From IMG/VR virus record IMGVR_UViG_3300036832_001166, positions 1-64,000 of that record: 64,000 bases of DNA. One strand, given 5' to 3'. The notes beneath the pieces are model-generated. The model searched no databases, was not told where the DNA came from, and saw nothing but the letters and a program-made list of their open reading frames with translations. Within the stretch, counting starts at the first letter, position 1. Each line of letters opens with the position of its first letter. A program made the translations under genes and the position numbers. The stretch is from a virus. Below are positions 1-64,000 of the stretch, in pieces.

Positions 1-138
1 GGCGGCTGGAGCTGGTCCGTGATCGACGACGGAGACTTTGAGCTGGCTCGTGGCTGGGCGCGGACCTGGGCCCGGGCTCAAAGCGAGGCGATTGACGCTC
101 GCGCCGATCTCATCGCTCACGCTCCGAGCTGGAGGTGA
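1..138 (+). CDS. 3' end of a gene entering from the left edge
   Basis: Frame 1 is open from the first base to a TGA at 136-138 and encodes at least 45 residues ending in HAPSWR. No start is visible, so the gene is truncated by the window. It is rich in Trp, Arg and Asp and shows no motif I recognise. The next gene starts 6 nt downstream behind GGAGGTGATCCTCG, so the two are probably co-transcribed. Confidence 0.6.
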   Translation, partial: GGWSWSVIDDGDFELARGWARTWARAQSEAIDARADLIAHAPSWR

Positions 139-144
139 TCCTCG

Positions 145-459
145 ATGGTTGACGAGCGCGAGAACTTGGATCTCACGCCGGTGCAGCGGTATCGAGCCAA
201 GCGGAAGATCATCCGGCCGTCGCTGAATGCGCCGGGCCTGCAGCTCACGCCGGTGCAGCTTGTCGTGCTGCGGCGAATCGTCGGCAGCGGCGCGTGGGGC
301 TGGCCGATCACGGGACCGCCGCCGTACCGGATCCATCCGAGCCGAGTCAAGGCGCTGCGTCGACGCGGCTGCATCGTTGTCGATGGTGGCATGGCGCGCG
401 CAACGCACTGGGGCCGGTACTACGTGGCGGAGCACGACAAAGCCGCGATCAGCGAATGA
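145..459 (+). CDS. Small basic protein, possible winged-helix fold
   Basis: A 104-residue protein with a ribosome site (GGAGGTGAT) well placed before the ATG. The middle, from LTPVQLVVLRRI to RGCIVVDGG and GRYYVAEHD, reads like a helix, a recognition helix (HPSRVKALRRRGC) and a beta-wing, so a MarR-like winged helix is plausible. That assignment is inferred from pattern only. Its stop overlaps the next start (ATGA), implying translational coupling. Confidence 0.6.
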   Translation: MVDERENLDLTPVQRYRAKRKIIRPSLNAPGLQLTPVQLVVLRRIVGSGAWGWPITGPPPYRIHPSRVKALRRRGCIVVDGGMARATHWGRYYVAEHDKAAISE

Positions 460-635
460 CCGACGCGGAGCGCGACGACGCGGAGTCGGTGGCACGCGCG
501 GTTGCGGACGGCAGATGCTGGTTGCCGTTCCGCTGCCCTGGTCGCGGCTATTGCACGATGTTCCATGAGGGCTCGTTCAAGGCGCCGTGCTGGGACGAGG
601 CGGACGCGCCCCGCGATATGGCCGAATCTGACTGA
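456..635 (+). CDS. Small Cys-containing hypothetical protein
   Basis: A 59-residue protein starting at the ATG that overlaps the upstream stop in ATGA. It has Cys residues in GRCWLPFRCPGRGYC and KAPCW, spaced like a small metal-binding knuckle, and many acidic residues at both ends. No family recognised. Coupling to the upstream gene and high GC at third positions support it as real. Confidence 0.55.
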   Translation: MTDAERDDAESVARAVADGRCWLPFRCPGRGYCTMFHEGSFKAPCWDEADAPRDMAESD

Positions 636-656
636 GGCGGGGCGCCCGGGTCGGCT

Positions 657-662
657 TACGAT
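657..662 (+). promoter_or_regulatory. -10 box of a leaderless promoter
   Basis: TACGAT ends 6 nt before the GTG at 669, so transcription would start at or beside the start codon. No ribosome site lies between. The same arrangement recurs at many genes in this window. Confidence 0.5.
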
Positions 663-668
663 CCGGGC

Positions 669-1061
669 GTGCCCGGCTACTGGGAGCAGGTCGCAGTCCA
701 TGAGGCGCGCGGCGTTCCGCGGCCGGTCGCGATGCGCGCCGCCCGGATCATCCTGGAGCGCCGCGACCCGTCGCACATGGCGTGGGACGAGATCCTGCAT
801 CCCCGTAACCGCCGCGGCGAGTTCAGCGTCAGCGACGTCGCGCGCACGAAGCTCCCGGCGGGCCGGTTCCCGTCGATGACCGCGAAGCAGATCCACCGGA
901 TGCTGCGCAAGGCGGGGTTCCGGCATGTCGGCACCAAGGGCTCGCACGCGGTGTTCGAACCGCCCACCGGTGGACGTCGCGTGGTGGTGCCGATGCACAC
1001 CGGCTCGATCCCGCGCGGCACGCTGCGCAGCATCCTGACGACGGCCGGGGCGGCGATCTGA
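669..1061 (+). CDS. HicA-like mRNA interferase domain with N-terminal HPRNRRGEF motif
   Basis: A 130-residue protein. The last 60 residues match the HicA double-stranded RNA-binding toxin fold: KQIHRMLRKAGF, then KGSHAVFEPP with the conserved GSH whose His is catalytic in HicA, then VVVPMH and GTLRSILTTAG. No HicB-type antitoxin gene is adjacent. The N-terminal half ends in LHPRNRRGEF, a motif that recurs in two other large proteins here (22213 and 31167). The GTG start is chosen because the TACGAT box sits 6 nt upstream (leaderless). The domain call follows HicA family knowledge; function as an injected or resident toxin is inference. Confidence 0.72.
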   Translation: MPGYWEQVAVHEARGVPRPVAMRAARIILERRDPSHMAWDEILHPRNRRGEFSVSDVARTKLPAGRFPSMTAKQIHRMLRKAGFRHVGTKGSHAVFEPPTGGRRVVVPMHTGSIPRGTLRSILTTAGAAI

Positions 1062-1196
1062 GATGCGTCACGGGATCGCTCCGGTTTTGTCACATCCGCA
1101 TGCCAACGGGGTATGTGTGATGCGTTAGGAATTGAAGAGTAGGGCGCGTCGGGGATCGCTCAGCACATATCCTGTTCTAAGAGTGAGGTCTCCCTG

Positions 1197-1397
1197 ATGA
1201 GCTGGACTGAGATCGCGATCGAGGCGGCGGAGATGATCGCCCGGCAGCGCGGATGCGAGCTGGCGAGCTTCAGCGTCGACGACGTCGACTGCTACGAGGC
1301 CGAGGACGGCACCGAGGTCGTGATGGTCAAGGCGTCCTGCCAGGTCACGCGTTCTGACGACGAGATCCCCGGGTTCCGGCTAGCCGCGGCGGAGTAG
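1197..1397 (+). CDS. Small acidic hypothetical protein
   Basis: A 66-residue acidic protein, MSWTEIAIEAAEMIA then alternating acidic stretches. The ATG is preceded by GAGTGAGGT as a weak ribosome site and by CACATATCCTG, which could be a -10 region (TATCCT at about 1168). A 10-bp direct repeat GGGATCGCTC lies twice in the upstream 130 bases. No family recognised. Confidence 0.5.
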   Translation: MSWTEIAIEAAEMIARQRGCELASFSVDDVDCYEAEDGTEVVMVKASCQVTRSDDEIPGFRLAAAE

Positions 1398-1400
1398 GCT
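1395..1400 (+). promoter_or_regulatory. -10 box of a leaderless promoter
   Basis: TAGGCT overlaps the stop codon of the preceding gene and ends 7 nt before the ATG at 1408. The position fits a transcript starting at the start codon. Confidence 0.5.
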
Positions 1401-1407
1401 GCTGGGC

Positions 1408-1593
1408 ATGCCGCCGGGCGTGTCGCTTGCGAAGCTGGGGCTGGTCGCGCCCGATGGCCTAGAGTGCCCGGCGGGTGGTCTGCATCACGTGCTGGAGCCC
1501 GAGGTCTTGATAGCGGCCGCGCAGGGTGGTGGCAGCCCCCTCTGCCAGAAGTGCAGGCAGCCGGTCGCGTTGGAGTCGGCGCGCGAGCTTTGA
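1408..1593 (+). CDS. Small hypothetical protein with one CxxC pair
   Basis: A 61-residue protein with PLCQKCRQP near its end and ECPAGGLHH earlier, which together could form a Cys/His metal site. It starts 7 nt after a TAGGCT box, with no ribosome site between them, so it is probably translated from a leaderless message. No known family. Confidence 0.5.
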   Translation: MPPGVSLAKLGLVAPDGLECPAGGLHHVLEPEVLIAAAQGGGSPLCQKCRQPVALESAREL

Positions 1594-1697
1594 GGAGACG
1601 GGCTCGCGCGCCGACAAAACATGAAGGAGGCGCCCCGTGCGCGAGCTGCCACGCTCGCTTCCCTCCCCGGGCGTCTCGGGTGGTGTCGTCGGCGCAC

Positions 1698-1813
1698 GGA
1701 GCCACGCCGAGGACGTGAACGATAGGCGAGCGGGTTGGTGCGAGCGGGCGCTCCGGGACTCGAACCCGGCAACCCGGCCACTGTTCACCCGCTCGCTGGG
1801 TACCCGTGGCTCC
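1698..1813 (-). ncRNA. Structured tRNA-like RNA with a perfect T-arm
   Basis: On the minus strand, 1769-1753 forms CCGGG-TTCGAGT-CCCGG, a canonical tRNA T-arm. It is enclosed by a 9-bp stem (GCGAGCGGG at 1796-1788 with CCCGCTCGC at 1748-1740) and then by an outer 9-bp stem (GGAGCCACG at 1813-1805 with CGTGGCTCC at 1706-1698). A second copy of the inner 3' strand lies at 1734-1726, so two alternative pairings exist. ACCA follows the inner stem. A TATCGT box ends 6 nt before base 1813. No normal D-arm, anticodon arm or acceptor complement is found, so this is tRNA-like, not a standard tRNA. Confidence 0.5.
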
Positions 1814-1819
1814 GCGGTC

Positions 1820-1825
1820 ACGATA
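1820..1825 (-). promoter_or_regulatory. -10 box for the minus-strand tRNA-like RNA
   Basis: TATCGT on the minus strand, preceded by CGTCGTGAGC, which resembles the right half of the operator found elsewhere (CGTGTGC). It ends 6 nt before the first base of the outer RNA stem. Confidence 0.4.
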
Positions 1826-1980
1826 GCTCACGACGTTTCCTGCGCAAAGAGCGCACGATCGGCTCACGTTCGCGCTGCTGGTGCGGGTATGGTGGCTGCG
1901 GTGATCGTTCACGCTGGCCAGCAGAAGCGCGGTAACGCCCGGGAAGCCGAGGAGCGCGACGTGGTGAACCGGGGGCCAGC

Positions 1981-2301
1981 GTGACGATCCGGATCGGGCA
2001 GGACGCGCATGGCCATCACAGCCACACGATGAAACGCGCGCGACTGCCGACGGTGCCGGTGCGCCGGACCGAGACGCGGCAGGGGATCAAACGCCTGCCG
2101 CGCGATCGCGTGGCGGGCGATCTGCCGCTCACCGAGGGTCAGCAGGCGGTGTATGCCGCGATGGGCGAGAGCGTGGTCTCAGCGACCGCGCTGGCGCGCG
2201 CGGAGGGCATGTCCGCGGCGGGTGTCAGCTCGATCATGTACCGGCTGGCGGACCGCGGCCTGGTCGAGCGCGTGCCGGGCAAGGGCTGGCGCCGGACGTG
2301 A
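1981..2301 (+). CDS. Winged helix-turn-helix DNA-binding protein
   Basis: A 106-residue basic protein. Residues about 53-106 contain LTEGQQAVYAAMGE, then SATALARAEGMSAAGVSSIM and LADRGLVERVPGKGWR, the helix-turn-helix plus wing of MarR/LexA-type regulators. The first 40 residues are basic and Arg-rich. The GTG start has no strong ribosome site. It is followed, with a 1-base overlap, by a two-helix membrane protein and a Vps62-like gene. A role in phage transcription control is inference. Confidence 0.65.
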   Translation: MTIRIGQDAHGHHSHTMKRARLPTVPVRRTETRQGIKRLPRDRVAGDLPLTEGQQAVYAAMGESVVSATALARAEGMSAAGVSSIMYRLADRGLVERVPGKGWRRT

Positions 2302-2468
2302 TGGCGCTGCTCGGCGTGCTCGGCTTCGGCGCTGCCGGTGGCATGCTCGGCTGGATGGTGGCGCTGTTCACCGCGCCGATGGACGAGGGCGCGATCACGG
2401 CGATGGCGGCCGACATGGGCGTTGGCACGGCGATCGGCCTGGGCGTCGGCATCGTCGTGCTGTCGTGA
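2301..2468 (+). CDS. Small two-helix membrane protein, holin candidate
   Basis: A 55-residue protein with two Gly/Ala/Val/Leu-rich hydrophobic segments (about residues 2-25 and 35-54) separated by an acidic turn, PMDEGAITAM. Size and topology fit a small holin, and a GH25 endolysin follows 1.5 kb downstream. The ATG overlaps the upstream stop (TGATG) and its own stop overlaps the next start. The holin role is inferred from topology and position only. Confidence 0.55.
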   Translation: MALLGVLGFGAAGGMLGWMVALFTAPMDEGAITAMAADMGVGTAIGLGVGIVVLS

Positions 2469-3121
2469 TCGCCCCGGCGCTGATCTTCGACTCGGCGGAG
2501 AAGTGGCTTCCGGTGGCCGCCGAGACGATCATCCTGGCGGGCGCCAAGATCGGCGGCGAGCAGATCACGAGCCTTGACCAGCTCACCGGCGATGCGTCCC
2601 CGAGCGCGCGCATCGACTTCCCGAAGGACATGCGGCCGGTCAACGACGACCCGGTCGGCTACCACCGCGTCGTTGACGGCGGCAGCTTGTGGTGGCACCA
2701 GTTCTGGCTGCTGTACCTGTACAACCCGAAGGTGTACGCCGGGTTCGGCGCGCACGAGGGCGACTGGGAGATGGTGCAGCTCGGCTGCCGCGACCCGGAC
2801 GGCAACGTCCCGATCCTGATGACGTTCAGTCAGCACGGCGGCGGCGAGCGACGCGAGTTCTGGCGCACCGAGCTGTACCCGGAGGGCAGCCCCGTGGTGT
2901 ACGTCGCGCGTGACTCGCACGCGAACTACCCGGGCCCGCACCGGGATGTGACCGACGTCGCGGACGGCAGGATGGGCGTTGTGTCGATCCGGTGGCTGGA
3001 GTTCGGGGACTGGGCGGCCTGGCCCGGCCGGTGGGGCAACTCGGAGAACAGCCCGGGCCCGTTGATGACCCGCCGGGCATGGCAGGCGCCGCACGCTTAC
3101 CACTCGCAAGCACGAGGATGA
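2465..3121 (+). CDS. Vps62-like (DUF946-type) protein
   Basis: A 218-residue protein. Diagnostic segments are GYHRVVDGGSLWWHQFWLLY, GAHEGDWEMVQL, TFSQHGGGE and VYVARDSHANYPGP, which match the Vps62 family found in fungi, plants and some bacteria; the family's biochemical activity is not well established. HEGDWE and the DSHANY segment are likely metal or ligand positions. The start is GTG at 2465, overlapping the upstream stop. It sits between a mini-membrane protein and structural-looking genes near the endolysin, so a cell-surface or lysis-related role is possible but unproven. Confidence 0.65.
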   Translation: MIAPALIFDSAEKWLPVAAETIILAGAKIGGEQITSLDQLTGDASPSARIDFPKDMRPVNDDPVGYHRVVDGGSLWWHQFWLLYLYNPKVYAGFGAHEGDWEMVQLGCRDPDGNVPILMTFSQHGGGERREFWRTELYPEGSPVVYVARDSHANYPGPHRDVTDVADGRMGVVSIRWLEFGDWAAWPGRWGNSENSPGPLMTRRAWQAPHAYHSQARG

Positions 3122-3134
3122 CCGAGGAGGACTG

Positions 3135-3767
3135 ATGGAGCTGAACATGATCGAGATCCCCGAGGAGCAGGCCCGCAGCGCGTACGAGGAGTACGCGGCC
3201 GCGGTCAAGGTCAACCGAGACGAGGAGGATCGCGCCATCGCGGAGGGCTACAAGGCGCTGGCCGAGGGCAAGCACCTCATTCACCTGGGGCAGACGCTCG
3301 CGATCGGCGGCACCAGCATCGTGGAGGTCCGCTCGCGCTGGGACGGCCGCACCGTCAACGTCACCGTCCCGAACCTGGCGTGCATCCGCGCCGACGCCAA
3401 GATCGCCTACACGCAGGGCGTCGACCGCGACGGCGGCTGCGTCATCACCGCCGACCGCCGCGACAACCAACTGCACACCCACAACCGCAAGGACCGGTTC
3501 GTCATCGCCGACGGCACGTTCGAGCGGCCGGAGGATTCGCGGGCAGCGCCGGTCCGCGCCATCGTGCCCAACATTCCGCCGCGGCTGCGGCCCAAACGCG
3601 GCCTGCAGCTCTACACGCTGCTGTGGGAGGCGGAGTGGGCGGTCGACCCGGACGCGCCGCAGGATCCGGCGTTACTGCGCCGCCTTGGCGGGGAGCTGTA
3701 CATCGTGCTCGGCACGTGGGACCTGAGTGAGCTGGAGCGCACGGTCCTGTCGGGTCGAGCAAGCTGA
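3135..3767 (+). CDS. Conserved-looking hypothetical protein
   Basis: A 210-residue soluble protein behind the GACCGAGGAGG initiation module. It has a helical N-terminus (about 1-55), a beta-rich middle (SIVEVRSRWDGRTVNVTVP) and a C-terminal LGGELYIVLGTWDLSELE. No catalytic motif or family is recognised. It lies just upstream of the endolysin and probably shares its transcript. Confidence 0.65.
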   Translation: MELNMIEIPEEQARSAYEEYAAAVKVNRDEEDRAIAEGYKALAEGKHLIHLGQTLAIGGTSIVEVRSRWDGRTVNVTVPNLACIRADAKIAYTQGVDRDGGCVITADRRDNQLHTHNRKDRFVIADGTFERPEDSRAAPVRAIVPNIPPRLRPKRGLQLYTLLWEAEWAVDPDAPQDPALLRRLGGELYIVLGTWDLSELERTVLSGRAS

Positions 3768-3793
3768 CGTTCAACCACCACCAAGGAGGACTG

Positions 3794-3952
3794 ATGGAAA
3801 CGACCGAGACCCCCGGGCAGCCAGAGCCGGAGACGCCGGATGTGACGCCGGAGAGCGACCCGAACGTGGACACGCCGACGCCGGAGTCTGACCCGAACGT
3901 CGACACGGAGACCGGCGGCGACGAGGACGACGAGGGTGCCGCCAAGTCGTGA
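3794..3952 (+). CDS. Short acidic Pro/Thr-rich repeat protein
   Basis: A 52-residue disordered protein with a duplicated TPESDPNVDT unit and an acidic end (GGDEDDEG). AAGGAGG precedes the ATG by 6 nt. Its stop overlaps the GTG of the endolysin gene, so it is translationally coupled to it. It may act as a leader or a small disordered partner; function unknown. Confidence 0.65.
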   Translation: METTETPGQPEPETPDVTPESDPNVDTPTPESDPNVDTETGGDEDDEGAAKS

Positions 3953-4761
3953 GCATCACCTTCGCGGACATAAGCGAGCACCAGGAGGCGTTTGACCCGG
4001 TCGCCTACCGGCGGGCGGGCAACGAGGTGATCATCGTCCGTGTCCACAACGGCTACCGGCCCGACAAGTTCATGCCGGGCCGGGTCGCCGCTGTGCGCGC
4101 GGTCCCGTTCCTCGCCATCGGCTACTACCTGTACCTCGCCGCCAGCCGTGACGCCGCCGGGCAGGCCCGTGAGGCGTGCGACACGGTCGGTCGCGTGCGT
4201 GACAACGAGTTCCTCATCTGCGATCACGAGGAGGGGACGGGCAGCCAGGTCGCGCGCTGCGAGGCGGCGCTCGGCGTCATGGACCGCCACCAGGGCTTCC
4301 CCGCCACCCTGTACGCGTCGACGTCGTTCTTTGACGAGCATCTCGGTGGCCGGGCGCGGTGGCGGCGGCCGCGGTGGATGGCGAGCTACCTGTACTCCTA
4401 CAGCGCCGACATGAGCCAGTACCCGGCCGGGGCGACGTTCTGGCAGTACTCCGACCGCGGGCATTTCGCGGGTCTGCCCGGGCCGGTGGACGCCAGCATC
4501 TTCCCCGGCGCCGCGCGCGAGTTCCTGCCCGCGGTGCGATCTGGCGCCCCGCTCGCGCCGACACCTCTACCGAAGGGAGCGACGATGGCTGACCTGGTGG
4601 CTGTGCTGAAGGCCAACAAGGCGATCGAGCTGTTTGTGATGGACAAGGACGGGACGGTCTGGCATACGTGGCAGACCGGGGAGGGCTCAGGCTGGGCGGG
4701 CGCGCAGGCAGGCAAGCGCAACGCGGCCTGGTACAGCCTGGGCGCGCCCGGGAAGAAGTGA
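3949..4761 (+). CDS. Endolysin: GH25 lysozyme with a short C-terminal binding module
   Basis: A 270-residue peptidoglycan hydrolase. The GH25 barrel starts with ITFADISEHQ (Asp7 at the usual catalytic position), has FLICDHEEGTG near residue 92 in place of the family DxE strand, and ends with TFWQYSDRGHFAGLPGPVD. After a Pro/Thr linker, residues about 213-270 hold one copy of a PLL-type lectin-like unit (LFVMDKDGTVWHTW, GWAGAQAG, AWYSLG). The GTG start overlaps the preceding stop. A strong internal ribosome site and in-frame ATG at 4585 could make the C-terminal module separately. Expected role: host wall cleavage at lysis. Confidence 0.88.
   Translation: MSITFADISEHQEAFDPVAYRRAGNEVIIVRVHNGYRPDKFMPGRVAAVRAVPFLAIGYYLYLAASRDAAGQAREACDTVGRVRDNEFLICDHEEGTGSQVARCEAALGVMDRHQGFPATLYASTSFFDEHLGGRARWRRPRWMASYLYSYSADMSQYPAGATFWQYSDRGHFAGLPGPVDASIFPGAAREFLPAVRSGAPLAPTPLPKGATMADLVAVLKANKAIELFVMDKDGTVWHTWQTGEGSGWAGAQAGKRNAAWYSLGAPGKK
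4585..4761 (+). CDS. Possible internal translation product: endolysin wall-binding module
   Basis: GAAGGGAGCGACG lies immediately before an in-frame ATG that begins MADLVAVLKANKAIELF, exactly at the domain boundary of the lysozyme. This would give a 58-residue binding module, as known for some clostridial and enterococcal endolysins that assemble full-length and short chains. Whether it is used here is inference. Confidence 0.4.
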   Translation: MADLVAVLKANKAIELFVMDKDGTVWHTWQTGEGSGWAGAQAGKRNAAWYSLGAPGKK

Positions 4762-5099
4762 CGCACGCGATTATCCGGTTCGCGACGCCGCCGCTGGCGT
4801 TGAAGGACTGGGAGGCGTTCTGCGGTGAGCATGAGCTGAAGCGTTCCAGCGTGCTGGCGGGCGGGAACGTGTGGGTGCGTGGCGGCCGGACGGGGATCGA
4901 GGCGGCGTTCGGGCAGCCGACGCGCGGGGTGCGTGACCCGCCGCCGCCGGACGACGCGACCGATGTCGTGTTCGTGACGCCGTTCGGCGGCTCAAAGGCG
5001 CAGGAGCTGGCGAAGCTCGCGGGCGCGTTCTGGCTGCGGTTCGGCGGGGCGATGCAGGCGGAGGAGACGGTCCGCGGGATGATCGTTGGCGATGGCTGA
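4758..5099 (+). CDS. Hypothetical protein downstream of endolysin
   Basis: A 113-residue protein from a GTG that overlaps the endolysin stop (GTGA). It has mixed alpha/beta character (THAIIRFATPPLALKDW, DATDVVFVTPFGG) and no motif I recognise. Tight coupling suggests it belongs to the lysis-region operon. Confidence 0.55.
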   Translation: MTHAIIRFATPPLALKDWEAFCGEHELKRSSVLAGGNVWVRGGRTGIEAAFGQPTRGVRDPPPPDDATDVVFVTPFGGSKAQELAKLAGAFWLRFGGAMQAEETVRGMIVGDG

Positions 5100-5298
5100 C
5101 CGCGGACGGAGGATCGGGCAGGAGGACGTCGACCGGCTGCGCGACTGGCTGGAGCGGCAGCACGCGCCGGGCGCGGACCGGTCTGACGAGGAGCTGCGCG
5201 AGATCCTGGTGGGCGCCGAGGAGTGGATTCACGGGCGCCGCTGGTCGTTCACGATCGTCGCGGCGAACTACCTGCGGGACGGCGTCTATCACGCGTAG
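5092..5298 (+). CDS. Small helical hypothetical protein
   Basis: A 68-residue protein, MADRGRRIGQEDVDRL onward, with two predicted helices and a hydrophobic FTIVAANYL segment. ATG 5092 overlaps the previous gene by 8 bases; TTG 5086 is an alternative start two codons upstream. No family recognised. Confidence 0.55.
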   Translation: MADRGRRIGQEDVDRLRDWLERQHAPGADRSDEELREILVGAEEWIHGRRWSFTIVAANYLRDGVYHA

Positions 5299-5319
5299 GG
5301 CGTACGCTCCCGTTCGGCG

Positions 5320-5646
5320 ATGAGCGACGACGAGATGCTCGACTACCTCAGGACGCTCCGCGAGAAGTACCTGAAGTTCTGGCCCCTCACCGAACTACTG
5401 GAGAAGATGATGGCGGACATCGCGCAGATTCAGGCTGACGTCGCGGCGCTCAAGGATGCCGAGGCGGCCGCGGCGGATGAGCTGGAGAAGCTCGCGAACC
5501 TGCTGGGTTCGCTGCAGGCCGGGCAGGTCACGCAGGCGCAGCTTGACGAGCTGCACGACAATCTGCAGTCGGTGACGACGCAGTTGGTGGCCGCGACGCA
5601 GTCGGCGCAGGCGGCCGAGCCGCCGCACCCCGAGCAGACCGCCTGA
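5320..5646 (+). CDS. Coiled-coil protein
   Basis: A 108-residue protein dominated by heptad-like helix (about residues 8-95, e.g. LEKMMADIAQIQADVAALKD), ending in a Pro-rich tail, EPPHPEQTA. A TACGCT box ends 11 nt upstream, giving a very short leader. After its TGA the same frame stays open for another 71 codons of plausible protein (see 5689-5862), which raises the question of readthrough. Confidence 0.65.
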   Translation: MSDDEMLDYLRTLREKYLKFWPLTELLEKMMADIAQIQADVAALKDAEAAAADELEKLANLLGSLQAGQVTQAQLDELHDNLQSVTTQLVAATQSAQAAEPPHPEQTA

Positions 5647-5688
5647 CCGACGTCCGAGTATCCGGCGTACACGCTTGACGTTGCGCAC

Positions 5689-5862
5689 GTGCCGGGCGCT
5701 GTCTACCCGTGGCGGGTGACGCTGCTGCGTCAGGAGCGCAAGTACGTCAGGCGCGAGGCGCTGGCGTGGAGTCAGGGCAAGACGCTGCCGGTCGCGCTGA
5801 AGGGCGTCGCGGGCCGGATTGAGGCGAATCGCACGACGCCGCCTTACGCGGAGCTGCTCTGA
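5689..5862 (+). CDS. Small basic protein with uncertain start
   Basis: From GTG 5689 the frame gives 57 residues (VPGAVYPWRVTLLRQE to TPPYAELL). The coherent sequence begins earlier, at SEYPAYTLDVAHV, with no ATG, GTG or TTG in frame after the TGA at 5644. An ACG codon (5653) just before SEYP could be a rare start or a mutated ATG. Alternatively the TGA is read through from the coiled-coil gene. No ribosome site decides the matter. Confidence 0.45.
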   Translation: MPGAVYPWRVTLLRQERKYVRREALAWSQGKTLPVALKGVAGRIEANRTTPPYAELL

Positions 5863-5870
5863 GGACGGGG

Positions 5871-5903
5871 GCGGGTCGGCTGCTGCGCCCCGAGCCGACC
5901 CGC
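5871..5903 (+). terminator. Strong GC hairpin, probable terminator
   Basis: GCGGGTCGGCT pairs perfectly with AGCCGACCCGC over 11 bp around an 11-nt loop. No U-tract follows. It lies directly after the last gene of the lysis-region run and before a 190-base leader region for the gene at 6092. Confidence 0.55.
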
Positions 5904-6091
5904 CGCCCCTGTCGCACTCATTATCGGCATGTTGCCGGGGAGGGTTGAGCCCCCGGACGCGTCGATGTCAGCGGCCTGACAGAACCGGCCCTCTGGCGGC
6001 GGCTCGCATCGTGCGCCTTGTCGTTACCAGCCGCGGGATCCGGGTAGAGCACAAGCCACGTGCTAAGTGAACGACCCGAATCGGAGGTTGT

Positions 6092-7582
6092 ATGAGTGCT
6101 GTCAAGGATGCTGCAGGCAAGGCGAAGGACGCGGCGGGTGATGCCGCTGACGGGGCGAAGGGCGCGACCGATGGCGTGACCGGCGGGCTGCGCAAAGAGA
6201 TCCTGTCGAGCTTCGGCGACGTGCTCGGCCCGGCGATCAAGGAGATGTCCTCGCAATCGGCCGAGAAGCTCCTGGCCTACGCCAAGGAGCAGGGTCCGGC
6301 GATCTTCAAGGAGCAGGCGCTCCCGAAGATCATGAAGTCGGCCGGGGTCGATAACCCCGAAGATCTCGCCAAGGCCGGGGTCGGCAAGGTGGGCCAGATG
6401 ATGTCCAGCGGCGGCGGGATCACCGGCATGGCCGGGAAGCTGATGTCGAAGATCGGCGGCAAGGGCGGGAAGAAGGGCGTCGCGACCGGCTACGGCCAGG
6501 GCCGCCGGATCATGCTGCAGCAGCACCAGTACATCCCGGTCAAGACCGAGGACGTGTACCGCGCGTGGACGACGAGCGAGTGGCCGGAGTACATGCACCG
6601 CGTCAACACGCTGGACCGCCAGGTCGAGGAGGACGCGGTCCGCTACGCGATCGGCGTCAAGGGCTTCTGGTTCAAGAAGAACTTCACCGCGCAGATCCAG
6701 GAGGCGGTGCCGTTCCGGTTCATCGTGTGGTCGACGACGCAGGGCAACATCAAGAACACCGGCCGGGTCAGCTTCCACGCCGCGGGCGACGACCTGACGC
6801 TGATGGTCCTCAACCTCGACATGGCCCCGTCCGGGCTGCGCGAGAAGTGGGTGCGGGGCTTCCGCTACCACAAGCGCGGTGTGCGCTCTGACTTTCACCG
6901 CTTCTCCGCGTGGGTACAGATGCGGACCCAGGAGCAGCTCGATGACATGGACGGCTGGCTCGGCACGATCGAGGGCGGCAAGGTCGTCCAGACGCACGAG
7001 GACTACCTGGAGGAGCATCCGCGTGATGAGGAGGAGGGCCCGCCGTCATTGGAGGAAGAACGTGAGGGTGAGCGCGACGAGGAGGAGCAGGATGCTGAGC
7101 CCGATGAGGGCGATGAGCCCGCCGAGGGCGACGAGGACGAAGACGGCGAGCCCGAGGCCGACGACGAGGCCGACGAGCCCGAGCCCGAGGCCGAATCGGT
7201 TGATGACGAGGCGGACGCCGATGCCGACGCCGAGGGCGACGAGGAGCCCGATGACGAGGCTGATGTAGGGGACGAGGACGCGGGAGATGAAGACGAGGAT
7301 GAAGACGAGGATGAAGAAGACGAGGCCGAGGAGCCCGAAGACGAGGTAGATGAGGAGGAGGAGGAGCCGGAGGACGAGGAAGAGGGCGACGACTACGACG
7401 AGATGGGCGTCCCGGAGCTGCGCCGCGAGCTGCGCTCCCGCGACCTGCCGTCCCGCGGCCGCCGCTCCGAACTTGTCGACCGGCTACGCGAGGACGACGC
7501 CGCTGACGATGAGGAGGAGGAGGAGCCGGAGCCTGAGCCCGAGCGGCCACGTCGCCGCCGCCGGGCGAAGGCTTCGCGCTAG
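6092..7582 (+). CDS. SRPBCC-fold protein with acidic tail and C-terminal SAP domain
   Basis: A 496-residue protein in four parts. Residues 1-135 are helical and Ala/Gly/Lys-rich. Residues about 140-290 fit the SRPBCC/cyclase fold (IPVKTEDVYRAWTTSEWPEY, FTAQIQEAVPFRFIVW, RHKRGV-type end). Residues 300-430 are a run of Asp/Glu. Residues about 433-468 (MGVPELRRELRSRDLPSRGR) match a SAP nucleic-acid-binding motif, followed by a basic tail. Actinobacterial gas-vesicle clusters carry similar helix-SRPBCC proteins, but no gvp gene is present here. GGAGGTTGT precedes the ATG. Role unknown; a DNA- or capsid-associated ligand-binding protein is plausible. Confidence 0.72.
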   Translation: MSAVKDAAGKAKDAAGDAADGAKGATDGVTGGLRKEILSSFGDVLGPAIKEMSSQSAEKLLAYAKEQGPAIFKEQALPKIMKSAGVDNPEDLAKAGVGKVGQMMSSGGGITGMAGKLMSKIGGKGGKKGVATGYGQGRRIMLQQHQYIPVKTEDVYRAWTTSEWPEYMHRVNTLDRQVEEDAVRYAIGVKGFWFKKNFTAQIQEAVPFRFIVWSTTQGNIKNTGRVSFHAAGDDLTLMVLNLDMAPSGLREKWVRGFRYHKRGVRSDFHRFSAWVQMRTQEQLDDMDGWLGTIEGGKVVQTHEDYLEEHPRDEEEGPPSLEEEREGERDEEEQDAEPDEGDEPAEGDEDEDGEPEADDEADEPEPEAESVDDEADADADAEGDEEPDDEADVGDEDAGDEDEDEDEDEEDEAEEPEDEVDEEEEEPEDEEEGDDYDEMGVPELRRELRSRDLPSRGRRSELVDRLREDDAADDEEEEEPEPEPERPRRRRRAKASR

Positions 7583-7863
7583 ACGCCAATGGGCTGGTAG
7601 CGGTCGGTCGGCATCCGGCCGCGCCAGCCCGGCGCCCCCTCTCCGAGCGCCACCTGATGGCGCATCCGGTCGCGGGGCGAGCCGTTGGTGCCGTACACCA
7701 TCGGCGGGGCGCATTCGATCACCCGGAGCCGCTGCGGGGCGAAGCGGATGGGCCGCAGCGGCGCGGGCTCGTAGTGGTTGGCGGTGAGCCGCATGAGGAT
7801 CGGCTCGATCTGACGCTGGAGACGCCCGGCGTGGTTGGTGGGGGTGAGGCGGTAGTAGTCCAT
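7579..7863 (-). CDS. Minus-strand hypothetical protein
   Basis: A 94-residue protein, MDYYRLTPTNHAGRLQRQ onward, read against its neighbours and ending tail-to-tail with the SRPBCC gene. Almost every third codon base is G or C, which supports real coding on this strand. GAGAGG sits close before the ATG and CCCTAT or TACACAT could serve as -10. No family recognised. Confidence 0.6.
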   Translation of the reverse strand: MDYYRLTPTNHAGRLQRQIEPILMRLTANHYEPAPLRPIRFAPQRLRVIECAPPMVYGTNGSPRDRMRHQVALGEGAPGWRGRMPTDRYQPIGV

Positions 7864-7956
7864 ACCTCTCTAGAAGGTGGGCATAGGGCCGAATGTGTAA
7901 AGCCAAGATGTGTGCAAATAGCGGGATCGGCGTAAGCACACGTCTGGAGCTGCTGC

Positions 7957-7962
7957 TAGGGT
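7957..7962 (+). promoter_or_regulatory. -10 box of a leaderless promoter
   Basis: TAGGGT ends 6 nt before the ATG at 7969, in the divergent gap behind the minus-strand gene. Confidence 0.5.
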
Positions 7963-7968
7963 CGGCGC

Positions 7969-8358
7969 ATGAGCAGAATCATCCTGGCCCGTTGGCCGAC
8001 CGGGCAAGAACGCGTTGTCGTCGGCTGGGACCATCCGTGCGGCGGCGCGTTTTGGCAGGAGTTCACCGAGGAGCCCGCCGACGGCAACTACCCGGACGAC
8101 TTTGAGGAGATGCTCCGCGAGGGCGGCTTCTTCAAGGGGATCCCGCTGGCGGAGTTCCGCGAGAGCATGCCCGAGGACTTGCGGCCGCTGATCACCGATG
8201 ACGTCATGGCGCTACTGGCCCGGCACGAGCGCGATCCCAACTCGGGCTACAACCAGGCGGCGACCGACCTGTCCGCCGAGGGGCAGGCATGGAAGGCCGA
8301 GCAGGAGGCGACGATGGAGGAGCGTCTCCATCACGCGCCAGACTTCGATCCCGAATGA
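7969..8358 (+). CDS. Hypothetical protein starting a long coupled run
   Basis: A 129-residue acidic protein, MSRIILARWPTGQERVVVGW onward. It begins a rightward series of overlapping small genes and is probably leaderless (TAGGGT 6 nt upstream). The next gene starts immediately after its stop. No motif recognised. Confidence 0.6.
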   Translation: MSRIILARWPTGQERVVVGWDHPCGGAFWQEFTEEPADGNYPDDFEEMLREGGFFKGIPLAEFRESMPEDLRPLITDDVMALLARHERDPNSGYNQAATDLSAEGQAWKAEQEATMEERLHHAPDFDPE

Positions 8359-8592
8359 ATGAGCGTCGAGCCTCAAGAATGCGGCCACAAGCTGTGCCAC
8401 GAGCCCGCGACCGACGCGGTCACCGTGTTCAACCCGTGGGTGAAGTGCGTGTTCACGCCTGACGTCGACGAGAACCGGCGCGAGTACGCGCTGTGCCCAG
8501 CTCACTTTGAGCGCTACTTCCCGCAGGGTGTCGGCTACATGCGGCGCGAGCACGCGGTTGCGCTGCACGTCCAGTGCAGGGTGGCGGCCTGA
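8359..8592 (+). CDS. Small Cys/His protein, possible zinc site
   Basis: A 77-residue protein with CGHKLCHEPA near the start and YALCPAHFERYF in the middle, a C-x4-C ... C-x2-H arrangement suited to zinc. ATG follows the upstream stop directly and its stop overlaps the next ATG. Specific function unknown. Confidence 0.58.
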   Translation: MSVEPQECGHKLCHEPATDAVTVFNPWVKCVFTPDVDENRREYALCPAHFERYFPQGVGYMRREHAVALHVQCRVAA

Positions 8593-8795
8593 TGGCCGAC
8601 AAGGATCCGGTCCCCGAGGCCGTCCGCCATGCGCGGCATGTCCACGCGATCCCGTCGGCTGCGCTGGGCGAACATGACTTCGGCGCCGCCGCGATCGCTC
8701 GCGACATCGAGCAGGCCGCGTTCTGGGCGGGCATGCGTCAGGTGATCCGCGAGGAGGTCGCCGCGGTGATGCAGCGACCGGCACCGGACCAGTGA
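8592..8795 (+). CDS. Small hypothetical protein
   Basis: A 67-residue helical protein, MADKDPVPEAVRHARHVHAI onward, coupled to both neighbours by overlapping start/stop. It immediately precedes the HNH endonuclease gene. No family recognised. Confidence 0.55.
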   Translation: MADKDPVPEAVRHARHVHAIPSAALGEHDFGAAAIARDIEQAAFWAGMRQVIREEVAAVMQRPAPDQ

Positions 8796-9334
8796 GCAAG
8801 CCGCCCACACCACGGCCGACTGTTCACGAAGGGGAGCGGTACGGGAGGTTGGTCGTGCTGGCTGTGGCCAGAGTTCCGCGTGCCACGCATCGCTACTACA
8901 CCTGCCTCTGTGACTGTGGGGCGACCACAACGGTGCGTGGCACCCACTTGCGAATGGGTCGCAGCCAAAGCTGCGGATGCCTGAAGCAAGAGATGGTGGC
9001 GGCGACTGGTAGGCACAACAGGCGCCACGGCTACACCGGGACACCTACGCACAGAGCGTGGGTCACGTTGATGCAGCGCTGCCTCAATCCGAACGACGCG
9101 GGCTGGGAGTATTACGGCGGTCGCGGCATCCGCGTCTGTGATCGCTGGCGCGAGAGCTTCGAGGCGTTCCTTGAAGACATGGGCGAGAAGCCCGCCTGGG
9201 CGACCGGCGGCATCGACCGGATCGACAACGATGGCGACTACGAGCCCGGCAACTGCCGCTGGGCGACCGTGAGCGAGCAGAACGCCAACCAGCGACCTCG
9301 TCGACGTGATGAGCAGGGACGATTCGCCGCATGA
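8792..9334 (+). CDS. HNH-type homing endonuclease
   Basis: A 180-residue protein with an N-terminal zinc ribbon (CLCDCG ... SCGCLKQE) and a C-terminal HNH-like nuclease core: YYGGRGIRVCDRW, then IDRIDNDGDYEPGNCRWAT and EQNANQRPRRR. This is the common free-standing phage endonuclease pattern. Its first five residues, MSKPP, are the same as those of the downstream gene, and DNA around the two starts is similar, suggesting insertion at that gene's start. It likely makes site-specific breaks that spread the element. Confidence 0.82.
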   Translation: MSKPPTPRPTVHEGERYGRLVVLAVARVPRATHRYYTCLCDCGATTTVRGTHLRMGRSQSCGCLKQEMVAATGRHNRRHGYTGTPTHRAWVTLMQRCLNPNDAGWEYYGGRGIRVCDRWRESFEAFLEDMGEKPAWATGGIDRIDNDGDYEPGNCRWATVSEQNANQRPRRRDEQGRFAA

Positions 9335-9774
9335 GTAAGCCGCCACCAGAGGACCTGCTTCAGTGGCCGAAGGGGGAGCTGGCCAAGGAGGTCGCGCGGC
9401 TACGCGCGATCAACCGCGAGTTTGCTGACCGGCCGCATGACGACGCGACGTCCGGCGGCGGGATCACCGACGTGGCGGGTGACCCGCACGCGCGCGGCGG
9501 CGTGGTCCTGGACGCGCGCGGCGCGGTGCTGATGGACACGGTCGATGTCGCGCTGGTTGACACCAAGAAGGAGGATGAGTCCCCGGCGATGTTCCTGGTG
9601 ATCGGGGGCCGCGTGAACTTTGAGACGCGCCGGACCAGTCAGGCGTTCATGTTCAGCGCGGATGGCGCGGCGGGGCTCGCGTCGGAGCTGATCGCGCTGG
9701 CGGGGCGCGCGGGCGGCGACTTCCTGGACGAGTTCAAGGCGTCGTTTGAGCAGCGCATGGGCGAGATGCCGTAA
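9331..9774 (+). CDS. Hypothetical protein after HNH insertion
   Basis: A 147-residue protein starting MSKPPPEDLLQWPKGELAKE. It has a predicted helix at 15-35, then a beta-rich body (AMFLVIGGRVNFETRR) and a helical end. The ATG overlaps the endonuclease stop. No family recognised. Confidence 0.6.
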   Translation: MSKPPPEDLLQWPKGELAKEVARLRAINREFADRPHDDATSGGGITDVAGDPHARGGVVLDARGAVLMDTVDVALVDTKKEDESPAMFLVIGGRVNFETRRTSQAFMFSADGAAGLASELIALAGRAGGDFLDEFKASFEQRMGEMP

Positions 9775-9980
9775 TGGTCGCTGCGCATGACGCTGCGCTT
9801 GGTCGGGCGTTGGCGGAGGTTGGGTATCCGCCGAGCGTGGTGAACCAGGCCCGGCGCGGCTACTGGTCGGACTTCAAGACGGAGCTGGCGACCCCGAAGA
9901 TGGATCTGGCGGCGATGCTGGCCACGGATGGTCACATGGAGCTGCGTCAGCGCGTGATCAACGGGGAGTTCGACGGGTGA
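9774..9980 (+). CDS. Small helical hypothetical protein
   Basis: A 68-residue protein, MVAAHDAALGRALAEVG onward, coupled upstream by TAATG and downstream by TGATG. All-helical by composition; no motif. Confidence 0.55.
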   Translation: MVAAHDAALGRALAEVGYPPSVVNQARRGYWSDFKTELATPKMDLAAMLATDGHMELRQRVINGEFDG

Positions 9981-10126
9981 TGACCATCGCGTTCTGGGAC
10001 AAGGCGTGCTACTGGACTGAGCGGGTCGGGGACTGGCTGTCGACGCCGTGGTTCCGGCTGAGCCGTTATTGCTATGCGCGTTGGATGGCGGCGGGCGGTC
10101 CCGAGCGCGACTGGAAGCGCGAGTGA
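9980..10126 (+). CDS. Trp/Arg-rich mini-protein
   Basis: A 48-residue protein rich in Trp, Tyr and Arg (AFWDKACYWTERVGDWL). Start and stop both overlap neighbouring genes (TGATG). An amphipathic, membrane-surface peptide is possible. No family recognised. Confidence 0.5.
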   Translation: MTIAFWDKACYWTERVGDWLSTPWFRLSRYCYARWMAAGGPERDWKRE

Positions 10127-10281
10127 TGGGCCAAAGCGCAACGTCAGACCGGCTTGGCCTGATCGGCATCGCGCTTGTGCTGGCGATCCTTGACCACGAC
10201 GAGCGACTGCGTGCCATCGCGGAGCGTGAACTGGATCGAGCGGCGTGTGAGCACACGAGTCGGGGGCGATCCGAGGCATGA
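10126..10281 (+). CDS. Mini-protein, one hydrophobic helix
   Basis: A 51-residue protein with a hydrophobic stretch GLIGIALVLAIL followed by charged helix. It is coupled to both neighbours by overlapping codons. Function unknown. Confidence 0.5.
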   Translation: MGQSATSDRLGLIGIALVLAILDHDERLRAIAERELDRAACEHTSRGRSEA

Positions 10282-10721
10282 GCAGCGAGGGTCCGCTGGA
10301 TATGGAGCGGCTACAGCGCAAGGCGCAGGAGGTCAACACCAGGTTGCGTCTGATGCCCGATTCGCTGGTTGCTGCCGAAGCGCGCCTGAAGCGCCACCGC
10401 TGGAAGCTGCACACGCCCGGCATGGACGGGCTCGGCCGGTGGACGCACGGCGCACGGCGCCTGCGGATGGTTCACTCCATCGCGATCGAGCAGGACGGCG
10501 AGCTGTGGGAGCACGTCAGCGTCTCGCGCGATGATGGGACGATGCCGACCTGGGAGCAGACCCGCGACGTGTTCCGCGAGGTCGCGGGCGACAGCGCGCT
10601 CGGCGTAATCGTCGTCCCGCCGAAGTCCGAGCATGTCGACATCGCCGAGGTCGCACACATCTGGCATTGCATGTCCCGGCGTCCGCTGCCCGACTTCGCC
10701 CGTGGCGGCGGCTCGATATGA
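10278..10721 (+). CDS. Phage hypothetical protein
   Basis: A 147-residue alpha/beta protein. The segments RMVHSIAIEQDGELWEHVSV, PTWEQTRDVFREVAG and DIAEVAHIWHC resemble a widespread small phage protein type of unknown function. ATG overlaps the previous stop and its stop overlaps the next ATG. Confidence 0.62.
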   Translation: MSSEGPLDMERLQRKAQEVNTRLRLMPDSLVAAEARLKRHRWKLHTPGMDGLGRWTHGARRLRMVHSIAIEQDGELWEHVSVSRDDGTMPTWEQTRDVFREVAGDSALGVIVVPPKSEHVDIAEVAHIWHCMSRRPLPDFARGGGSI

Positions 10722-10972
10722 CCGGGCCCTACGACCGTGAGGCCGACACCGGCGACCCGCCGTCCGGCCCGATCGTCGGGCTCACCATCGACGTCGCCTG
10801 GGGCGATGACGGCTGGCGGATCACGCTCGGCGTCGGGAAGCTCGCCGTGGAGATGTCCGGCGTCAGCGACGTCGTGCTGCGCGAGCTGCTGGACTCCGAC
10901 GCGACCGCGGACATCCTGATCGCCCGCCGTGAGGAAGTGACCGAGGTTCATCAACCACCACCGGCAAGCTGA
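10718..10972 (+). CDS. Small hypothetical protein
   Basis: An 84-residue acidic protein, MTGPYDREADTGDPPSG onward, with a beta-rich centre (GLTIDVAWGDDGWRITLGV). Coupled through ATGA overlaps on both sides. No family recognised. Confidence 0.55.
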   Translation: MTGPYDREADTGDPPSGPIVGLTIDVAWGDDGWRITLGVGKLAVEMSGVSDVVLRELLDSDATADILIARREEVTEVHQPPPAS

Positions 10973-11124
10973 TGGATTCCGAGCAGTGTGTCTGCCCGCC
11001 GCCTCAGCCGCCGGTGACTGAACTGCGCGTGAGCTGGTGCCCGGTACACGGGCCTGCGATGAGGAAGCCAAAGCTCCACGTTGTCAAGGATGATGAGGAA
11101 CATCCGCGTGACCGACCGGCATAG
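10972..11124 (+). CDS. Cys/His mini-protein
   Basis: A 50-residue protein with CVCPPPQ and SWCPVHG, giving a C-x-C ... C-x2-H set that could hold zinc, then a charged tail. The ATG overlaps the upstream stop. Overlaps the following gene by about 35 bases. Confidence 0.5.
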   Translation: MDSEQCVCPPPQPPVTELRVSWCPVHGPAMRKPKLHVVKDDEEHPRDRPA

Positions 11125-11518
11125 CTACTCTGGCGTGTCGGCGCTCCCGGCGTGGTGGCTGATGGACGCCGACGGCAACCTGGTCGCGTCGATCCGCGCG
11201 GCGACGGCGGTGGAGGCCCGCGACCTGTTCAAGCGCGAGGGCTTGTCGGGCGTCCGCGTCAAACGGGCGGAGGTCGCGCCGGTCGAGGATCCGCCGGAGG
11301 AGCGCCGCGGGCCCGTCTGCGAGATCTGCAAGCGGGCGATCAACGAGGCGATCGACTACCGGACCGTGACCGGCTGGGAGCGGATCTCGCGCGGCGGCGC
11401 AGGCGGCACGCACGCGATCCGCGCGCCGGACCGGACAGCGGAACGGTTCGCGTGCATGTTCTGCGTCGACAAGCTCGCGAACGGCGTCTCCCCGCAGCAG
11501 GAGACGCTGGCGCTGTGA
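11090..11518 (+). CDS. Zinc-ribbon protein
   Basis: A protein of about 142 residues with an N-terminal beta domain (SALPAWWLMDADGNLVASI, VEARDLFKREGLSG) and a C-terminal C-x2-C pair set, CEICKRA and CMFCVDKL. Two adjacent ATG codons (11090, 11093) and a GTG at 11108 are possible starts; I chose the first. Probably a nucleic-acid or protein-binding knuckle. Confidence 0.58.
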   Translation: MMRNIRVTDRHSYSGVSALPAWWLMDADGNLVASIRAATAVEARDLFKREGLSGVRVKRAEVAPVEDPPEERRGPVCEICKRAINEAIDYRTVTGWERISRGGAGGTHAIRAPDRTAERFACMFCVDKLANGVSPQQETLAL

Positions 11519-11742
11519 CGTTGACGCAGCCGCTCTGCCTGCCGTGCTGGCGCACCGACTGGCCCGACGGCGGCATGAGCCGCGACCCGCCGCACGCGAT
11601 CAGCGCGCCGATGGAGCACTGCTGCCTGTGTGACCGGCCGACGAACCACGGCATCTACGTGCGCGTCGATCCCGCTACCGTCCCGTTCCCACGCATCCCG
11701 ACCGAGGAGGACCCATGTCCGGCTTCACCATCAACTCTGTGA
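11515..11742 (+). CDS. Small four-cysteine zinc protein
   Basis: A 75-residue protein with CLPCW and CCLCDRPT, a C-x2-C pair followed by a second. GTG overlaps the previous stop. Its end overlaps the ssb start by 28 bases, so the ssb ribosome site (GACCGAGGAGG) lies inside this gene. Function unknown. Confidence 0.55.
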   Translation: MTLTQPLCLPCWRTDWPDGGMSRDPPHAISAPMEHCCLCDRPTNHGIYVRVDPATVPFPRIPTEEDPCPASPSTL

Positions 11743-12185
11743 GCATCAGCGGGAACCTGACGCGGGATCCCGAGCTGCGGACGACAGGCTCGGGCACGCC
11801 GGTATGCGGCCTGCGGATCGCGGTCAACGAGCGTCGTAAGAACACGGTGACCAACGAGTGGGATGACCGCGCGAACTACTTTGACGTGACGGTCTGGAAG
11901 GGGCTGGGCGAGTGGCTGGCGGGCCACCTGCGCAAGGGTGATCAGATCGCGGTGCATGGGCGGCTGCAGTGGCGGGAGTGGCAGGACAAGGACGGCAACA
12001 ACCGGCAGAGCGTCGATATCGTCGCGGACTCGATCGTCCCGGTCACCCGCGACGGCGAGGGCGGCGGCTCGCGCGCGAGCCGCGCGCTGGAGTCTGATGT
12101 CCCGATCGACACGGGCGACCTGCCGCCCGTCCCCGTCGGCACCGCGGCGACGCCGGTAGACGACAGCGACGACATCCCGTTCTGA
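11715..12185 (+). CDS. ssb: Single-stranded DNA-binding protein
   Basis: A 156-residue SSB. The OB-fold is clear: SISGNLTRDPELRTTGSG, then VCGLRIAVNERRK, ANYFDVTVWKGLGEWL, KGDQIAVHGRLQWREW and SVDIVADSI. A Pro/Gly-rich linker leads to the acidic tip DDSDDIPF, the usual docking peptide for replication and repair partners. GACCGAGGAGGACCC precedes the ATG. It protects single-stranded phage DNA during replication and recombination. Confidence 0.93.
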   Translation: MSGFTINSVSISGNLTRDPELRTTGSGTPVCGLRIAVNERRKNTVTNEWDDRANYFDVTVWKGLGEWLAGHLRKGDQIAVHGRLQWREWQDKDGNNRQSVDIVADSIVPVTRDGEGGGSRASRALESDVPIDTGDLPPVPVGTAATPVDDSDDIPF

Positions 12186-12214
12186 GGTACGCCGTGAACG
12201 GGTAGCAGGGGATC

Positions 12215-12394
12215 GTGTTGACAATTCCTCTTACACCCCTGGCGGTGCTGCTGCTCGGCATCTGGGCCCTCATCAAGACCCTGGGCCACATCTCAAAGAC
12301 GGCCGCGCTGGTCCTGATCATCGTGTCGCTGATCCTGGCGATCATCGCGATGATCCGGCCGTACGCGTTCCGTCGCACGGTGCCTCCCGAGTGA
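12215..12394 (+). CDS. Mini-membrane protein with two hydrophobic segments
   Basis: A 59-residue protein from GTG 12215. Residues about 7-20 (LTPLAVLLLGIWAL) and 27-46 (KTAALVLIIVSLILAIIAMI) are hydrophobic, separated by a Lys/His turn; the tail is basic. It follows ssb by 29 nt and precedes another mini-membrane protein by 31 nt. A holin-like or superinfection role is possible but unproven. Confidence 0.55.
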   Translation: MLTIPLTPLAVLLLGIWALIKTLGHISKTAALVLIIVSLILAIIAMIRPYAFRRTVPPE

Positions 12395-12425
12395 GTCCCG
12401 AGGCGCGAGCGGGTAGCTCCTCGGC

Positions 12426-12584
12426 ATGTTAGGAGCCATCCTGGTGATCGTCGGTCTGTTGGTGTGGCTGCTCGCGGCCGCGCCGATTATCGGCATCATT
12501 CTCATAGTCATCGGGTTGCTGCTTCTGTTCGCCGGGCCCTATAGCTACAGCTACGGGTGGCACGGCCGCAGAGCGCCGCCTTAG
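12426..12584 (+). CDS. Mini-membrane protein
   Basis: A 52-residue protein with two hydrophobic stretches (MLGAILVIVGLLVWLLAAA, then IIGIILIVIGLLLLFAG) and an aromatic, basic tail. A TAGCTC sequence lies just upstream of the ATG and no ribosome site is evident. Paired with 12215 it could form a two-component membrane unit. Confidence 0.55.
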   Translation: MLGAILVIVGLLVWLLAAAPIIGIILIVIGLLLLFAGPYSYSYGWHGRRAPP

Positions 12585-12595
12585 ATGGCGGTGGC

Positions 12596-12621
12596 CCGCC
12601 GCCAGTCGGGGCTGGCGGCGG
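12596..12621 (+). terminator. GC hairpin after the mini-membrane genes
   Basis: CCGCCGCCAG and CTGGCGGCGG form a perfect 10-bp stem with a 6-nt loop. No U-tract follows. Its position before the next promoter suggests a terminator. Confidence 0.5.
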
Positions 12622-12682
12622 ACCGCCTCAGACGCTAACCGCGGATCGGCCGGGGCTCACAAAGCATCCACGCCCCCCCTGG

Positions 12683-12704
12683 AGCGCACGTCGTGTGCTA
12701 CAAT
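12683..12704 (+). promoter_or_regulatory. Operator-promoter: 17-bp near-palindrome with extended -10
   Basis: AGCGCACGTCGTGTGCT is an 8-1-8 palindrome with one mismatch. Its last T is the first base of the -10 box TACAAT, preceded by TGC. The leader then reaches a GACCGAAGGAG initiation module and the GTG at 12739. Confidence 0.7.
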
Positions 12705-12738
12705 GGTGCTGTAAGGATCCCGACCGAAGGAGCGCCAG

Positions 12739-13029
12739 GTGGCCGTGAAACACGAAGCGACGACCGAGCGGTCGACGCGTAAGTTCCGTGACCGCGACAG
12801 CGGCTACTGGAAGTATCACTACCGCTGGATCTGCACGTGCGGCGGGCATGGTAGCTGGGTGTCGACCAAGCGTCGCGCCGCCGACGGGGCCGCGTACCAC
12901 GAGTATGGCGAGCGTCCGATGACCGCCGCCGAGGTGCGGACGATGGCCGACGGCCAGTACGCCGATCTGACCTACGAGGAGGCGCAGGCGCAGGCCGACG
13001 CCTACAACGCTCGCTACGGGGGGTGCTGA
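12739..13029 (+). CDS. Small basic protein with CxCGGH
   Basis: A 96-residue protein. YHYRWICTCGGHGSWVSTKR looks like a small beta/zinc element, followed by a helical EAQAQADAYNARYGG end. The GTG start follows the conserved GACCGAAGGAG module and an operator-promoter. It stands alone between two hairpins, so it is probably a single-gene unit. Confidence 0.65.
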   Translation: MAVKHEATTERSTRKFRDRDSGYWKYHYRWICTCGGHGSWVSTKRRAADGAAYHEYGERPMTAAEVRTMADGQYADLTYEEAQAQADAYNARYGGC

Positions 13030-13060
13030 GGGCCCGGCGGCCGGTTGATGCCGGGCCCTC
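13028..13060 (+). terminator. Terminator-type hairpin
   Basis: GAGGGCCCGGC pairs with GCCGGGCCCTC over 11 bp with an 11-nt loop, beginning inside the stop codon of the gene at 12739. AAACCCC follows on the plus strand, so there is no clear U-run. Confidence 0.6.
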
Positions 13061-13197
13061 AAACCCCTGGATAGCAGGTCGCGCACAGCCGGGAGAGGCC
13101 TGCACGCTAATGGAGGGCGATCACCCGGAGACCATGCGCGGCCAGCGTCCGAGTCTCTCACCTTAACACCGCATCACCTCGCGCGGATCTGTGTTCT

Positions 13198-13217
13198 AGC
13201 GCACGACGTGGTATAAC
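13198..13217 (+). promoter_or_regulatory. Degenerate operator with -10 box
   Basis: AGCGCACGACGTG matches the left part of the shared palindrome, then GTATAAC supplies a -10-like TATAAC. It precedes a 54-nt leader and the secreted collagen-like gene at 13271. Confidence 0.45.
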
Positions 13218-13270
13218 GCCACACCAGCCGTCGCGTGGCGCGTCGGCGCTACAGAAAAGAGGGGTGAAGG

Positions 13271-14134
13271 ATGCGTAGAGCCCTGGTGATCATTCCGGGC
13301 CTCGCGGGGGTGCTGATCGCAATCGTGGTCGCTACGGCGACGGCTGGGCAGACCGGAGGGCAGCTTCCGGGGTGCGTGCCGTCGCACCAGACACCGCAGA
13401 AGTGCATGTGCCGCGACAGGCATTCCGCGTGGTCGCACGGCGACCGTCGCCGTGACGAGTGCCCGCCGAAAGAGGAGAAGTGCGACGACCATCAGATGAA
13501 GCAGCCGTGCTGCGATTCAGACAACGACTGGGATGACGTCGGCTGCCCGACTACCAGCACGAGCAGTAGCACGAGCAGTAGCACGAGCAGTTCGACAACG
13601 AGCAGTTCGACAACGACCAGCTCGACAACGAGCAGCGAGACGACGACCGGCAGTGAGACCGGCACGACAACGGTGACGGTGACGGAGACCGGTCCTCCAG
13701 GGCCTCCCGGCCCTCCCGGCCCCCCCGGGCCCGCGGGCGCCAACGGGACCAACGGCGCCAACGGCGCCAACGGCGCGAATGGTGCGAATGGTGCGAACGG
13801 CAAGAACGGCAAGAACGCGCCCAGGTGCGTGAACAGGGTGAGGTTCGCTAGGACCGCGCCGCTGCCCCGGCGTTTCATCGGCGTCAAGCTGATCGACGTC
13901 AACATCGCCGGTCGCCACCAGACCGAGCCGCTGCTGCGCGGCCGCAAAGTGCGCGTCGTCCTGCGCGGCCTGGCGTGCGGCACGTACCCCATCGTGTTCA
14001 GCAACGCGCGCAACTCGCGCAAGCCGATCCCGGTCCTCCGGATCTGGCAGCTTGTCGGTGGCAGGCGTCTGATTCGCGCGGGATTCCCGCTGGTGGCTCC
14101 GCCGATTGGGCTGAGCTTTCGCCAAGGGCTGTAA
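13271..14134 (+). CDS. Secreted collagen-like protein
   Basis: A 287-residue protein with a signal-type N-terminus (ALVIIPGLAGVLIAIVVATA), a Cys/His/Asp-rich region (about 34-93), a Ser/Thr linker, five Gly-Pro-Pro type triplets then Gly-Ala-Asn triplets, and a beta-rich C-terminal domain (VKLIDVNIAG, VRVVLRGLACGTYPIV). Collagen triplets suggest a trimeric stalk. The style resembles secreted proteins of Thermoleophilia. It could decorate the infected cell surface; no lipid or sortase signal is seen. GAGGGGTGAAGG precedes the ATG. Confidence 0.72.
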   Translation: MRRALVIIPGLAGVLIAIVVATATAGQTGGQLPGCVPSHQTPQKCMCRDRHSAWSHGDRRRDECPPKEEKCDDHQMKQPCCDSDNDWDDVGCPTTSTSSSTSSSTSSSTTSSSTTTSSTTSSETTTGSETGTTTVTVTETGPPGPPGPPGPPGPAGANGTNGANGANGANGANGANGKNGKNAPRCVNRVRFARTAPLPRRFIGVKLIDVNIAGRHQTEPLLRGRKVRVVLRGLACGTYPIVFSNARNSRKPIPVLRIWQLVGGRRLIRAGFPLVAPPIGLSFRQGL

Positions 14135-14141
14135 GACCTGC

Positions 14142-14180
14142 CTGGCAGCCACCGCCTTTCCGTCGGGCGGTGGCTGCCAG
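14142..14180. terminator. Bidirectional terminator, 15-bp perfect stem
   Basis: CTGGCAGCCACCGCC and GGCGGTGGCTGCCAG pair perfectly around a 9-nt loop. It separates the plus-strand collagen-like gene from the minus-strand RlpA-like gene and can serve both. Confidence 0.75.
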
Positions 14181-14186
14181 TAGGGC

Positions 14187-14708
14187 CTAGTAGACGTGGT
14201 AGCCGACGCTGCCGACACCGCCGAAGCCGAGCGCTCCGGCGGTGCTCTGGCTCAGGTCGATGTTGCGGTCACCCGCGTAGGGCCCGTGATCGTCAACGAC
14301 GGCCGTGACCTGGCGGCCGCCGTAGAACAGCAGGATCCGGGTCCCGAACGCGTAGCAGGGCCCGGCGGAGCCGCACATCGCCACCCCGTAGGTGGCGTGC
14401 CATCCCGACGCGGTCTGGCCGGAGTCGTCATACCAGCTCGCCAGCCAGAGGCCGTCGGGCTGCGGATGGCGACGTAACCGCCACGCCGCGACCGCCCGTG
14501 CCCGGTAGGCCCGTATGCGGGCCCTGGAGACCGCCGGACGGGCGCAGCGCATGAAGTGCCGCAGGTGAGCCCGGTCGGCCCGTGTGACGTCCCTGGTGCC
14601 GCTGTACGCGACGCTGATGGCCCGCTTGATCATCGGCCCGGAGAACGTCTTGGGGCAGGCGGGTTGGGGCGTGACGGCCGTGATGGCCGCCACTAGTAGA
14701 GCGGTCAC
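14187..14708 (-). CDS. Secreted RlpA-like double-psi beta-barrel protein
   Basis: A 173-residue protein. After a hydrophobic N-terminus and a basic helical region, residues about 85-173 match the RlpA-like barrel: LWLASWYDDSGQTASGWHAT, VAMCGSAG, FGTRILLFYGG, VTAVVDDHGPYAGDRNIDLS and the closing GVGSVGYHVY. The conserved Asp of DHGPY is present. RlpA-like domains bind or cleave peptidoglycan. It follows the lysozyme-like gene on the same strand by 3 nt, so the two form a cell-wall pair. Confidence 0.78.
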   Translation of the reverse strand: MTALLVAAITAVTPQPACPKTFSGPMIKRAISVAYSGTRDVTRADRAHLRHFMRCARPAVSRARIRAYRARAVAAWRLRRHPQPDGLWLASWYDDSGQTASGWHATYGVAMCGSAGPCYAFGTRILLFYGGRQVTAVVDDHGPYAGDRNIDLSQSTAGALGFGGVGSVGYHVY

Positions 14709-14711
14709 CGC

Positions 14712-15284
14712 TCAGCCCGCGCAGGTCCAGTTAGACGCTCCTGCGCCACCGGCCCATAGCCGTGAGGCGGCCGCGTCCTGATCGGCTTTGCTGCCGCCGC
14801 CTCCGTTCATGAGCTGGTAGTAGCCGTTCGCTCCCGAACCGGTCGTGTTGGGTACGTCGCGGCCACCGGACTCGCATTGGACAATCCCGTACGGGATCGC
14901 CCAGCACTGGCCTCCACCGGCGTATGGCGTGGTCCCTCCACAGCCGCCGCCCGAGTAGCTCGTCGAGCTGCTGGTGACGACAGCAACGTTCGACGAGGGC
15001 GGCGGCCCCGATGCTCGGACCACCCGAACCACCCGGGGCGGTGGGGCGAACATGCGGTGCAGGACACCGATCGACGCCCGGATCCGAGCGTCAGTTCTCT
15101 GACCGGCGCAGGTGGAGTTTGGGCCGATCAGCTTGCACCCGGCGGAGCGCTGGCCGAACTTGTCGACGGCGTGGGCGTACGCCCGGCCGTAGGAGACGGC
15201 CTCCGCGTGGGTGAGCGCCTGGGCGCTGCCTGCGGGTACAGCAACGGCGAGCACGAAGCTCGCCGTGAGGGTCAATCGCTTCAA
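14712..15284 (-). CDS. Secreted lysozyme-fold (transglycosylase/Rpf-like) protein
   Basis: A 190-residue protein. The TTG start at 15284 is chosen because AGGAG lies 6 nt upstream and the next residues (KRLTLTASFVLAVAVPAGSA) form a clean signal peptide. The C-terminal 65 residues, YGIVQCESGGRDVPNTTGSG, NGYYQLMN and DAAASRLWAGGAGASNWTC, match actinobacterial lysozyme-fold domains with Glu in CESGG as catalytic acid. A Ser-rich linker joins the parts. It probably cleaves or remodels host wall with the RlpA-like partner. Confidence 0.75.
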   Translation of the reverse strand: MKRLTLTASFVLAVAVPAGSAQALTHAEAVSYGRAYAHAVDKFGQRSAGCKLIGPNSTCAGQRTDARIRASIGVLHRMFAPPPRVVRVVRASGPPPSSNVAVVTSSSTSYSGGGCGGTTPYAGGGQCWAIPYGIVQCESGGRDVPNTTGSGANGYYQLMNGGGGSKADQDAAASRLWAGGAGASNWTCAG

Positions 15285-15464
15285 GGTGACTCCTGACGGT
15301 CGTGTTGTCACTGATCAGCTCGTGCGCTCGCACTGGCCTACTCGCGTACTTGGGCCGCGCACGGCAGTTGGTCGTGAAGTGCTCTCCTTTCCTGTTTGAC
15401 GGGGCGGTCTCGGGTAAGCCCGCCTCTTGGCACAACAGCGCCGGGACTGTATCAGGATGTGCGC

Positions 15465-15470
15465 TACTAT
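15465..15470 (+). promoter_or_regulatory. -10 box with degenerate operator
   Basis: TACTAT is preceded by GTGCGC, close to the extended -10 of the shared operator-promoters. The leader then carries CCGACCGATCGAGGAGG before the ATG at 15506. The 15285-15505 gap separates divergent genes and holds this promoter; I see no gene in it. Confidence 0.5.
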
Positions 15471-15505
15471 CCCGCAAACCGATTCCGACCGATCGAGGAG
15501 GGCAG

Positions 15506-15700
15506 ATGGGCGTCTTGGAGCACGAGAAGCCGTCGTTCGTGGCGCGCGAAGCTGCGCTGGAGGGCGCGACAACGGACAACGCTGCGGTGATCGCGGCGCT
15601 GGTCTACGTCGGCGATGCGGTCACCGGCGTCGCGCACATGCTCGACCAGCTCGACACGACACTCAACAACCGGCTGGTCGACATCGAAGGGGCGATGTGA
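15506..15700 (+). CDS. Small hypothetical protein
   Basis: A 64-residue helical protein, MGVLEHEKPSFVAREAALEG onward, with a GAGGAGG ribosome site. It opens a rightward coupled operon. No family recognised. Confidence 0.58.
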   Translation: MGVLEHEKPSFVAREAALEGATTDNAAVIAALVYVGDAVTGVAHMLDQLDTTLNNRLVDIEGAM

Positions 15701-15957
15701 GCGTCGAGCCGCCGCGCGAGGTGCTGTGGATCGGTGAGCTGCTCGACGAGGACGGCCATGTCACCGCTCGCGCGCTGGTCTCCGAGGATTGGGTGCGGAC
15801 GGCCAGGGAGGCGGGCTGGCGGGTGTCGCGCTACACGCTGGCGGACCCGAGCATCTCCGAGGCGATCGACATCGGCGTGCGGCTGGCGAACGCGCAGCGG
15901 CCGGTGGATGCGCCGCGCGGCTTTCAGCGCAGGCGCCGACGCTGGCGGGCGGCATGA
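15697..15957 (+). CDS. Small hypothetical protein with Arg-rich end
   Basis: An 86-residue protein, with a central WVRTAREAGWRVSRYTLAD and a basic end, FQRRRRRWRAA. GTG overlaps the previous stop and its stop overlaps the next ATG. Nucleic-acid contact through the basic tail is possible. Confidence 0.55.
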   Translation: MSVEPPREVLWIGELLDEDGHVTARALVSEDWVRTAREAGWRVSRYTLADPSISEAIDIGVRLANAQRPVDAPRGFQRRRRRWRAA

Positions 15958-16211
15958 CGCACCCGTCCGTCTGGCAGTTCTCCTGCCCGACCTGCGGAGC
16001 CCGCGAGGGCTCGTACTGCAAGGACTCCGACGGGGAGTGGACGCACAAGCGGCGTCAGAACCGGATGGGCCGCCTCAGCGGACCGCGATCCACCGAGTGG
16101 CTGTGCGGCAACGAATCGAACTGCGGCTGGCCAGATTGCGGCTGTCCGCGCTCGACGTCGGTACCGACCGTGTCCGGCGGCGCGTTTGAGATGAACCGAC
16201 GGCGGCACTGA
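15954..16211 (+). CDS. Phage zinc-finger protein
   Basis: An 85-residue protein. The N-terminus CPTCGAREGSYCKDSDG then HKRRQNR matches the small zinc-finger type widespread in actinophages, with four metal ligands (Cys-x2-Cys ... Cys ... His). A second Cys cluster follows (LCGNESNCGWPDCGCP). Coupled to both neighbours by overlapping codons. Confidence 0.65.
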   Translation: MTHPSVWQFSCPTCGAREGSYCKDSDGEWTHKRRQNRMGRLSGPRSTEWLCGNESNCGWPDCGCPRSTSVPTVSGGAFEMNRRRH

Positions 16212-16432
16212 TGGCGCTCTACGACGCTGAGCTGAACGCTCGCCGGGCGTCCGCGCCGGAGCCGATCGACAACGCGAGCCTTCCTGCCGGGTCGCCGATG
16301 TACTACTACTGCAAGTCGTGTGGCCACCAGACGGCGGTACTGCCCGAGAACTGGTATCTCACGCCGCCGCCGAAGTTCTGCGACTGGTGCGTCGAGCATG
16401 GCTATGGCTTCTCGAAGGAACCGTCGTCGTGA
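16211..16432 (+). CDS. Zinc-ribbon mini-protein
   Basis: A 73-residue protein with YYYCKSCGHQ and FCDWCVEHG, two C-x2-C knuckles 20 residues apart, typical of a zinc ribbon. The ATG overlaps the upstream stop. Confidence 0.6.
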   Translation: MALYDAELNARRASAPEPIDNASLPAGSPMYYYCKSCGHQTAVLPENWYLTPPPKFCDWCVEHGYGFSKEPSS

Positions 16433-16671
16433 CCGACGAGACGCGCGCGCAGGAGCGGCTGCAGCTCAGCCGCGAGAACGACGACGTGATGGAGATCCCG
16501 AACGTCGGCCCGGTCAACGTGCTGCGCGCTTCGATCGGCGGGACCGAGGAGATCGGCTACTACCTCAAGTTCCGCGGCGACCCCGCCGACGTTGTGAAGA
16601 TGCTGGAGCTGGCGACCGAGGCCGCGAAGGAGCGGCTTCCGCTCGGCCGCTACGACGACCGGCGGACGTGA
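16429..16671 (+). CDS. Small hypothetical protein
   Basis: An 80-residue protein whose segments VLRASIGGTEEIGYYLKFRG and DVVKMLELATEAAKERL look like a beta hairpin and a helix. GTG overlaps the previous stop. It ends 5 nt from the convergent BldC-like gene. Confidence 0.58.
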   Translation: MTDETRAQERLQLSRENDDVMEIPNVGPVNVLRASIGGTEEIGYYLKFRGDPADVVKMLELATEAAKERLPLGRYDDRRT

Positions 16672-16676
16672 TGTGC

Positions 16677-16880
16677 TCAGCGCTGCATGGAGCGGACGAA
16701 CTTGTCGATCTGCTCCTGGCTGAAGCGCCGCTGCCCCCCTGGCGTGCGGTAGTAGGGCAGGGAGCCTATATCCGCCCAGCGCCGGATCGTTCCCAGCGAG
16801 ACGCCCAGCTCCTGGGCTACCTGTGATGTCGACAGGTCCAGTAACGGCTTCCGCGGCGGCTTCCTTGGTTTTGCCCCCAT
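16677..16880 (-). CDS. BldC/excisionase-like MerR-type DNA-binding protein
   Basis: A 67-residue protein. LSTSQVAQELGVSLGTIRRW followed by GSLPYYRTPGGQRRFSQEQI is the classic MerR-like helix-turn-helix and wing of BldC and phage excisionases. It is read against a long rightward block, as expected of a regulator or Xis. The ATG at 16880 has GGGAG close by. Start codons of this gene and the next plus-strand gene are only 29 nt apart, so their promoters overlap. No integrase is in the window. Confidence 0.82.
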   Translation of the reverse strand: MGAKPRKPPRKPLLDLSTSQVAQELGVSLGTIRRWADIGSLPYYRTPGGQRRFSQEQIDKFVRSMQR

Positions 16881-16909
16881 CACTCCCGTTTCGGCTTGAT
16901 TGCGAAGCC

Positions 16910-17044
16910 ATGATGAGACAAGCACAGCAATTGCGCAAACCGCTCTGGCGTTACTGGCGCTGCCCGCGCTGCGGGGAGGCCAACGGCAGCCGCCGGAGCT
17001 GCTACGCCTGCGGCTGGCCCTACGACAGGCGTCCCGGTGACTGA
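16910..17044 (+). CDS. Double-knuckle zinc mini-protein
   Basis: A 44-residue protein with CPRCGEANGSRRSCYACGWP, a compact four-cysteine zinc ribbon like that of RanBP2-type or ribbon-helix proteins. Divergent to the BldC-like gene. The ATG at 16910 is directly followed by a second ATG. Confidence 0.55.
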   Translation: MMRQAQQLRKPLWRYWRCPRCGEANGSRRSCYACGWPYDRRPGD

Positions 17045-17282
17045 GCACTACAAGCTCGTCACGACACTCGTCCGTACCAGCGACGAGCACATCGCGCCGG
17101 TCACGGTCGGCTACTACGTGCAGCGCCTCGACGAGCCCGAGCCGCGCAGCGACTTCTACCAGTGGCACGTCTTCCGGGAGACCTTGCACGCCGAGGAGGA
17201 CAACGCTGCCCACCAGTTCACCATCGAGACGAATGTGTCCCGCGTCAAGCTGACGCCGGACCGGCCTAGAGATCCGCCGTGA
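17037..17282 (+). CDS. Small hypothetical protein
   Basis: An 81-residue beta-rich protein, YKLVTTLVRTSDEHIAP onward. GTG overlaps the upstream gene. No family recognised. A 135-nt stretch follows it before the secreted protein at 17418, and it holds repeated ACAAGGAAG motifs. Confidence 0.55.
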   Translation: MTEHYKLVTTLVRTSDEHIAPVTVGYYVQRLDEPEPRSDFYQWHVFRETLHAEEDNAAHQFTIETNVSRVKLTPDRPRDPP

Positions 17283-17417
17283 GACGGCTCCGGGGGCTGC
17301 ATGAAGAACTTCCCGCACAGCGGGGACGGGGACAAGGAAGATCCCAAAATCGGTCCGTGCTCAACGGATGGGGCAAGGCACGCGGGCTGGAACAAGGAAG
17401 GGAAGGGGTGTCTTGCT

Positions 17418-18113
17418 ATGCGCAAGGTCATCGCAGTGGGGGCGAGCTTTGGAGCTTGTCTCGTAGTTGCTTCATCGGCGTTCGCAGCGCCACCCGGGCC
17501 ACCGCCCGGTCTCAACAGCGGACCTCCGGCTCCGATCGTCGCGCCGTTCGCGCCCGGCAACGGGGCCGACGGCGTCTCGGCGTCAGCGCCGATGACGTTG
17601 CAGTGCGGCCACAGCCCGGCGATGGACGCCGCTGTCGCCGTCAACCCGCCAGCCAACGCGGCGGCACTGCAGGCGCTGTGCCGTCAAACGCACGCACCGG
17701 GACCACCAGCAATGACTACCGCGTTGCGGAGTCGTAGGCACCGCACAGACGGGCGCTTTCACAAGTACACGCCCAGCCTGTGCGGTAACGCCGGATGCGC
17801 TTACATCTGGCTCTACAACCTGCACAACAGCTACGCAGAAGCAGAGTACGAGGCGGCTCCCAGCAGGGGATCGGTGCAGAGCGGGACGGCGTACTTCACC
17901 CGCTACACGCAGTCCAACAACAGCTATGCCGCGTGGAGCGACAGCATGGCGAGCAACTGCGGCGTGTCGTGGTGCGGCTACCGCTACCTCTATCCCATCG
18001 CCAACACGTCGAACTCCTGGGTCCACGTCAACGGCTCGGGCACGGCGGTCCTCACTGTCGGGTTCGCCAGTTGGGGGCCGGTGGATACCTGGAACTACAT
18101 CACGCACGGCTAG
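17418..18113 (+). CDS. Secreted protein with Cys pairs
   Basis: A 231-residue protein with a signal peptide (RKVIAVGASFGACLVVASSA, likely cut after AFA), a Pro-rich region, then a Tyr/Ser/Asn-rich beta domain with paired Cys (LCGNAGCAYIWLYN, SNCGVSWCGYRY) ending TWNYITHG. It resembles small secreted actinobacterial proteins of unknown function. ATG 17418 is chosen for the signal peptide and the AAGGGAAGGGG upstream; an earlier in-frame ATG at 17301 gives a poor N-terminus. Confidence 0.62.
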   Translation: MRKVIAVGASFGACLVVASSAFAAPPGPPPGLNSGPPAPIVAPFAPGNGADGVSASAPMTLQCGHSPAMDAAVAVNPPANAAALQALCRQTHAPGPPAMTTALRSRRHRTDGRFHKYTPSLCGNAGCAYIWLYNLHNSYAEAEYEAAPSRGSVQSGTAYFTRYTQSNNSYAAWSDSMASNCGVSWCGYRYLYPIANTSNSWVHVNGSGTAVLTVGFASWGPVDTWNYITHG

Positions 18114-18117
18114 CGCA

Positions 18118-18237
18118 ATGCAGTCCCAGCCGCCCGATCAGCGACGCCCGCCCAACACGGAGGGTGAGCGCTGGTATCGCAAGGTGATCAGGTTCCTCGC
18201 CTACGTGGCGGGCCTGATCGGGGGCGCGGGCGGATGA
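18118..18237 (+). CDS. Mini-membrane protein
   Basis: A 39-residue protein: a charged N-terminus (RRPPNTEGERWYRK) then one hydrophobic helix, VIRFLAYVAGLIGGAGG. Its stop overlaps the ATG of a second mini-membrane gene. Confidence 0.5.
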   Translation: MQSQPPDQRRPPNTEGERWYRKVIRFLAYVAGLIGGAGG

Positions 18238-18353
18238 GCAGCAGCTCACGCAGCCTGGCCGCGTGGCGAGTCAAGATCGTGATAGGGGTCATCATCGCCT
18301 TCATCGTGATCTTCGCCTTGCTGTATCTCCTCGGAGGCAGCAGTAGCGGCTGA
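18234..18353 (+). CDS. Mini-membrane protein
   Basis: A 39-residue protein: Ser-rich start, basic WRVKIV, then one strong hydrophobic helix (IGVIIAFIVIFALLYLL) and GGSSSG. Coupled to 18118 through ATGA. The pair probably forms a membrane unit; function unknown. Confidence 0.55.
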   Translation: MSSSSRSLAAWRVKIVIGVIIAFIVIFALLYLLGGSSSG

Positions 18354-18364
18354 GAGGAAGCTGG

Positions 18365-18391
18365 GGCGGGTCCGCATGACGCGGGCCCGCC
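18365..18391 (+). terminator. Terminator-type hairpin
   Basis: GGCGGGTCCGC and GCGGGCCCGCC form an 11-bp stem with one G-U pair and a 5-nt loop, between the mini-membrane pair and the gene at 18413. Confidence 0.5.
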
Positions 18392-18412
18392 TCAACCCGC
18401 GAAAGGAAGCAT

Positions 18413-18757
18413 ATGGCCGACCTGTCCAGGAGACGTAACCCCTGCCCGTCATGTCCGTGGCGGGTCGATCAGCACGCCGACACGATCCCCGGCTTCGGGC
18501 TGGAGCTGGCGGAGAAGCTGACCGCGACGCTGTCTGATCAGCTCGGCGCGCCGATGATGGCCTGCCACGGCTCCAAGACCGACCGCGAGGTGATCTGCGT
18601 CGGCTGGCTGTGGCGCTACGGATGGGATTCGATCGGCGTCCGGCTGAAGCTCCTGCGCGGCGACCTGCAGCCCGAGGATCTGGAGCCCGATCCCGGCATC
18701 GAGCTGCACGCTGACTTCGACGAGTTCATCGCGAAGCTCCGCGCGGACTTTGAGTGA
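18413..18757 (+). CDS. DUF6283-type protein
   Basis: A 114-residue protein with PCPSCPWRVDQHADTIPGFG at the start, MACHGSKTDREVICVGWLW in the middle and a helical end. The order CPSCPW ... MACH ... C.GW is typical of the DUF6283 phage/actinobacterial family, whose Cys/His set probably binds metal. GAAAGGAAG precedes the ATG. Confidence 0.72.
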   Translation: MADLSRRRNPCPSCPWRVDQHADTIPGFGLELAEKLTATLSDQLGAPMMACHGSKTDREVICVGWLWRYGWDSIGVRLKLLRGDLQPEDLEPDPGIELHADFDEFIAKLRADFE

Positions 18758-18779
18758 CCGCCGTCTAGGCTCGCCCGTC

Positions 18780-19022
18780 GTGACCGACGACATCAAGCGC
18801 TACGAGCAGGCGATGCTGTGGCGTTCACAGGCGCTGCCGTTCATGCGCCTGAGCCTGGAGCAGCTCTACCGGGCGCGGGACGCGTGCCCGATGACGGGGC
18901 CGACGATGGAGCGCCGGAAGATCGAGCAGGCGATCAAGCTTGCGCGCGCCGCGTTGAAGGAGTGCGAGAACAATCTGGTGGTCGCCCGCCGAATGGTTGA
19001 CCGGCAGACGAAGGGCGCATGA
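18780..19022 (+). CDS. Helical hypothetical protein
   Basis: An 80-residue, mostly helical protein (KIEQAIKLARAALKECENNL). GTG 18780 is chosen because TAGGCT at 18766-18771 ends 8 nt upstream, giving a leaderless message. A TTG at 18750 is an alternative. Confidence 0.55.
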   Translation: MTDDIKRYEQAMLWRSQALPFMRLSLEQLYRARDACPMTGPTMERRKIEQAIKLARAALKECENNLVVARRMVDRQTKGA

Positions 19023-19035
19023 CGTGTGCTAGGGT
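19014..19035 (+). promoter_or_regulatory. Operator-promoter, leaderless variant
   Basis: GGCGCATGACGTGTGCT matches the shared 17-bp palindrome with two changes in the left arm, then runs into TAGGGT. That box ends 8 nt before the ATG at 19044, so here the operator drives a leaderless gene. Confidence 0.55.
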
Positions 19036-19043
19036 GAGGGGCG

Positions 19044-19481
19044 ATGGACGACCGAGGAGAAGCGTACGAGGTCACCGACCGCGGCTTCCGGCACTACAAG
19101 CCGATCGAGACCGGCTACGGCCACCAGGTGTCCGTCTACGAGTCATCCTCGGCGGCCGAGCCAGCGATCTGGCTCAACATCGGGCCGGGACAGACGGCGG
19201 GCGGGACCGCGCACATGAACTTTGACCAGGCGCGGCGGCTGATCGCCACGCTCACAGCCGCCATCGAAGGGCACTACCAGACGCGGGGCGAGCCTGCGAC
19301 CGACGATGACAAGTCCTGGGTGATCGAGTTCGATGAGCACTTCAACGTGATGCGCGTCTACCGCGCCGCGTGTGGCGTGGCCGACTCGATGGGCCCGGAG
19401 CTGACATCGCCCGCGGAGGTCGGCGCGCTGATCGACGACCTGCGCGAGAACGCCGTCCGCTACTTCGGAGCGGCTCGATGA
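19044..19481 (+). CDS. Hypothetical protein under operator-promoter
   Basis: A 145-residue acidic alpha/beta protein with AIWLNIGPGQTAGGTAHMNF and DQARRLIATLTAAIEGHY. No ribosome site; the promoter at 19014 makes it leaderless. Its stop overlaps the next ATG. Confidence 0.6.
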   Translation: MDDRGEAYEVTDRGFRHYKPIETGYGHQVSVYESSSAAEPAIWLNIGPGQTAGGTAHMNFDQARRLIATLTAAIEGHYQTRGEPATDDDKSWVIEFDEHFNVMRVYRAACGVADSMGPELTSPAEVGALIDDLRENAVRYFGAAR

Positions 19482-19723
19482 GCGAGATGCAGATCACCCT
19501 GCCCGACGGGACGACGCTCACCTTCAGCCTCGCGATGACGCTCGGGCGCCTGCGTACCGAGCATGGCGTCGACAAGACGCATTGGCACCTCAACGATTGC
19601 GGTTGCTGCGTGACGCTGCACGCGCCGGTCGGCAGCTACCTGATCGGCTCAGACGGCGAGGCGGACTTCTTCCCCGGCCAGCACTGTGGCTGCGGCGCCG
19701 ACGTGACCGGCCAGACCCGATGA
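19478..19723 (+). CDS. Small Cys-rich protein
   Basis: An 81-residue protein with NDCGCCVTLHAP and HCGCGADV, so six Cys in two clusters, plausibly a zinc site. Coupled by ATGA on both sides. Confidence 0.58.
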   Translation: MSEMQITLPDGTTLTFSLAMTLGRLRTEHGVDKTHWHLNDCGCCVTLHAPVGSYLIGSDGEADFFPGQHCGCGADVTGQTR

Positions 19724-19950
19724 GTCAGCGCACCTTCCAGTTGCTGTGGTGCGAGCGGTGCGGCCACGCCGACGACGAGCTGCGCCCGGCGCGGCTTCCC
19801 GACTTCGCGCTCGCGTCCGGGCCGCTGGTCTGCACGAGCTGTAACGAGCCGCTGACCCTCCTCGACTGCCAAGTGGCGACCGGAGGTTTGCGCGACCGCA
19901 GCAGCGGGCGCTGGACCTGGAGTCCTCAGGACTTGGCGACGGTCCGATGA
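19720..19950 (+). CDS. Zinc-ribbon protein
   Basis: A 76-residue protein with LLWCERCGHADDE and LVCTSCNEPLTL, two C-x2-C knuckles forming a probable zinc ribbon. Coupled to neighbours by overlapping start/stop. Confidence 0.6.
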   Translation: MSQRTFQLLWCERCGHADDELRPARLPDFALASGPLVCTSCNEPLTLLDCQVATGGLRDRSSGRWTWSPQDLATVR

Positions 19951-20144
19951 TCATCAAGATTGAGACCTGGATCTACGCCGACGTCAAGGACACCGACCAG
20001 GCCGAGGAGGCCTGCCACGCGCTCATGCACCTGGACGGCCAGATCAACCGCGGCTTCCCGCACGGCGAGATCATCGACACCGACGTCGACCACTACGAGG
20101 TCGTCTCCGCCGACGAGATCGCCGAGCGGGGCCTGGAGGAGTAG
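19947..20144 (+). CDS. Small hypothetical protein
   Basis: A 65-residue ferredoxin-like alpha/beta pattern (MIIKIETWIYADVKD, AEEACHALMHLDG, TDVDHYEVVSADEI). No Cys cluster. Coupled upstream by ATGA; its TAG shares a base with the next GTG. Confidence 0.58.
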   Translation: MIIKIETWIYADVKDTDQAEEACHALMHLDGQINRGFPHGEIIDTDVDHYEVVSADEIAERGLEE

Positions 20145-20248
20145 TGGGTCAGATCCTGGTCGGCGTGATCGCTGGCCTGACGGTCCTGGTCGCGGTCGGC
20201 TTCGGCGTCGCCGCCTGGCAGGTGTGGAAGGACAAGGACGGGCTGTGA
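20144..20248 (+). CDS. Single-helix mini-membrane protein
   Basis: A 34-residue protein with one hydrophobic helix (ILVGVIAGLTVLVAVGFGVA) and a charged tail, WKDKDGL. GTG overlaps the upstream TAG; its own TGA overlaps the GTG of the methyltransferase. Confidence 0.55.
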   Translation: MGQILVGVIAGLTVLVAVGFGVAAWQVWKDKDGL

Positions 20249-20760
20249 CCGCCGCCGTCGCGCTGATCAACCCGAAGTTCCCGCGCAACGTCGGCAACGC
20301 GCTCCGCGCCTGCTCGAACTTCGGAGCGCGCTACTGCGCGTGGACGCCGGACCGCGTCGAGGCGCCGGAGGACTGGCCGTCCGGCGAGCGTCTGCCGCGC
20401 GAGGAGCGCATGCGCCTGTACGAGGACGTCACCGTGATCACGCACAGCCGGACGATCATCGTCACCCGGTTCGCCGCGATGGGGTTCACGCCGGTCGCGA
20501 TCGAGGTTCGCGACAGCGCTGAGCGCCTGCCCGAGTTCATCCATCCCGACAGGGCAATCTACGTGTTCGGCCCGGAGGACGCCTCGCTGGACCGCGGGAT
20601 CCTGTCGGCGTGCCACCGGTTCGTCGTTATCCCGGCATCCAACTGCCTAAACCTAGCGGCGGCCGTGAACGTCGTGCTCTATGACCGCGCCGCGAAGGAC
20701 GCTCGCCGGGCGGCGCGGATGCCGCGCGCCACGACCGCCTACATGCGGGCCGAGGGTTGA
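20245..20760 (+). CDS. SPOUT (TrmH/SpoU-type) RNA methyltransferase
   Basis: A 171-residue protein. Motif 1 is NPKFPRNVGNALRACSNFGA with the Arg of the NxGN-RA pattern; motif 2 is AIYVFGPEDASLDRGILS; motif 3 is FVVIPASNCLNLAAAVNVVL, forming the trefoil-knot AdoMet site. SpoU/TrmH enzymes add 2'-O-methyl groups to tRNA or rRNA. No extra N-terminal RNA-binding domain is present. A phage copy could modify its own tRNA-like RNAs or counter host tRNA damage; that target is inference. Confidence 0.85.
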   Translation: MTAAVALINPKFPRNVGNALRACSNFGARYCAWTPDRVEAPEDWPSGERLPREERMRLYEDVTVITHSRTIIVTRFAAMGFTPVAIEVRDSAERLPEFIHPDRAIYVFGPEDASLDRGILSACHRFVVIPASNCLNLAAAVNVVLYDRAAKDARRAARMPRATTAYMRAEG

Positions 20761-20951
20761 CCGAGCCGCCCACATTCCGGGGGCCCGCGAAGCTGCCGTG
20801 CAAGCTGGAGTGTGATGTCCCGCCGGGCGTGACGATGGTCGAGGTGCCGGTGCCGCGCCATGCCTGGACAGACGTGCTGGTGTGCCCGAATGAGGGCTGC
20901 GGCCGCGCGTGGTTGGTGCGAGGGCGGCCGTTCGCGGACGCTTCTGAGTAG
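20757..20951 (+). CDS. Small Cys-containing protein
   Basis: A 64-residue protein with LPCKLECDVPPG and LVCPNEGCGRAW, a C-x3-C and a C-x4-C pair that may hold zinc. TTG start overlaps the methyltransferase stop; a short start at this position fits the coupling. Its end touches the operator at 20950. Confidence 0.55.
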   Translation: MTEPPTFRGPAKLPCKLECDVPPGVTMVEVPVPRHAWTDVLVCPNEGCGRAWLVRGRPFADASE

Positions 20952-20971
20952 CGCACAACTCGTGCTACACT
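20950..20971 (+). promoter_or_regulatory. Operator-promoter with two leader hairpins
   Basis: AGCGCACAACTCGTGCT is a variant of the shared palindrome and runs into -10 TACACT. The leader forms CAGAAGC/GCTTCTG (20982-21001) and CCCGCC/GGCGGG (21011-21026) before AAGAAAGG and the ATG at 21060. Confidence 0.65.
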
Positions 20972-21059
20972 CAACACACATCAGAAGCTAGAAGGCTTCT
21001 GCGGGGGCAGCCCGCCATCCGGCGGGCCCTGAATCAACCAGAAGAAAGGTCTCTCTCAC

Positions 21060-21500
21060 ATGAAGAGGATCATCCTCGCCGTTTCGGCGATCGCAGTGCT
21101 CGCAGTTCCCGCCACCTCGCTGGCGAATGCCGGTAACGGCCGCGTCGTTCAGGGCGGCGGCTCCGCTGGCGTCCCCGAGGTCGGCTACGTGGGCTCAGCC
21201 CAGGGCAACTCCCAGCAGTATTCAGCCACCTACACCGATCCGGTGTTCGGCGGTCCGATCACCTGCACGGGTGCGCACCAGTTCAAGCAGCACCAGGACA
21301 GCTTCACCTGCACGCTCAACGCGGGCTCGGTGTGGAGCAACACTCCCTCCGTCGGGCAGACCGTCTCCTGGAACTCCGACTGGGAGGGCGTTGCCAATCC
21401 GGGCGCAACTCTCAACGGCTCCATGACCATCAAGTCGGTGGGGCTCGACGCCACCGGCAACGTGACCTCGTACACCGGCGTCGCGACGTACACCTCGTAG
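21060..21500 (+). CDS. Small secreted protein
   Basis: A 146-residue protein with a signal peptide (KRIILAVSAIAVLAVPATSL, cut near LANA) and a beta-rich mature part with one Cys pair (ITCTGAHQF, FTCTLNAG). It ends GVATYTS. It stands alone between an operator-promoter and a strong terminator, so it is a single-gene unit. No family recognised; a secreted effector or surface protein is possible. Confidence 0.65.
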   Translation: MKRIILAVSAIAVLAVPATSLANAGNGRVVQGGGSAGVPEVGYVGSAQGNSQQYSATYTDPVFGGPITCTGAHQFKQHQDSFTCTLNAGSVWSNTPSVGQTVSWNSDWEGVANPGATLNGSMTIKSVGLDATGNVTSYTGVATYTS

Positions 21501-21562
21501 TCACCAAGCCTCGGTACGGACACCAACCGGCACGGACGCCGATCTAGCACGGAAGCTGGGGC

Positions 21563-21597
21563 AAGGGGGGGTCTCTTCGGAGGCCCCCCTTCTCTTT
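21563..21597 (+). terminator. Intrinsic terminator with UUCG loop
   Basis: AAGGGGGG pairs with CCCCCCTT, and inside it CTC-TTCG-GAG makes a stable tetraloop hairpin; TCTCTTT follows. It ends the secreted-protein unit. Confidence 0.85.
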
Positions 21598-21617
21598 GGG
21601 TACCTGGGTACCCAAAG
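21594..21617. repeat. 24-bp inverted repeat centred on two KpnI-like halves
   Basis: CTTTGGGTACC-TG-GGTACCCAAAG is a perfect 11-bp inverted repeat with a 2-bp centre. It lies between the terminator and the leaderless promoter at 21646. It could be an operator or a second terminator arm. Confidence 0.55.
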
Positions 21618-21645
21618 GGTCATAGCTCACGTCCGATGCTCTCTG

Positions 21646-21651
21646 TAGCGT
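21646..21651 (+). promoter_or_regulatory. -10 box of a leaderless promoter
   Basis: TAGCGT ends 7 nt before the ATG at 21659. Confidence 0.5.
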
Positions 21652-21658
21652 GCCCCGC

Positions 21659-21946
21659 ATGCCGCTATCCGACGAGACCATCAACGAGCTGCCCCAGAAC
21701 GTCATCAACGAGATGGCGATCCTGGAAGACCGCGCGCTGTGCGCCGAAGGCCAGCTCATACAGAAGACCCGGCGGCTTGCCGAGCTGACGGATGAGGTCG
21801 CCAAGCTCCGCGGCGAGATCGGCCTGCTGCTCGACCTCGCCACCACCCTGCAGGAGTTCGCTCAGGCCATCGCCGAGACCGCCCGCATCGAAGCGGCCAG
21901 GGTCGAAGAGCAGCTCCGTCACTTCCTGGTGGTGCAGGCCGGGTGA
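21659..21946 (+). CDS. Coiled-coil hypothetical protein
   Basis: A 95-residue, almost entirely helical protein with a heptad-like run (about 20-85, LAELTDEVAKLRGEIGLLLD). ATG 21659 is favoured over GTG 21650 because of the leaderless promoter spacing. Its stop overlaps the next GTG. Confidence 0.6.
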   Translation: MPLSDETINELPQNVINEMAILEDRALCAEGQLIQKTRRLAELTDEVAKLRGEIGLLLDLATTLQEFAQAIAETARIEAARVEEQLRHFLVVQAG

Positions 21947-22176
21947 CCGCCACGCTGCGCCTGTTCGTCTCCGAGCGCGACGCCGCCGAGGACCGGCGTC
22001 GCGCCAGGGTCGAGCAGGCGCTGGCGCAGCCGCGCTGCACAAGCTGCGGCCGGTTCGCCCGCGAGTTCTGGTTCGACTCCATCTGCCTGGACTGCATGAC
22101 AGACGAGCGCCCCGCGATCCGGTTCAAGGTGGATCAGGCGCGCCGCTGGTACGCCGCCGTCGGCACATTGCGCTGA
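21943..22176 (+). CDS. Zinc-knuckle protein
   Basis: A 77-residue protein with RCTSCGRFAREFWFDSICLD as a C-x2-C ... C-x2-C knuckle (last Cys in LDCMT), then helix. Coupled to 21659. Confidence 0.6.
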   Translation: MTATLRLFVSERDAAEDRRRARVEQALAQPRCTSCGRFAREFWFDSICLDCMTDERPAIRFKVDQARRWYAAVGTLR

Positions 22177-22212
22177 ACCACCGCCCGGACAGGGGGTTAC
22201 CATGCGCCCCAG

Positions 22213-24999
22213 ATGGACCTCGTCACCATCGCGCGCGAGAACGCGACGCTTCGCGAGGAGTTCCTGCGCCGCGGACTGGTCACGGAGGACCGCCTGAACC
22301 AGCTCGGCTGGGTGTCGCACTCAGACCTTGACCTGTGGCAGGACGCGGGCGTGCTGGAGCTGGGCGTCCGCGGGCTGCAGGAGGCGTGGGGCCATAGCGT
22401 CCCCGGCGGCATCCGCGTCGGCGGCGGCGGCCGCCACGGCGCGTGGGGTCTCGGCGCCCTCAGCGGCGACGTCTTCAACCGACGGATCCTCCGCGGCCGC
22501 GGCGGCAGGTTCGCCGGGAGCATCGGCGGCAAGCAGGTCGCGCCCGGCGAGAAGCACAACCGGCGCATCGCGGCCATCCCGAGCCTGCCGCGCGTCTCAC
22601 GCATCGAGCATCCCGGCGCGAAGGAGGGCGCGCCGATCGCGACGGTCAAGACCCGCCGCGGGATCGGGCCGTCCAAGAAGCTGAAGGTGTACGCCACCCC
22701 AGCGAGCCGCGCTCGGCCGGGGCTGCCCGAGCGGATGAGCGGCGAGCAGGCGCAAGCCGAGTTCGCCAGCCAGGCCGCGCCCGCCATCGGGCATCCCGAG
22801 GAGCTGCACGCGCTCGGGAAGGAGCGTCTCAAGCGCATGGCTGACGCGGAGCACAAGGCCGGTGTCAGCGCCTGGCGCGCCGGGGACGTCGCCGCCGCCA
22901 ACAAGCACCACCGGACCGCGGGCGAGCACATGGCCTCGATCCACAATCCCGACGAGACGCTCAAGGCGGGCACCGCGGAGGTGTACGAGCGGCGCAGCAA
23001 GCGGCTGGAGAAGCGGATCTCGCGCCGGGTCGCGAAGGCCGGGAAGCAGAAGCGCACCCCAGCGGCCCGCCAGCCGCGCGGCGAGCACGACCTGAGCGCC
23101 GCCGAGGTTCACTTCAACGACGCCGGACGCGTCTCGCAGAAGACGCTGCTGGCCTACGTCGAGCAGGCCGCGACCAAGCCGACGACCGCGTCGATGTACC
23201 GCGACGCGAACGGCAACTACCACCCGTCCCGTCAGGCGTTGCACGCGGCGATCATCGACAAGCTGTTCCGCCAGCAGACCGACCAGGGCCTGAGCGGGAC
23301 GGCGCCCGAGCTGAAGCCGCCCGCCGACGGCAAGCCGACCGTGCATTTCACCGGCGGCGGCTACGCCAGCGGCAAGGGCGGCGTCATCAAGCAGCTCAAG
23401 GCGAAGGGCGAATGGCCCGAGGACGCGATGCTGCTCGACCCGGACCTGATCAAGGCGGAGCTGCCCGAGTTCCAGCACGCCGCGATGGACGACCCGGAGG
23501 CGAACCTGCGCGTCTACACCGAGGCGTGGGACATCGCGCAGCAGGCGATGAAGCTGGCGCAGGAGAAGAAGCTGAACGTGGTGGTCGACGGGATCACGAA
23601 CACGAGCCCCGACGAGGTCGCCAAGCGGCTGAAGAGCTTCACCGACGCGGGCTACGTCAACCCGCGGATCAGCTACGTCAGCGTGCCGACCGAGGAGGCG
23701 ATCTCCCGGGCGAGAGCGCGGGCGGAGAAGGCTAAGACCCCGGCGGACCGGCGGATGATCCCGGAGACGATCATGCGGTCCGTCCACCGTGACGTGTCGG
23801 CGACGCTGCCGGGCGTCCTGCAGCGCGCGAAGGAGATGGGCGCGCAGGTGCAGGTGTACGACACCAACCAGGGGCTCGACGAGACGACCGGGCGGCCGAA
23901 CGCGCCGAAGCTGGTGGCCGAGGCGATGCCGAACGGCCACATCCACTACCCGGACCCGGAGGGCTACCAGGCGATCCTGAACAAGGCGCAGGAGACGATC
24001 TCCGGCGTCCCGGACGTGCGGGCACCCGAGCAGGGCGCGTGGCGTACCGGCGGGCAGATCGTGAAGATCGACCCGGGCGTCGAGCGCAAGGTCGGCCAGG
24101 ATCTGATGCGCAGCATGCCGAACGCGGCCGAGCAGAAGCTGCCGCAGCCGACCAGCGATCCCGCTGACCTGCTCAAGATCGCGGAGGAGAAGGGCCTGCC
24201 CGCGTACCGGGCGCTGCTCGATCTCGGCGCGGGGATTGCACAGGCGCTCGGCGGTGACGTTCACGACATCTCGGCGGGCAAGGACTTCAAGCAGGTCGGC
24301 GAGGACATCGCCAGCAACATGAGCAAGCCGCACGTGATCATCGCGCCGGTCAAGAGCATGCGGCGAGCGTTGGAGAAGGCCGCGGCGGACGGCACCCCGA
24401 ACGACTTCTCTCACCTCCACGACGCGGTGCGCGCGACCGTGACCGTCCCGACGGCGCAGGATCTGCCGCACGCCATCGCGACGATCACCAAGGAGGCGGA
24501 GGCGCGCGGCTGGAAGGTGGAGCGCACCAAGGCGCGGCTGCTGAACGCGAAGGGCTCTAACCGGTCGGGCTCCAACGGCTACGGCGACACGACCCTGATC
24601 CTGCGCGCGCCGCCGGAGGCGGGCGGGATGACAGCCGAGCTGCAGATCAACACCAACCCGATGTGGTGGACCAAGGAGGTCGGGCCGGGCCACAAGTACT
24701 ACGAGCTGGAGCGCCAGATCACCGGCCGCGCGATGGCCGAGAAGCGCAAGCCGACGCCGCAGGAGTCCGACCTGGTCGGCAAGATCCAGGAGGCCGCCAA
24801 GCCGCTGTATGACCGCGCGCACGGCGCGTCGCTGAACGGCGGCATCACCGGCAACGCCGGGGACGCCGTGATGGGCAACGAGAGCGATCGCGCGCAGGCG
24901 CAGAGCACCCTCAAAGAGCTGGCTGACCAGACGGCCGGGATGATGGGCGGCCCGCCGACGCCGACGTCGCAGCGTGGCCGCAGGCCGAGGGCGGCGTGA
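22213..24999 (+). CDS. Polyvalent protein: zeta-toxin kinase plus RelA/SpoT-like domain
   Basis: A 928-residue protein. Residues 72-102 contain RHGAWG and the motif ILRGRGGRF. Residues about 372-555 are a zeta-toxin kinase: VHFTGGGYASGKGG (Walker A, 381-390), LLDPDLIKAELPEF, VVVDGITNTS and ISRARARAEK. Residues about 680-835 fit the RelA/SpoT nucleotidyltransferase fold: PVKSMRRALEK, HLHDAVRATV, SNGYGDTTLIL, TAELQINT (Glu809) and GHKYYE. Zeta toxins phosphorylate UDP-GlcNAc; RelA-like enzymes transfer pyrophosphate. A TACCAT box 9 nt upstream suggests a leaderless start. It is probably an injected or virion-linked multi-effector; delivery is inference. Confidence 0.83.
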   Translation: MDLVTIARENATLREEFLRRGLVTEDRLNQLGWVSHSDLDLWQDAGVLELGVRGLQEAWGHSVPGGIRVGGGGRHGAWGLGALSGDVFNRRILRGRGGRFAGSIGGKQVAPGEKHNRRIAAIPSLPRVSRIEHPGAKEGAPIATVKTRRGIGPSKKLKVYATPASRARPGLPERMSGEQAQAEFASQAAPAIGHPEELHALGKERLKRMADAEHKAGVSAWRAGDVAAANKHHRTAGEHMASIHNPDETLKAGTAEVYERRSKRLEKRISRRVAKAGKQKRTPAARQPRGEHDLSAAEVHFNDAGRVSQKTLLAYVEQAATKPTTASMYRDANGNYHPSRQALHAAIIDKLFRQQTDQGLSGTAPELKPPADGKPTVHFTGGGYASGKGGVIKQLKAKGEWPEDAMLLDPDLIKAELPEFQHAAMDDPEANLRVYTEAWDIAQQAMKLAQEKKLNVVVDGITNTSPDEVAKRLKSFTDAGYVNPRISYVSVPTEEAISRARARAEKAKTPADRRMIPETIMRSVHRDVSATLPGVLQRAKEMGAQVQVYDTNQGLDETTGRPNAPKLVAEAMPNGHIHYPDPEGYQAILNKAQETISGVPDVRAPEQGAWRTGGQIVKIDPGVERKVGQDLMRSMPNAAEQKLPQPTSDPADLLKIAEEKGLPAYRALLDLGAGIAQALGGDVHDISAGKDFKQVGEDIASNMSKPHVIIAPVKSMRRALEKAAADGTPNDFSHLHDAVRATVTVPTAQDLPHAIATITKEAEARGWKVERTKARLLNAKGSNRSGSNGYGDTTLILRAPPEAGGMTAELQINTNPMWWTKEVGPGHKYYELERQITGRAMAEKRKPTPQESDLVGKIQEAAKPLYDRAHGASLNGGITGNAGDAVMGNESDRAQAQSTLKELADQTAGMMGGPPTPTSQRGRRPRAA

Positions 25000-25742
25000 T
25001 GGCACGCGACCCGCTCGTGCCCGCGGATCCCGGCAGCACGCAGGACAGCAGCGTCGACCCGTCGCAGACGATCCCGAACCGCGGCCAGCCGCAGGGCAGC
25101 GACGACTCCGCCTACGACGGCGGCGAGTACGAGTACTGGCTGCGTGACGGCGTCACGCCGTACCGGACGCTCGGCCCGGCCGAGGCCGACGTGTTCTCGC
25201 AGCACGACAACGGCTGGATGATGCAGCACACCGTCGCCCGCGACAGCCTGTGGCCGTCAGGCCCGGGCGAGGTCGCGGGCATGATCGGCGGACGTCACCG
25301 CCTGACCGAGCCGACGAAGGGCGCGGCGCCGCTTGACCCGGGCCCCGGCGAGGACTTCGCGCCGGTCGAGTCGCCTGACTACATGGCCGAGGCCGACTCC
25401 GGCGGCGACCTGCCGCAGCCCGACGATGACGCGACGAACGTGGCGCAGCCGCCGCCGTCCGCGCAGGCCGACGGCCAAGACCTTCCCTCCGGCGGCATGA
25501 CTGAGGAGCAGATCCGCGACGCGGGCCTGCGCATCGACGTGCCGTTCGAGAGTCCGCTACCGGCGGACTTGAAGTACAAGGACACGGGACAGCAGGCGTG
25601 GACTCCGCCGCCGGGGTTCCGCCAAGGCCTGCCCCCGATCGACGACTGGCTCGCGGAGAGGCTTGGGGTGCCGCGAGACCTGGGAACGGAAGGGGCCGAG
25701 GGTGGCAGTGGCAGTGGAGATACCGGGGAGCCTGGCGACTGA
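24996..25742 (+). CDS. Disordered acidic protein next to the polyvalent gene
   Basis: A protein of about 248 residues, rich in Asp, Pro, Gly and Gln, with one ordered-looking stretch around YEYWLRDGVTPYRTLGPAEA. The GTG/ATG start overlaps the previous stop, so it is coupled to the zeta/RelA-like gene and may be its partner, chaperone or a virion protein. No family recognised. Confidence 0.58.
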   Translation: MMARDPLVPADPGSTQDSSVDPSQTIPNRGQPQGSDDSAYDGGEYEYWLRDGVTPYRTLGPAEADVFSQHDNGWMMQHTVARDSLWPSGPGEVAGMIGGRHRLTEPTKGAAPLDPGPGEDFAPVESPDYMAEADSGGDLPQPDDDATNVAQPPPSAQADGQDLPSGGMTEEQIRDAGLRIDVPFESPLPADLKYKDTGQQAWTPPPGFRQGLPPIDDWLAERLGVPRDLGTEGAEGGSGSGDTGEPGD

Positions 25743-26037
25743 CTGCCCGCCGGGTCACCCGGACGAGTTCGTGGGACGGCCGGTCAACCCGGCCGAGCAG
25801 ATTCGTGTTCTGCTGGTCCGCAAGAAGCGTCAGGGGATCACGGACTGGGGCCGCGTGTGGCCGTGGGCGGTCGGACGCGTGCGCTGGCCGCATGACCGCG
25901 AGGAGCGTCACGAGTGGAAGCGGACGATCATGTGGGCGGAGGTGGCGTTCCGGTCGGCGTACGAGGGCGAGCACGTCGTGGTGGACATGAGCGCGCTGAT
26001 CATGTTTGAGGTGTCGACGCGGATCGTCGACGCGTAG
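25702..26037 (+). CDS. Hypothetical protein
   Basis: A 111-residue protein from GTG 25702 behind GGAAGGGGC, overlapping the previous gene by 41 bases in another frame. Trp/Arg-rich middle (WGRVWPWAVGRVRWPHDREE), then VVVDMSALIMFEV. No family recognised. Confidence 0.52.
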   Translation: MAVAVEIPGSLATDCPPGHPDEFVGRPVNPAEQIRVLLVRKKRQGITDWGRVWPWAVGRVRWPHDREERHEWKRTIMWAEVAFRSAYEGEHVVVDMSALIMFEVSTRIVDA

Positions 26038-26093
26038 GGCGCCCCCGGGCCAAGTGTCCATCTCGGTAACCCGGGAGCACCAGCCGCCACCGT

Positions 26094-26115
26094 AGCACAT
26101 ATCGCGTGCTATCCT
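26094..26115 (+). promoter_or_regulatory. Operator-promoter
   Basis: AGCACATATCGCGTGCT is a variant of the shared palindrome ending in -10 TATCCT. The short leader lacks a hairpin and goes straight to TCGACCGAGGAG before the ATG at 26144. Confidence 0.65.
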
Positions 26116-26143
26116 CGGCAGCAATCGACCGAGGAGAACCAAG

Positions 26144-26458
26144 ATGGCACACGCCTACCACGAATCGCTGTCGGGCTACGACCCGCGCCAGATCCTGTTC
26201 GACGGCTGCCGCGAGTGCGGGCACCGAGGCAAGGACGTCGAGGTTGCGCTCGCGAACATGGACAACGAGACGTTCGCTCGCGCCTGGAAGCGCGCGTATG
26301 ACTGGCAGGCGTCCAGCGGTGGCGGCTACGACGCCACCGGCGATGTGAGCCTGGCCGAGACGGCGGTCCTGAGGGCGCTGTGGGGCGTTCAGGTGCTGCT
26401 GCAGCGCCAGGGCTACACGCTTGACGGCGACCTGCCGCGGCGGGAGATCCGGTTTTGA
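26144..26458 (+). CDS. Hypothetical protein under operator-promoter
   Basis: A 104-residue protein with GCRECGHRGKDVEVALANMD near residue 22, a possible C-x2-C/His metal site, and a helical end. The conserved GACCGAGGAG module decides the start. Its stop overlaps the next TTG. Confidence 0.62.
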   Translation: MAHAYHESLSGYDPRQILFDGCRECGHRGKDVEVALANMDNETFARAWKRAYDWQASSGGGYDATGDVSLAETAVLRALWGVQVLLQRQGYTLDGDLPRREIRF

Positions 26459-26736
26459 CCGAGCGCGAGATCCTGCACGCCCGCCAGCAGGCGCGTCAGC
26501 AGCTCCTGGAGGAGCAGGCCGAACGTCAACGTCTGCGGGCGCCCGAGCCCGTCGAGTGGCACGGCGAGGAGCTGCCCTACGACGACACCGACGCCGACGT
26601 CGAGCGCGTGATCGTCGCGATCGCGGTCGTGATCCTGGTGATCGTCGCGCTGGTGTTCGGTGCATGGCCGTTCTGGATCGGCATGCTCGCGGCGGTGATC
26701 GTGGTGCCGCCGCTGGTGGTGCGCGCGTCACGTTGA
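26455..26736 (+). CDS. Two-helix membrane protein
   Basis: A 93-residue protein: a charged coiled N-terminal half, then VIVAIAVVILVIVALVFGAW and IGMLAAVIVVPPLVV as two hydrophobic helices. TTG overlaps the upstream stop. A membrane anchor or holin-like role is possible. Confidence 0.6.
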   Translation: MTEREILHARQQARQQLLEEQAERQRLRAPEPVEWHGEELPYDDTDADVERVIVAIAVVILVIVALVFGAWPFWIGMLAAVIVVPPLVVRASR

Positions 26737-26809
26737 ACTTTTCGGAAGGGATGTCAGGTTCTGCGTCGAACTGACGACTACAGGATCAGACCCCGACCGA
26801 GGAGACCTG

Positions 26810-27193
26810 ATGTTCACCAAGCCACGCAGTGCCGTCGAGCTGTTTCAGGAGTTCAAGCTCGACTACGAGGCCGCGCTCAGCCCGTGCATGATCTGCCTGT
26901 TCGAGAAGTGCCCGGAGGAGGAGCAGGGCAAGCTGGAGGCGTTGCTTGATGCGTACGACCTGTTCCCGTCGCCGCCGTACTCGCCGGTGCAGCTCCGCCG
27001 GATCGAGGAGAAGATGGCGCCGCTGATCGACCGGGCGATGGCCGACCCGGCGGTCGTCGCGTCCGAGGATCAGCGCGAGGCGCTGTGGCGCGACACCGCC
27101 TGGTGGAAGAAGACGTGGAGCCGGGCTCGCTTTCGCGGTTTCGTGTGGAAAATGCGGGTTCGGCAGGTGGGCCGCCGCAAGCCTTGGGAGTAG
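26810..27193 (+). CDS. Hypothetical protein
   Basis: A 127-residue protein, ELFQEFKLDYEAALSPCMIC onward, with a Cys trio (CMICLFEKC) and a basic Trp-rich C-terminus (WKKTWSRARFRGFVWKMRV). CCCGACCGAGGAGACCTG before the ATG is the conserved initiation module. A TACAGG at about 26780 may be the -10 box. Confidence 0.58.
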   Translation: MFTKPRSAVELFQEFKLDYEAALSPCMICLFEKCPEEEQGKLEALLDAYDLFPSPPYSPVQLRRIEEKMAPLIDRAMADPAVVASEDQREALWRDTAWWKKTWSRARFRGFVWKMRVRQVGRRKPWE

Positions 27194-27208
27194 GCTGGCG
27201 GCGCTTCG

Positions 27209-27292
27209 ATGCGCCGCTCCTCCTTCCTCCGGTTCGTGTACGTGTTCGGGACGTTCGCGGCGGTGCTGTACATCTGCGCGCACTTGAGCTAG
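27209..27292 (+). CDS. 27-residue single-helix membrane peptide
   Basis: MRRSSFLRFVYVFGTFAAVL then YICAHLS: a basic start and one hydrophobic helix. A TAGGCT box overlapping the previous stop ends 12 nt upstream. Its stop codon lies inside the next operator. Very short, but composition and promoter favour it. Confidence 0.42.
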   Translation: MRRSSFLRFVYVFGTFAAVLYICAHLS

Positions 27293-27312
27293 CGCACGTC
27301 GTGTGCTATCCT
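27291..27312 (+). promoter_or_regulatory. Operator-promoter
   Basis: AGCGCACGTCGTGTGCT ends in -10 TATCCT; TTGAGC lies 17 bp upstream of that box as a fair -35. It is one of the best copies of the shared palindrome. Confidence 0.72.
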
Positions 27313-27316
27313 CTAG

Positions 27317-27336
27317 GTGGAGCCTGGAGGCTTCAC
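27317..27336 (+). promoter_or_regulatory. 5' leader hairpin
   Basis: GTGGAGCC and GGCTTCAC pair over 8 bp (one G-U) around TGGA, starting 4 nt after the -10 box. The GACCGAGGAGG module follows before the TTG at 27359. Confidence 0.6.
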
Positions 27337-27358
27337 TTCCCCGACCGAGGAGGCCACA

Positions 27359-27811
27359 TTGACGAGCGCGACTCGCGCCATCAGCACGGCCGCCGAGTGG
27401 GACTACAACGGCTACTTCGGCGCGGACCGCACAGTCACGCTGATCCCCGGCGAGTTCAACGCCGACGCCACCGACGTGTTCACCCGCGGCCACTGCCACA
27501 GCCTGGCGCTGGCGATCCGAGAGCTGATCCCCGAAGCGGAGCTGTTCGGCGTGTACGCCGAGGGCGAGCTGTGGCACGTGTTCGCGTGGATCCCCGGCTT
27601 CGGATACCTGGACGGTAAGGGGCTGGCCGAGACCGAGGAGGAGATCCTGGCCGGGTACGCCGTCGCCGAGATCCACTGGGTCGAGGACGAGGAGCTGGAG
27701 GATTTGGAGGAGCGCCAGGAGTACCGGCGCCGCCGGGTCGACGACGCGATCCCCTTCGCCCGAGCCCTGATCAGGCAAGTCGGCCTGACGGAGGTGGTCG
27801 CGGTTGCGTGA
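27359..27811 (+). CDS. Putative Cys-His-Asp papain-like fold protein
   Basis: A 150-residue protein. FTRGHCHSLALAIREL places a Cys at the start of a helix, WHVFAWIPGFG gives a His on a strand and YLDGKGL an Asp soon after. This Cys-His-Asp order is typical of transglutaminase/NlpC-like folds and of a small family seen in actinobacterial phages. Activity is inferred. A helical charged tail follows. TTG 27359 is set by the GACCGAGGAGG module. Confidence 0.58.
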   Translation: MTSATRAISTAAEWDYNGYFGADRTVTLIPGEFNADATDVFTRGHCHSLALAIRELIPEAELFGVYAEGELWHVFAWIPGFGYLDGKGLAETEEEILAGYAVAEIHWVEDEELEDLEERQEYRRRRVDDAIPFARALIRQVGLTEVVAVA

Positions 27812-27827
27812 TGTCCGTGGCGGCCGG

Positions 27828-27833
27828 TAGCGT
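27828..27833 (+). promoter_or_regulatory. -10 box for the tRNA-like RNA
   Basis: TAGCGT ends 7 nt before base 27841, the first base of the tRNA-like fold, so the RNA would start at its own 5' end. Confidence 0.5.
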
Positions 27834-27840
27834 TCAGGTT

Positions 27841-27917
27841 GCGGTATGGAGCAGCGGCAGCTCGCCGAGGCGCTCCGCACGCCACGGAGATCGTGGGTTC
27901 GAGTCCCACTACTAGCC
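27841..27917 (+). tRNA. Degenerate tRNA-like gene, possible anticodon CCG
   Basis: T-arm GTGGG-TTCGAGT-CCCAC (27893-27909) and D-arm GAGC-AGCGGCA-GCTC (27849-27863) are clear. The anticodon arm is unusual: CCG/CGG and GGCG/CGCC separated by an A-A mismatch, with loop CTCCGCA, which would read CCG (Arg, codon CGG). Base 37 is C, not a purine. The acceptor pairs poorly (GC and GGTA with TACT and GC around a bulged A). A -10 box sits 7 nt upstream and a terminator 4 nt downstream, so it is a dedicated unit. It may be a regulatory or decoy tRNA mimic. Confidence 0.5.
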
Positions 27918-27920
27918 CGG

Positions 27921-27951
27921 AGAGGGTCGGACCAGTCCGACCCTCTTTCTT
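27921..27951 (+). terminator. Intrinsic terminator of the tRNA-like unit
   Basis: AGAGGGTCGGAC and GTCCGACCCTCT form a perfect 12-bp stem with a 2-nt centre, followed by TTCTT. The 27952-28178 stretch after it holds a CGGCCGAGC direct repeat and no convincing gene. Confidence 0.88.
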
Positions 27952-28178
27952 GCGGGGCTCGCGCATAGGATTGTTCGGCCGAGCGCGCTGCCCTGGGGGC
28001 GCTCAGGGCGGAGGCGTCGCACGCCCGGCCGAGCTTTTGCAAGATCCTCCTTAGATGAACGGTACCCGGGGGCTGAAACTTCTCGCTAAATGCGAGGACG
28101 CTCACATCTGGAGCTAGCCGCGGCGCCCTCCCGGTGGCAGTATGCGGGGCGTCCGGACGACAGCGAGAAGGAGCACGT

Positions 28179-28373
28179 ATGCGGGTTGCAGAGATCGACG
28201 CCATGATGGCCGCCGGGATCCCGTTTGAGCGGATCGAAGCCGAGATCGAGTGCATGCAGGAGCCTGACGTCATCAAGAGCGCGCTCTGGCTGTATGCGTG
28301 GACGGAGTCCGATCGGCCGTCCCGGCGCCGCGCTGTCGGCGAACTGCTCACCGGGCTGGGGCTCTCGACCTAG
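28179..28373 (+). CDS. Small helical protein
   Basis: A 64-residue acidic helical protein, MRVAEIDAMMAAGIPFERIE onward. ATG 28179 is chosen for GAGAAGGAG upstream; an in-frame upstream frame lacks a ribosome site. Its stop overlaps the next operator. Confidence 0.58.
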   Translation: MRVAEIDAMMAAGIPFERIEAEIECMQEPDVIKSALWLYAWTESDRPSRRRAVGELLTGLGLST

Positions 28374-28393
28374 CGCTCATCGTGTGCTATCCT
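28372..28393 (+). promoter_or_regulatory. Operator-promoter with leader hairpin
   Basis: AGCGCTCATCGTGTGCT ends in -10 TATCCT. The leader forms GTGGGCCC/GGGCTCAC around GGAGA at 28398-28418, then ACGACCGAGGAG. Confidence 0.72.
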
Positions 28394-28432
28394 GTAGGTG
28401 GGCCCGGAGAGGGCTCACGACCGAGGAGACCG

Positions 28433-28639
28433 ATGAGACAGGAAGCGACACAGCCGCAGCGAGAGTTCATGGAGCGCCTCGCGCTGGAGCACGGGCGCGT
28501 GAACATCCGCGACGGGTTCGCCGACGGCCACATCGTGATGAGCGTCGAGTCCGGCGCCGCCTGGATCGTCCCCCAGTACGGGACGCCACGAGCGACCCTG
28601 AACCATTCGGTGCGCTGGAGCGAGGCCTACGATGCCTAA
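28433..28639 (+). CDS. Small hypothetical protein
   Basis: A 68-residue protein, QREFMERLALEHGRVNIRDG then HIVMSVESGAAWIVPQYG. Start fixed by the GACCGAGGAGACC module. It heads a three- or four-gene operon. Confidence 0.6.
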   Translation: MRQEATQPQREFMERLALEHGRVNIRDGFADGHIVMSVESGAAWIVPQYGTPRATLNHSVRWSEAYDA

Positions 28640-28916
28640 GCCCAGCACCGGCAAGTACGACTGGTGGCCGGTCGGACCGCGGCAGTTCATGGACCGGCGA
28701 ATGGCGCTCAAGCGCGACGTCGGCATCGTCCGCTACGCGGTCCGCGCCTATCGCGGCGTGATCGTGCGTCGCGGCGCCGACGGCAAGGCCGAGTACGACA
28801 AATGTCCGCACGCCCATCAGAAGCAGGGCGCGGCACGGAAGTGCGCCGAGAAGGAAGCGCGGCGCCGTAACCGAGAGGCCAGGAAGGCCACATCACCGAC
28901 CGAGGAGAAGCCATGA
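28632..28916 (+). CDS. Basic hypothetical protein
   Basis: A 94-residue protein with a beta part (GIVRYAVRAYRGVIVRRG) and a Cys/His/basic end (CPHAHQKQGAARKC, EARRRNREARK). It overlaps both neighbours. The next gene's GACCGAGGAGAAG lies inside its 3' end. Confidence 0.58.
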   Translation: MPKPSTGKYDWWPVGPRQFMDRRMALKRDVGIVRYAVRAYRGVIVRRGADGKAEYDKCPHAHQKQGAARKCAEKEARRRNREARKATSPTEEKP

Positions 28917-29707
28917 ACTTAGGCTTTGGATACAGCCGAGGTGTCCCGGAGGACATCACCACAGCATGGGGCGCGCGACTGATCGCCCCGAACGATCTCC
29001 TGCACGACCGCCAGGACTTGAAGGCCGAGTCTGATGAGGCCAAGCAGGAGCTGATCGCCTGGCTCAACGGCGAGCCGAGCGGCCAGGGCGCGATCAGCAG
29101 GGCGCTCAAGGCGCTGAGCGAGCAGGCCTCTGAGCTGCGCTACCGCGAGGGTGAGTTCACCGTCTACGAGGACGAGGACGGCATCGTCGTCGGCAACACC
29201 CAGCAGAGCGGCGGGTACGTCTACGTCGCCGGTTGGTTGAAGCCTGACCGGCTGTCGGCCGAGGCGCGCGAGCGGCTGACCGAGATCCGCCGGATGACCG
29301 AGATCGGACGTACGCACGAGGATCTCAAGCAGGGGTGGTACGAGCTGATCCGCGGCGCCATCCCGGCGGAGCGCTGGGAGAAGGCGTACGGCTGGACGGC
29401 CGAGCAGGCCGCCAGCATGGACAACAGCAGCACCGAGGTGCGGCTCTTCCACGTCGCCACCGACGGTACGCGCCGGGAGATCGGCGAGAACGTTGACGTC
29501 GGCTACGAGTTCGGCTACGGCGGCACCGGCCCGCACGTCAGCGCGGCCGCGATCGTCCGTGACGTTGCAGGCGAGGGGTCCGACGCGGCGCGTCTGCGCG
29601 AGCTGGTGCCCGAGGTGTTCGGTCGTGACGCCGGGCACGACGACGAGCGCGTCGTGATCCGGGCCGCCGACGTCGCCGCCCGGCTGCGCGAGGCAGCGGC
29701 GGCGTGA
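28913..29707 (+). CDS. Hypothetical protein of 264 residues
   Basis: MNLGFGYSRGVPEDITTAWG onward; a helical charged region (about 30-75), a beta region (EDGIVVGNTQQSGGYVYVAG) and a C-terminal DVGYEFGYGGTGPH segment. No family recognised. Coupled to the upstream gene by ATGA and to the next by GTGA. Confidence 0.62.
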   Translation: MNLGFGYSRGVPEDITTAWGARLIAPNDLLHDRQDLKAESDEAKQELIAWLNGEPSGQGAISRALKALSEQASELRYREGEFTVYEDEDGIVVGNTQQSGGYVYVAGWLKPDRLSAEARERLTEIRRMTEIGRTHEDLKQGWYELIRGAIPAERWEKAYGWTAEQAASMDNSSTEVRLFHVATDGTRREIGENVDVGYEFGYGGTGPHVSAAAIVRDVAGEGSDAARLRELVPEVFGRDAGHDDERVVIRAADVAARLREAAAA

Positions 29708-29907
29708 CGTGTAGGTGCGGACGCCGTGACGCATGGCGCGTCACGGCGTACCGCTGCAACTACTCGGCGTTCAACGGCTACCACTACACGCCGAGCGACT
29801 ACAGCGAAGTGACGTGCAGCGAGGACGCCGGGGGCTGCGGCAGGCGGTGGCGCACCAAGGCGCGCTACGTCGAAGAGCTGCCACGGATGGCGCGTAGCTC
29901 ACGTTAG
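29704..29907 (+). CDS. Cys-rich zinc mini-protein
   Basis: A 67-residue protein with CRCGRRD, YRCNYSAFNGYHYTPS and CSEDAGGCGRRW, at least six Cys. GTG overlaps the preceding stop. Probably a zinc-binding beta protein. Confidence 0.55.
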   Translation: MTCRCGRRDAWRVTAYRCNYSAFNGYHYTPSDYSEVTCSEDAGGCGRRWRTKARYVEELPRMARSSR

Positions 29908-29931
29908 ACGTTAGGGGACGCTACACTGGGT

Positions 29932-29956
29932 CGGCGTACCCGACCCGAGGAGGACA
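29932..29956 (+). promoter_or_regulatory. Promoter -10 with immediate 5' hairpin
   Basis: TACACT is followed at once by GGGTCGG-CGTAC-CCGACCC, then GAGGAGG and the ATG at 29960. The palindrome operator is absent here, so this is a related but unlinked promoter. Confidence 0.55.
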
Positions 29957-29959
29957 AGA

Positions 29960-30460
29960 ATGCCCAGTGCGATGCAGGACGCGCCCGCCCAGAACGGCAG
30001 CGCGCCCCAGGTCCCGCACGCTGCCGAGATCGTCCAGCAGCTCCGCGCCCTGATCGACGAGCGACGCATCCGGCTCGCCGAGCTGGACCAGGAGCGCGAC
30101 CGGATCAACGCTGAGGTGAAGGCCTACGAGCAGGCGATCAAGCCGCTGACCGGAGAGCAGCCACGCAAGCGCGGCCGAGCCAAGGCCCAGCAGTCCGGGA
30201 ACCTGACGAGGGTCGGCACCGATCGCCTGGAGGAGCTGAAGAACTTCCTCCGCGCCTACGGTGCCGATCACGACGAGTTTCGGCAGGTCGACATCCGCGC
30301 CGCGATGGGTCAATGGGCGGACGGCGCCAAGATCAGCTCCGGCGCGAGCGCCTCGGCGTTTGAGACGCTGCGTCAGGAGCCGCACAACTTCTTGCGCATC
30401 GGCCGGGTGGACGGCAATTCGAAGTACTACCGGCTGACCCGTGAAGCGCTGCGGTCATGA
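29960..30460 (+). CDS. Coiled coil plus C-terminal winged-helix-like protein
   Basis: A 166-residue protein: coiled coil at about 22-62 (AEIVQQLRALIDERRIRLAE), a basic linker (RKRGRAKAQQ) and a C-terminal domain (RLEELKNFLRAYG, FRQVDIRAAMGQW, NSKYYRLTREALRS) like a winged helix. A DNA-binding dimer is plausible. Start after CCGAGGAGGACAAG. Coupled to the next gene. Confidence 0.62.
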   Translation: MPSAMQDAPAQNGSAPQVPHAAEIVQQLRALIDERRIRLAELDQERDRINAEVKAYEQAIKPLTGEQPRKRGRAKAQQSGNLTRVGTDRLEELKNFLRAYGADHDEFRQVDIRAAMGQWADGAKISSGASASAFETLRQEPHNFLRIGRVDGNSKYYRLTREALRS

Positions 30461-30939
30461 GCGCGTCGCGCAACGGCCGGGTCGACATGACCCTGCTGGG
30501 GATCTCCGACGCGGACATCCTCGGCATCCTTGATGACCTGAGCGACGAGAACGGCTGGGCGACGACGATGGCGGTCCGCGTTCAGCTTGGCGAGGACCCG
30601 TGGGTCCCGTCCACGGGCGAGCATCGCTCCGGCGTCGGCATTCGACTGGCATGGCTGCGGCGCTACGGCTGGCTGGAGAAGGGTCAGCGCGAGAAGATCG
30701 ACTCCGACGACGAGCGCGGCTGGCGCTGGTCGCAATCCTGGCGGCTCACCGCGATGGGGCAGGCGCTGCTTGACCACCCGGAGCTGAACCGGACTGTCGA
30801 GAAGGCGCTGGCCGGACTGAACCCCGCGCAGCGGCTGCGGATGGTCCGGGAGCTGGGGGAGTCGGGGTTCGGTGCAGCGCCCGAGATCCAGTCGGCGCTA
30901 CGTCGGCAGTGGCGACGCTCAATGCGCCTGCGCGCATGA
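30457..30939 (+). CDS. Winged-helix-like protein
   Basis: A 160-residue protein with ADILGILDDLSDENGWATTM, SGVGIRLAWLRRYGWLEKGQ and SWRLTAMGQALLDH, a helix-helix-wing pattern similar to small phage transcription factors. A helical end follows. ATGA overlap upstream suggests it works with the coiled-coil protein. Confidence 0.62.
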   Translation: MSASRNGRVDMTLLGISDADILGILDDLSDENGWATTMAVRVQLGEDPWVPSTGEHRSGVGIRLAWLRRYGWLEKGQREKIDSDDERGWRWSQSWRLTAMGQALLDHPELNRTVEKALAGLNPAQRLRMVRELGESGFGAAPEIQSALRRQWRRSMRLRA

Positions 30940-31133
30940 CCAACGCCTGCTACTGCCTGTGCGGGATCAACCACCCGTCAGTCCCCGGCCTGTGCGGCGC
31001 GGTCGCCGAGACGAAGGTGTACTTCTGGGTCGGCGAGGAGCCCGAGCGCGAGCGGGTCGCCATACCGATGTGCTCGCGCTGCGCGGCCGCGACGCTGGCG
31101 CACAGCCCGGGAGCGTCGACGACATCGTCATGA
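30936..31133 (+). CDS. Cys-rich mini-protein
   Basis: A 65-residue protein with CYCLCGINHP at the start and MCSRCAAATL later: a likely zinc knuckle. ATG overlaps the previous stop. Confidence 0.58.
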   Translation: MTNACYCLCGINHPSVPGLCGAVAETKVYFWVGEEPERERVAIPMCSRCAAATLAHSPGASTTSS

Positions 31134-31154
31134 GGCTGGGGGCTGACACGGCCG

Positions 31155-31160
31155 TACGCT
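31155..31160 (+). promoter_or_regulatory. -10 box of a leaderless promoter
   Basis: TACGCT ends 6 nt before the GTG at 31167; no ribosome site. Confidence 0.52.
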
Positions 31161-31166
31161 TCCCAT

Positions 31167-32975
31167 GTGTCGGTCTCCGCACCCCCGCCTGCCGCTCCAG
31201 CCGCGCCTCCGCCCGGCGGCGGCACCGGTACGTGGAGCGCGCAGCTTCACCCGCGCGGCCGCGGCGGGAAGTGGATCGTCTCGCACGGCGCCGGGTACGG
31301 GCCCGCCGGGGCTGACCAGACCACCCAGCAGCTCCAGCAGCGCCTGAAGCAGCTCGGCTTCAATGTGCCCGCTGACGGCAAGTACGGGCCGCTGACCCAG
31401 CAGGCCGTCAAGGCGTTCCAGAACCGGTACGGGCTGACTCCCAGCGGCAGCGTCGACGCCGCGACGATGGAGGTCTTGCAGAACCCGCCCAGCCAGACGC
31501 TCAAGCAGGTGCAGACGGGCATGGCGGCCACCAAGAAGGCGGCGTCTACGGCCGCTCGCAAGACCGCCACCGCCAAGGCCAGGGCCAAGTCGAGCCAGCG
31601 TACGGCCAGGATCCGCGCGGGCTCAGGCAGCCCTACGCGGGCTCTGAACAGCACCGTGCAGGGGCCCGGCCATCTCGGCCAGGGCAACCTGCAGCAGGGC
31701 GCGGGCCTGACCGGCACCGCCAGCCCCGCGGTCTCCAACCTGCAGGCGACGCTCACCGCCGCCGGATACAAAGTCAACAAGGACGGGCGCTTCGGCCCGC
31801 AGACGGAGGCAGCCGTGAGACAGCTTCAGCAGGCGCACGGGCTCGCCGTTGACGGCGTCGTCGGACCCGAGACGAAGGGCCTGCTGATCGGGCTGGCGGC
31901 AAGCACCGCCAAGACGACGACGAGAGCCAAGCGCTCCGCCCGGATCACGAGCAAGTCGATCCCCGGGCAGCCCGCCGTCCTGCGCACCGCGGCGGGGACG
32001 CCACGTCACGGCAGCCGCAGCGCCGGGAGCCGCATGAAGCTGACGCCGCCGAAGAAGGGCCCGGGGATCCTGAAGTACTCGGCGGAGGTGCCGACTGAGC
32101 AGCCCGGGCTGGAGGAGACGACGGTCGCGTTCGGCTACGGCGGTCAGCCGTCGATGTCGATCAAGGATGCTCGCGATCAGGAGCCTGCCTACGACCAGCC
32201 GGTGTGGACCCGAACCAGCGTTCAGACTGACATCCCGGACCTGACCATCCAAGACGGCCGCGAGCCCTCCCCGCCGACACCGAAGCAGGGCGAGATCCTC
32301 GTCGACGGCCGCGAGCCGTCACCGCCGACGCTGCCCGGCCAGATGCTCGTCGACGGCCGCGAGCCCCCGCCGCCGCAGCCGACCGGCGACCTGACGATCC
32401 CGGACGGGCGCGTTCACGTCCAGACGATGACCCGGCTCGCCGAGGCCGTGCTGGCGCGCAGGGCCGCCAAGACCGGCGACGAGTTCGTGCGCGCCCGGGC
32501 TCGCGAGCGCGTGCTCCGCCAGCAGCTCGCCGAAGCCGGGCTGTACAAGGAGGCGCTTCACCCACGCGGCCGCGGCGGGAAGTGGATGCAGGCGCAGCGT
32601 GACCGGGTCGCGCCGTACTTCGATCTGACCAAGCCGCACGAGATGGTGCCCGTGGACGCGCTGCGGCCGACCAAGGAGGACCCGGAGTCGAGCTACCGCA
32701 ACGCCGCGAAGCGGATGGACGACGCGGCGCGAGGCGGGCTGGCGAAACGCAAGCCGGTGACCGCTCAGCGCGGCGCTGGCGGCAGGCTGCTGCTCGTCGA
32801 CGGTCACGCAACCGTGGAGGCACTCAAGCGCAAGGGCATCACGCACGTTCCGGCCGAGATCCGGCCGCGCGCCACGCCGCTGAACCCGAAGACCACGCAC
32901 GAGGCGATCCGCGAGCAGGAGCGGCTGGAGCGGGCCGCGATCGAACAAGAGAGCAAGCGAAGGAGAGCACGATGA
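31167..32975 (+). CDS. Polyvalent protein: two PG-binding domains plus ParB-like domain
   Basis: A 602-residue protein. LHPRGRGGKW occurs twice (27-36 and 464-473). Residues about 52-104 and 187-240 are peptidoglycan-binding type 1 repeats (RLKQLGFNVPADGKYGPLTQ; TLTAAGYKVNKDGRFGPQTE). Residues 358-415 hold short DGREP repeats. Residues 437-453 (EFVRARARERVLRQQL) recur in the next gene. Residues about 482-568 match a ParB/sulfiredoxin-type domain (VPVDALRPTK, KRKPVTAQ, LLLVDGHATVEALKRKG). The wall-binding part suggests delivery to the cell wall; the ParB-like part suggests a DNA-active effector. GTG start is leaderless. Confidence 0.8.
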   Translation: MSVSAPPPAAPAAPPPGGGTGTWSAQLHPRGRGGKWIVSHGAGYGPAGADQTTQQLQQRLKQLGFNVPADGKYGPLTQQAVKAFQNRYGLTPSGSVDAATMEVLQNPPSQTLKQVQTGMAATKKAASTAARKTATAKARAKSSQRTARIRAGSGSPTRALNSTVQGPGHLGQGNLQQGAGLTGTASPAVSNLQATLTAAGYKVNKDGRFGPQTEAAVRQLQQAHGLAVDGVVGPETKGLLIGLAASTAKTTTRAKRSARITSKSIPGQPAVLRTAAGTPRHGSRSAGSRMKLTPPKKGPGILKYSAEVPTEQPGLEETTVAFGYGGQPSMSIKDARDQEPAYDQPVWTRTSVQTDIPDLTIQDGREPSPPTPKQGEILVDGREPSPPTLPGQMLVDGREPPPPQPTGDLTIPDGRVHVQTMTRLAEAVLARRAAKTGDEFVRARARERVLRQQLAEAGLYKEALHPRGRGGKWMQAQRDRVAPYFDLTKPHEMVPVDALRPTKEDPESSYRNAAKRMDDAARGGLAKRKPVTAQRGAGGRLLLVDGHATVEALKRKGITHVPAEIRPRATPLNPKTTHEAIREQERLERAAIEQESKRRRAR

Positions 32976-33307
32976 CCCTGCTTGAAGACCGATTGCAGGA
33001 GGCCGTTGACGCGCGCAAGGCGGCGGCCAGCTCGACCGAGTTCGTGCGCGCCCGCGCTCGCGAGACGTACTTCCGCCGCCAGCTTGAGGAGAAGCAGTTC
33101 ACCGCCGCGCGCCGCGAGACGCTCGCCAAGAAGGGGAAGGCGATGCCGCACGGCGGCTTCCCGATCGAGAACGGCGCGGATCTCTCCAACGCGATCCAGG
33201 CGCTCGGCCGCGCGAAGAACCCCGAGGCGGCGAAGGCGCACATCATCAAGCGTGCGAAGGCGCTCGGACTGACCAGCAAGCTGCCGGACTCCTGGAACGT
33301 GAGCTGA
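32972..33307 (+). CDS. Small protein with a virion-associated KAxxHIIKRA-type domain
   Basis: A 111-residue protein. Residues 22-39 (TEFVRARARETYFRRQL) repeat a segment of the preceding protein. Residues about 62-108 (GGFPIENGADLSNAIQALGR, AKAHIIKRAKALGLTS, LPDSW) match a short domain common in actinophage structural or morphogenetic proteins (DUF6582-like). GAAGGAGAGCACG precedes the ATG. Confidence 0.68.
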   Translation: MTLLEDRLQEAVDARKAAASSTEFVRARARETYFRRQLEEKQFTAARRETLAKKGKAMPHGGFPIENGADLSNAIQALGRAKNPEAAKAHIIKRAKALGLTSKLPDSWNVS

Positions 33308-33810
33308 TGCCGTACGCCTGCCGCGGCAACGACGTCATCCGCTCCGACACCGGCGCGGTGGTCAAGCATCACTCAACGCACGCGAAGGCGCTCGCGCACC
33401 TGCGCGCGCTAAAGGCCAACGTCGAGAGTCAGGAGGCCGAGTGGCGCTGGCTGGATGAGCACGCCGAGGAGTGGCTGCCGACCGACGAGCAGCTCGCGCT
33501 GGAGGAGTCCGAGAAGACGGCCGGGTACTCGGTGACCAAGTCGCCGTTCTCGGCGAGCACCACGAGCAACTGGATCGCTCGGCTCGGGGGGCTCCCGGCC
33601 TACATCCAGAACGTGGCCAAGGGGATCATGAAGCGGGGCAAGACCGAGTCGCAGGCGATCCAGATGGCCATCGGCGTGATCAAGAACTGGGCCAGCGGGC
33701 GCGGCAAGGTCAGTGCTGAGGTGCGCGCGGCGGCAGCGAAGGCGCTCGCCGCCTGGGAGGCCCTGAAGGCCAAGAACGCGGCCAAGAAGGGCGCCAAGAA
33801 GGCCGCATAA
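33307..33810 (+). CDS. Lys/Ala-rich protein with a phage virion-type helical domain
   Basis: A 167-residue protein. The N-terminus has DVIRSDTGAVVKHHSTHAKA, and residues about 92-145 (IARLGGLPAYIQNVAKGIMK, QAIQMAIGVIKNWASGRG) form a domain often seen in phage minor virion or scaffolding proteins. The Lys-rich tail could contact nucleic acid. It closes the operon begun at 31167. Confidence 0.65.
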   Translation: MPYACRGNDVIRSDTGAVVKHHSTHAKALAHLRALKANVESQEAEWRWLDEHAEEWLPTDEQLALEESEKTAGYSVTKSPFSASTTSNWIARLGGLPAYIQNVAKGIMKRGKTESQAIQMAIGVIKNWASGRGKVSAEVRAAAAKALAAWEALKAKNAAKKGAKKAA

Positions 33811-33831
33811 GCGCACGACGTGTGCTATAGT
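33810..33831 (+). promoter_or_regulatory. Operator-promoter driving a noncoding stretch
   Basis: AGCGCACGACGTGTGCT ends in -10 TATAGT. No gene follows for 259 bases; instead a highly paired segment leads to a second operator-promoter. Confidence 0.7.
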
Positions 33832-34016
33832 CGTAGACGTCAGGTGAGGAGTTTCTCCCTGATTGGCGCGAGTCGCCGGTGGGCCCCAGAGGCTTCGACC
33901 CCAGGCATGGGCGAGCAGGCCCGGCGCCAGACTCGCAGCCCCAACGGGTGGCTGACAGCAAGCCCGCTCTGACCCCTGGTCCGACCGACTTACCAGGCTG
34001 AGAGATGAGCGGGCTT
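33832..34016 (+). ncRNA. Structured noncoding RNA candidate
   Basis: After the promoter at 33810 there is no credible frame but three paired regions: TCAG/CTGA with GGAG/CTCC (about 33840-33863); GCGAGTC/GACTCGC (33868-33874 with 33930-33936) enclosing GGGCC/GGCCC (33881-33885 with 33918-33922); and AAGCCCGCTC/GAGCGGGCTT (33960-33969 with 34007-34016) enclosing CCTGGT/ACCAGG. The loop of the last reads CCGACCGACTT, the same as the CCGACCGA of the shared initiation module. The final stem may also stop transcription. Confidence 0.55.
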
Positions 34017-34026
34017 CGGGCTATCT

Positions 34027-34048
34027 AGCGCACGTTGTGTGCTAGAAT
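34027..34048 (+). promoter_or_regulatory. Operator-promoter with leader hairpin
   Basis: AGCGCACGTTGTGTGCT ends in -10 TAGAAT. The leader forms CGGCC-ACGA-GGCCG at 34056-34069, then CCCGACCGAGGA before the ATG at 34091. Confidence 0.7.
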
Positions 34049-34090
34049 GGAGGTGCGGCCACGAGGCCGTGATCCCCGACCGAGGACACG

Positions 34091-34252
34091 ATGACCACCG
34101 AGAAGACGTTCACTATCACCTGCCAGCACGGCAAGTTCGCCAGTCGCTGGGTTGTGAAGGCGTACTGGCTCGGCGCGGAGCGTGTCGTGTACGAGAGCCC
34201 CAGCGTCTACGCCTGCTGCCGCTGGGTCGCCAAGCAGAAAGAGGAGGAATGA
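34091..34252 (+). CDS. Small hypothetical protein
   Basis: A 53-residue protein, KTFTITCQHGKFASRW then VVYESPSVYACCRWVAKQK. Cys/His content suggests a small metal or disulfide fold. The operator-promoter and GACCGAGGA module fix the start. Confidence 0.6.
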   Translation: MTTEKTFTITCQHGKFASRWVVKAYWLGAERVVYESPSVYACCRWVAKQKEEE

Positions 34253-34461
34253 TGAGCTACGCCCCCGAGTTCGTCGCTGACGCCAGCGGCACGTGGGCCG
34301 GTAACGCGCTGCGGTTCGCCACCATGCTGGAGGCCGAGCAGTATGCCTTCGACCTGTCGATGCGCTGGACGCTAGTGCGCGATACGCGCGTCGTCGAATC
34401 CGACGATCCCGTCAACTACGCCATCGTCGACGGCGTGCTCAACAGGATCGAGGCAGGCTGA
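34252..34461 (+). CDS. Small hypothetical protein
   Basis: A 69-residue protein, MSYAPEFVADASGTWAG onward, alpha/beta. ATG 34252 is favoured over 34249 because GAGGAGG then sits at a better distance. Coupled on both sides. Confidence 0.57.
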   Translation: MSYAPEFVADASGTWAGNALRFATMLEAEQYAFDLSMRWTLVRDTRVVESDDPVNYAIVDGVLNRIEAG

Positions 34462-34808
34462 TGGGCTTTCTAACTCGCGCGCTCGTGCCGCGAAGTGTCC
34501 GACGCGCGGCACATCCTGTGCGGACCGCGAAGCGCGCCGCCACGCCTAAGACGATCAAGAAGGCGCGCCGCGCCCTCAGCCCGATCGACAACGCGATGTA
34601 CGACGTCGAGCGCAAGCTGAACACGAAGTCGCCCAAGCAGAAGCGGCAGGCGACACGCCCGAGCCGCAAGCATGGCGGGGCCTACATAGGCGCGTGGGTC
34701 GAGGACCGGGGCACCGGCATGCGCGGGCGAGTGACCGAGCTGCTGGACGACGGCTCCGTGGTGACGATCTGGGAGGACGGCGAGATGAGGACTGCCCGTG
34801 CCGACTAG
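34461..34808 (+). CDS. Basic protein with SH3-like end
   Basis: A 115-residue protein. The first 75 residues are strongly basic (RAAHPVRTAKRAATPKTIKK). The last 40 (GAYIGAWVEDRGTGMRGRVT, VVTIWEDGEMRTARAD) look like a small SH3/KOW-type barrel. Nucleic-acid binding is likely but unproven. Confidence 0.6.
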   Translation: MGFLTRALVPRSVRRAAHPVRTAKRAATPKTIKKARRALSPIDNAMYDVERKLNTKSPKQKRQATRPSRKHGGAYIGAWVEDRGTGMRGRVTELLDDGSVVTIWEDGEMRTARAD

Positions 34809-35004
34809 CGCACAGAACGACCGCTTCGACGCGGCCGTCGACCGGCTTGACGACCGGTTCGTCGCACGCGTGCTCGGGCTCGGCAGCTACGGCGCCGACT
34901 ATGAGGCGATCGTCGTGCGCTTCGACAGCCTCCCGCAGGATCGTGCTGAGCGGATTCTGCGGGCGCTGGAGGGCGAGGCCCGCCGGATCCAGGGCCTGTG
35001 GTAA
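34798..35004 (+). CDS. Small hypothetical protein
   Basis: A 68-residue acidic helical protein, DRFDAAVDRLDDRFVARVLG onward. GTG overlaps the previous gene by 11 bases. Ends at the next operator. Confidence 0.57.
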   Translation: MPTSAQNDRFDAAVDRLDDRFVARVLGLGSYGADYEAIVVRFDSLPQDRAERILRALEGEARRIQGLW

Positions 35005-35024
35005 CGCACGATGTGTGCTACAAT
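35003..35024 (+). promoter_or_regulatory. Operator-promoter with leader hairpin
   Basis: AACGCACGATGTGTGCT ends in -10 TACAAT. The leader forms TGCGGTC-AGGAGA-GACCGCA at 35030-35049, then ACCGACCGAGGAG before the TTG at 35069. Confidence 0.72.
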
Positions 35025-35068
35025 GAGGGTGCGGTCAGGAGAGACCGCAAACCGACCGAGGAGCAGAC

Positions 35069-36934
35069 TTGACCACCACCCTGCAAGCCGTTTACGAGCG
35101 CCAGCAGGCTGCCGATAACGCGCGCTGGGATGTCAGCGAGACCTACGAGCGCGTGTACTGGGAGCTGGACGCCCGGGCGCGTGAGCGGGTCAACGTGTAC
35201 GAGCATCCCGACGTCGCCGCCGCCCAGCGCGTCGCTGACAAGCTGAACACTGAGGTCGCCGCGCTCCGCGAGGAGGTCGGCGGACGCGTGTTCCGCGTCG
35301 TCGACAGCAAGCTCGACGAGCTGCGCGCCCGGATCGAGAAGCTGAATAAGAAGGCCGCCAAGTACGAGACCGAGCCGGTCACGCTGATCGTCTCCGACGA
35401 GCACGACCAGCAGGTGATCCGCGAGGCCCGCCCCGCCGGGGACGCGGTCGAGGCCTCCCTGGAGGCCGTCGAGGGCACCCGCCACTACACCGAGCGGATC
35501 GTCGACTACACGTTCGTGGTGGTCGACGGGCCCAGCGCGGTGATCGAGGGCTGGGTGTTCGTGGCCACGCTGGACCACGACGCCGACCAGGGCGCTGACG
35601 AGAGCGTCGGCATCCGCCGGGCGCCCGTGGGCACCAACCTGATCAACCGGGTCGGCGCCGAGGCCGCTGCGGCGGTCGAGGCGGCCGACCTGACGAGCTA
35701 CCGTCACGCGCGCGCTGACTGCGATCACTGCGGCTGGAAGCGGCGCCGCAACCAGACCTACGTGCTCTACGAGCTGGCCACCGGCGCGCTGCGCCAGATC
35801 GGCTCGACGTGCCTGAAGGACTACACCGGCGCCAGCTCCGCTGAGCGGGCCGCCTCGTGGGCCGAGTGGCTGGAGGCCCTGTACAGCGACCTGGGCGGCG
35901 GCGAGTACGGCGAGCCCGGCGACGGCGGCGGACGGATCGCCTTCCGGACCGACGACTTCCTGGCCAACGTGGCAGCGGTCACCCGCGAGAACGGCTGGCG
36001 ATCGCGCTGGAGCAAGGACGGCTACGGCGGCTTCGAGCGCAACCACGACGCCACAGCCGACCAGGCGCTGGCCAACATGAACGCCCGCAAGCCTGACATC
36101 AAGGTCACCGACGAGGACTGCGAGGAGGCCCGGATCGCGCTGGAGTGGGTCCGCGACGACCTTGCCGAGCGCGACGAGCTGGACGAGTTCCAGCACAACC
36201 TCGCGACCTACTGCCGCGCGGACTACCTGCCCGCCAAGGGCGACGGGTTCGTGGCCTACGCCATCGAAGCGCGCAAGCGCGAGATCGGGACGCGGCTGGA
36301 GTACGAGCGCAAGGAGCGGGTCGCGGTCGAGTCCGAGTGGATCGGCGAGCCCAAGCAGCGGATCAAGGGCCTGGTCTTCACCGTCACCTTCACCAAGGTG
36401 ATCGACGGGCTCTACGGCGCCAAGCAGCTCACCAAGGGCCACGACGCCGACGGGAACCTCCTGATCTGGTGGGCGTCCGGCGGCACCTGGCTCGACCAGG
36501 GTCACACCTACGAGCTGACCGCCACCGTCAAGGCCCACGACCGCGACAGCTACCAGAATGACGCGAAGGTGACCGAGATCACCCGGGTCCACGGGCCCTC
36601 CGTCACGGACATCACCGTGTGCGAGACGTGCGGCGAGCGACTCCAGCCCGACCCCGAGAAGGCGGGCTCAAGCAAGGCCGAGATCTGCGCCTGCACCATC
36701 AAGGCGCGGGAGGAGGAGGACGCGAAGCGGGCCGCTGAGGAGGCGGCCTTTGACGCTGAGCACGCTGAGCTGCGCGCGATCTACGACCGCGTCCGCGGAG
36801 ACAACCAGAGCATCTGGCGGCACCTGAAGTTCGGGAGCTTCGTCGCGACCGCGAAGAACGACCCCGAGCTGGTCGAGGCGCTGGTGAAGAGCCTGGACGA
36901 GAAGGCAGCAGCAACGACCGAGGAGACACGATGA
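35069..36934 (+). CDS. Large conserved-type phage protein, zinc knuckle and beta domain
   Basis: A 621-residue protein. Residues about 50-115 are coiled (VADKLNTEVAALREEVGGRV). Residues about 214-255 contain CDHCGWKRRRNQTYVLYELA and IGSTCLKDY, a zinc-binding unit. Residues about 425-510 are beta-rich (GLVFTVTFTKVIDGLYGAKQ, NLLIWWASGG, TYELTATVKAHD) and suggest an OB-like fold. CETCGERLQ and CAC near 530-555 give a second zinc site. Similar proteins occur in large phages and plasmids without known function; nucleic-acid metabolism is a reasonable guess. TTG start is fixed by the GACCGAGGAG module. Confidence 0.68.
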   Translation: MTTTLQAVYERQQAADNARWDVSETYERVYWELDARARERVNVYEHPDVAAAQRVADKLNTEVAALREEVGGRVFRVVDSKLDELRARIEKLNKKAAKYETEPVTLIVSDEHDQQVIREARPAGDAVEASLEAVEGTRHYTERIVDYTFVVVDGPSAVIEGWVFVATLDHDADQGADESVGIRRAPVGTNLINRVGAEAAAAVEAADLTSYRHARADCDHCGWKRRRNQTYVLYELATGALRQIGSTCLKDYTGASSAERAASWAEWLEALYSDLGGGEYGEPGDGGGRIAFRTDDFLANVAAVTRENGWRSRWSKDGYGGFERNHDATADQALANMNARKPDIKVTDEDCEEARIALEWVRDDLAERDELDEFQHNLATYCRADYLPAKGDGFVAYAIEARKREIGTRLEYERKERVAVESEWIGEPKQRIKGLVFTVTFTKVIDGLYGAKQLTKGHDADGNLLIWWASGGTWLDQGHTYELTATVKAHDRDSYQNDAKVTEITRVHGPSVTDITVCETCGERLQPDPEKAGSSKAEICACTIKAREEEDAKRAAEEAAFDAEHAELRAIYDRVRGDNQSIWRHLKFGSFVATAKNDPELVEALVKSLDEKAAATTEETR

Positions 36935-37167
36935 CCACGACCGAGAACACGACCGTCACGATCGGCCGGATCACCTACGAGGTGACCGCCACCGGCGACG
37001 AGAACACGCCGTACGAGCTGCGCGGACCGCGCGGCGCGCACTACGGGCTGATGCGCAACGTGCCCCGACCCGAACTGCTGTTCCTCTTCAACATGAGGGG
37101 CTTCACGCGGGGCACGCCCGACGCCTGGTTCACCGACCGGAGCGGGACACTGGAGCTGCTGCGATGA
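36931..37167 (+). CDS. Small hypothetical protein
   Basis: A 78-residue beta-rich protein, TVTIGRITYEVTATGDEN then YELRGPRGAHYGLMRN. The ACGACCGAGGAG module lies inside the end of the preceding gene. Coupled to it by ATGA. Confidence 0.58.
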   Translation: MTTTENTTVTIGRITYEVTATGDENTPYELRGPRGAHYGLMRNVPRPELLFLFNMRGFTRGTPDAWFTDRSGTLELLR

Positions 37168-37406
37168 CCGATGAACCGTTCAGGATCGGACCCGACTATC
37201 TCAACGAGGTGCTCGACGCCGCTGACGTGAAGGGCGTCACGATGACGAAGGACTGGCGCGGGCAGCTCAAGCTCGACACCGAGCTGTCATCGACCGAGGT
37301 GATCAACCTCCTGATCAGCGGCCTAGCCCTGCTGTACGCCCGGCTGACCAAGGCGCGTGACGAGCTGGCCAGGACGCAGGAGGCAATCATCGGGGATGAG
37401 CCATGA
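37164..37406 (+). CDS. Small hypothetical protein
   Basis: An 80-residue protein, DYLNEVLDAADVKGVTMTKD then a helix ending ARTQEAIIGDEP. The last codons recur 270 bases downstream in a 17-residue frame (37618), a sign of local duplication. Confidence 0.57.
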   Translation: MTDEPFRIGPDYLNEVLDAADVKGVTMTKDWRGQLKLDTELSSTEVINLLISGLALLYARLTKARDELARTQEAIIGDEP

Positions 37407-37621
37407 GCAACCTCAGGCTGCTCTGGATCCGCAGCGCGACGGACCGCTACTCGCGTGACGCGGACGAGGCGTCCAACTGGTACGAGCTGCGCGAGGACGA
37501 CGGCACGCTGATCACCGAGGGCGACGACCACGACATCCTGATGGCGCTCGCGGACCGCGAGGGCGTCGAGATCGACTACGGCCCGAACACCGGCGCCGGG
37601 CGACGGCGGGCTGAAGGATGA
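37403..37621 (+). CDS. Small hypothetical protein
   Basis: A 72-residue protein, NLRLLWIRSATDRYSRDADE then acidic WYELREDDGTLITEGDD. Coupled by ATGA upstream. No family recognised. Confidence 0.55.
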   Translation: MSNLRLLWIRSATDRYSRDADEASNWYELREDDGTLITEGDDHDILMALADREGVEIDYGPNTGAGRRRAEG

Positions 37622-37671
37622 GCCGGATCCTGGCCCGGAAGCAGGAAGCGATCATCGGTGACGAGCCATGA
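37618..37671 (+). pseudogene. 17-codon duplicated gene end
   Basis: MSRILARKQEAIIGDEP repeats the C-terminus of 37164 (ARTQEAIIGDEP), and the DNA across the following stop/start (ATCGG-GA-GAGCCATGAGC) is nearly the same. It looks like a remnant of unequal recombination between gene junctions, though it keeps overlapping start and stop codons. Confidence 0.45.
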
Positions 37672-37796
37672 GCCGCATTGTTGCTCGTGTGCTCGCGCTG
37701 GTGGCTGACGCGCTCAAGCTGATCGCCGCCGGTGGCTACGCGCAGGCGGCGGGTAGCTTGCGCCAGGCCGCCAACCAACTGGACGAGCTGTCATGA
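37668..37796 (+). CDS. Small helical mini-protein
   Basis: A 42-residue amphipathic helical protein (MSRIVARVLALVADALKLIA then GSLRQAANQLDEL). It ends the rightward run facing the minus-strand collagen-like gene. Confidence 0.5.
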   Translation: MSRIVARVLALVADALKLIAAGGYAQAAGSLRQAANQLDELS

Positions 37797-37816
37797 ACGC
37801 CGCTCGGGTCCCGGCA

Positions 37817-38725
37817 TCACCGCGGTGACTGCTGAACCTCGGCGCACACGGCGAACGCCGTGACCTGCCACGCGAGCGTGGCGCCGTGGCTGACTACGCC
37901 GATCAGCCAGCCGCGGTCGTCGGGCGCAGGGCCGTCGGCCTGAACGACGAGGTGTGGGTCGGCGGGCTGGTTGGAGAACCCGCCGGAGATCGCGGCCATT
38001 CCCCCCGGGCAGTCCACGGTCAGCAGCTTGGCCGGTGTCGTGTCGGGCCCGTCGACCTGCTTGACGACGGTCACGCTGGAGACTCCCGCTGAGCCCTGGG
38101 GCCCGGCTACGCCCGGCGGCCCCTGCGGCCCGGTGTCGCCCTTCTCGCCCTTTGCGCCACGGATGCCCTGGATGCCCTGGGCGCCCTGGTCGCCGGTCGC
38201 GCCGGGTACGCCCTGGTCGCCGGTCGCGCCCGTCGGACCGATCTCTCCGGTGGCTCCAGCCGGGCCGGTGGTGCCGGGCACGCCTGCGGCCCCGGTGGCG
38301 CCAACCGCGCCGGTGGCGCCGGGTGCGCCCGCCGCTCCAGCGTCGCCCTTCGCGCCCTTGGGCCCGGCCGGGCCCGGCGGCAGGGCCGCGGGGTTAGAGC
38401 CCGGCTGCCCGGGTGCGCCGTCCTTGCCGTTGGCGCCGGGGACGCCCGGTAGGCCGCGCTCGCCGCGCAGGTAGAGGTAGATGTCGTTGCTCTTGTCGTT
38501 GGCGGAGCTGGCGGTCTTGTGCGCGTGATCGGCAGCGAGCTGGGCCGCGTCGGTCTGATCGCGGGCGACGCGTCCGGCCAGCAGCAGCGCCGCGCATGTG
38601 AGTAGGGCCAGGCAGCCGAGCGCGAGCCAGGTGCCGAGGAACCGGTGGCGCGAGTAGCGCAGCACCTGCTTGTTGAGGGCGGCGAGCTGTTGGAGCGGGT
38701 CGGGCGGGGGGTCAGGGGTCGCCAT
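37817..38725 (-). CDS. Membrane-anchored collagen-like protein
   Basis: A 302-residue protein. Residues about 30-52 form one membrane helix (TWLALGCLALLTCAALLLAG), then a short coiled segment and about 40 Gly-X-Y triplets (residues 88-215, e.g. GATGDQGVPGATGDQGAQG). The last 75 residues are a compact domain, VDCPGGMAAISGGFSN to GWLIGVVSHGATLAW, like a trimeric collagen-associated head. Coupled to a membrane coiled-coil gene on the same strand by a 14-base overlap. It may form a trimeric surface fibre. Confidence 0.72.
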   Translation of the reverse strand: MATPDPPPDPLQQLAALNKQVLRYSRHRFLGTWLALGCLALLTCAALLLAGRVARDQTDAAQLAADHAHKTASSANDKSNDIYLYLRGERGLPGVPGANGKDGAPGQPGSNPAALPPGPAGPKGAKGDAGAAGAPGATGAVGATGAAGVPGTTGPAGATGEIGPTGATGDQGVPGATGDQGAQGIQGIRGAKGEKGDTGPQGPPGVAGPQGSAGVSSVTVVKQVDGPDTTPAKLLTVDCPGGMAAISGGFSNQPADPHLVVQADGPAPDDRGWLIGVVSHGATLAWQVTAFAVCAEVQQSPR

Positions 38726-39035
38726 CGCTGGTCTCCTTGGGGTCGAGTCTGCGCATCTTGCCGCCCAGCATCGCCTGCGTCTCGGCCAGTTGGCGCCGCG
38801 CCTCGCGCAGCTCGCCGGTCAGCTCGGTGTTGCGCTGGTGCTCCTCATCGCGCTGCGTGCGCAGCTCGGCGGTGAGCGCGGTCATCTCGCTGACGATGGT
38901 GTTCTGCTGGGTGAGGACGGCGGTGGTGTCGTCACGCCGCCAGCGCAGCGCGGTGAAGATCAGACCCGCTACACCGGCGACACCGATGGCGATAGACACC
39001 AGGGAGGGGACGTCTATGGCAGCGAGGATCGGCAT
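38712..39035 (-). CDS. Membrane-anchored coiled-coil protein
   Basis: A 107-residue protein with one N-terminal hydrophobic helix (SLVSIAIGVAGVAGLIFTAL), then a long coiled coil (about 35-95, TALTAELRTQRDEEHQRNTE). Its ATG has GTGAGGTG just upstream. It leads the minus-strand pair with the collagen-like gene, suggesting they form one envelope complex. Confidence 0.62.
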   Translation of the reverse strand: MPILAAIDVPSLVSIAIGVAGVAGLIFTALRWRRDDTTAVLTQQNTIVSEMTALTAELRTQRDEEHQRNTELTGELREARRQLAETQAMLGGKMRRLDPKETSDGDP

Positions 39036-39104
39036 CACCTCACATCGTCCCGGCCAACCCGGGACAGCCCGGAATCCGAATCCGGGAGGCGCCCAGACCG
39101 GCTG

Positions 39105-39110
39105 TAGGCT
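39105..39110 (+). promoter_or_regulatory. -10 box for the tail-fibre gene run
   Basis: TAGGCT lies 28 nt before the GTG at 39139, with GAAGGAG between, in the divergent gap 39036-39138. Confidence 0.45.
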
Positions 39111-39138
39111 CCGGTCTGTGTCCAGCGAAGGAGACCCC

Positions 39139-39816
39139 GTGAATGAGATCGAGCGGCTGCTGGAGCGTGGTGCTGTCCTCCTGGAGCCTGCCGGGCCGAT
39201 GCTGCCGACCGAGTACGGCAAGCGTTGGCTGGAGCGGATCTGGACCGACCTCGACCGCCACTCCAACACGATCCGCGACGTGGCCAAGCTCGCTGAATGC
39301 GAGCGGACGGAGGCCGGGTGGGAGAGCGAAGCGCAGCGATGGGCGGCGCTGGAGCAGCTCCTGACCGACGAGGGCGTTCCGACCGCGATCAGCTCGGGCG
39401 TCTCGCAGTACGGGATGGCGAAGCTGATCGACCACCTGAACGGCAAGACGGCGTTCACGATGCCGGTCACGGTGGCGATGGCGCTGCTGACGGCCGCGCC
39501 GACCTCCACCACCACCGGCGCCACGGGCGTGGAGGCGACCTATACCGGCTACGGCCGTCAGACGATCGCTGGTGCCGGATGGAACGCTGCGACGGCCGCG
39601 ACGCCATCGGTGGGCACCAACGCGTCGACGATCACGTTCGGCAACTGCACGGCGGGCACGAGCACGCTGCTCGGCTTCACCCTCGATGATTCGGCCACGG
39701 TCAGCGCGGGCAACGCGCTGTGGTACGGGACGCTGACCTCGACGGTCATCTCGACCACGCAGACCCCGCCGACGGTCGCGGCGGGTGCGCTGAGCACGTC
39801 CATGACCGGGACCTAG
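39139..39816 (+). CDS. Virion/tail-fibre-type protein
   Basis: A 225-residue protein with a helical N-terminal part (about 1-85) and a beta-rich Thr/Ala domain: MPVTVAMALLTAAPTSTTTG, ATYTGYGRQTIAGAGWNAAT, ASTITFGNCTAGTSTLLGF, ALWYGTLTSTVIS. This order is typical of a small structural domain in many phage tail or fibre proteins. GTG start behind AAGGAG. It opens the adhesin region. Confidence 0.65.
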   Translation: MNEIERLLERGAVLLEPAGPMLPTEYGKRWLERIWTDLDRHSNTIRDVAKLAECERTEAGWESEAQRWAALEQLLTDEGVPTAISSGVSQYGMAKLIDHLNGKTAFTMPVTVAMALLTAAPTSTTTGATGVEATYTGYGRQTIAGAGWNAATAATPSVGTNASTITFGNCTAGTSTLLGFTLDDSATVSAGNALWYGTLTSTVISTTQTPPTVAAGALSTSMTGT

Positions 39817-39828
39817 AGGGGAGCGACG

Positions 39829-40254
39829 ATGGGCGAGATCTACACCCACCCGGACACCGGCGAGGAGGTCGAGATCCCCGACGGGGCGGAGATCACCTAC
39901 GTCGGCAAGGGCAAGGACGCCCAGATCGCCGGGTGGTCAAACCCGCCCGACACGGCCGAGGGCGACCTGCACCCCGACCAGGTCGAGGACTACGAGCCGC
40001 ACTTCGACCGGGCGAGCATCCAGCGTCGCGTGCTCGGCTACATCACCGATGACGACCACGTCGGCCGTGGGCCGCGCAACACTGCCGACCGGCTGAACCA
40101 GGAGCTTGACGAGGATCCGTTCTCGCCGTACGTCGCTGACGACGATGATGTCCAGGCCTACCTGGATGAGTTGGTCGAGGCGGGGCTGGTCGAGGACCGC
40201 GGCGACGGCACCTACGGCGTCACCGAGCCGGGGCGCATCGAACTCGTCAACTAG
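39829..40254 (+). CDS. Hypothetical protein with winged-helix-like end
   Basis: A 141-residue acidic protein: IYTHPDTGEEVEIPDGAEIT at the start, and VQAYLDELVEAGLVEDRGDG with TYGVTEPGRIELVN at the end, resembling a winged helix. Lies between structural genes. Confidence 0.58.
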   Translation: MGEIYTHPDTGEEVEIPDGAEITYVGKGKDAQIAGWSNPPDTAEGDLHPDQVEDYEPHFDRASIQRRVLGYITDDDHVGRGPRNTADRLNQELDEDPFSPYVADDDDVQAYLDELVEAGLVEDRGDGTYGVTEPGRIELVN

Positions 40255-40266
40255 GAAGGGGCCGTC

Positions 40267-40545
40267 ATGGTCACCGCTCGCTTCGCTGACGGCACGGCTG
40301 GCGTCTACAACACCGTCACCGAGGCGCTTGACCAGGCGTCCGCGGACCAGATGCTAGGCACGGGTGACCTGCAGGACGTGATCGACGGCGGCCCGTACGA
40401 CGATCCATTCTCCGTCGCCAACCCGACCATCGTGGCGACGCCCGCCGATCTCGCGACGCATTACACGACGTGGTCGCAGGCAAACGGTGAGGTCGGCGGC
40501 CGGGTGATGCCCGTCAACCTGATCGACGCCTCCGGGGTGTACTGA
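40267..40545 (+). CDS. Small hypothetical protein
   Basis: A 92-residue protein, VTARFADGTAGVYNTVTEAL onward. GGAAGGGGC precedes the ATG. Its stop overlaps the next start. No family recognised. Confidence 0.57.
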   Translation: MVTARFADGTAGVYNTVTEALDQASADQMLGTGDLQDVIDGGPYDDPFSVANPTIVATPADLATHYTTWSQANGEVGGRVMPVNLIDASGVY

Positions 40546-41189
40546 TGAGATGGACCCGCGAGCGGGGCGCGCTCGTCCCGGTCGTCGAGGATCTGGTCGC
40601 GTCCGATCTCCTGCGCAAATGGGAGGCGTTTGATCTGAGCCGTGAGCGCGATTGCCAGCGACGCGAGTGGGGGCGGACGCTTCGCGATGTTCTGCGCTCC
40701 GGTCGGCCGACCATGAGCGTGCCGGGCAACGCCTACTCCGTTGTCAGTCCTGTCTTCGCGGTGACCACGACCGCGAAGACGGCGGTCAACCTGATCACCG
40801 GGGCTTCCAACCAGCCGTCGATCGTCGAGTGGGGCGTTTCGTGCGACGGCACGAGCGGCAACCTGCTGATTGAGCTGTGCCAGTCGACGCAGGCGGGCGC
40901 GGGCACGCCGGGCTCCAGCCCGACCCCCACTCAGATTCGCGGCTGGCCCGCTCAGACGAGCGCGAACACGTGCAGCATCAGCTACACCGCCGAGCCGACC
41001 GTGCTCACGACGTCGGGCGTCAAACGCTGGCGCATCCCGCTGCCCGGCGGCCCGCTGGTCATCCAGTCCCCGCTTGGTCGTGAGATCACGGGGATCATCA
41101 CCGCGGCGACGTCCGCGAAAGGACTCTGCCTCCGGCTCACCGCTTCGGTCGCGGCGAACGCCGACAGCTACGCGGAATGGGAAGAATGA
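40545..41189 (+). CDS. Beta-rich virion protein with basic N-terminal extension
   Basis: A 214-residue protein. Residues 1-56 are charged and helical. From MSVPGNAYSVVSPVFAVTTT a beta domain follows (QPSIVEWGVSCDGTSGN, LLIELCQSTQAGAG, VKRWRIPLPGGPLVI), a type found in phage tail-associated proteins. An internal ATG at 40713 marks this domain boundary. Part of the fibre region. Confidence 0.6.
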   Translation: MRWTRERGALVPVVEDLVASDLLRKWEAFDLSRERDCQRREWGRTLRDVLRSGRPTMSVPGNAYSVVSPVFAVTTTAKTAVNLITGASNQPSIVEWGVSCDGTSGNLLIELCQSTQAGAGTPGSSPTPTQIRGWPAQTSANTCSISYTAEPTVLTTSGVKRWRIPLPGGPLVIQSPLGREITGIITAATSAKGLCLRLTASVAANADSYAEWEE

Positions 41190-41290
41190 GCGAGAACCAC
41201 CCTGATGCGTCTGGGATGAGGCGAATCGGGACTAGCCGTAAGCAGGGCTAGGCTGTGGCGTTCGCGCTGGTCGGCGCGGCGGGCTGAGCG

Positions 41291-42073
41291 GTGGCCGCCC
41301 CTAGCGCTACCAACGTCGGCGTGCTGTCGGCCAAGGGCCTGAGCGCCAGTCCGGTTACGACAGCAGCAATCGGAACGGCAGCCAGCGGCGCGGGAGCCTA
41401 TGTACTGCTGTTGCAAATGGCTTCGCCGACAGGCACTGGCACCTATACGGCCGTAAGTTGCACCGACTCGGCAGGGAATAGCTATACGGTGGCTGCGGGA
41501 ACGCTGGCTGGCCCCAGCAACTCTGCAGGTCAAGCGGGCGCCATTCTGGTGAGCGGCTCGAATCCGAACGCGCTTCTGACGACCAGCACATTCACCGTGA
41601 CTGCCACGGGCACGACGATCGGAAAATATGTTCTGCATGTACTCAAGATCGACGTGCCGCCTACTGTTGTCGCCGGTACGGGCGCGGCCGGAACGCTGAC
41701 CGGCGGCTCGACGATAGCGGTCACGTCAGGGACGCCTGCTGCGAGCGGCGATTACCTTTGGCTCGGGACAATGGGTTGGGGTTCGAGCGGTCAAACCGCA
41801 ACCATTTCGTCCACGGGATACACGCTCATTCCAACCGGCACGGCCGTCGAGGGGACCACGGGCGGCAGCGCAACGACCAACATCTCGGCGAAGGAGGGCT
41901 ATCAGCAGGTCTTGGCTTCCGCGTCGCCGCAGACGTTCAATGGAACGCTCAGCGGCAATGCGTCATGTCCGGGGGCCTCGATTGTGGCGCTTAGCGTCGT
42001 CGCCGCTGCGCCTGCGAAAGTAGGCACGCCGATCGTTGTCAGCCAGGCCGTATCACGGGCGGCGACGAGATAG
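41291..42073 (+). CDS. Tail-fibre-type beta protein
   Basis: A 260-residue Thr/Ser/Gly/Ala-rich protein with a jelly-roll pattern (AYVLLLQMASPTGTGTYTAV, YVLHVLKIDVPPTVVAG, DYLWLGTMGWGSSGQTATIS). A related module occurs within the 2110-residue protein (47515-48140). Upstream and in the same frame, GTG 41255 would add VAFALVGAAG but a TGA at 41285 interrupts it. GC is lower than in neighbouring genes. Confidence 0.62.
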   Translation: MAAPSATNVGVLSAKGLSASPVTTAAIGTAASGAGAYVLLLQMASPTGTGTYTAVSCTDSAGNSYTVAAGTLAGPSNSAGQAGAILVSGSNPNALLTTSTFTVTATGTTIGKYVLHVLKIDVPPTVVAGTGAAGTLTGGSTIAVTSGTPAASGDYLWLGTMGWGSSGQTATISSTGYTLIPTGTAVEGTTGGSATTNISAKEGYQQVLASASPQTFNGTLSGNASCPGASIVALSVVAAAPAKVGTPIVVSQAVSRAATR

Positions 42074-42904
42074 ATGGCGCGCACCGGGCGCTCCGCACCG
42101 TCGCTAGGCCGGGTCCAGGTACTGCAGACGCGGCTGCCGCCGCCGCCGATCGCGACGCTCCAGGACGCGTTCGTCGGGTCCGTGCTCAACTCGTCGCTGT
42201 GGCAGGTCGAGAGCGGCACCGTGTCGGTCAGTGGCCAGTTGAACCTGACGGCGACCTCGGGGTACTCCGGCGTGGTGTCCAGGAATCGCTACCGGCTCAC
42301 CGGCTCGGCCTTTCTGCTGCAGCTCACCCCGATGGCAGTGGGTAACGGCACGAACCAGGTCGGCTTCGGCCTACGACCCCACCAACTCGACAACAACATC
42401 GGTTCGCTCGGAGCCGACGTTGGTGGATCCGGCCCGCCCCCGACGCTCGAAGCCACCTACCGCGACACCAGCGGCACCCAGCACTTGGTCGGGGCGGGGA
42501 TCCCGTGCCCCACCGGAGCCAGTCCGATCTGGCTGCGCGTCCGAGAATCCGCCGGGACGGTGTATTGGGACTGGTCGGCGGACAACCTGAACTGGACCAA
42601 CGTCTGGAGCCTGGCCGACCCGTTCTCGACCGACGCGCTCTACGTCGAGATCTTCGCCGGGCACTACGGCGCCGAGACCGATACGATCGCGGCGCTCGAC
42701 AACGTCAACGTTCTACCGGCGCTGACGACGCCAGTCGCTGCTGCGGCTACGGCGGCGGCGGCCTACGTGACCGGTGGCCCGGTGCAGCAGATGTTCCCGT
42801 CCGGCGACCTGACTGCCACCGGCTGGACGCCGTCGAGCGGCACGAGCCTGTCCGCGATGCTGAGCGACCAGGCCGACGCCACCTACGACTTCTCGCCGGT
42901 GTAA
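42074..42904 (+). CDS. Lectin-like tail-fibre protein
   Basis: A 276-residue protein. Residues about 27-215 fit a concanavalin-type beta sandwich (LQDAFVGSVLNSSLWQVESG, NQVGFGLRPHQLDNN, IWLRVRESAGTVYWDWSADN, IAALDNVNVL). An Ala-rich linker and a short end follow. It abuts the giant adhesin gene. Likely receptor or glycan binding. Confidence 0.66.
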   Translation: MARTGRSAPSLGRVQVLQTRLPPPPIATLQDAFVGSVLNSSLWQVESGTVSVSGQLNLTATSGYSGVVSRNRYRLTGSAFLLQLTPMAVGNGTNQVGFGLRPHQLDNNIGSLGADVGGSGPPPTLEATYRDTSGTQHLVGAGIPCPTGASPIWLRVRESAGTVYWDWSADNLNWTNVWSLADPFSTDALYVEIFAGHYGAETDTIAALDNVNVLPALTTPVAAAATAAAAYVTGGPVQQMFPSGDLTATGWTPSSGTSLSAMLSDQADATYDFSPV

Positions 42905-45900
42905 TGGCTCGGCTGCTGACGTGCGGGTTTGAGGGCGGCAGCCTCGCCGCCGACGAGAACCTCAGCGGCTTCTTTGACTCCGGCCTGGGCGGCACCACCT
43001 ACGCCTACTCGACGACCACCGTGCGCTCGGGCGCGCGCTCGTTGCAGCTTGGTGGCGGTGGCTCGCAGAACCTGGGCCTCAGCGCTGGGTCGGTCCTCAC
43101 GAACACGTACTACCAGCGGCTCGCGATCTACCCCACGACGCGCGACGCGAGCGACTGGTATGTGATCCAGATCGCCGATGGCAGCACCGGGCTGCAGTTC
43201 ACGGTCAAGCCCACCGGCGCGATGGAGGTCGAGAACTACAGCTCGAACGCGGCGGTCCTCACCGGCGTGGGCACGCTGGCGCTCAACACATGGACGGTGA
43301 TCGAGTGCAGCTACGTGCCCGCCACGGGTGCGACGGTAGTACGCGTCAACGGGACGCAGGTGGTCTCGGGCACGATCGAGACCACCACCAACGCTGTCTG
43401 CTACATCGCCAATATGTTCGGCTCGGGCGTCGCGTTCGTCGACGACTGGGCCATCAACGACAGCACCGGCGCGAGCAACAACTCGTGGCCCGGTCTGGGG
43501 CGGACCGGCCCGATTGCCGAGGTGAGCCTCGCCGCTGGCGGAGCACCGTCCGCTCGCACCGCTCACTCTCTCGTGTTCCGGGGCCGGACCCAGACGCCCG
43601 CCACCGTGACCCTTCAGCTCGCGTTGATGGAGGGCGCCACGAACCGGTCGGGCACGCTGACGAGCGCTCCGCTGACCACCACGGTCGCCCAGTACGTCGT
43701 CCCGATCCCCGATGCGGTCGCCGCGTCGATCGCCAGCTACAGCGATCTGTCGGTGCGGATGTGGGGCTCCTCGGACGCCCCTGTCGTCATCGAAGTCGAG
43801 CAGCTCTTCCTCCAGGCGCCGCCCGTCGGCGGTCCGCAGGCGCTGACCGCATCGGCGACCGCCGCGACAGCCGCTTCGGCGGCAGTCATCGCGCCTTCGA
43901 CCGCCTACCGCAACGCGATCCTGGCCGAGCCGGGGCTCGTGTCCTACTGGCGGCTCGGTGAGACGTCAGGGAACGTGCTCGACTCCAAGGACTCCAACCC
44001 GGGCACCACCGTCACAAGCATCACGCGCAACGTCCCCGGCCTGATCGTCAACAGCGGCGACGGGGCAGCGAGCACCGACGGGACGACCGGCCCGTACGTC
44101 CGGGTGCCGTACAGCGCGAACATGGACACGGGCGCGGAGCTGTCGGTCGAGTTCTGGATCAAGCCGACGGCGCTTGATGCGTCAAGCCTCATCTATCCCA
44201 TCGGCCGAGATAACCCCAGCACCACGATCTGGTTCGTCCGTTACTACGCCTCCGGTGACGGTCGCTGGGAGGTAGACGTTGTCGACGCGAATAGCGTGAC
44301 CACCGTCCTCACGTCGAAAACGGGCACCGAGGCGGCGGCGGCGGGCAAGCTGCAGCACATCGTCGCGACGTACAGCGCCACGGCCGGGCAACTCAGGCTC
44401 TTTATCAACGGCGTCTCGACCACCTCGACCCAGAACCGGACGCCCAACGCGAACGTCTTGGCGGCGTCGTCTGTCATCGACCTGTTCAGCGGCTGGAGCC
44501 ACACCTCGACGCCTTCGATGAACGGCGTCCTCGACGAAGTGGCGGTCTACAACGCTGCGCTGACGCCCAGCCAGATCGCGAACCACTACGTGCTCGGGAC
44601 CGGGATTCCGTACCTCGCGGCCAGCGCCTCGGGTGCCAGCCAGGCGACGGCGCTTGTCGCGGTGCTGGCCCCGGTGCTCGCAACGGCGACCAGCACGACG
44701 ATCGCCGCGGCCGCGCTCACGGCGGCGGCGCGGATCACCGCCGCTGCCGTCACGCCGTCGGCTGCCCTAGCGGTCATCAGCGCCCCGACGAGCCTCGCGG
44801 CGTCCGCGGCCACCCCGACCGCGGCCACGGCGGCTGTTCTGGCGCAGGGCCAGTTGTCCGCGTCGGCCAGCACCGCGACGAGCGCTCAGGCAGCCGTCAC
44901 GGCCGCCACCGTCGCTCCTGCCGCGTTGACCGCTACGGCCGCTGCCAGCTCCAGCGCGGTCGCGTCCGTGGCTGCGCTCGCCGTGCTCACGGCGACCGCT
45001 CAGGGAGCATCAGCGGCTGTCACTGCCGCCCGCGCAGCCTCGCAGCTCGCGTCGGTCGCGGCCGCGAGTACGGCGGCGCAGGCGCTCACGACCGCTTCGG
45101 CGAAGCTGACCACCAGCGCGCAGGCGACCGGAAGCGTCACCGCCACGATGCTGGTTCCGGGCGTCGCGCTCCTGACCGCTACCGCGCAGGCGGCGACGAG
45201 CGCGAGCGGCTTCACCACGGCGGCGGCGCAGCTCGGCGGCGCGGCCATCACCTACGACGCCGCGATCGCGCCCGACGGCCCGATTCACGCCTACCCGACA
45301 AACGAGAGCGGGGGGAGCGTATCCAGCGATTCGGTGGCGGGCGATAACGCCAGTTGGACGGGCACGTTCACGCTGGCGCAGGCCGGGCCGCCGGGGATAG
45401 GCAACGCCGCCGTCGCGGTCACCGGAGCGACTGCCCAGACATCGGTCGGCGAACTGTCTATCGACACGCTCTCGGAGGAGGTCTGGTTCAAGGTCGCCAA
45501 CGCGTACGCGGCCGGTGGCGGTCTCATCCAGTTCGCAGATGTCACCGGGACCACGGCATACGACCGCCAGGTGTGGATGGGCAATGACGGGAAGATCTAC
45601 TTCGGCTTCTGGCAGAGCGCCGGGGCGATCACCATCGGCTCGCCCGGCGCATATAACGACGGGCTCTGGCATCACGCGGTGGCGACGCACCTGTCGGGCG
45701 GCAACTGCAACCTGTATGTGGACGGCGTCCTGGTCGCTGGCCCAGCCGCCGCGACGGCCGCTGGAGCGGGCTACACCGGCTACTGGAAGTTCGCCAACGC
45801 CTATCTGCTGACGTGGGCGCCGCTGCCCACGAACGCGAGCATCACGGGTGCGGTCGCCAAGATGGCGATCTACAACAGCGCGCTCTCGGCCGCGCGGGTG

Positions 45901-48900
45901 GTCGCCCACTACAACGCGGGCGTCACCGCGGGCGTTGGCGGCATAGCGGTCCAGGCGACGACGAGCGCTCAAGCGACCGTCACGGCCGCCGCCGTCACTC
46001 CTGCCGCGATCACCGCCACTGCTGGCGCTGCTGCTGCTGCCAGCGCCACCACGACCGCACCCGCTCGGCCCACGGCGACCGCCCAGGCCCCGACGGCCGC
46101 AACGTTGACGGTCCTCACCGCTCAGGTCGTGTCCGCGACCGCGCAGGCGAGTGCCCAGGCGACGACGACGCTGACGGCGGCGGCGCGGATTACGGCGAGC
46201 GCGCAGGCCATTGCGGCGGCCGCCGCAAATACGACCGTCGCCGCAATCTTGACCGTTCCCGCCCAGACGGCGACCCAGGCGACGGCCTCCTCTACCGCTC
46301 AGGCAGCGCTGGCGGCTGCGGCTGCGGCCGCGACCGCTGCGAGCATCACGCTGACCGTCCCCGGCGTCGCGTTCCTGACGTCGACGGCGGCTGCCGCTAC
46401 AGCCGCAACGATGGTCGTCAGCGCTGCCGCTGGGCTGACCCCCACGGCCAGTACCGCCGCGCAGGCGGTCGCTCTCGTGACCGCGAGGGCCACTGTGGTC
46501 AACAACGCGGAGGGTGGCGGCGTTGGCGTGACCGTCACCATCGGCAACTCGGGGGGCGCATCCGGCAACGCACCCGACGTCGTCGACATCGGCACCGGCG
46601 CGGCGCTCACCTTCGACAACACGCATGTCGCTCACGGTCGCCTGGCGTACAAGTTCTCCACCGGGGCGACCGCCGCGCTCTCGCGACTCCAGTGGAACGT
46701 CTCTATGGGCCTTCAGGCGAAGGCGTGGTTCCGGACCTACGTCTGGGTGGATGCATGGCCAGCGGCAACGATTCGGCTGATCAACATGGATCAGGGCACC
46801 ACTGCCTGCTGTGTGGTGGTGCTCCTGAGCAGCGGCAAGATGCAGGTCAGGACCGGCAGCGCTGGCACCCAGACGATCACCACCACCAACACGGTGCCGA
46901 CCGGCGCCTGGTTCCGGATCGAGGGCTTCTGCATCGGAGATCCGGCCCTCGGTCAGGTCGAGCTGAAGCTGTTCACAGACCCGGACAGCCCGACGCCTCT
47001 GGAGACGCAGACCTCGGCCGCGAACGTCAACACGTTCGGGCTGATGGATCACTTCAACGTCGGGGTCTCGACCACCACGGCGAACGTTGCCGCGTACTGG
47101 GAAGACGACGTCGGCTTCTCCAACGTCGCCTATCTCGGCCCGCCGATGCAGGCCAGCGCGGGCGCGGCGACGGCCGCGGTGGCCGCGGTTAGCACCGGAG
47201 CGCCACTAGCCGCCAGCGCCGCGAACCAGGCTGCCGCCGTCACGACGGTCACGACAACGAGTCCGCTGACCGCGAGTGCGGCGGCTGTGAGCCAGGCGAT
47301 CGCGCTGCTCGCCAGCGGCGGCGCGCAGCTCGCGCCCGCGGCCAGCGCCACGACGGTCGCCGTCGCCGCGGTCACGGCGGCCGCGACATTACCGGCCGTC
47401 GCCTCGGCGGCCTCGGCGGCGATCGCCGCCGTCATCGCAGCGCCCAGCCTGGCCGTGAGCGCCCAGACCGTGACGGCCGCCAGCGGCTTCACAACGGCGC
47501 CGGTGTCGTTGAGCACTGCGGCTGCGCTGGCTGTCACGTCGCTGACATCGAGCAACGCCGCCGCCACGACCGTCGCCACGACTGCGAGCGTCTCGCCTAC
47601 CGCCAATAGCCTGCTCGTGCTCTGGATCGCGCACGCTGTTTCCGGCGGCACTACGGCCACTCCGTCGGGACTGGGATTGACCTGGACGCTCGCACAGCGG
47701 CTCGTTGTCGCGTCCTCGACGAAGATCGAGTGCTGGACGGCAGTGTGCGGTGCGTCCCCAGGATCGGGCGCAATCACAATCACGCTTGGTGCTGCCGCGA
47801 CCGTCTGCTGGGACGTTGATCAGGTCACGGGCGAAAACGTCTCCGCGCCGCTGGTGACCGCCAACACGAAGACCGCGAGCGGGACGGGCACCGCTGCGGC
47901 GCTGACCTACAACGCGCCGACGGCGACGGACGGGCTGCTGTACGGCTGCGGCGCCTCGGGCTTCGTCAGCCAGACGCCCAATACGGCGGCGGGCTGGACG
48001 GAGCTGGCCGACCGGTCACAGGCGACCCCGTCCATCTCACTGGAAACGCAGCTTTCCTTGCCTCCTGCAAGTACGGCCGGGGCCTCGACACTGAGCGCCA
48101 GCGTCAACTGGGGCGTAATCGGGATCGAGCTTGCGGCTGCGGTGGGGATCGGTCCTAGCGCCACGACCGCGACCAGCGCTACCGCGACCGTCACGACCGC
48201 GCTCGTGCCGCTGCTCGCTCCTGCCGCCGCCGCGGTCACGAGCGTTACGGCGAGCGTCACGGCCGCGGCTCCGATGCAGGCCAGCGCGAGCGCGGCCACC
48301 CAGGCGCAGACAGCCGCGACGGCTGCGACCCAGCTCATCGCAACGGCCCAGACGAGGACGCAGGCCACGGCCGGTCTCATCACCGGCGAGGCGCTCGTCG
48401 CGACCGCGCAGGCAGTTACGAGCTGCACCACTGGCATGCAGGTCCCGGGCGTCGCGTTCCTGACCGTGACGGCCGCGGGGGTGACCGCCGCCAGCGCTAC
48501 CGCAACCGCCGCAGCGCGGCTTGCTGCAGCAACGAGCAGCGCCACACAGGCTCTGGCCACGCTCAGCACGCCCGCCTTCCTGAGCCCGGCTGCGACCACA
48601 ACGAGCGCTGCCACGAGCGCTGTGAGCGCCGCTCCGGCCCTCGCTCCGGCCGCCCAAGCCCTAACCCAGGCCGCGGTGTCGGCCACGACCCCGATCCGGC
48701 TGAGCGTCTCGGCGAGCGCCGCGACCTTGGCCGTGGCGCTTCTCGGGGCCGGGACGGGCCTGGCGCCATCCGCGTCGACCGCGACACAGGCGATCGCCCT
48801 GGTCGCCTGTCCGAGTTCGCTGACGCTGAGCGCAACGGTGCGGTTCGCGGCCACCGCTAGCACGTCGGCAGCGTCGACGCTGCAGGCCGCCGCGACGAGC

Positions 48901-49236
48901 ACCACCACCACCGCCTGCACGCTCGGCTACCGGCCCTGGCTGAGCCCGGCGGCCGCTGCTGCCTCTAGCGCTGGGCTGATCGTGAGCGTGCGTGTCTCGC
49001 TTCGGGCGAACGCGACCAGCCAGACGCTGGCGCAGCTCGTCGTCACCGCGCCGCTGCTCGCGGCTCTGAAGCTGCCGTTCTACGCGGACGTCTTCTCGAA
49101 TCGCACGTTCGCCGATGTCGCGGATGTGAGGGCGTACGTCGACGTGGTCCAGCCGCGCGCCTACGCCGACGTTGCCGACCTGTTCACCTACGCCGACGTC
49201 GAGCGCGCCAGAACCCTGGTCGACGTCGAAAGCTAA
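42904..49236 (+). CDS. Giant modular tail fibre/adhesin, 2110 residues
   Basis: ATG overlaps the upstream TAA. Five globular modules are separated by Ala/Thr/Ser/Val-rich repeats of roughly 25-30 residues. Module 1 (42904-43520) is lectin-like (FEGGSLAADENLSGFFDSG). Modules 2 and 3 (about 43905-44615, 45247-45930) are LamG-type (LVSYWRLGETSGNVLDSKDS; LSVEFWIKP; NGVLDEVAVYNAAL; WHHAVATHLSGGNCNLYVDG). Module 4 (46500-47140) is a lectin-like beta sandwich. Module 5 (47515-48140) resembles the protein at 41291. The end carries repeated YADV units. Probably the host-range adhesin. Confidence 0.75.
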   Translation: MARLLTCGFEGGSLAADENLSGFFDSGLGGTTYAYSTTTVRSGARSLQLGGGGSQNLGLSAGSVLTNTYYQRLAIYPTTRDASDWYVIQIADGSTGLQFTVKPTGAMEVENYSSNAAVLTGVGTLALNTWTVIECSYVPATGATVVRVNGTQVVSGTIETTTNAVCYIANMFGSGVAFVDDWAINDSTGASNNSWPGLGRTGPIAEVSLAAGGAPSARTAHSLVFRGRTQTPATVTLQLALMEGATNRSGTLTSAPLTTTVAQYVVPIPDAVAASIASYSDLSVRMWGSSDAPVVIEVEQLFLQAPPVGGPQALTASATAATAASAAVIAPSTAYRNAILAEPGLVSYWRLGETSGNVLDSKDSNPGTTVTSITRNVPGLIVNSGDGAASTDGTTGPYVRVPYSANMDTGAELSVEFWIKPTALDASSLIYPIGRDNPSTTIWFVRYYASGDGRWEVDVVDANSVTTVLTSKTGTEAAAAGKLQHIVATYSATAGQLRLFINGVSTTSTQNRTPNANVLAASSVIDLFSGWSHTSTPSMNGVLDEVAVYNAALTPSQIANHYVLGTGIPYLAASASGASQATALVAVLAPVLATATSTTIAAAALTAAARITAAAVTPSAALAVISAPTSLAASAATPTAATAAVLAQGQLSASASTATSAQAAVTAATVAPAALTATAAASSSAVASVAALAVLTATAQGASAAVTAARAASQLASVAAASTAAQALTTASAKLTTSAQATGSVTATMLVPGVALLTATAQAATSASGFTTAAAQLGGAAITYDAAIAPDGPIHAYPTNESGGSVSSDSVAGDNASWTGTFTLAQAGPPGIGNAAVAVTGATAQTSVGELSIDTLSEEVWFKVANAYAAGGGLIQFADVTGTTAYDRQVWMGNDGKIYFGFWQSAGAITIGSPGAYNDGLWHHAVATHLSGGNCNLYVDGVLVAGPAAATAAGAGYTGYWKFANAYLLTWAPLPTNASITGAVAKMAIYNSALSAARVVAHYNAGVTAGVGGIAVQATTSAQATVTAAAVTPAAITATAGAAAAASATTTAPARPTATAQAPTAATLTVLTAQVVSATAQASAQATTTLTAAARITASAQAIAAAAANTTVAAILTVPAQTATQATASSTAQAALAAAAAAATAASITLTVPGVAFLTSTAAAATAATMVVSAAAGLTPTASTAAQAVALVTARATVVNNAEGGGVGVTVTIGNSGGASGNAPDVVDIGTGAALTFDNTHVAHGRLAYKFSTGATAALSRLQWNVSMGLQAKAWFRTYVWVDAWPAATIRLINMDQGTTACCVVVLLSSGKMQVRTGSAGTQTITTTNTVPTGAWFRIEGFCIGDPALGQVELKLFTDPDSPTPLETQTSAANVNTFGLMDHFNVGVSTTTANVAAYWEDDVGFSNVAYLGPPMQASAGAATAAVAAVSTGAPLAASAANQAAAVTTVTTTSPLTASAAAVSQAIALLASGGAQLAPAASATTVAVAAVTAAATLPAVASAASAAIAAVIAAPSLAVSAQTVTAASGFTTAPVSLSTAAALAVTSLTSSNAAATTVATTASVSPTANSLLVLWIAHAVSGGTTATPSGLGLTWTLAQRLVVASSTKIECWTAVCGASPGSGAITITLGAAATVCWDVDQVTGENVSAPLVTANTKTASGTGTAAALTYNAPTATDGLLYGCGASGFVSQTPNTAAGWTELADRSQATPSISLETQLSLPPASTAGASTLSASVNWGVIGIELAAAVGIGPSATTATSATATVTTALVPLLAPAAAAVTSVTASVTAAAPMQASASAATQAQTAATAATQLIATAQTRTQATAGLITGEALVATAQAVTSCTTGMQVPGVAFLTVTAAGVTAASATATAAARLAAATSSATQALATLSTPAFLSPAATTTSAATSAVSAAPALAPAAQALTQAAVSATTPIRLSVSASAATLAVALLGAGTGLAPSASTATQAIALVACPSSLTLSATVRFAATASTSAASTLQAAATSTTTTACTLGYRPWLSPAAAAASSAGLIVSVRVSLRANATSQTLAQLVVTAPLLAALKLPFYADVFSNRTFADVADVRAYVDVVQPRAYADVADLFTYADVERARTLVDVES

Positions 49237-49261
49237 CTGGGGCAGGGCCCGCTGCGGCTCG

Positions 49262-49267
49262 TACGAT
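49262..49267 (+). promoter_or_regulatory. -10 box of a leaderless promoter
   Basis: TACGAT ends 7 nt before the ATG at 49275; no ribosome site. Confidence 0.52.
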
Positions 49268-49274
49268 CCCGGTC

Positions 49275-49664
49275 ATGGTGCTGCTTCTCACCGGCCCGTG
49301 GAAGATCAAGCGCGGCGCGACGTCACCGCCGTACCGGGTGACGCTGCGCCAGGCGGACAAAAGCCCGGTCGACTTGAGTCAGGCCGACCACGTGAACTTC
49401 GTCATGTGCCTGCGCGGGGCGCCGGAGGAGCCGACCGTCGACGCGGAGGCGACCACGATCCAGCAGGGCGACGCGGATACCGGCACTGACGTTGGCGTGT
49501 GCGAGTACGACTGGACGGCGGGCGACACGGACATCATCGGGATCTACGACGTCGAGTTCGCGCTCTACGACGTCAACGGCAAGGTGTACGCCCGGATCCC
49601 GAACGACGGCTACCTGGAGCTGCAGATCCTCGGAAACCTCTCCGCGCCACCGCCCGGTCCCTGA
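49275..49664 (+). CDS. Ig-like tail/baseplate-type protein
   Basis: A 129-residue beta protein. GATSPPYRVTLRQADKSPVD, VNFVMCLRGAPEEP and YDWTAGDTDIIGIYDVEFAL follow the pattern of BppU-like N-terminal Ig domains in phage baseplate upper proteins. It closes the adhesin run and is probably leaderless. Confidence 0.6.
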   Translation: MVLLLTGPWKIKRGATSPPYRVTLRQADKSPVDLSQADHVNFVMCLRGAPEEPTVDAEATTIQQGDADTGTDVGVCEYDWTAGDTDIIGIYDVEFALYDVNGKVYARIPNDGYLELQILGNLSAPPPGP

Positions 49665-49669
49665 CGCGA

Positions 49670-49691
49670 AGCGCACATCTTGTGCTATGAT
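49670..49691 (+). promoter_or_regulatory. Operator-promoter with leader hairpin
   Basis: AGCGCACATCTTGTGCT ends in -10 TATGAT. The leader forms GCGGCC-CGAGAGA-GGCCGC at 49698-49716, then CCCGACCGAGGAGG before the ATG at 49741. Confidence 0.72.
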
Positions 49692-49740
49692 GTAGGTGCG
49701 GCCCGAGAGAGGCCGCTCCCCCCGACCGAGGAGGCACGAG

Positions 49741-49887
49741 ATGGTGAAGGTGAAGGTCACGTTCGCCAGCGGCGTTGTCCGGTCCGGCAAAGGCAAGACC
49801 GCTGAGGCGGCTGTCGCCAGGCTGAAGAAGTACGCGGGCTCGCTGGGTGCCGTCACCGCGGTCGACGTGAAAGGAGCAGCAGCATGA
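49741..49887 (+). CDS. Small basic protein
   Basis: A 48-residue protein (KVKVTFASGVVRSGKGKTAE then helix AAVARLKKYAG). A beta-alpha mini-fold; nucleic-acid contact is possible. The module GACCGAGGAGG fixes the start. First gene of a five-gene coupled operon. Confidence 0.6.
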   Translation: MVKVKVTFASGVVRSGKGKTAEAAVARLKKYAGSLGAVTAVDVKGAAA

Positions 49888-50021
49888 ACGCGATGACCAT
49901 CCGCTCGGACGCCTACACCGACGGCATCGACACCTGGTCGGTGTGGCAGGGCAGGCGCCGCGTGGCGTCCTACTTCACCAGCCGCGAGGCAGCCCGGGCC
50001 TGGATCGAGGCGCGGGCATGA
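49884..50021 (+). CDS. Mini-protein
   Basis: A 45-residue protein, DAYTDGIDTWSVWQGRRR then VASYFTSREAARAWIEARA. AAGGAG lies upstream and ATGA overlaps couple it to both neighbours. Confidence 0.55.
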   Translation: MNAMTIRSDAYTDGIDTWSVWQGRRRVASYFTSREAARAWIEARA

Positions 50022-50248
50022 CCGCCGAAACGGAGCGCTGCGGATGGCTGATCCAGGTTCCCAGCGGTAACCCAGAGCCGGACTTCCCCGAGGATCTCTG
50101 GCGGGTCGTTGAGTGCGGCGCTGAGCTGACCGTCAACGAGTACGGGTCCTGGCGCTGCACCGCCGGTCACGAGTACGTGACCTACGACGACCCCGCTCGC
50201 CGCGCCTGGGACGTCGAGCAAGCGTTCATCGAACGACAGGAAGGATGA
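50018..50248 (+). CDS. Small Cys/His protein
   Basis: A 76-residue protein with CGWLIQVPSG, VECGAELTV and WRCTAGHEY, giving a C...C...C...H set suitable for zinc. Coupled by ATGA on both sides. Confidence 0.57.
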   Translation: MTAETERCGWLIQVPSGNPEPDFPEDLWRVVECGAELTVNEYGSWRCTAGHEYVTYDDPARRAWDVEQAFIERQEG

Positions 50249-50622
50249 CCGAGATGGACCGACCGACATTCCGAGAGGCCCAGCGTCGGCAGAGCATCTT
50301 CGACTGGGACGAGCTGGCGCGCGAGACACTCCGCACGCCGCTGGGCTGCGAGGCCTGGAGCGGCTACTCGTACGTCGAGATGCTCGACGGCGAGCCCGAC
50401 TGGGAAGAGACCTACATCGACATGATGTGGGCCGACGCCGAGCAGCGCCGCTGGGCCGAGCAGTACACGACGGATCGCGACGCGTACTTCGCGCCCGGGC
50501 CCGACGGCTACAGCCAGCACGACCTGCGCATGGAGGCCGAGTCGATCCGCGAGGAGGAGCGCCGGATGCGCGAGGATCACGAGCGCGACATCGTCCGCGG
50601 GCTGGGGGGGCGGTGGTGGTGA
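50245..50622 (+). CDS. Acidic helical protein
   Basis: A 125-residue, strongly charged protein (DWDELARETLRTPLGCEAW; helical EAESIREEERRMREDHERD end). GGAAGG precedes ATG 50245; a second ATG lies at 50254. No family recognised. Confidence 0.57.
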   Translation: MTEMDRPTFREAQRRQSIFDWDELARETLRTPLGCEAWSGYSYVEMLDGEPDWEETYIDMMWADAEQRRWAEQYTTDRDAYFAPGPDGYSQHDLRMEAESIREEERRMREDHERDIVRGLGGRWW

Positions 50623-50990
50623 GCGGAGTACGAGCCAGCATCTACCGCAAGGACTGGCAGGACTTCGCCAACGGCGGGCTCTCCAGCTACGTCCGCGAGG
50701 TCACGATCACCGACACCGGCCCGCACCTCGGCGGCTTCCCGCCCGAGGTGGCCGAGTATGAGCCGACCGAGACGGCCCCGGCCGTGCGGCTCGTGGCCCG
50801 CTGGCTCAACGGGCACCGCTACGTTCACGCCGAGCCGGTCGACAAGCCCGAAGGCATGGTCGGGCCGATGTTCGGCGGCACCTACATCGCGATGCACGAC
50901 CTCAGCGCCGAGCAGTGCATCGACTTTCAGGGAGCGATCCCGCTGCACGACCGCTACGAGACGGTCGAGCAGTACGCGAGCTACGACTAG
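50619..50990 (+). CDS. Hypothetical protein
   Basis: A 123-residue protein with beta strands (SYVREVTITDTGPHLGG, AVRLVARWLNGHRYVHAEPV) and an acidic end. GTG overlaps the previous stop. It closes the operon; a GGCCGC/GCGGCC hairpin at 50999-51016 follows. Confidence 0.57.
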   Translation: MSGVRASIYRKDWQDFANGGLSSYVREVTITDTGPHLGGFPPEVAEYEPTETAPAVRLVARWLNGHRYVHAEPVDKPEGMVGPMFGGTYIAMHDLSAEQCIDFQGAIPLHDRYETVEQYASYD

Positions 50991-51059
50991 GTGAAGATGG
51001 CCGCCCCCGAGCGGCCACGCCCGGCAGAATCCATCTGGGGGAGCGCCCAAAGGCGGCCG

Positions 51060-51065
51060 TAGTAT
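51060..51065 (+). promoter_or_regulatory. Late promoter -10, shared GCCGTAGTATCGG context
   Basis: TAGTAT in GGCGGCCGTAGTATCGGGG ends 11 nt before the protease gene ATG. The same core recurs at 56992 before the sheath operon, suggesting a distinct late class. Confidence 0.5.
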
Positions 51066-51076
51066 CGGGGCTCAGC

Positions 51077-52582
51077 ATGAGTGCCACGGTCACAGCGGAC
51101 CCTTCCACTGACACGCTTGAGCTGCGGGAGGCGATGTACGCGCTCCCGCGCAGCGCCGTCGAGTTCCCGATCGAGCTGCAAGAGGCGCGTGTTCAGCGGC
51201 TCGTCGACGACGGTCTCAGCCTGGAAGAAGCAGCCGCGCGCGAGGAGCAGGAGCGCTCCAAACTGCTGCCGCTGCACATCCTGCGGCCGTGCCTCGGCAA
51301 GGGCAAGGGCCGCCACCTCTACGAGGCCAAGATGCTGGAGGAGAACGCCACCAAGTTCGCGGGCTGGCGCCAGTACATCGACCATCTCTCCCCGGAGGCT
51401 CGCCGCGCCGCCAAGGGTCTGCCCCGCTCGATCCGCGACCTGGGCGGACGGATCGTCGAGAGCTACTGGGACGGCAGCGTGCCGCCCAACCCCGACAAGG
51501 GGTTCGACCAGGGCGCCGTGGTCGGCTGGTCGCTCCCGACACCGTTCATCCGTGAGCTGGCCGAGAACGACCCCGAGCTGGTCGAGGCGTCGATCTCCGC
51601 GAACGCCACCAGCGTGCAGCCGATCATGCGCGACGGCAAGCGAGCGTGGCTGGTCGAAGGCATCGAGGACCGCGGAAGCGTTGACTGGGTGACGGAGGCG
51701 GGCGCGGGCGGCCGCGTCGTCGCGTTGATGGAAGCTGCCTACGAGGAGGACGGGATGGGACTGCTTGAGTCCATGACCGACGAGGAGTTCATCGCCTACG
51801 TCGAAGAGGTGCGCCCCCACCTGCTCACCGAGCAGTCCGACGGCGACGCCGAGGATGCGAAGGATGGTGGCGACGACGAGCTGGAGGAAATGATCGCGCG
51901 GATGATGAAGCGCAATCCCAAGCTCACCCGCGGCCAGGCCGAGGCGATGGCCAAGAAGGCTCTCGCTCAGTCGAGTTCGTCAGTGGCGGAAGCCGAGATC
52001 ACAAAGGAGACAGACATGGGTGCGATCACCCCAGAGGCGCTCCAGGAGGCTCTCCAGAGTGAGGACTCTCGCGGCGCCCTTGAGACGATCATCGGGCCGC
52101 TCGTCGAGGAGCGCGTCAAGACGCTGGTCGAGACGGCGGTGGCGGGCGAGCGAGAGCTGATCCGCGCGGAGGCGCGCGCCGACGCTGACCGGCAGCTTGA
52201 GCTGCGCGACATGCGCGACGACGCGCACCGGCAGATCAGCGAGGCCAAGCTTCCCGGAGCGTTCACGGACCGTGCCAAGGCGCTGTTCGAGATCACCGAC
52301 GACGGCCCGACGTCGACGTTGGACGTTGTCGATGACGTCGACGACGACGGCCACGTCACCAAGAAGGCGGCCGACAAGCTCCAGGAGGCGGTGGATGCCG
52401 CCGTCCAGGATCAGCGCGAGCTGCTCGCCGCGGCGAACCCGACGACCGTCCGCGGTCAGGGTCCGGGCGCTCCCGCTAAGCGCGGCGAGGACGGGGAGGA
52501 GGCGAAGAAGGGCGAGGGAACGCTCTACGGCGCCTTGCTTCAGGAAGCAGGAGTCGATCCCTCCAAGGCGTGGGACGACTGA
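51077..52582 (+). CDS. Prohead protease fused to scaffold
   Basis: A 501-residue protein. The N-terminal ~230 residues (KLLPLHILRPCLGKGKGRHL, MLEENATKFAGWRQYIDHLS, LPRSIRDLGGRIVESYWDG, VEASISANATSVQP, VEGIEDRGSVDWVTEAGAGG) match prohead proteases that precede the capsid gene in actinophages. A charged linker leads to a helical C-terminal scaffold region. A strong internal ribosome site (AAAGGAGACAGAC) before ATG 52016 would release the scaffold alone. The position, just before decoration and capsid genes, fits. The protease cleaves scaffold and capsid during head maturation. Confidence 0.75.
   Translation: MSATVTADPSTDTLELREAMYALPRSAVEFPIELQEARVQRLVDDGLSLEEAAAREEQERSKLLPLHILRPCLGKGKGRHLYEAKMLEENATKFAGWRQYIDHLSPEARRAAKGLPRSIRDLGGRIVESYWDGSVPPNPDKGFDQGAVVGWSLPTPFIRELAENDPELVEASISANATSVQPIMRDGKRAWLVEGIEDRGSVDWVTEAGAGGRVVALMEAAYEEDGMGLLESMTDEEFIAYVEEVRPHLLTEQSDGDAEDAKDGGDDELEEMIARMMKRNPKLTRGQAEAMAKKALAQSSSSVAEAEITKETDMGAITPEALQEALQSEDSRGALETIIGPLVEERVKTLVETAVAGERELIRAEARADADRQLELRDMRDDAHRQISEAKLPGAFTDRAKALFEITDDGPTSTLDVVDDVDDDGHVTKKAADKLQEAVDAAVQDQRELLAAANPTTVRGQGPGAPAKRGEDGEEAKKGEGTLYGALLQEAGVDPSKAWDD
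52016..52582 (+). CDS. Nested scaffold protein (internal start)
   Basis: In-frame ATG after AAAGGAGACAGAC begins MGAITPEALQEALQSEDSRG and gives a 188-residue, mostly helical acidic protein (ERELIRAEARADADRQLELR). This copies the lambda C/Nu3 arrangement in which the scaffold is the 3' part of the protease gene. Expression of the short form is inference. Confidence 0.55.
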   Translation: MGAITPEALQEALQSEDSRGALETIIGPLVEERVKTLVETAVAGERELIRAEARADADRQLELRDMRDDAHRQISEAKLPGAFTDRAKALFEITDDGPTSTLDVVDDVDDDGHVTKKAADKLQEAVDAAVQDQRELLAAANPTTVRGQGPGAPAKRGEDGEEAKKGEGTLYGALLQEAGVDPSKAWDD

Positions 52583-52611
52583 GGCCATCGGTAGGCAGAA
52601 AGGAGTGACTC

Positions 52612-53010
52612 ATGCCGTATAACCGCCCAGGCCCAGGCGTCTACGTCACCAACGGCGCCACGCCCATCGCGCACGGTTCGCCGCAGTACGCCGCGGGGTT
52701 CGTCGGCGTCGCGGTCAAGCAGTTGGCGCGAGTGTGGAGCGACTCGTTCGCGGTCCAGGCACAGATCGACGCGAACGAGCCGTACTTCCTCATCACGAAG
52801 GGTGTGGTCCAGGTGTCGAACGCCGGGATCAGCGCGAACGTCAAGGGCGACACGATCTACATGACGAACGCCACCGGAGTCCTGACACCGACCGGTCCGG
52901 GGTCGGGCACCGTCTCCAAGTTCGGCCGGATCGTCGAGGTGGCCGGGCAGCGCGGCACGCCAGCAGGCAAGGTCAGGATCGACCTGGATACGAAGGACAG
53001 CTTCGTCTAG
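52612..53010 (+). CDS. Capsid decoration protein (DUF2190-type)
   Basis: A 132-residue beta protein: PGPGVYVTNGATPIAHGSPQ, GFVGVAVKQLA, PYFLITKGVVQVSNAGISAN, GDTIYMTN and SKFGRIVEVAG match the DUF2190 family, which places a small decoration/stabilising protein between protease and capsid genes. AGAAAGGAGTG precedes the ATG. Confidence 0.78.
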   Translation: MPYNRPGPGVYVTNGATPIAHGSPQYAAGFVGVAVKQLARVWSDSFAVQAQIDANEPYFLITKGVVQVSNAGISANVKGDTIYMTNATGVLTPTGPGSGTVSKFGRIVEVAGQRGTPAGKVRIDLDTKDSFV

Positions 53011-53013
53011 TTC

Positions 53014-53039
53014 TCAGCCGGGTCCCCCCACCCGGCTGA
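53014..53039 (+). terminator. Hairpin between decoration and capsid genes
   Basis: TCAGCCGGGT and ACCCGGCTGA form a 10-bp stem with a C6 loop. It may attenuate or stabilise messages around the abundant capsid gene. Confidence 0.6.
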
Positions 53040-53121
53040 GTCGGCCCTCGGGCATCATCATGGGCGCGTTGCGCCTTGGCGGGGAAGCAGCGACAGATTC
53101 ATCATCCAAGGAGCAACGCAC

Positions 53122-54177
53122 ATGAACGGCAATCCATACGGGATCTTCGGGCGGCCGATCCGGCTGCTTGAGGCTTACCGCGAGTGGAGGGACGAGCGGA
53201 TGCTGGAGGAGGCCGACTCCAAGGCCGACTTCCCGTCGTTCCTGTTCGGCCCGGTCCGCCAGTCGATGTGGACCGGCTACAGCCGCGCGCAGGCACAGTA
53301 CCAGCGCTACACCCGGCAGGAGTCCGCGCCGGACTTCCGTGACCGGCGGCTGCGTGGCCTCAACGGCCTGCTCGGGATCGGCTACGTGGGCGACCACGGG
53401 CACTATCCCGGGCTGGCTCGCACGGAGCGCCCGGCGGCCCGGCTGGCGGTCGACACCTACGGTGGCGTCTACCAGATCACCCGCCAGGCGATCATCAACG
53501 ACGACAGCAACGAGCTGCTGAACCGCAACCCGGCCGACATGGGCTACGCGGCCGGGGTGTTCATCCTGCAGACCGTGATCGCGATGATCCAGAACCCCGG
53601 CAACGCGCCGGACGGCAACCCGTTCTACAGCGTCGGCCGCGGCAACCAGGTGGTCACGCCGCTGTCCGAGGACGCGATCGCGGACGCGATCGGGTTCATG
53701 GAGTCCCAGGTGGACGACGACGGCCGTCAGATCGTTGTCACGCCGAGCCTCCTGGTGGTCCGCAGCGCGCGGATGCAGATGATCGCCCAGCGGATCCTCA
53801 ACTCGACCCAGACCGGCGTCAACATCCAGTACGCGGGCGCCCCCGGGATTGGGTCCAACGTGTTCGACAAGGGCACGATCAACCCGCTGGCCGGGATCCT
53901 GCCCGCCGACGGCGTGATCCGCGACCCGTGGTTCTCGGACTCCAACGACTGGTATCTGTTCGCGGATCCGGGCGACGTTCCGGGGTTCGCGGTCGGCTTC
54001 CTCAACGGGCAGTCCGAGCCGCAGGTGATGCTCAAGGATCCGATGGTCCGGATGGCGCTCGGCGCCGGAACGGACCCGTACCAGTACGAACTCGATTCCG
54101 TCGACTTCAAGGTCCGTTCGGACTTCGGTGTCGCGCCCGTCGATCCGCGCGGCGCGTTCCGCGCCATCGTCCCCTGA
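53122..54177 (+). CDS. Major capsid protein, HK97 fold (gpT-like)
   Basis: A 351-residue protein. ARLAVDTYGGVYQITRQAII, NDDSNELLNRNPADMGYAAG, a central GRQIVVTPSLLVVRSARMQM and the closing FKVRSDFGVAPVDPRGAFRA are typical of gpT-like/HK97-fold capsid proteins, with E-loop, spine helix and P-domain order. CCAAGGAG precedes the ATG. It lies after protease, scaffold and decoration genes and is followed by a strong hairpin. It forms the icosahedral shell. Confidence 0.83.
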   Translation: MNGNPYGIFGRPIRLLEAYREWRDERMLEEADSKADFPSFLFGPVRQSMWTGYSRAQAQYQRYTRQESAPDFRDRRLRGLNGLLGIGYVGDHGHYPGLARTERPAARLAVDTYGGVYQITRQAIINDDSNELLNRNPADMGYAAGVFILQTVIAMIQNPGNAPDGNPFYSVGRGNQVVTPLSEDAIADAIGFMESQVDDDGRQIVVTPSLLVVRSARMQMIAQRILNSTQTGVNIQYAGAPGIGSNVFDKGTINPLAGILPADGVIRDPWFSDSNDWYLFADPGDVPGFAVGFLNGQSEPQVMLKDPMVRMALGAGTDPYQYELDSVDFKVRSDFGVAPVDPRGAFRAIVP

Positions 54178-54195
54178 TCGGCCCCCCAAGGGACC

Positions 54196-54229
54196 AGCGG
54201 CGGCGGCTCGGGGCCGCCGCCGCTCGTTT
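54196..54229 (+). terminator. Terminator after the capsid gene
   Basis: AGCGGCGGCGGC and GCCGCCGCCGCT form a perfect 12-bp stem with a 5-nt loop, followed by CGTTTG. A TAGCCT box at 54253-54258 probably restarts transcription. Confidence 0.7.
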
Positions 54230-54295
54230 GTGACCCCCCTCCAGGGCACGGGTAGCCTTGTCGGCAGACGACCAGCCCGAAGGAGGCGACTGAAG

Positions 54296-54853
54296 GTGCC
54301 CAGAGGCAACGACGCAGACGCAGCGGGGCAGGAGATGGCAGCCCGCACGGGCCAGAACCCGAACGCTGAGACGATGATCGCGGAGAACCAGGCGCGCTGG
54401 CCCGAGCAGCTCCTCGCGGCGAACAACCGCCCGATCGACGCGGAGGCCACCGAGGAGATGAGCGAGGAGGATGCTCAGGGCCTGCTCGACGACGACAACG
54501 TCACGGTGCTCAGCTACGCGGTGCGCGGCCCGTTCGTTGTGGTCGTCTACGAGGACGCGGACGGCAACGTGTCCAAGCAGGCGTTCGCGCGCGAGGGTCA
54601 CGAGAAGCAGGCCGAGCGGCTCGCACCCAAGCGGGGGGACAAGGACGCCGAGAAGGCTGACGAGAAGTATCGCGAGCGGGCCGAGAAGCGGGCCGAGAAG
54701 CGCGCGAAGGAAGCAGAGCAGGCGGAGGAGGAGCAGGCCGAGGAGGACGGCAGCGAGGCTGAGGCGCCGCCTGCCGAGCCCCCGGCAGCCGAGGCCGCTG
54801 CGGCTGGTGCTGCGACGAGGCCTCCGGCCGGTCGCGGCGCGCGCCGCCAGTAG
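54296..54853 (+). CDS. Acidic virion-region protein with coiled tail
   Basis: A 185-residue protein. A small ordered part (about 60-100, LLDDDNVTVLSYAVRGPFVV) is followed by a long charged helix (YRERAEKRAEKRAKEAEQAE) and an Ala/Pro-rich end. GAAGGAGG lies 9 nt before the GTG. Position suggests a head or neck accessory. Confidence 0.57.
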   Translation: MPRGNDADAAGQEMAARTGQNPNAETMIAENQARWPEQLLAANNRPIDAEATEEMSEEDAQGLLDDDNVTVLSYAVRGPFVVVVYEDADGNVSKQAFAREGHEKQAERLAPKRGDKDAEKADEKYRERAEKRAEKRAKEAEQAEEEQAEEDGSEAEAPPAEPPAAEAAAAGAATRPPAGRGARRQ

Positions 54854-54867
54854 GAGGGGGAGCGACG

Positions 54868-55452
54868 GTGAGCGTCACGCCAACGGCGGTGCTGCCGCCC
54901 ACCGTCACCGACCTGACGAGCTGGAGCCGGATCGACTTCTCGTCGCTCGACGCGCCGTACACCGACGACGATCTGGAGGTGCAGATCGTCCGCGCGACGG
55001 GGTACTTGACCGCGGTCACCGGCCGCGCGATGGACGACACGATGCCGCCCCCGCTCGTGCCGATCGCGCAGGACGCCTACCAGCTCCAGGTCGAGCAGCA
55101 GGTGTTCAAGAGCCAGCCGGACTACGTCGAGACGTCGAGCGACGATCTGATCTCGTCGTTCTCGGCGGGCAACTACTCCGAGACCCGAAAGGAGCCGGGA
55201 CGCTCGCGCTACACCGGCCTGACGACGGGCCTGCCGAACATCAACCCGGACCCGCGGCTCAACACCGACATCTGGCTGCTCTGCACTCCGCAGATGCAGG
55301 ACTACTGGCGTTTCATCCTGCAGAACCAGGGCGCGCCGACGACCGAGACCACCGAGGTTGACTGGGGCAACTACGACGGGCTGTACCCGTACAGCTACGG
55401 CGTCGGCATGTACCAGCGCGGGGTGCTCGATCCGAGCGTCTGGGGCGCGTAG
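54868..55452 (+). CDS. Head-tail adaptor
   Basis: A 194-residue protein. Position directly after the capsid block and the order of helices (YTDDDLEVQIVRATGYLTAV, PLVPIAQDAYQLQVEQQVFK) fit the gp6/gp15-like adaptor that docks on the portal. The Pro/Tyr-rich end (YDGLYPYSYGVGMYQRGV) is unusual. AGGAGGGGGAGCGACG precedes the GTG-ATG region. Assignment rests mainly on gene order. Confidence 0.6.
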   Translation: MSVTPTAVLPPTVTDLTSWSRIDFSSLDAPYTDDDLEVQIVRATGYLTAVTGRAMDDTMPPPLVPIAQDAYQLQVEQQVFKSQPDYVETSSDDLISSFSAGNYSETRKEPGRSRYTGLTTGLPNINPDPRLNTDIWLLCTPQMQDYWRFILQNQGAPTTETTEVDWGNYDGLYPYSYGVGMYQRGVLDPSVWGA

Positions 55453-55850
55453 TGTCGCTGAACTCCGCGCTCGTTGACCGGGCCCGGCGAGTCAGCGACA
55501 CGCCAACCGGCGAGAAGGTCGAGGGCACGACCACGTTTCAGACGCTGCACGGCCCGTGGTTCAAGGTGCGGCTCACGCTGGCACCAGCGCCCGAGTCCGA
55601 CGATCCGCAGGCCGCCCGCCGACGCGTCCCGCATCCCGGGACGATCCTGTGCGGCGTCAAGGACGCCGACGGCGGCGTGGTCACGGTCAGCGCCGCGGAC
55701 CGGCTGTGGGTCGACTCCAAGGAGCTGGGCGGCGCGCTGTATGAGATCACCTCCGACGGCGAGCCGATCCGCAAGAAGCGCAAGCTGATCGGCTGGATGG
55801 CGAACATCACCCGCCTGGAGGAGCACTCCTTCACCCCGGCCGAGCTGTGA
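55452..55850 (+). CDS. Head-closure (stopper) protein
   Basis: A 132-residue beta protein (VEGTTTFQTLHGPWFKVRLT, VVTVSAADRLWVDSKELGGA, YEITSDGEPIRKKRKLIGW) with the SH3-like plan of head-closure proteins (SPP1 gp16 type). It shares its first base with the last base of the adaptor gene and precedes the gp10-like gene, the usual order. Confidence 0.62.
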   Translation: MSLNSALVDRARRVSDTPTGEKVEGTTTFQTLHGPWFKVRLTLAPAPESDDPQAARRRVPHPGTILCGVKDADGGVVTVSAADRLWVDSKELGGALYEITSDGEPIRKKRKLIGWMANITRLEEHSFTPAEL

Positions 55851-56407
55851 CTCCCATCCTCGGCGGCAAGTACGAGGCGTACTACGTTGGGCCGACGCTC
55901 GCGGACCTGTTCGACCCCAGGCCCGCGGAGCGCGCGGCGGAGCGGATGGCCGAGAAGGGCGGCGACAAGCTGCACGACCTGGTGGTCGGGCTGACGCCGA
56001 TCAAGACCGGCAACCTGGCCACGAGCTGGTATCGAAAGCCGACGCTTGTGACCAAGAGCGTGCGGGGAACGCGGTATAGGTCGACCGTTGCGACGGACGT
56101 CGACTATGCGCCGTACGTCAACTACGGGACGGGGCTGTGGGGCCCGGAGCATCGCAAGTACCTGATCGAGCCGCATCCGCCCAACCAGATGCTGTCGTGG
56201 ATCGACCCGCTGACCGGCCGTCGCGTGTTTGCGCGCCGCGTGTGGCATCCCGGCAGTCCCGGCCATCACATGGTCGAGGAGGGCACCCAGTTCCTCGGGA
56301 CGATGCTGAACGTCACGATGGCGAGTGAGATGGAGCGGTTCAAGGGCGAGATGGAGGCGCAGGCGGTGCGTGCGCAGGCTCGGGCGAGGACGCACCGGTG
56401 GCTGTGA
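55847..56407 (+). CDS. HK97 gp10-like tail-completion/neck protein
   Basis: A 186-residue protein. RMAEKGGDKLHDLVVGLTPI, KTGNLATSWYRKP, TVATDVDYAPYVNYGTGLW and the HMVEEGTQFLG helix match the HK97 gp10 family, where PI-TG-L and the DVxYAPYVxxGT strand are diagnostic. GTG overlaps the preceding stop. Confidence 0.8.
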   Translation: MTPILGGKYEAYYVGPTLADLFDPRPAERAAERMAEKGGDKLHDLVVGLTPIKTGNLATSWYRKPTLVTKSVRGTRYRSTVATDVDYAPYVNYGTGLWGPEHRKYLIEPHPPNQMLSWIDPLTGRRVFARRVWHPGSPGHHMVEEGTQFLGTMLNVTMASEMERFKGEMEAQAVRAQARARTHRWL

Positions 56408-56961
56408 CCAGCCTCGACGTCGGCCGGACGAACACCGACGCGCTGCGCTCGGTCAAGCGCTACGTCGCCGCCGCGCTCGGCGACGCGTGGGAGGTGCGAC
56501 TGTCGCGCGAGGAGGGCGCGTTTGACCGGCCGTTCGCCCGCGTGTGGCAGGTGGCGGGCACGACCTACCCGTTGACCGGCGGCCGCTGGCTGGCTGACGT
56601 CGTGCAACCGTTCGTGATCTCCGCCTACCCGGAGGCGGGCGACACGCCCGACAACGCGCTGATCGGTGCGCAGGCAGTCGAGGAGCTGCTGTACGCCGCG
56701 TTCCGCTGCGGGGTGGCGGATGGGCGTCCGCTGCGCGTGCCGCTGTACAGCTACACGGGGGTCGCGCTCAACGGGGCGGGCAGCCCGCTGCCGCTGGCGT
56801 TCATGCGCGTCAACGACCTGTCGACGCAGCCGTTTCCCGACCCGGACGAGAACCGTCTGTGGACGGTCGTGTGCGACGTTCGGCTGACCTGGCGCAGGCT
56901 GTCGGATGCGCGTCCTGGCACCCAGCCGCTCACCGACGTGACGGTCGCGCCGACGCCCTGA
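56398..56961 (+). CDS. Tail terminator protein
   Basis: A 187-residue protein placed between gp10-like and sheath genes. DALRSVKRYVAAALGDAWEV, WLADVVQPFVISAYPEAGDT and FPDPDENRLWTVVCDVRLTW fit the alpha/beta plan of tail terminators, which cap the tail tube. It overlaps the upstream gene by 10 bases. Confidence 0.65.
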   Translation: MAVTSLDVGRTNTDALRSVKRYVAAALGDAWEVRLSREEGAFDRPFARVWQVAGTTYPLTGGRWLADVVQPFVISAYPEAGDTPDNALIGAQAVEELLYAAFRCGVADGRPLRVPLYSYTGVALNGAGSPLPLAFMRVNDLSTQPFPDPDENRLWTVVCDVRLTWRRLSDARPGTQPLTDVTVAPTP

Positions 56962-56991
56962 TTCATCTGTGGCCGCTCGCTTGCGGCGCCG

Positions 56992-57020
56992 TAGTATCGG
57001 CGGCAGCCCGTCTGAGGGCT
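56992..57020 (+). promoter_or_regulatory. Late promoter -10 plus 5' hairpin
   Basis: GCCGTAGTATCGG repeats the context at 51060. TAGTAT (56992-56997) is followed by an AGCCC/GGGCT hairpin at 57005-57020 and AGAGAGGAG before the GTG at 57037. Confidence 0.52.
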
Positions 57021-57036
57021 CACAGAGAGGAGCACG

Positions 57037-57357
57037 GTGGCGGAATCAGGATCACGTCAGAGCAAGGTAACCAAGGCGGCCGCCGCTGCGGACGAGCCCA
57101 CGGTCGAGCCCACGGTCGAGCCCACGGTCGAGCCCACGACCGAGGACACGGAGGACGCGACCGCGGAGGAGGTCGAGGTCTCGGTTGCTCACCTGATTGA
57201 GGAAGGTCCAGACTTCCTGGGTCAGCCGTCCTACGTTGTAGCGGGGGCCCTGAGCGGGCACGACCCTGCCGAGGTGATGACGGTCGGCGAGGGCCGGGTC
57301 GCGGTGGAGGCGTGGCTCCAGCAGCCGGTTCAGGTCGAAGGCGACGAGGAGGGATAA
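57037..57357 (+). CDS. Small protein with TVEP repeats
   Basis: A 106-residue protein. Four near-identical 12-bp units encode TVEP repeats (about 57099-57139), a Pro/Glu stalk. The rest (EVSVAHLIEEGPDFLGQPSY, VAGALSGHDPAEVMTVGEGR) is a small alpha/beta domain, often seen just before sheath genes. GTG start after GAGAGGAG. Confidence 0.62.
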   Translation: MAESGSRQSKVTKAAAAADEPTVEPTVEPTVEPTTEDTEDATAEEVEVSVAHLIEEGPDFLGQPSYVVAGALSGHDPAEVMTVGEGRVAVEAWLQQPVQVEGDEEG

Positions 57358-57363
57358 CGACAC

Positions 57364-58878
57364 ATGCCTGGCGTCTTCTCCAAGAGTGCGCGACCGGCTC
57401 GACCGGGCGCCTACTTCGACTGGGCCTCGGTGCCCGTGTCGACCATCCTGCCGAACATCGGCTCGGTCGTGCTGGTGGCGATCACGCACGACTGGGGTCC
57501 GGCCGGGACGGTCGTGTCGTGCGGCTCGCTGGGGGACTTCCAGGCCGCGTTCGGGATGACCACCCTGATCGGCGGCGCGCCAGCGCCCGGCTACGCAGCG
57601 GTCAAGCAGTGCTTCAAGGGCGAGGGTCTTGCTGGTCGCGGCGGCGCTGGAACGGTCCTTGTCTACCGCATGGTCGGCACCAGCGGCAAGGCGGCGACGA
57701 TCACGATTCAGAACACAACGCCCGCCAATGCGCTCTCTCTCACCGCTAAGTACCCGGGCGCGTTCGGCAATCAGATCGGCTTCAAGAGCCACGTCAACGC
57801 TGCGGATGCGACGAAGAATGACCTGCAGATCTGGGTCGCCGGGCAGATGGTCGAGGTGTACACCTACACGAAGGCCACGATTTCGAGCCTGGTCACTCAG
57901 ATCAACGATCCGATCGCGGGCTCGGACTGGGTGACGGCCACGCTCATTCTCGACGGGACGGCGCTCCCGGTCACCACAACGCCGGACACGGTCACATCGC
58001 TGGCCACGGGGGACAGCGGCTCGACGCTCGTCCAGCAGGACTGGGTCAACATGACCAACGGGGTCACCGGCGCTCGCTTCTCGCTGTTCGCCGGGTACGA
58101 CGTGACCGACCCGACGACGCTGACCGCGCTGCAGGGATGGTGTTCGAACGCCAACGTGACGGGTCACCGGTTCATGATGGTCTGCGGCGGAGCGGCCAGC
58201 GACACGGCCGTCACGGCCATCGCACGCTCGGCGTCGATCGTGACGGCGTCACAGGCGGCGGGCACCAGCGGGGAGAACACGGTCAATCTCGGCGTCGGGT
58301 CGCTGTACGACTCCGACCTTGGCGCCACGCTCTCGACCTCGCAGCTTGCGCCACGAGTGGCGGGCATCCTGGCGGCGCGCGGCGAGTCGATGAGCATCAC
58401 GTTCGCGCGACTGGCGGATACGTCGGCGGGAGTGCTCCCGATCGACTCAGACGTCACGAAGTGCTTCAACGGCGGCGTTGTCGTGTTCGGTCAGGACTCC
58501 AACCCGGACTCGCCGATCCGGATCGAGAAGGGCCTGACCTGCTACATCGGCGGCGACTCCACCAAGCCGTACCTGATCTACCGTCAGCCGAAGTTCATGC
58601 GCACGATGCACGGCATCGAGCTGGACATCACCGAGTGGGCTGCGTCCAACGCGATCGGATCGCTGCAGGTCAACGACGCCACGCGCGCGTTCATCGTCGG
58701 TTACGCCCATTCGGCGATTCAGGCGCGCGCGGATCGAGGCGTGATCCAGACGGGCTTCAGTGTCGGCATCGACCCGATTCCGCCGCCGAGTGACGACGAC
58801 GAGTTCGTGGCCCTGCTCTACGGCATTGCGTTCGGCCGCTCCGTCGAGCAGATCTACAACCTCGTGTACATCAGCTAG
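57364..58878 (+). CDS. Tail sheath protein
   Basis: A 504-residue protein. PARPGAYFDWASVPVSTILP, GSVVLVAITHDWGPAGTVVS, FQAAFGMTTLIGG and ARVAGILAARGESMSITFAR with the C-terminal DDEFVALLYGIAFGRSVEQI match contractile tail sheath proteins. This marks a myovirus or contractile particle. It assembles round the tube and contracts on adsorption. Confidence 0.88.
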   Translation: MPGVFSKSARPARPGAYFDWASVPVSTILPNIGSVVLVAITHDWGPAGTVVSCGSLGDFQAAFGMTTLIGGAPAPGYAAVKQCFKGEGLAGRGGAGTVLVYRMVGTSGKAATITIQNTTPANALSLTAKYPGAFGNQIGFKSHVNAADATKNDLQIWVAGQMVEVYTYTKATISSLVTQINDPIAGSDWVTATLILDGTALPVTTTPDTVTSLATGDSGSTLVQQDWVNMTNGVTGARFSLFAGYDVTDPTTLTALQGWCSNANVTGHRFMMVCGGAASDTAVTAIARSASIVTASQAAGTSGENTVNLGVGSLYDSDLGATLSTSQLAPRVAGILAARGESMSITFARLADTSAGVLPIDSDVTKCFNGGVVVFGQDSNPDSPIRIEKGLTCYIGGDSTKPYLIYRQPKFMRTMHGIELDITEWAASNAIGSLQVNDATRAFIVGYAHSAIQARADRGVIQTGFSVGIDPIPPPSDDDEFVALLYGIAFGRSVEQIYNLVYIS

Positions 58879-58888
58879 GAGGTGAGCG

Positions 58889-59434
58889 ATGCCTGACATC
58901 GGATCAAGCGAGGGCCTGTATCGGTTCTCGGGGATGTACGGCTACGTGATCATGGACGGCTTCGTCCGTGCCGAGATCACGAACGTCACGGCGACGATCA
59001 CGATCGCCAAGGTCGAGCTGCCGCTCGTGGGCTCCACCCGCATGGGCATCAAGCCCGGCCGGGAGACGCGCGACGGCACCTTCTCGGTGCAGAAGATCGA
59101 CACGCACTGGGAGAAGTACGTGTACAGCTACCTGTCGCAGAGCCTCGCGCAGCGGCGCGCCGCGCGTGGGACGCAAGCGGGCATGATGCGGGCGTTCGCG
59201 ATGCAGGTGTGGCTGGACGACCCGGACGCGCTCGGGTTTGAGGTGTGGCAGCTCAACGGCTGCCTCATCTGGGATCTGCCGCTTGGGTTTGACATCACCG
59301 CCGACGTCATCGACAAGCAGTTCAGCTTCGGCTGGGAGACCGAGAAGCCGCTGGAGAGCTTCGAGATCAACCAGGGTCAGACCAACCCGGCCACCGGCCA
59401 GCCCGCGGTCTCGGTGCTCGACTCGCTGAGCTGA
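58889..59434 (+). CDS. Tail tube protein (XkdM-like)
   Basis: A 181-residue beta protein. GYVIMDGFVRAEITNVTATI, GSTRMGIKPGRETRDGTFSV and YSYLSQSLAQRRAARG follow the XkdM/DUF2001 tube plan. GGAGGTGAGCG precedes the ATG, 10 nt after the sheath stop. It forms the inner tube through which DNA passes. Confidence 0.82.
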   Translation: MPDIGSSEGLYRFSGMYGYVIMDGFVRAEITNVTATITIAKVELPLVGSTRMGIKPGRETRDGTFSVQKIDTHWEKYVYSYLSQSLAQRRAARGTQAGMMRAFAMQVWLDDPDALGFEVWQLNGCLIWDLPLGFDITADVIDKQFSFGWETEKPLESFEINQGQTNPATGQPAVSVLDSLS

Positions 59435-59438
59435 CCGG

Positions 59439-59648
59439 GTGATCGTCGATCACGAGAGAGCGTGGATGGAGATGAAGGCCTTCCTGCTCTCCAAGAACTC
59501 GCACGGACAGCGCGACCTGCTGGCGCGAATGGCGCAGATCGAGGTCGACTGCCGCGTGCCCGAGGAGTTCCGGGCGTTCGACCCCGGTCCTCTCCCGCAT
59601 AGGGAGCCCGCTACGCACGCACTCCGCGAGGTGCGGCGGCATGGCTGA
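59439..59648 (+). CDS. Small protein between tube and chaperone genes
   Basis: A 69-residue helical protein, WMEMKAFLLSKNSHGQRDLL then AQIEVDCRVPEEFRAF. GTG 59439 gives no clear ribosome site; ATG 59466 is an alternative. Similar small proteins occur at this place in other contractile phages. Confidence 0.57.
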   Translation: MIVDHERAWMEMKAFLLSKNSHGQRDLLARMAQIEVDCRVPEEFRAFDPGPLPHREPATHALREVRRHG

Positions 59649-59693
59649 TCTGTCACACCGTCGCGAGGCCACCGGCCCCGAAGGAGTCACACC

Positions 59694-60281
59694 ATGTCTG
59701 ACACCGCCACACCGGCGCAGCCGCCCACGCCGAGGGAGCGCGAAGCTCCCCAGCCGCTGCCGCCCCCGACGGCCCTAAGGGGCCGCGAAGACCGGCCCGA
59801 CCGGCTCACGCCCGAAGTCCTGGAAGCGCTCGCCTCCGACAAGCAAGTCACCGGCAACGAGGCGCAATCCGCCCTGGACTGGTTCCTGTCTGAGGAGCCC
59901 GAGCAGGACGAGGAGCAGACACACACCATCGAGCTGAACGTCGGCGTCGGCGAGAAGGAGCACTGGATCTCGTGGGTGGTGCGCCCCATCGACTCGGACG
60001 AGCTGCGCCGGATCCAGCGCCAGACCCAGGCGTTGCGGCGCCGCGGCCGCCAGGACGATCTCGCCGTCGACCAGCTCGGCAACCTGAAGGTGATCATCGC
60101 GGGCTCAGTCGAGCCGGACATCGTGACCATCGCTCAGGAGCAGGGCAAGCAGCCGGAGTCGATCCTGCTGAAGCGGTTCATCAAGAAGCCGGGGCTGATC
60201 GCGCAGCTCGCCGGGCAGATCATGGCGCTGTCGGGGTTCGACGACGAGGACGTCCGCGACGCGCTGATCGCAAAAAACTGA
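59694..60281 (+). CDS. Tail assembly chaperone (XkdN-like)
   Basis: A 195-residue protein. WISWVVRPIDSDELRRIQRQ, KVIIAGSVEPDIVTIA and QLAGQIMALSGFDDEDVRDA match the XkdN-type chaperone that coats the tape measure during tail assembly. Pro/Ala-rich N-terminus. Just before its stop lies the canonical slip site A-AAA-AAC, which leads into the frame ending at 60535. GAAGGAG precedes the ATG. Confidence 0.82.
   Translation: MSDTATPAQPPTPREREAPQPLPPPTALRGREDRPDRLTPEVLEALASDKQVTGNEAQSALDWFLSEEPEQDEEQTHTIELNVGVGEKEHWISWVVRPIDSDELRRIQRQTQALRRRGRQDDLAVDQLGNLKVIIAGSVEPDIVTIAQEQGKQPESILLKRFIKKPGLIAQLAGQIMALSGFDDEDVRDALIAKN
60272..60278 (+). other. Programmed -1 ribosomal frameshift site
   Basis: A AAA AAC in the zero frame (GCA AAA AAC TGA) is the classical X-XXY-YYZ heptamer. 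It sits directly before the TGA at 60279-60281, in the same gene pair where tailed phages use frameshifting. Confidence 0.85.
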
Positions 60282-60535
60282 TCAAGGCCGGGGGCGAAGC
60301 GCAGCTCCTGTTCCTGGCCTGGAGGTACGGCGGTGCCGATCCCTACCGGATGTACAACGGGCTCGACGAGGACTACCGGCCGCCGGGGCGCGCCGACGCG
60401 ATCCCGCATCCACCGACGTACCCGTCGCGGCTGCGTCACTTCGTCTACGGCTGCGGGCTCATGGCGCTCGACAACGAGAGCAGGCTCGCCGGAGGGAAGT
60501 CGGGTCAGAGAGTCTCGCGTGCGCTGGGAGGCTAA
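60279..60535 (+). CDS. C-terminal extension of tail chaperone made by frameshift
   Basis: After slipping, reading resumes LIKAGGEAQLLFLAWRYGG and continues with YRMYNGLDEDYRP to SRALGG, adding 85 residues. It has no start codon with a ribosome site of its own. It corresponds to the T part of G/GT-type chaperones that recruits tube and tape measure. Confidence 0.8.
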
Positions 60536-60538
60536 GCC

Positions 60539-63500
60539 GTGGCGGTGAGCCTGGAGGCGGCGTTCGTCCTGCTCGACAAGGCGTCGCCCGCGCTGAAGGA
60601 CATCCGCAGGAACGCCATCGAGGCCGACAAGGCGCTACGCGGACTCGGCACCGGCCGCGCGGGGCTCGGCGGCAGCTCGTCAAGCTGGACGGGCGGCGGC
60701 TCTGTCACGGGCTACACCCAGTCGATCACGAAGGCGGGCGACGCCACCAAGAAGACGGGCAACGAGGTCAAGAAGACCGCCGACGAGGTCAAGAAGGCGA
60801 GCGGTTGGTTCAAGCGGGTGACGACGGACGTCAAGGACTGGGCCAAGGCGCTTGACAAGACGCATCCGGCGCTGGCGAACCTCGCGAGCCAGCTCGGTGG
60901 CGTGGTCGGTGGCGTGAAGGGGCTGGCGACCGCGCTGCCGACGATGGCCTGGGCGGCGATCGCCGCGGCCGCGGCGCTGGGTCCGCTGGTGGGGGTGATC
61001 GGTGCGCTTGTCTCGTCGTTGACGTTTGCTGTCGGCGGCGCCGGACTGCTCGGCGGTGGGCTGCTCGGCTCCTTCGCGGTCGGGATCGGCTCGGTGATAG
61101 CCGTCGCCAAGCCTGCGCTGACGGGGCTGAAGAAGTACCAGGCGGCGGTCACGGCGCTCAACAAGGCGATGGCGTCCGGCAGCACGACGCAGATCCGGCA
61201 GCGCCAGAAAGAGCTGGACGCGATCGCCAAGGCCAACCCTGGCGTGGCCCAGTTGGCGCAGAACCTGACCGCGTTCGAGAAGAGCTGGAAGAAGGCGACA
61301 GCGCCGGGTCGCGCGAGCTTCTTCAAGCTCGCGGCCGATGGGATCGCCACGCTGCGCAAGTTGACCCCGACGCTCGCCTCCGAGGTCAACAAGAACACCG
61401 CCGCCGTCGAGGGCGGGTTCCGCAAGATCCTCGCTCCATTCCTGACCGGCAAGACGTTCCAGGACATGATCAAGGGCTTCGGCGGCATCTTCCGCGCGAA
61501 CCTGCCGGGGGTCATGCGAGGGATCGTCAACATCATCACCGGCCTGGCCAACGCGCTGAAAGTCGTCACCCCGGAGCTGAAGAAGTTCGGGCCGTGGTTC
61601 GCGGACTTCACCGACAAGTTTGCGAAGTGGACGGAGTCGCGGCGGGGCCGCGGCCAGATGAACGACATGATCAGGGCGTTCCGGGAGTGGATGCGGCTGC
61701 TCGGCGGCATCGGGCGGTTGCTTGGCGAGATCGTCTCGGGCGGCCAAAAGGGCGGGACGTCGCTCGTGACCAAGATGGCGGACTCGGTCAACAAGCTGGC
61801 CGATAACCTGGCTACGCCGCAGGGCAGGAAGGGGACCGCGAACTACTTCAGCAGGGCGCTGGCCGACGCCGACAAGCTGTGGCCGATCCTGCAGAAGCTC
61901 GTGGACGCCCTCTCGGGGATCTACAAGATCCTCAAGCCGGTCGGGTCGGCCACCACGTTCATCCTCAGCAAGCTGCCCGCGGGGGCGTTCACGGCGCTGG
62001 GGGCCGCATTCCTCGGGTTCAAGATGCTCTCGCCCGCCATCAAGGGCTACAAGGCCGTCAGCGGCTTCTTCACTGGCCGAGACGGCTCGACGCCAACCAA
62101 GTCCCTGTGGGTGTCGCTTACTGGCGGCGGTGGCGGCGAGGGCGGTGGCGGCGGCGGTAGCAGCAGGGGCAAGAAGGGCAAGCTGACCGCGGAGGAGGAG
62201 CAGCTCGCCAAGGAGGCCGAGAAGAAGCCGGGCTTCTTCGGGCGGTTCTTCCGGCGGATCCCCGGCGTGTCGAAGGTCAGCGACTTCATCACCGGCGGCA
62301 AGGAGGGCGCGTCGCTGCTCTCGCGGATCCCGGGCGTCGGCAAGATCACCGGCTTCGGTTCTAAGGCAGCGGGCCTGTTCGGGAAGATCCCCGGACTCTC
62401 AAAGCTCGGGAAGGTCGGGGAGATCGCCGGGAAGGTCGGCTCGCACCTCCCGCTCCTCAGCCTTCTCGCGATGGGGTACGGCGCGGCCGCGTCGCCCGAG
62501 AACGCGTCGGCCGCCGGGCGGATCTCTGGCGCGGCCGAGATGGTCGACCCGACGTCACTCCTGAGCCTCATTCCTGGTCTTGGCGGGTTCCGCGGCGTGG
62601 CGGGCTCGATCCTGCATCCGCTTGCGAGCAGCGGCGGCGCAGGCGGCGTCGCTGCTGGTGCGCTCGGCGGCGCCACGATCGGCGGGACCCTCGGCACGTT
62701 TGTCGCCCCCGGGCTCGGTACGGCGATCGGCGCCGGGATCGGCGGGGTGGCGGGCGGCCTCGGTTCGCTCCTGTTCGGTAGCGGTCCGAACCGGCAGCAG
62801 CAGCAGGCCGACCAGGGCCTGAAGAGCTTCGGGAACCGGATCAAGGGCGTGAAGGACGACCTGGCCGAGTTGACACCCAAGCAGCTCCAGGCGCTGAGGA
62901 GCTGGGCGACGCAGCTCGCCAACGACAAGCACCTCAGCAAGTACCGGGACCAGATCCTGGATGTGCGCGATGCGCTGAAGAATCCGACCACGGGGCTGCC
63001 AAGCGCGCTGGACAAGGTCGCGCCCGCGTTCGACTACATGAAGAGGGGCGCCGGGAAGAGCCTCGACGCGATCCAGGTCATGACGAACTTTGCTGTCCAG
63101 GAGATTCAGAAGACGCTGCCCGCGGGCTCCAAGGCCGCGACCGATGCGCTGGCGGTCAACTACTCGATCGCCGCGGACGATGTGAAGGCGTCGATGAAGG
63201 ACGGTGTCGTCAAGAACACCCGGGAGGGCATCGCGGAGGTCAACCGGCTGATGGCCGAGGCGTTCAAGCAGCTCGGCATTAGCCCGGCGACCGCGAAGAA
63301 GCTCGCAGCCCAGGGCTGGTCGCTGAAGGCCATCACCAGCGCTGGGTCAAGCGCGCAGAAGTCGGGCCTGACCGGCTCGGGGGGCGGCCTGACCGGGTCG
63401 ACGGTCAGCGGGCAGTCCTACCAGTACGCGGCGGGCGGACGGATCCCCGGACGGGCACGCGGCGATCACATCCCGCTCTACGGCCGCGGCGGCGGCCTGC

Positions 63501-64000
63501 TCGGGATCGCTGACGGCGGCGAGCTGGTCGTCAACCGGCATACCGAGAGCCGCATCAACCGCAAGCTGGCGGCATACGGGACAACGCTCGGCAAGGAGGT
63601 CGCGAGCGAGACCAAGCCGCATTACCAGACGGGCAGCTACGCGCACGGCGGACGCGTCCAGGGCTACCAGACCGGCGGGGTCGTCGGGCAGATCAACGCG
63701 CTGGCGTCGGCCGCCGGGTTCAACCGGATCGCGATCGCCGGGCTGCTCGGCAATGCGATGCAGGAGTCGAGCCTGAACCCGAACACGCCCGGCGGCGGCC
63801 TGTGGCAGCAGATCTCCAACTTCGGTCAAGGCACCGGCGGCTCGGTCGCGCAGCAGTGGGCGCGCATGCTCCCGCAGATCACCGGGCTGCGCGCGGCAAT
63901 GAACGCGGCAGGCACGCCCGGCGCCGCCGCGACCATCTTCGAACAGGGGTTTGAGAAGGCGGGCATCCCAGCCCTGGCCAACCGCATCCGGTACGCAAAC
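60539..64000 (+). CDS. Tape measure protein with tail lysozyme domain (incomplete)
   Basis: Open from GTG 60539 to the window edge, at least 1154 residues. The N-terminus is helical (FVLLDKASPALKDIRRNAIE), followed by hydrophobic Gly/Ala-rich segments (PLVGVIGALVSSLTFAVGGA) and long amphipathic stretches typical of tape measures. Near the right edge, INALASAAGFNRIAIAGLLG, NAMQESSLNPNTPGG and LWQQISNF match the phage tail lysozyme fold, with Glu of QESS as likely catalytic acid. It sets tail length and opens the wall at injection. The C-terminus is beyond the window. Confidence 0.85.
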   Translation, partial: MAVSLEAAFVLLDKASPALKDIRRNAIEADKALRGLGTGRAGLGGSSSSWTGGGSVTGYTQSITKAGDATKKTGNEVKKTADEVKKASGWFKRVTTDVKDWAKALDKTHPALANLASQLGGVVGGVKGLATALPTMAWAAIAAAAALGPLVGVIGALVSSLTFAVGGAGLLGGGLLGSFAVGIGSVIAVAKPALTGLKKYQAAVTALNKAMASGSTTQIRQRQKELDAIAKANPGVAQLAQNLTAFEKSWKKATAPGRASFFKLAADGIATLRKLTPTLASEVNKNTAAVEGGFRKILAPFLTGKTFQDMIKGFGGIFRANLPGVMRGIVNIITGLANALKVVTPELKKFGPWFADFTDKFAKWTESRRGRGQMNDMIRAFREWMRLLGGIGRLLGEIVSGGQKGGTSLVTKMADSVNKLADNLATPQGRKGTANYFSRALADADKLWPILQKLVDALSGIYKILKPVGSATTFILSKLPAGAFTALGAAFLGFKMLSPAIKGYKAVSGFFTGRDGSTPTKSLWVSLTGGGGGEGGGGGGSSRGKKGKLTAEEEQLAKEAEKKPGFFGRFFRRIPGVSKVSDFITGGKEGASLLSRIPGVGKITGFGSKAAGLFGKIPGLSKLGKVGEIAGKVGSHLPLLSLLAMGYGAAASPENASAAGRISGAAEMVDPTSLLSLIPGLGGFRGVAGSILHPLASSGGAGGVAAGALGGATIGGTLGTFVAPGLGTAIGAGIGGVAGGLGSLLFGSGPNRQQQQADQGLKSFGNRIKGVKDDLAELTPKQLQALRSWATQLANDKHLSKYRDQILDVRDALKNPTTGLPSALDKVAPAFDYMKRGAGKSLDAIQVMTNFAVQEIQKTLPAGSKAATDALAVNYSIAADDVKASMKDGVVKNTREGIAEVNRLMAEAFKQLGISPATAKKLAAQGWSLKAITSAGSSAQKSGLTGSGGGLTGSTVSGQSYQYAAGGRIPGRARGDHIPLYGRGGGLLGIADGGELVVNRHTESRINRKLAAYGTTLGKEVASETKPHYQTGSYAHGGRVQGYQTGGVVGQINALASAAGFNRIAIAGLLGNAMQESSLNPNTPGGGLWQQISNFGQGTGGSVAQQWARMLPQITGLRAAMNAAGTPGAAATIFEQGFEKAGIPALANRIRYAN

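What the first reader, a model, noticed from the sequence alone, without database searches (positions are those of the whole stretch)
22213..24999. Zeta-type kinase and RelA/SpoT-like domain in one polyvalent protein
Two toxin-class enzymes, one aimed at UDP-sugar precursors and one at nucleotide pyrophosphorylation, are joined in one 928-residue phage protein with no adjacent antitoxin. It could be injected to stop host wall synthesis and metabolism at once, or to attack competing phages.
Basis: partly seen in the sequence, partly recalled or inferred. Interest (0 to 1): 0.85.

Follow-up and report, generated by a model that had tools for sequence, protein, structure and literature searches.

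The report
Two-enzyme phage head-cargo protein
A soil myophage makes one protein joining a zeta-toxin-like kinase to a RelA-like enzyme fold, probably carried in the phage head into the host; it is a new combination of known kinds, and it led to a short motif that marks head-delivered enzymes in many phages.

Summary
The 928-aa ORF at 22213-24999 is real. It has a significant zeta kinase domain (370-550, Pfam E 1e-22; Walker Lys388 present) and a C-terminal domain (about 675-840) with the RelA/SpoT fold: the top nine Foldseek PDB hits are all alarmone synthetases. Asp737, Tyr790 and Glu809 are retained, but several donor- and acceptor-pocket residues are replaced, so activity and substrate are unknown. 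The full architecture recurs in four phages (52-72% identity); two further contigs hold only the C-terminal half. "No adjacent antitoxin" is doubtful: an acidic 247-aa gene overlaps the stop codon in 6 of 6 loci, and the phage encodes an alarmone-hydrolase-like domain in a gene near its presumed portal. The N-terminus carries a decayed copy (intact in two relatives) of a border motif, [FWY]xEx[LK]HPR[DG]xxG[KR][FW], that also precedes HicA, CCA-adding, hydrolase, NUDIX and cytidylate-kinase domains, and elsewhere joins portals, head proteases and minor head proteins to effector domains. In this clade a T4-like LxE|A site lies about seven residues upstream. Best reading: an injected polyvalent effector processed in the prohead. 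Zeta and RelA domains in polyvalent proteins are published; the fusion and the motif appear new.

The parts
22213..24999 (+). 928-aa polyvalent protein (P0001)
   Evidence: homologues
22213..22383 (+). residues 1-57, conserved N-terminal leader ending in GLQE|A; predicted propeptide removed by the prohead protease (inferred)
   Evidence: leader and LQE conserved in P0001, L001, L002, L071 with varying next residue A/T/S/V
22480..22512 (+). residues 90-100 RRILRGRGGRF, decayed copy of the LHPRGRGGKW border motif (intact in L002 and L071)
   Evidence: alignment; motif
23320..23862 (+). zeta-toxin-like kinase domain, residues 370-550; Walker Lys388, D409/D411
   Evidence: Pfam PF06414 E 9.9e-23; PHROG 16619 minor head protein E 5e-16; residue numbers
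23914..23925 (+). VAE|A (residues 568-571), second possible LxE|A site between the two enzyme domains; present in 3 of 4 full-length homologues
   Evidence: the total number of such sites in this protein is not above chance, so weak
24235..24732 (+). RelA/SpoT-fold domain, residues about 675-840 (K714, K722, D737, Y790, E809 retained; acceptor-pocket residues changed)
24999..25742 (+). acidic 247-aa partner gene (net charge -30), overlaps the stop codon of P0001 as TGATG; conserved in 6 of 6 loci; no Pfam family
669..1061 (+). HicA toxin domain preceded by the motif WDEILHPRNRRGEF
31167..32975 (+). peptidoglycan-binding plus ParB-nuclease-like (weak) protein with two copies of the motif
51077..52582 (+). 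probable prohead protease-scaffold protein (assignment by synteny and weak profiles); 15 LxE[AGS] sites against 3.4 expected
   Evidence: fold prediction uninformative
53122..54177 (+). major capsid protein; conserved N-terminal LxE|A sites, the capsid family match begins at residue 31, directly after MLEE|A

Best explanation
P0001 is a polyvalent effector carried in the phage head. Its N-terminal leader (about 57 residues) and the border motif behind it would bring it into the prohead. The phage's head protease would then cut after GLQE57 (and possibly after VAE570, between the enzymes), as T4 gp21 trims internal proteins. The processed enzymes would enter the host with the DNA. The zeta-like kinase probably phosphorylates a nucleotide-sugar precursor of the cell wall. 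The RelA-like domain probably moves pyrophosphate from ATP onto an acceptor that is neither the standard GDP/GTP nor the Apk2-type ATP/ADP. The coupled acidic gene and the phage's own alarmone-hydrolase-like domain are candidates for keeping the activities in check. Shown: the ORF, both folds, residue retention and loss, conserved architecture, motif, site enrichment, conserved partner gene. Inferred: packaging, cleavage, injection, both activities, role of the partner.
For: Folds. Architecture conserved in G000, G001, G002, G004, plus C-terminal halves at contig ends in G003 and G014. Motif: 75 instances in this clade, aromatic at -5 in 69 and Glu at -3 in 57; the independent KHPRDxxGKF set of 85 has the same register (80 and 79), and neither position was in the search pattern. 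KHPRDxxGKF gave 95 stretches in viral contigs, a scrambled pattern of equal degeneracy gave 0. Of 58 proteins with the wider motif, many match portals (19 to phrog_15528, 11 to Phage_portal_3), head maturation proteases (7 to DUF2213), minor head proteins, or polyvalent effectors (LPD3, ART, Zeta, NUDIX, PBECR1, DarB-like). LxE|[AGSM] within 16 aa upstream: 52 of 75 against 9.9 in shuffled windows (maximum 23), mostly at exactly 7 residues. Probable scaffold: 15 sites against 3.4 expected, 0 of 5000 shuffles; tail sheath and tube: none. Precedents: PMC5512222 (zeta and RelA in polyvalent and MuF proteins), PMC9958956 (T4 gp21 trims internal proteins), PMC5694885 (giant-phage and T4 head proteases cut after Glu), PMC12810830 (P1 DarA cut by prohead protease).
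Against: No proteomics, cleavage or activity data. P0001 and L001 carry a decayed motif (HP lost, insert before it), so it may not work in them. The 75 instances are related to each other, so the counts are not independent. LxE sites in P0001 as a whole are not above chance (3 against 3.3). The protease is assigned by synteny and weak profiles; its model failed. The P0001 gene is not next to the portal or capsid genes. RelA residues R241, K304, H312 and the syn4 Arg are not kept. The hydrolase domain is absent from G004, which has the RelA-like domain, and present in G005, which lacks it.
Confidence: 0.58

Rival explanations
1. P0001 and the overlapping acidic gene form a toxin-antitoxin or toxin-immunity pair that acts inside the producing cell (takeover or superinfection exclusion); the protein is not packaged and the N-terminal motif is an evolutionary remnant.
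For: TGATG overlap and conservation of the acidic partner in 6 of 6 loci; the gene lies away from the portal and capsid genes; the motif is decayed in P0001 and L001.
Against: The motif is intact in L002 and L071 and the LQE site is kept in all four full-length homologues; zeta domains of other phages carry the same motif; the partner matches no antitoxin family.
Confidence: 0.22
2. The RelA-like domain is a degenerate or repurposed nucleotidyltransferase without alarmone activity, for example binding or modifying tRNA, DNA or a protein, and only the zeta kinase is an active enzyme. (This concerns one domain and can be true together with the best explanation's delivery route.)
For: Guanosine-recognition SxH is replaced by DTx with a variable last residue, syn4 Arg by Asn or Thr, R241 by Pro; Pfam score below cut-off in all homologues.
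Against: Asp737, Tyr790, Glu809, Lys714 and Lys722 are retained in the aligned homologues, which argues for a working active site of some kind.
Confidence: 0.4
3. The LxE|A element is not a protease site but part of a conserved helix-loop that binds head protein or DNA; the motif is a docking tag only and the polyproteins stay uncut. (This concerns the cleavage step only.)
For: LxEA fits an amphipathic helix by chance; the wider KHPRD set mostly lacks the upstream element; total LxE counts in cargo proteins are not raised.
Against: Fixed spacing of 7 residues in most instances, varied residue after Glu, the same site at the capsid-protein border where the capsid family begins (residue 31), and strong enrichment in the probable scaffold.
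Confidence: 0.3

Closest known systems
Polyvalent proteins of phages and conjugative elements (Iyer et al. 2017, PMC5512222)
   Same: Multidomain phage protein with effector domains; that paper already reports zeta-like kinases and RelA/SpoT domains in polyvalent and MuF-fused phage proteins and proposes that such proteins act during invasion.
   Different: In the passages read here zeta and RelA/SpoT domains are discussed separately, not together in one chain; no HPR border motif or LxE|A processing site turned up in the text search.
MuF-Apk2 toxins with IapK and Aph1 immunity (PMC12226406)
   Same: Head-associated phage protein with a C-terminal RelA-like domain; Aph1 is an alarmone hydrolase, and this phage also has a hydrolase domain whose best PDB match is a (p)ppApp hydrolase (7smg, E 1.7e-10).
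   Different: P0001 has no detectable MuF domain, carries an additional zeta kinase, lacks the Apk2 syn2 RYT and syn3 GxN signatures, and the hydrolase domain is not adjacent but sits in a separate motif-tagged protein.
Phage T4 internal proteins and Alt trimmed by gp21; P1 DarA trimmed by Pro (PMC9958956, PMC12810830)
   Same: N-terminal leader, predicted head-protease cut after Glu (as in T4), probable ejection with DNA.
   Different: Sequence-unrelated; in this clade the site recurs before each cargo domain of polyproteins.
Cyanophage PSS2 minor head protein (GQ334450)
   Same: 30% identity over the zeta region in a protein annotated as minor head protein.
   Different: Similarity covers residues 331-553 only; no match to the RelA-like region.

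Membership tests
Zeta toxin kinases (PF06414) | Pfam score above the curated cut-off and Walker A lysine | tested here: met
   81.1 bits against 22.3; GGGYASGKGG with Lys388
Epsilon/zeta toxin-antitoxin systems | Adjacent epsilon-type antitoxin | tested here: not met
   neighbouring genes scanned have no antitoxin match; the acidic partner has no Pfam hit
RelA/SpoT homologues and small alarmone synthetases | Shared fold | tested here: met
   top nine PDB fold matches are alarmone synthetases or SpoT/Rel; model of moderate confidence
RelA/SpoT homologues and small alarmone synthetases | Pfam RelA_SpoT above cut-off | tested here: not met
   15.5 bits against 27 in P0001; 15.2 bits in G014; no homologue over the cut-off
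RelA/SpoT homologues and small alarmone synthetases | Catalytic Asp and Glu plus guanosine-recognising SxH and syn4 Arg | tested here: not met
   Asp737, Tyr790, Glu809 kept; SxH and syn4 Arg replaced
MuF-Apk2 toxins | N-terminal MuF domain | tested here: not met
   no MuF match in P0001
MuF-Apk2 toxins | syn2 RYT and syn3 GxN signatures | tested here: not met
   AVR at syn2, GYGDT at syn3
Polyvalent proteins | Several effector-type domains in one phage protein | tested here: met
   zeta kinase and RelA-like fold in one ORF
Polyvalent proteins | Delivered in the virion | not testable with these tools
   only indirect support from the motif and precedents
Prohead-protease-processed head proteins | Protease-type cut site near the N-terminus | tested here: inconclusive
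   conserved GLQE|; strong enrichment of LxE|A at motif borders, but no cleavage data

The most novel reading that the evidence does not exclude
The motif [FWY]xEx[LK]HPR[DG]xxG[KR][FW] is a general, undescribed signal in tailed phages that marks protein modules for loading into the head, where in some clades the prohead protease cuts beside it and so turns polyproteins into sets of separately injected enzymes, including P0001's zeta kinase and RelA-like domain.
Probability: 0.42. Interest if true: 0.82.

Novelty: new variant of a known kind. Interest (0 to 1): 0.62.

Why it matters
If right, a short motif makes injected phage enzymes findable by sequence alone, well beyond families with known domains, and suggests that one head protease can release a whole set of effectors from polyproteins. 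It would also give a defined place to ask why phages carry both a RelA-like enzyme and an alarmone hydrolase. Cultured Gordonia phages with the motif (GodonK, Phendrix) make it testable now.

Tried and rejected
Sequence search of the PDB with P0001, and with alignments of each half, gave only chance hits. A genome-contig scan with the RelA-like alignment found no relatives in cellular genomes. AF2 of the probable protease failed (pLDDT 49) and its fold search was empty, so no fold claim is made. Pairing of the RelA-like and hydrolase domains as a strict couple was rejected: G004 has the first without the second, G005 the reverse. My reading of the 106782 protein as MuF-like rests on position and a Cys/His pattern seen by eye; Pfam, PHROGs and tblastn give no support, so it is not used as evidence. 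The portal assignment at 102696 is likewise by eye, with only a weak match to a hypothetical protein of Methanoculleus virus Blf4. Literature searches for the motif found nothing, but the library is limited and motif logos cannot be searched.

Full report
What is there. The window is half of a 125,432-base virus record of a myophage: tail sheath at 57364, tail tube at 58889, major capsid protein at 53122. The ORF at 22213-24999 encodes 928 residues. Full-length homologues exist in three other viral contigs, L001 (72%), L002 (57%) and L071 (52%), and two contigs, L003 and L072, begin inside the C-terminal half. The architecture is therefore conserved, not a chance fusion.

Zeta half. PF06414 matches residues 370-550 at 9.9e-23. 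Walker A reads GGGYASGKGG with Lys388; the DxD409-411 and RRMIP elements are kept. The Walker Ser/Thr is Gly in all homologues. Zeta domains recur without the RelA-like part in other records of this clade: zeta in 10 of 18 records searched, RelA-like in 6 of 18. The RelA-like half thus looks like the more variable addition, though many records are fragments.

RelA half. Pfam alone is below cut-off. An AF2 model from four homologues (mean pLDDT 63, core blocks about 75-87) has SAS2, SAS1, an exported Streptomyces SAS, Rel and SpoT as its first nine PDB matches. Profile alignment with E. coli RelA and SpoT puts Asp737, NGY788-790 and Glu809 on the catalytic Asp, the GY loop and the catalytic Glu (E 0.0028, probability only 11% because both alignments are shallow). 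Residues of the donor and acceptor sites differ: Pro712 in place of R241, DTx in place of SxH, Asn or Thr in place of the syn4 Arg (RSH numbering from my own knowledge). Apk2 enzymes have RYT at syn2 and GxN at syn3 (PMC12226406); P0001 has AVR and GYGDT. It belongs to the fold, but its product cannot be named.

Antitoxin question. The next gene (24999-25742, 247 aa, net charge -30) shares the TGATG overlap with P0001 in 6 of 6 loci and matches no Pfam family. It could be immunity protein, chaperone or loading factor. Elsewhere in the genome (111627-112106) a domain resembles small alarmone hydrolases, best PDB match a (p)ppApp hydrolase at 1.7e-10. It occurs in G000-G003, not in G004, and in G005 without the RelA-like domain, so pairing is possible but not strict.

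Motif. Scanning the phage's proteins I noticed LHPR(G/D)RxGKW before unrelated domains: HicA (669-1061), peptidoglycan binding (31167), GNAT, CCA-adding enzyme, hydrolase. L002 and L071 carry it intact near the N-terminus of the P0001 homologue; P0001 and L001 have a decayed form, RRILRGRGGRF. Pattern scans of viral contigs gave 75 distinct instances in this clade; further downstream domains include NUDIX, cytidylate kinase, zeta and LAGLIDADG. A wider pattern, KHPRDxxGKF, hit 95 stretches against 0 for a scrambled version. Its 58 longer proteins match portals, head maturation proteases, minor head proteins and polyvalent effector domains. Both sets share an aromatic at -5 and Glu at -3 that were not in the patterns. 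In Gordonia phage GodonK the motif opens the 1479-aa protein directly after the portal gene.

Cleavage site. In this clade [LIVMF]xE|[AGSM] lies upstream of 52 of 75 motifs, usually at exactly seven residues, against 9.9 in shuffled windows. The instances are related, so this is not a probability. The probable protease-scaffold protein (51077) has 15 such sites against 3.4 expected, tail sheath and tube none. The capsid family match begins at residue 31, right after MLEE|A, and relatives have capsid-protease fusions. P0001 has GLQE57|A at the end of its conserved leader. T4, phiKZ and SPN3US head proteases also cut after Glu (PMC5694885).

Interpretation. The most economical reading is a head-loaded, probably protease-trimmed polyvalent effector. 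Delivery and activities are inferred. Zeta and RelA domains in polyvalent proteins, including MuF fusions, are published (PMC5512222), so the class is not new; the two-enzyme chain and the motif with its cut site are what I could not find described.

Noticed in passing
window 669-1061: HicA toxin domain directly behind the head-cargo motif; the neighbouring genes scanned have no HicB antitoxin match. A similar ORF lies in L003 4445-4828.
   Followed up: partly
L008 5935-9015 (genome 109935-113018): One protein with a CCA-adding-enzyme-like part, an alarmone-hydrolase-like domain and DUF7178, each of the first two behind a copy of the motif.
   Followed up: partly
L079 13953-18392 (Gordonia phage GodonK gp67): 1479-aa protein directly after the portal gene that begins with the motif; a cultured test case.
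   Followed up: partly
window 20245-20757: SpoU-type RNA methyltransferase, 98% identical in L001, far above the 72% of P0001: possibly a recent transfer or strong constraint.
   Followed up: no
L022 4688-6364: Cytidylate kinase domain starting about nine residues after the motif HPRGRGGEW.
   Followed up: no
L080-L171: The KHPRDxxGKF form of the motif is usually followed by Gly/Ser-rich linkers and joins portals, proteases and effectors in many unrelated phages.
   Followed up: partly
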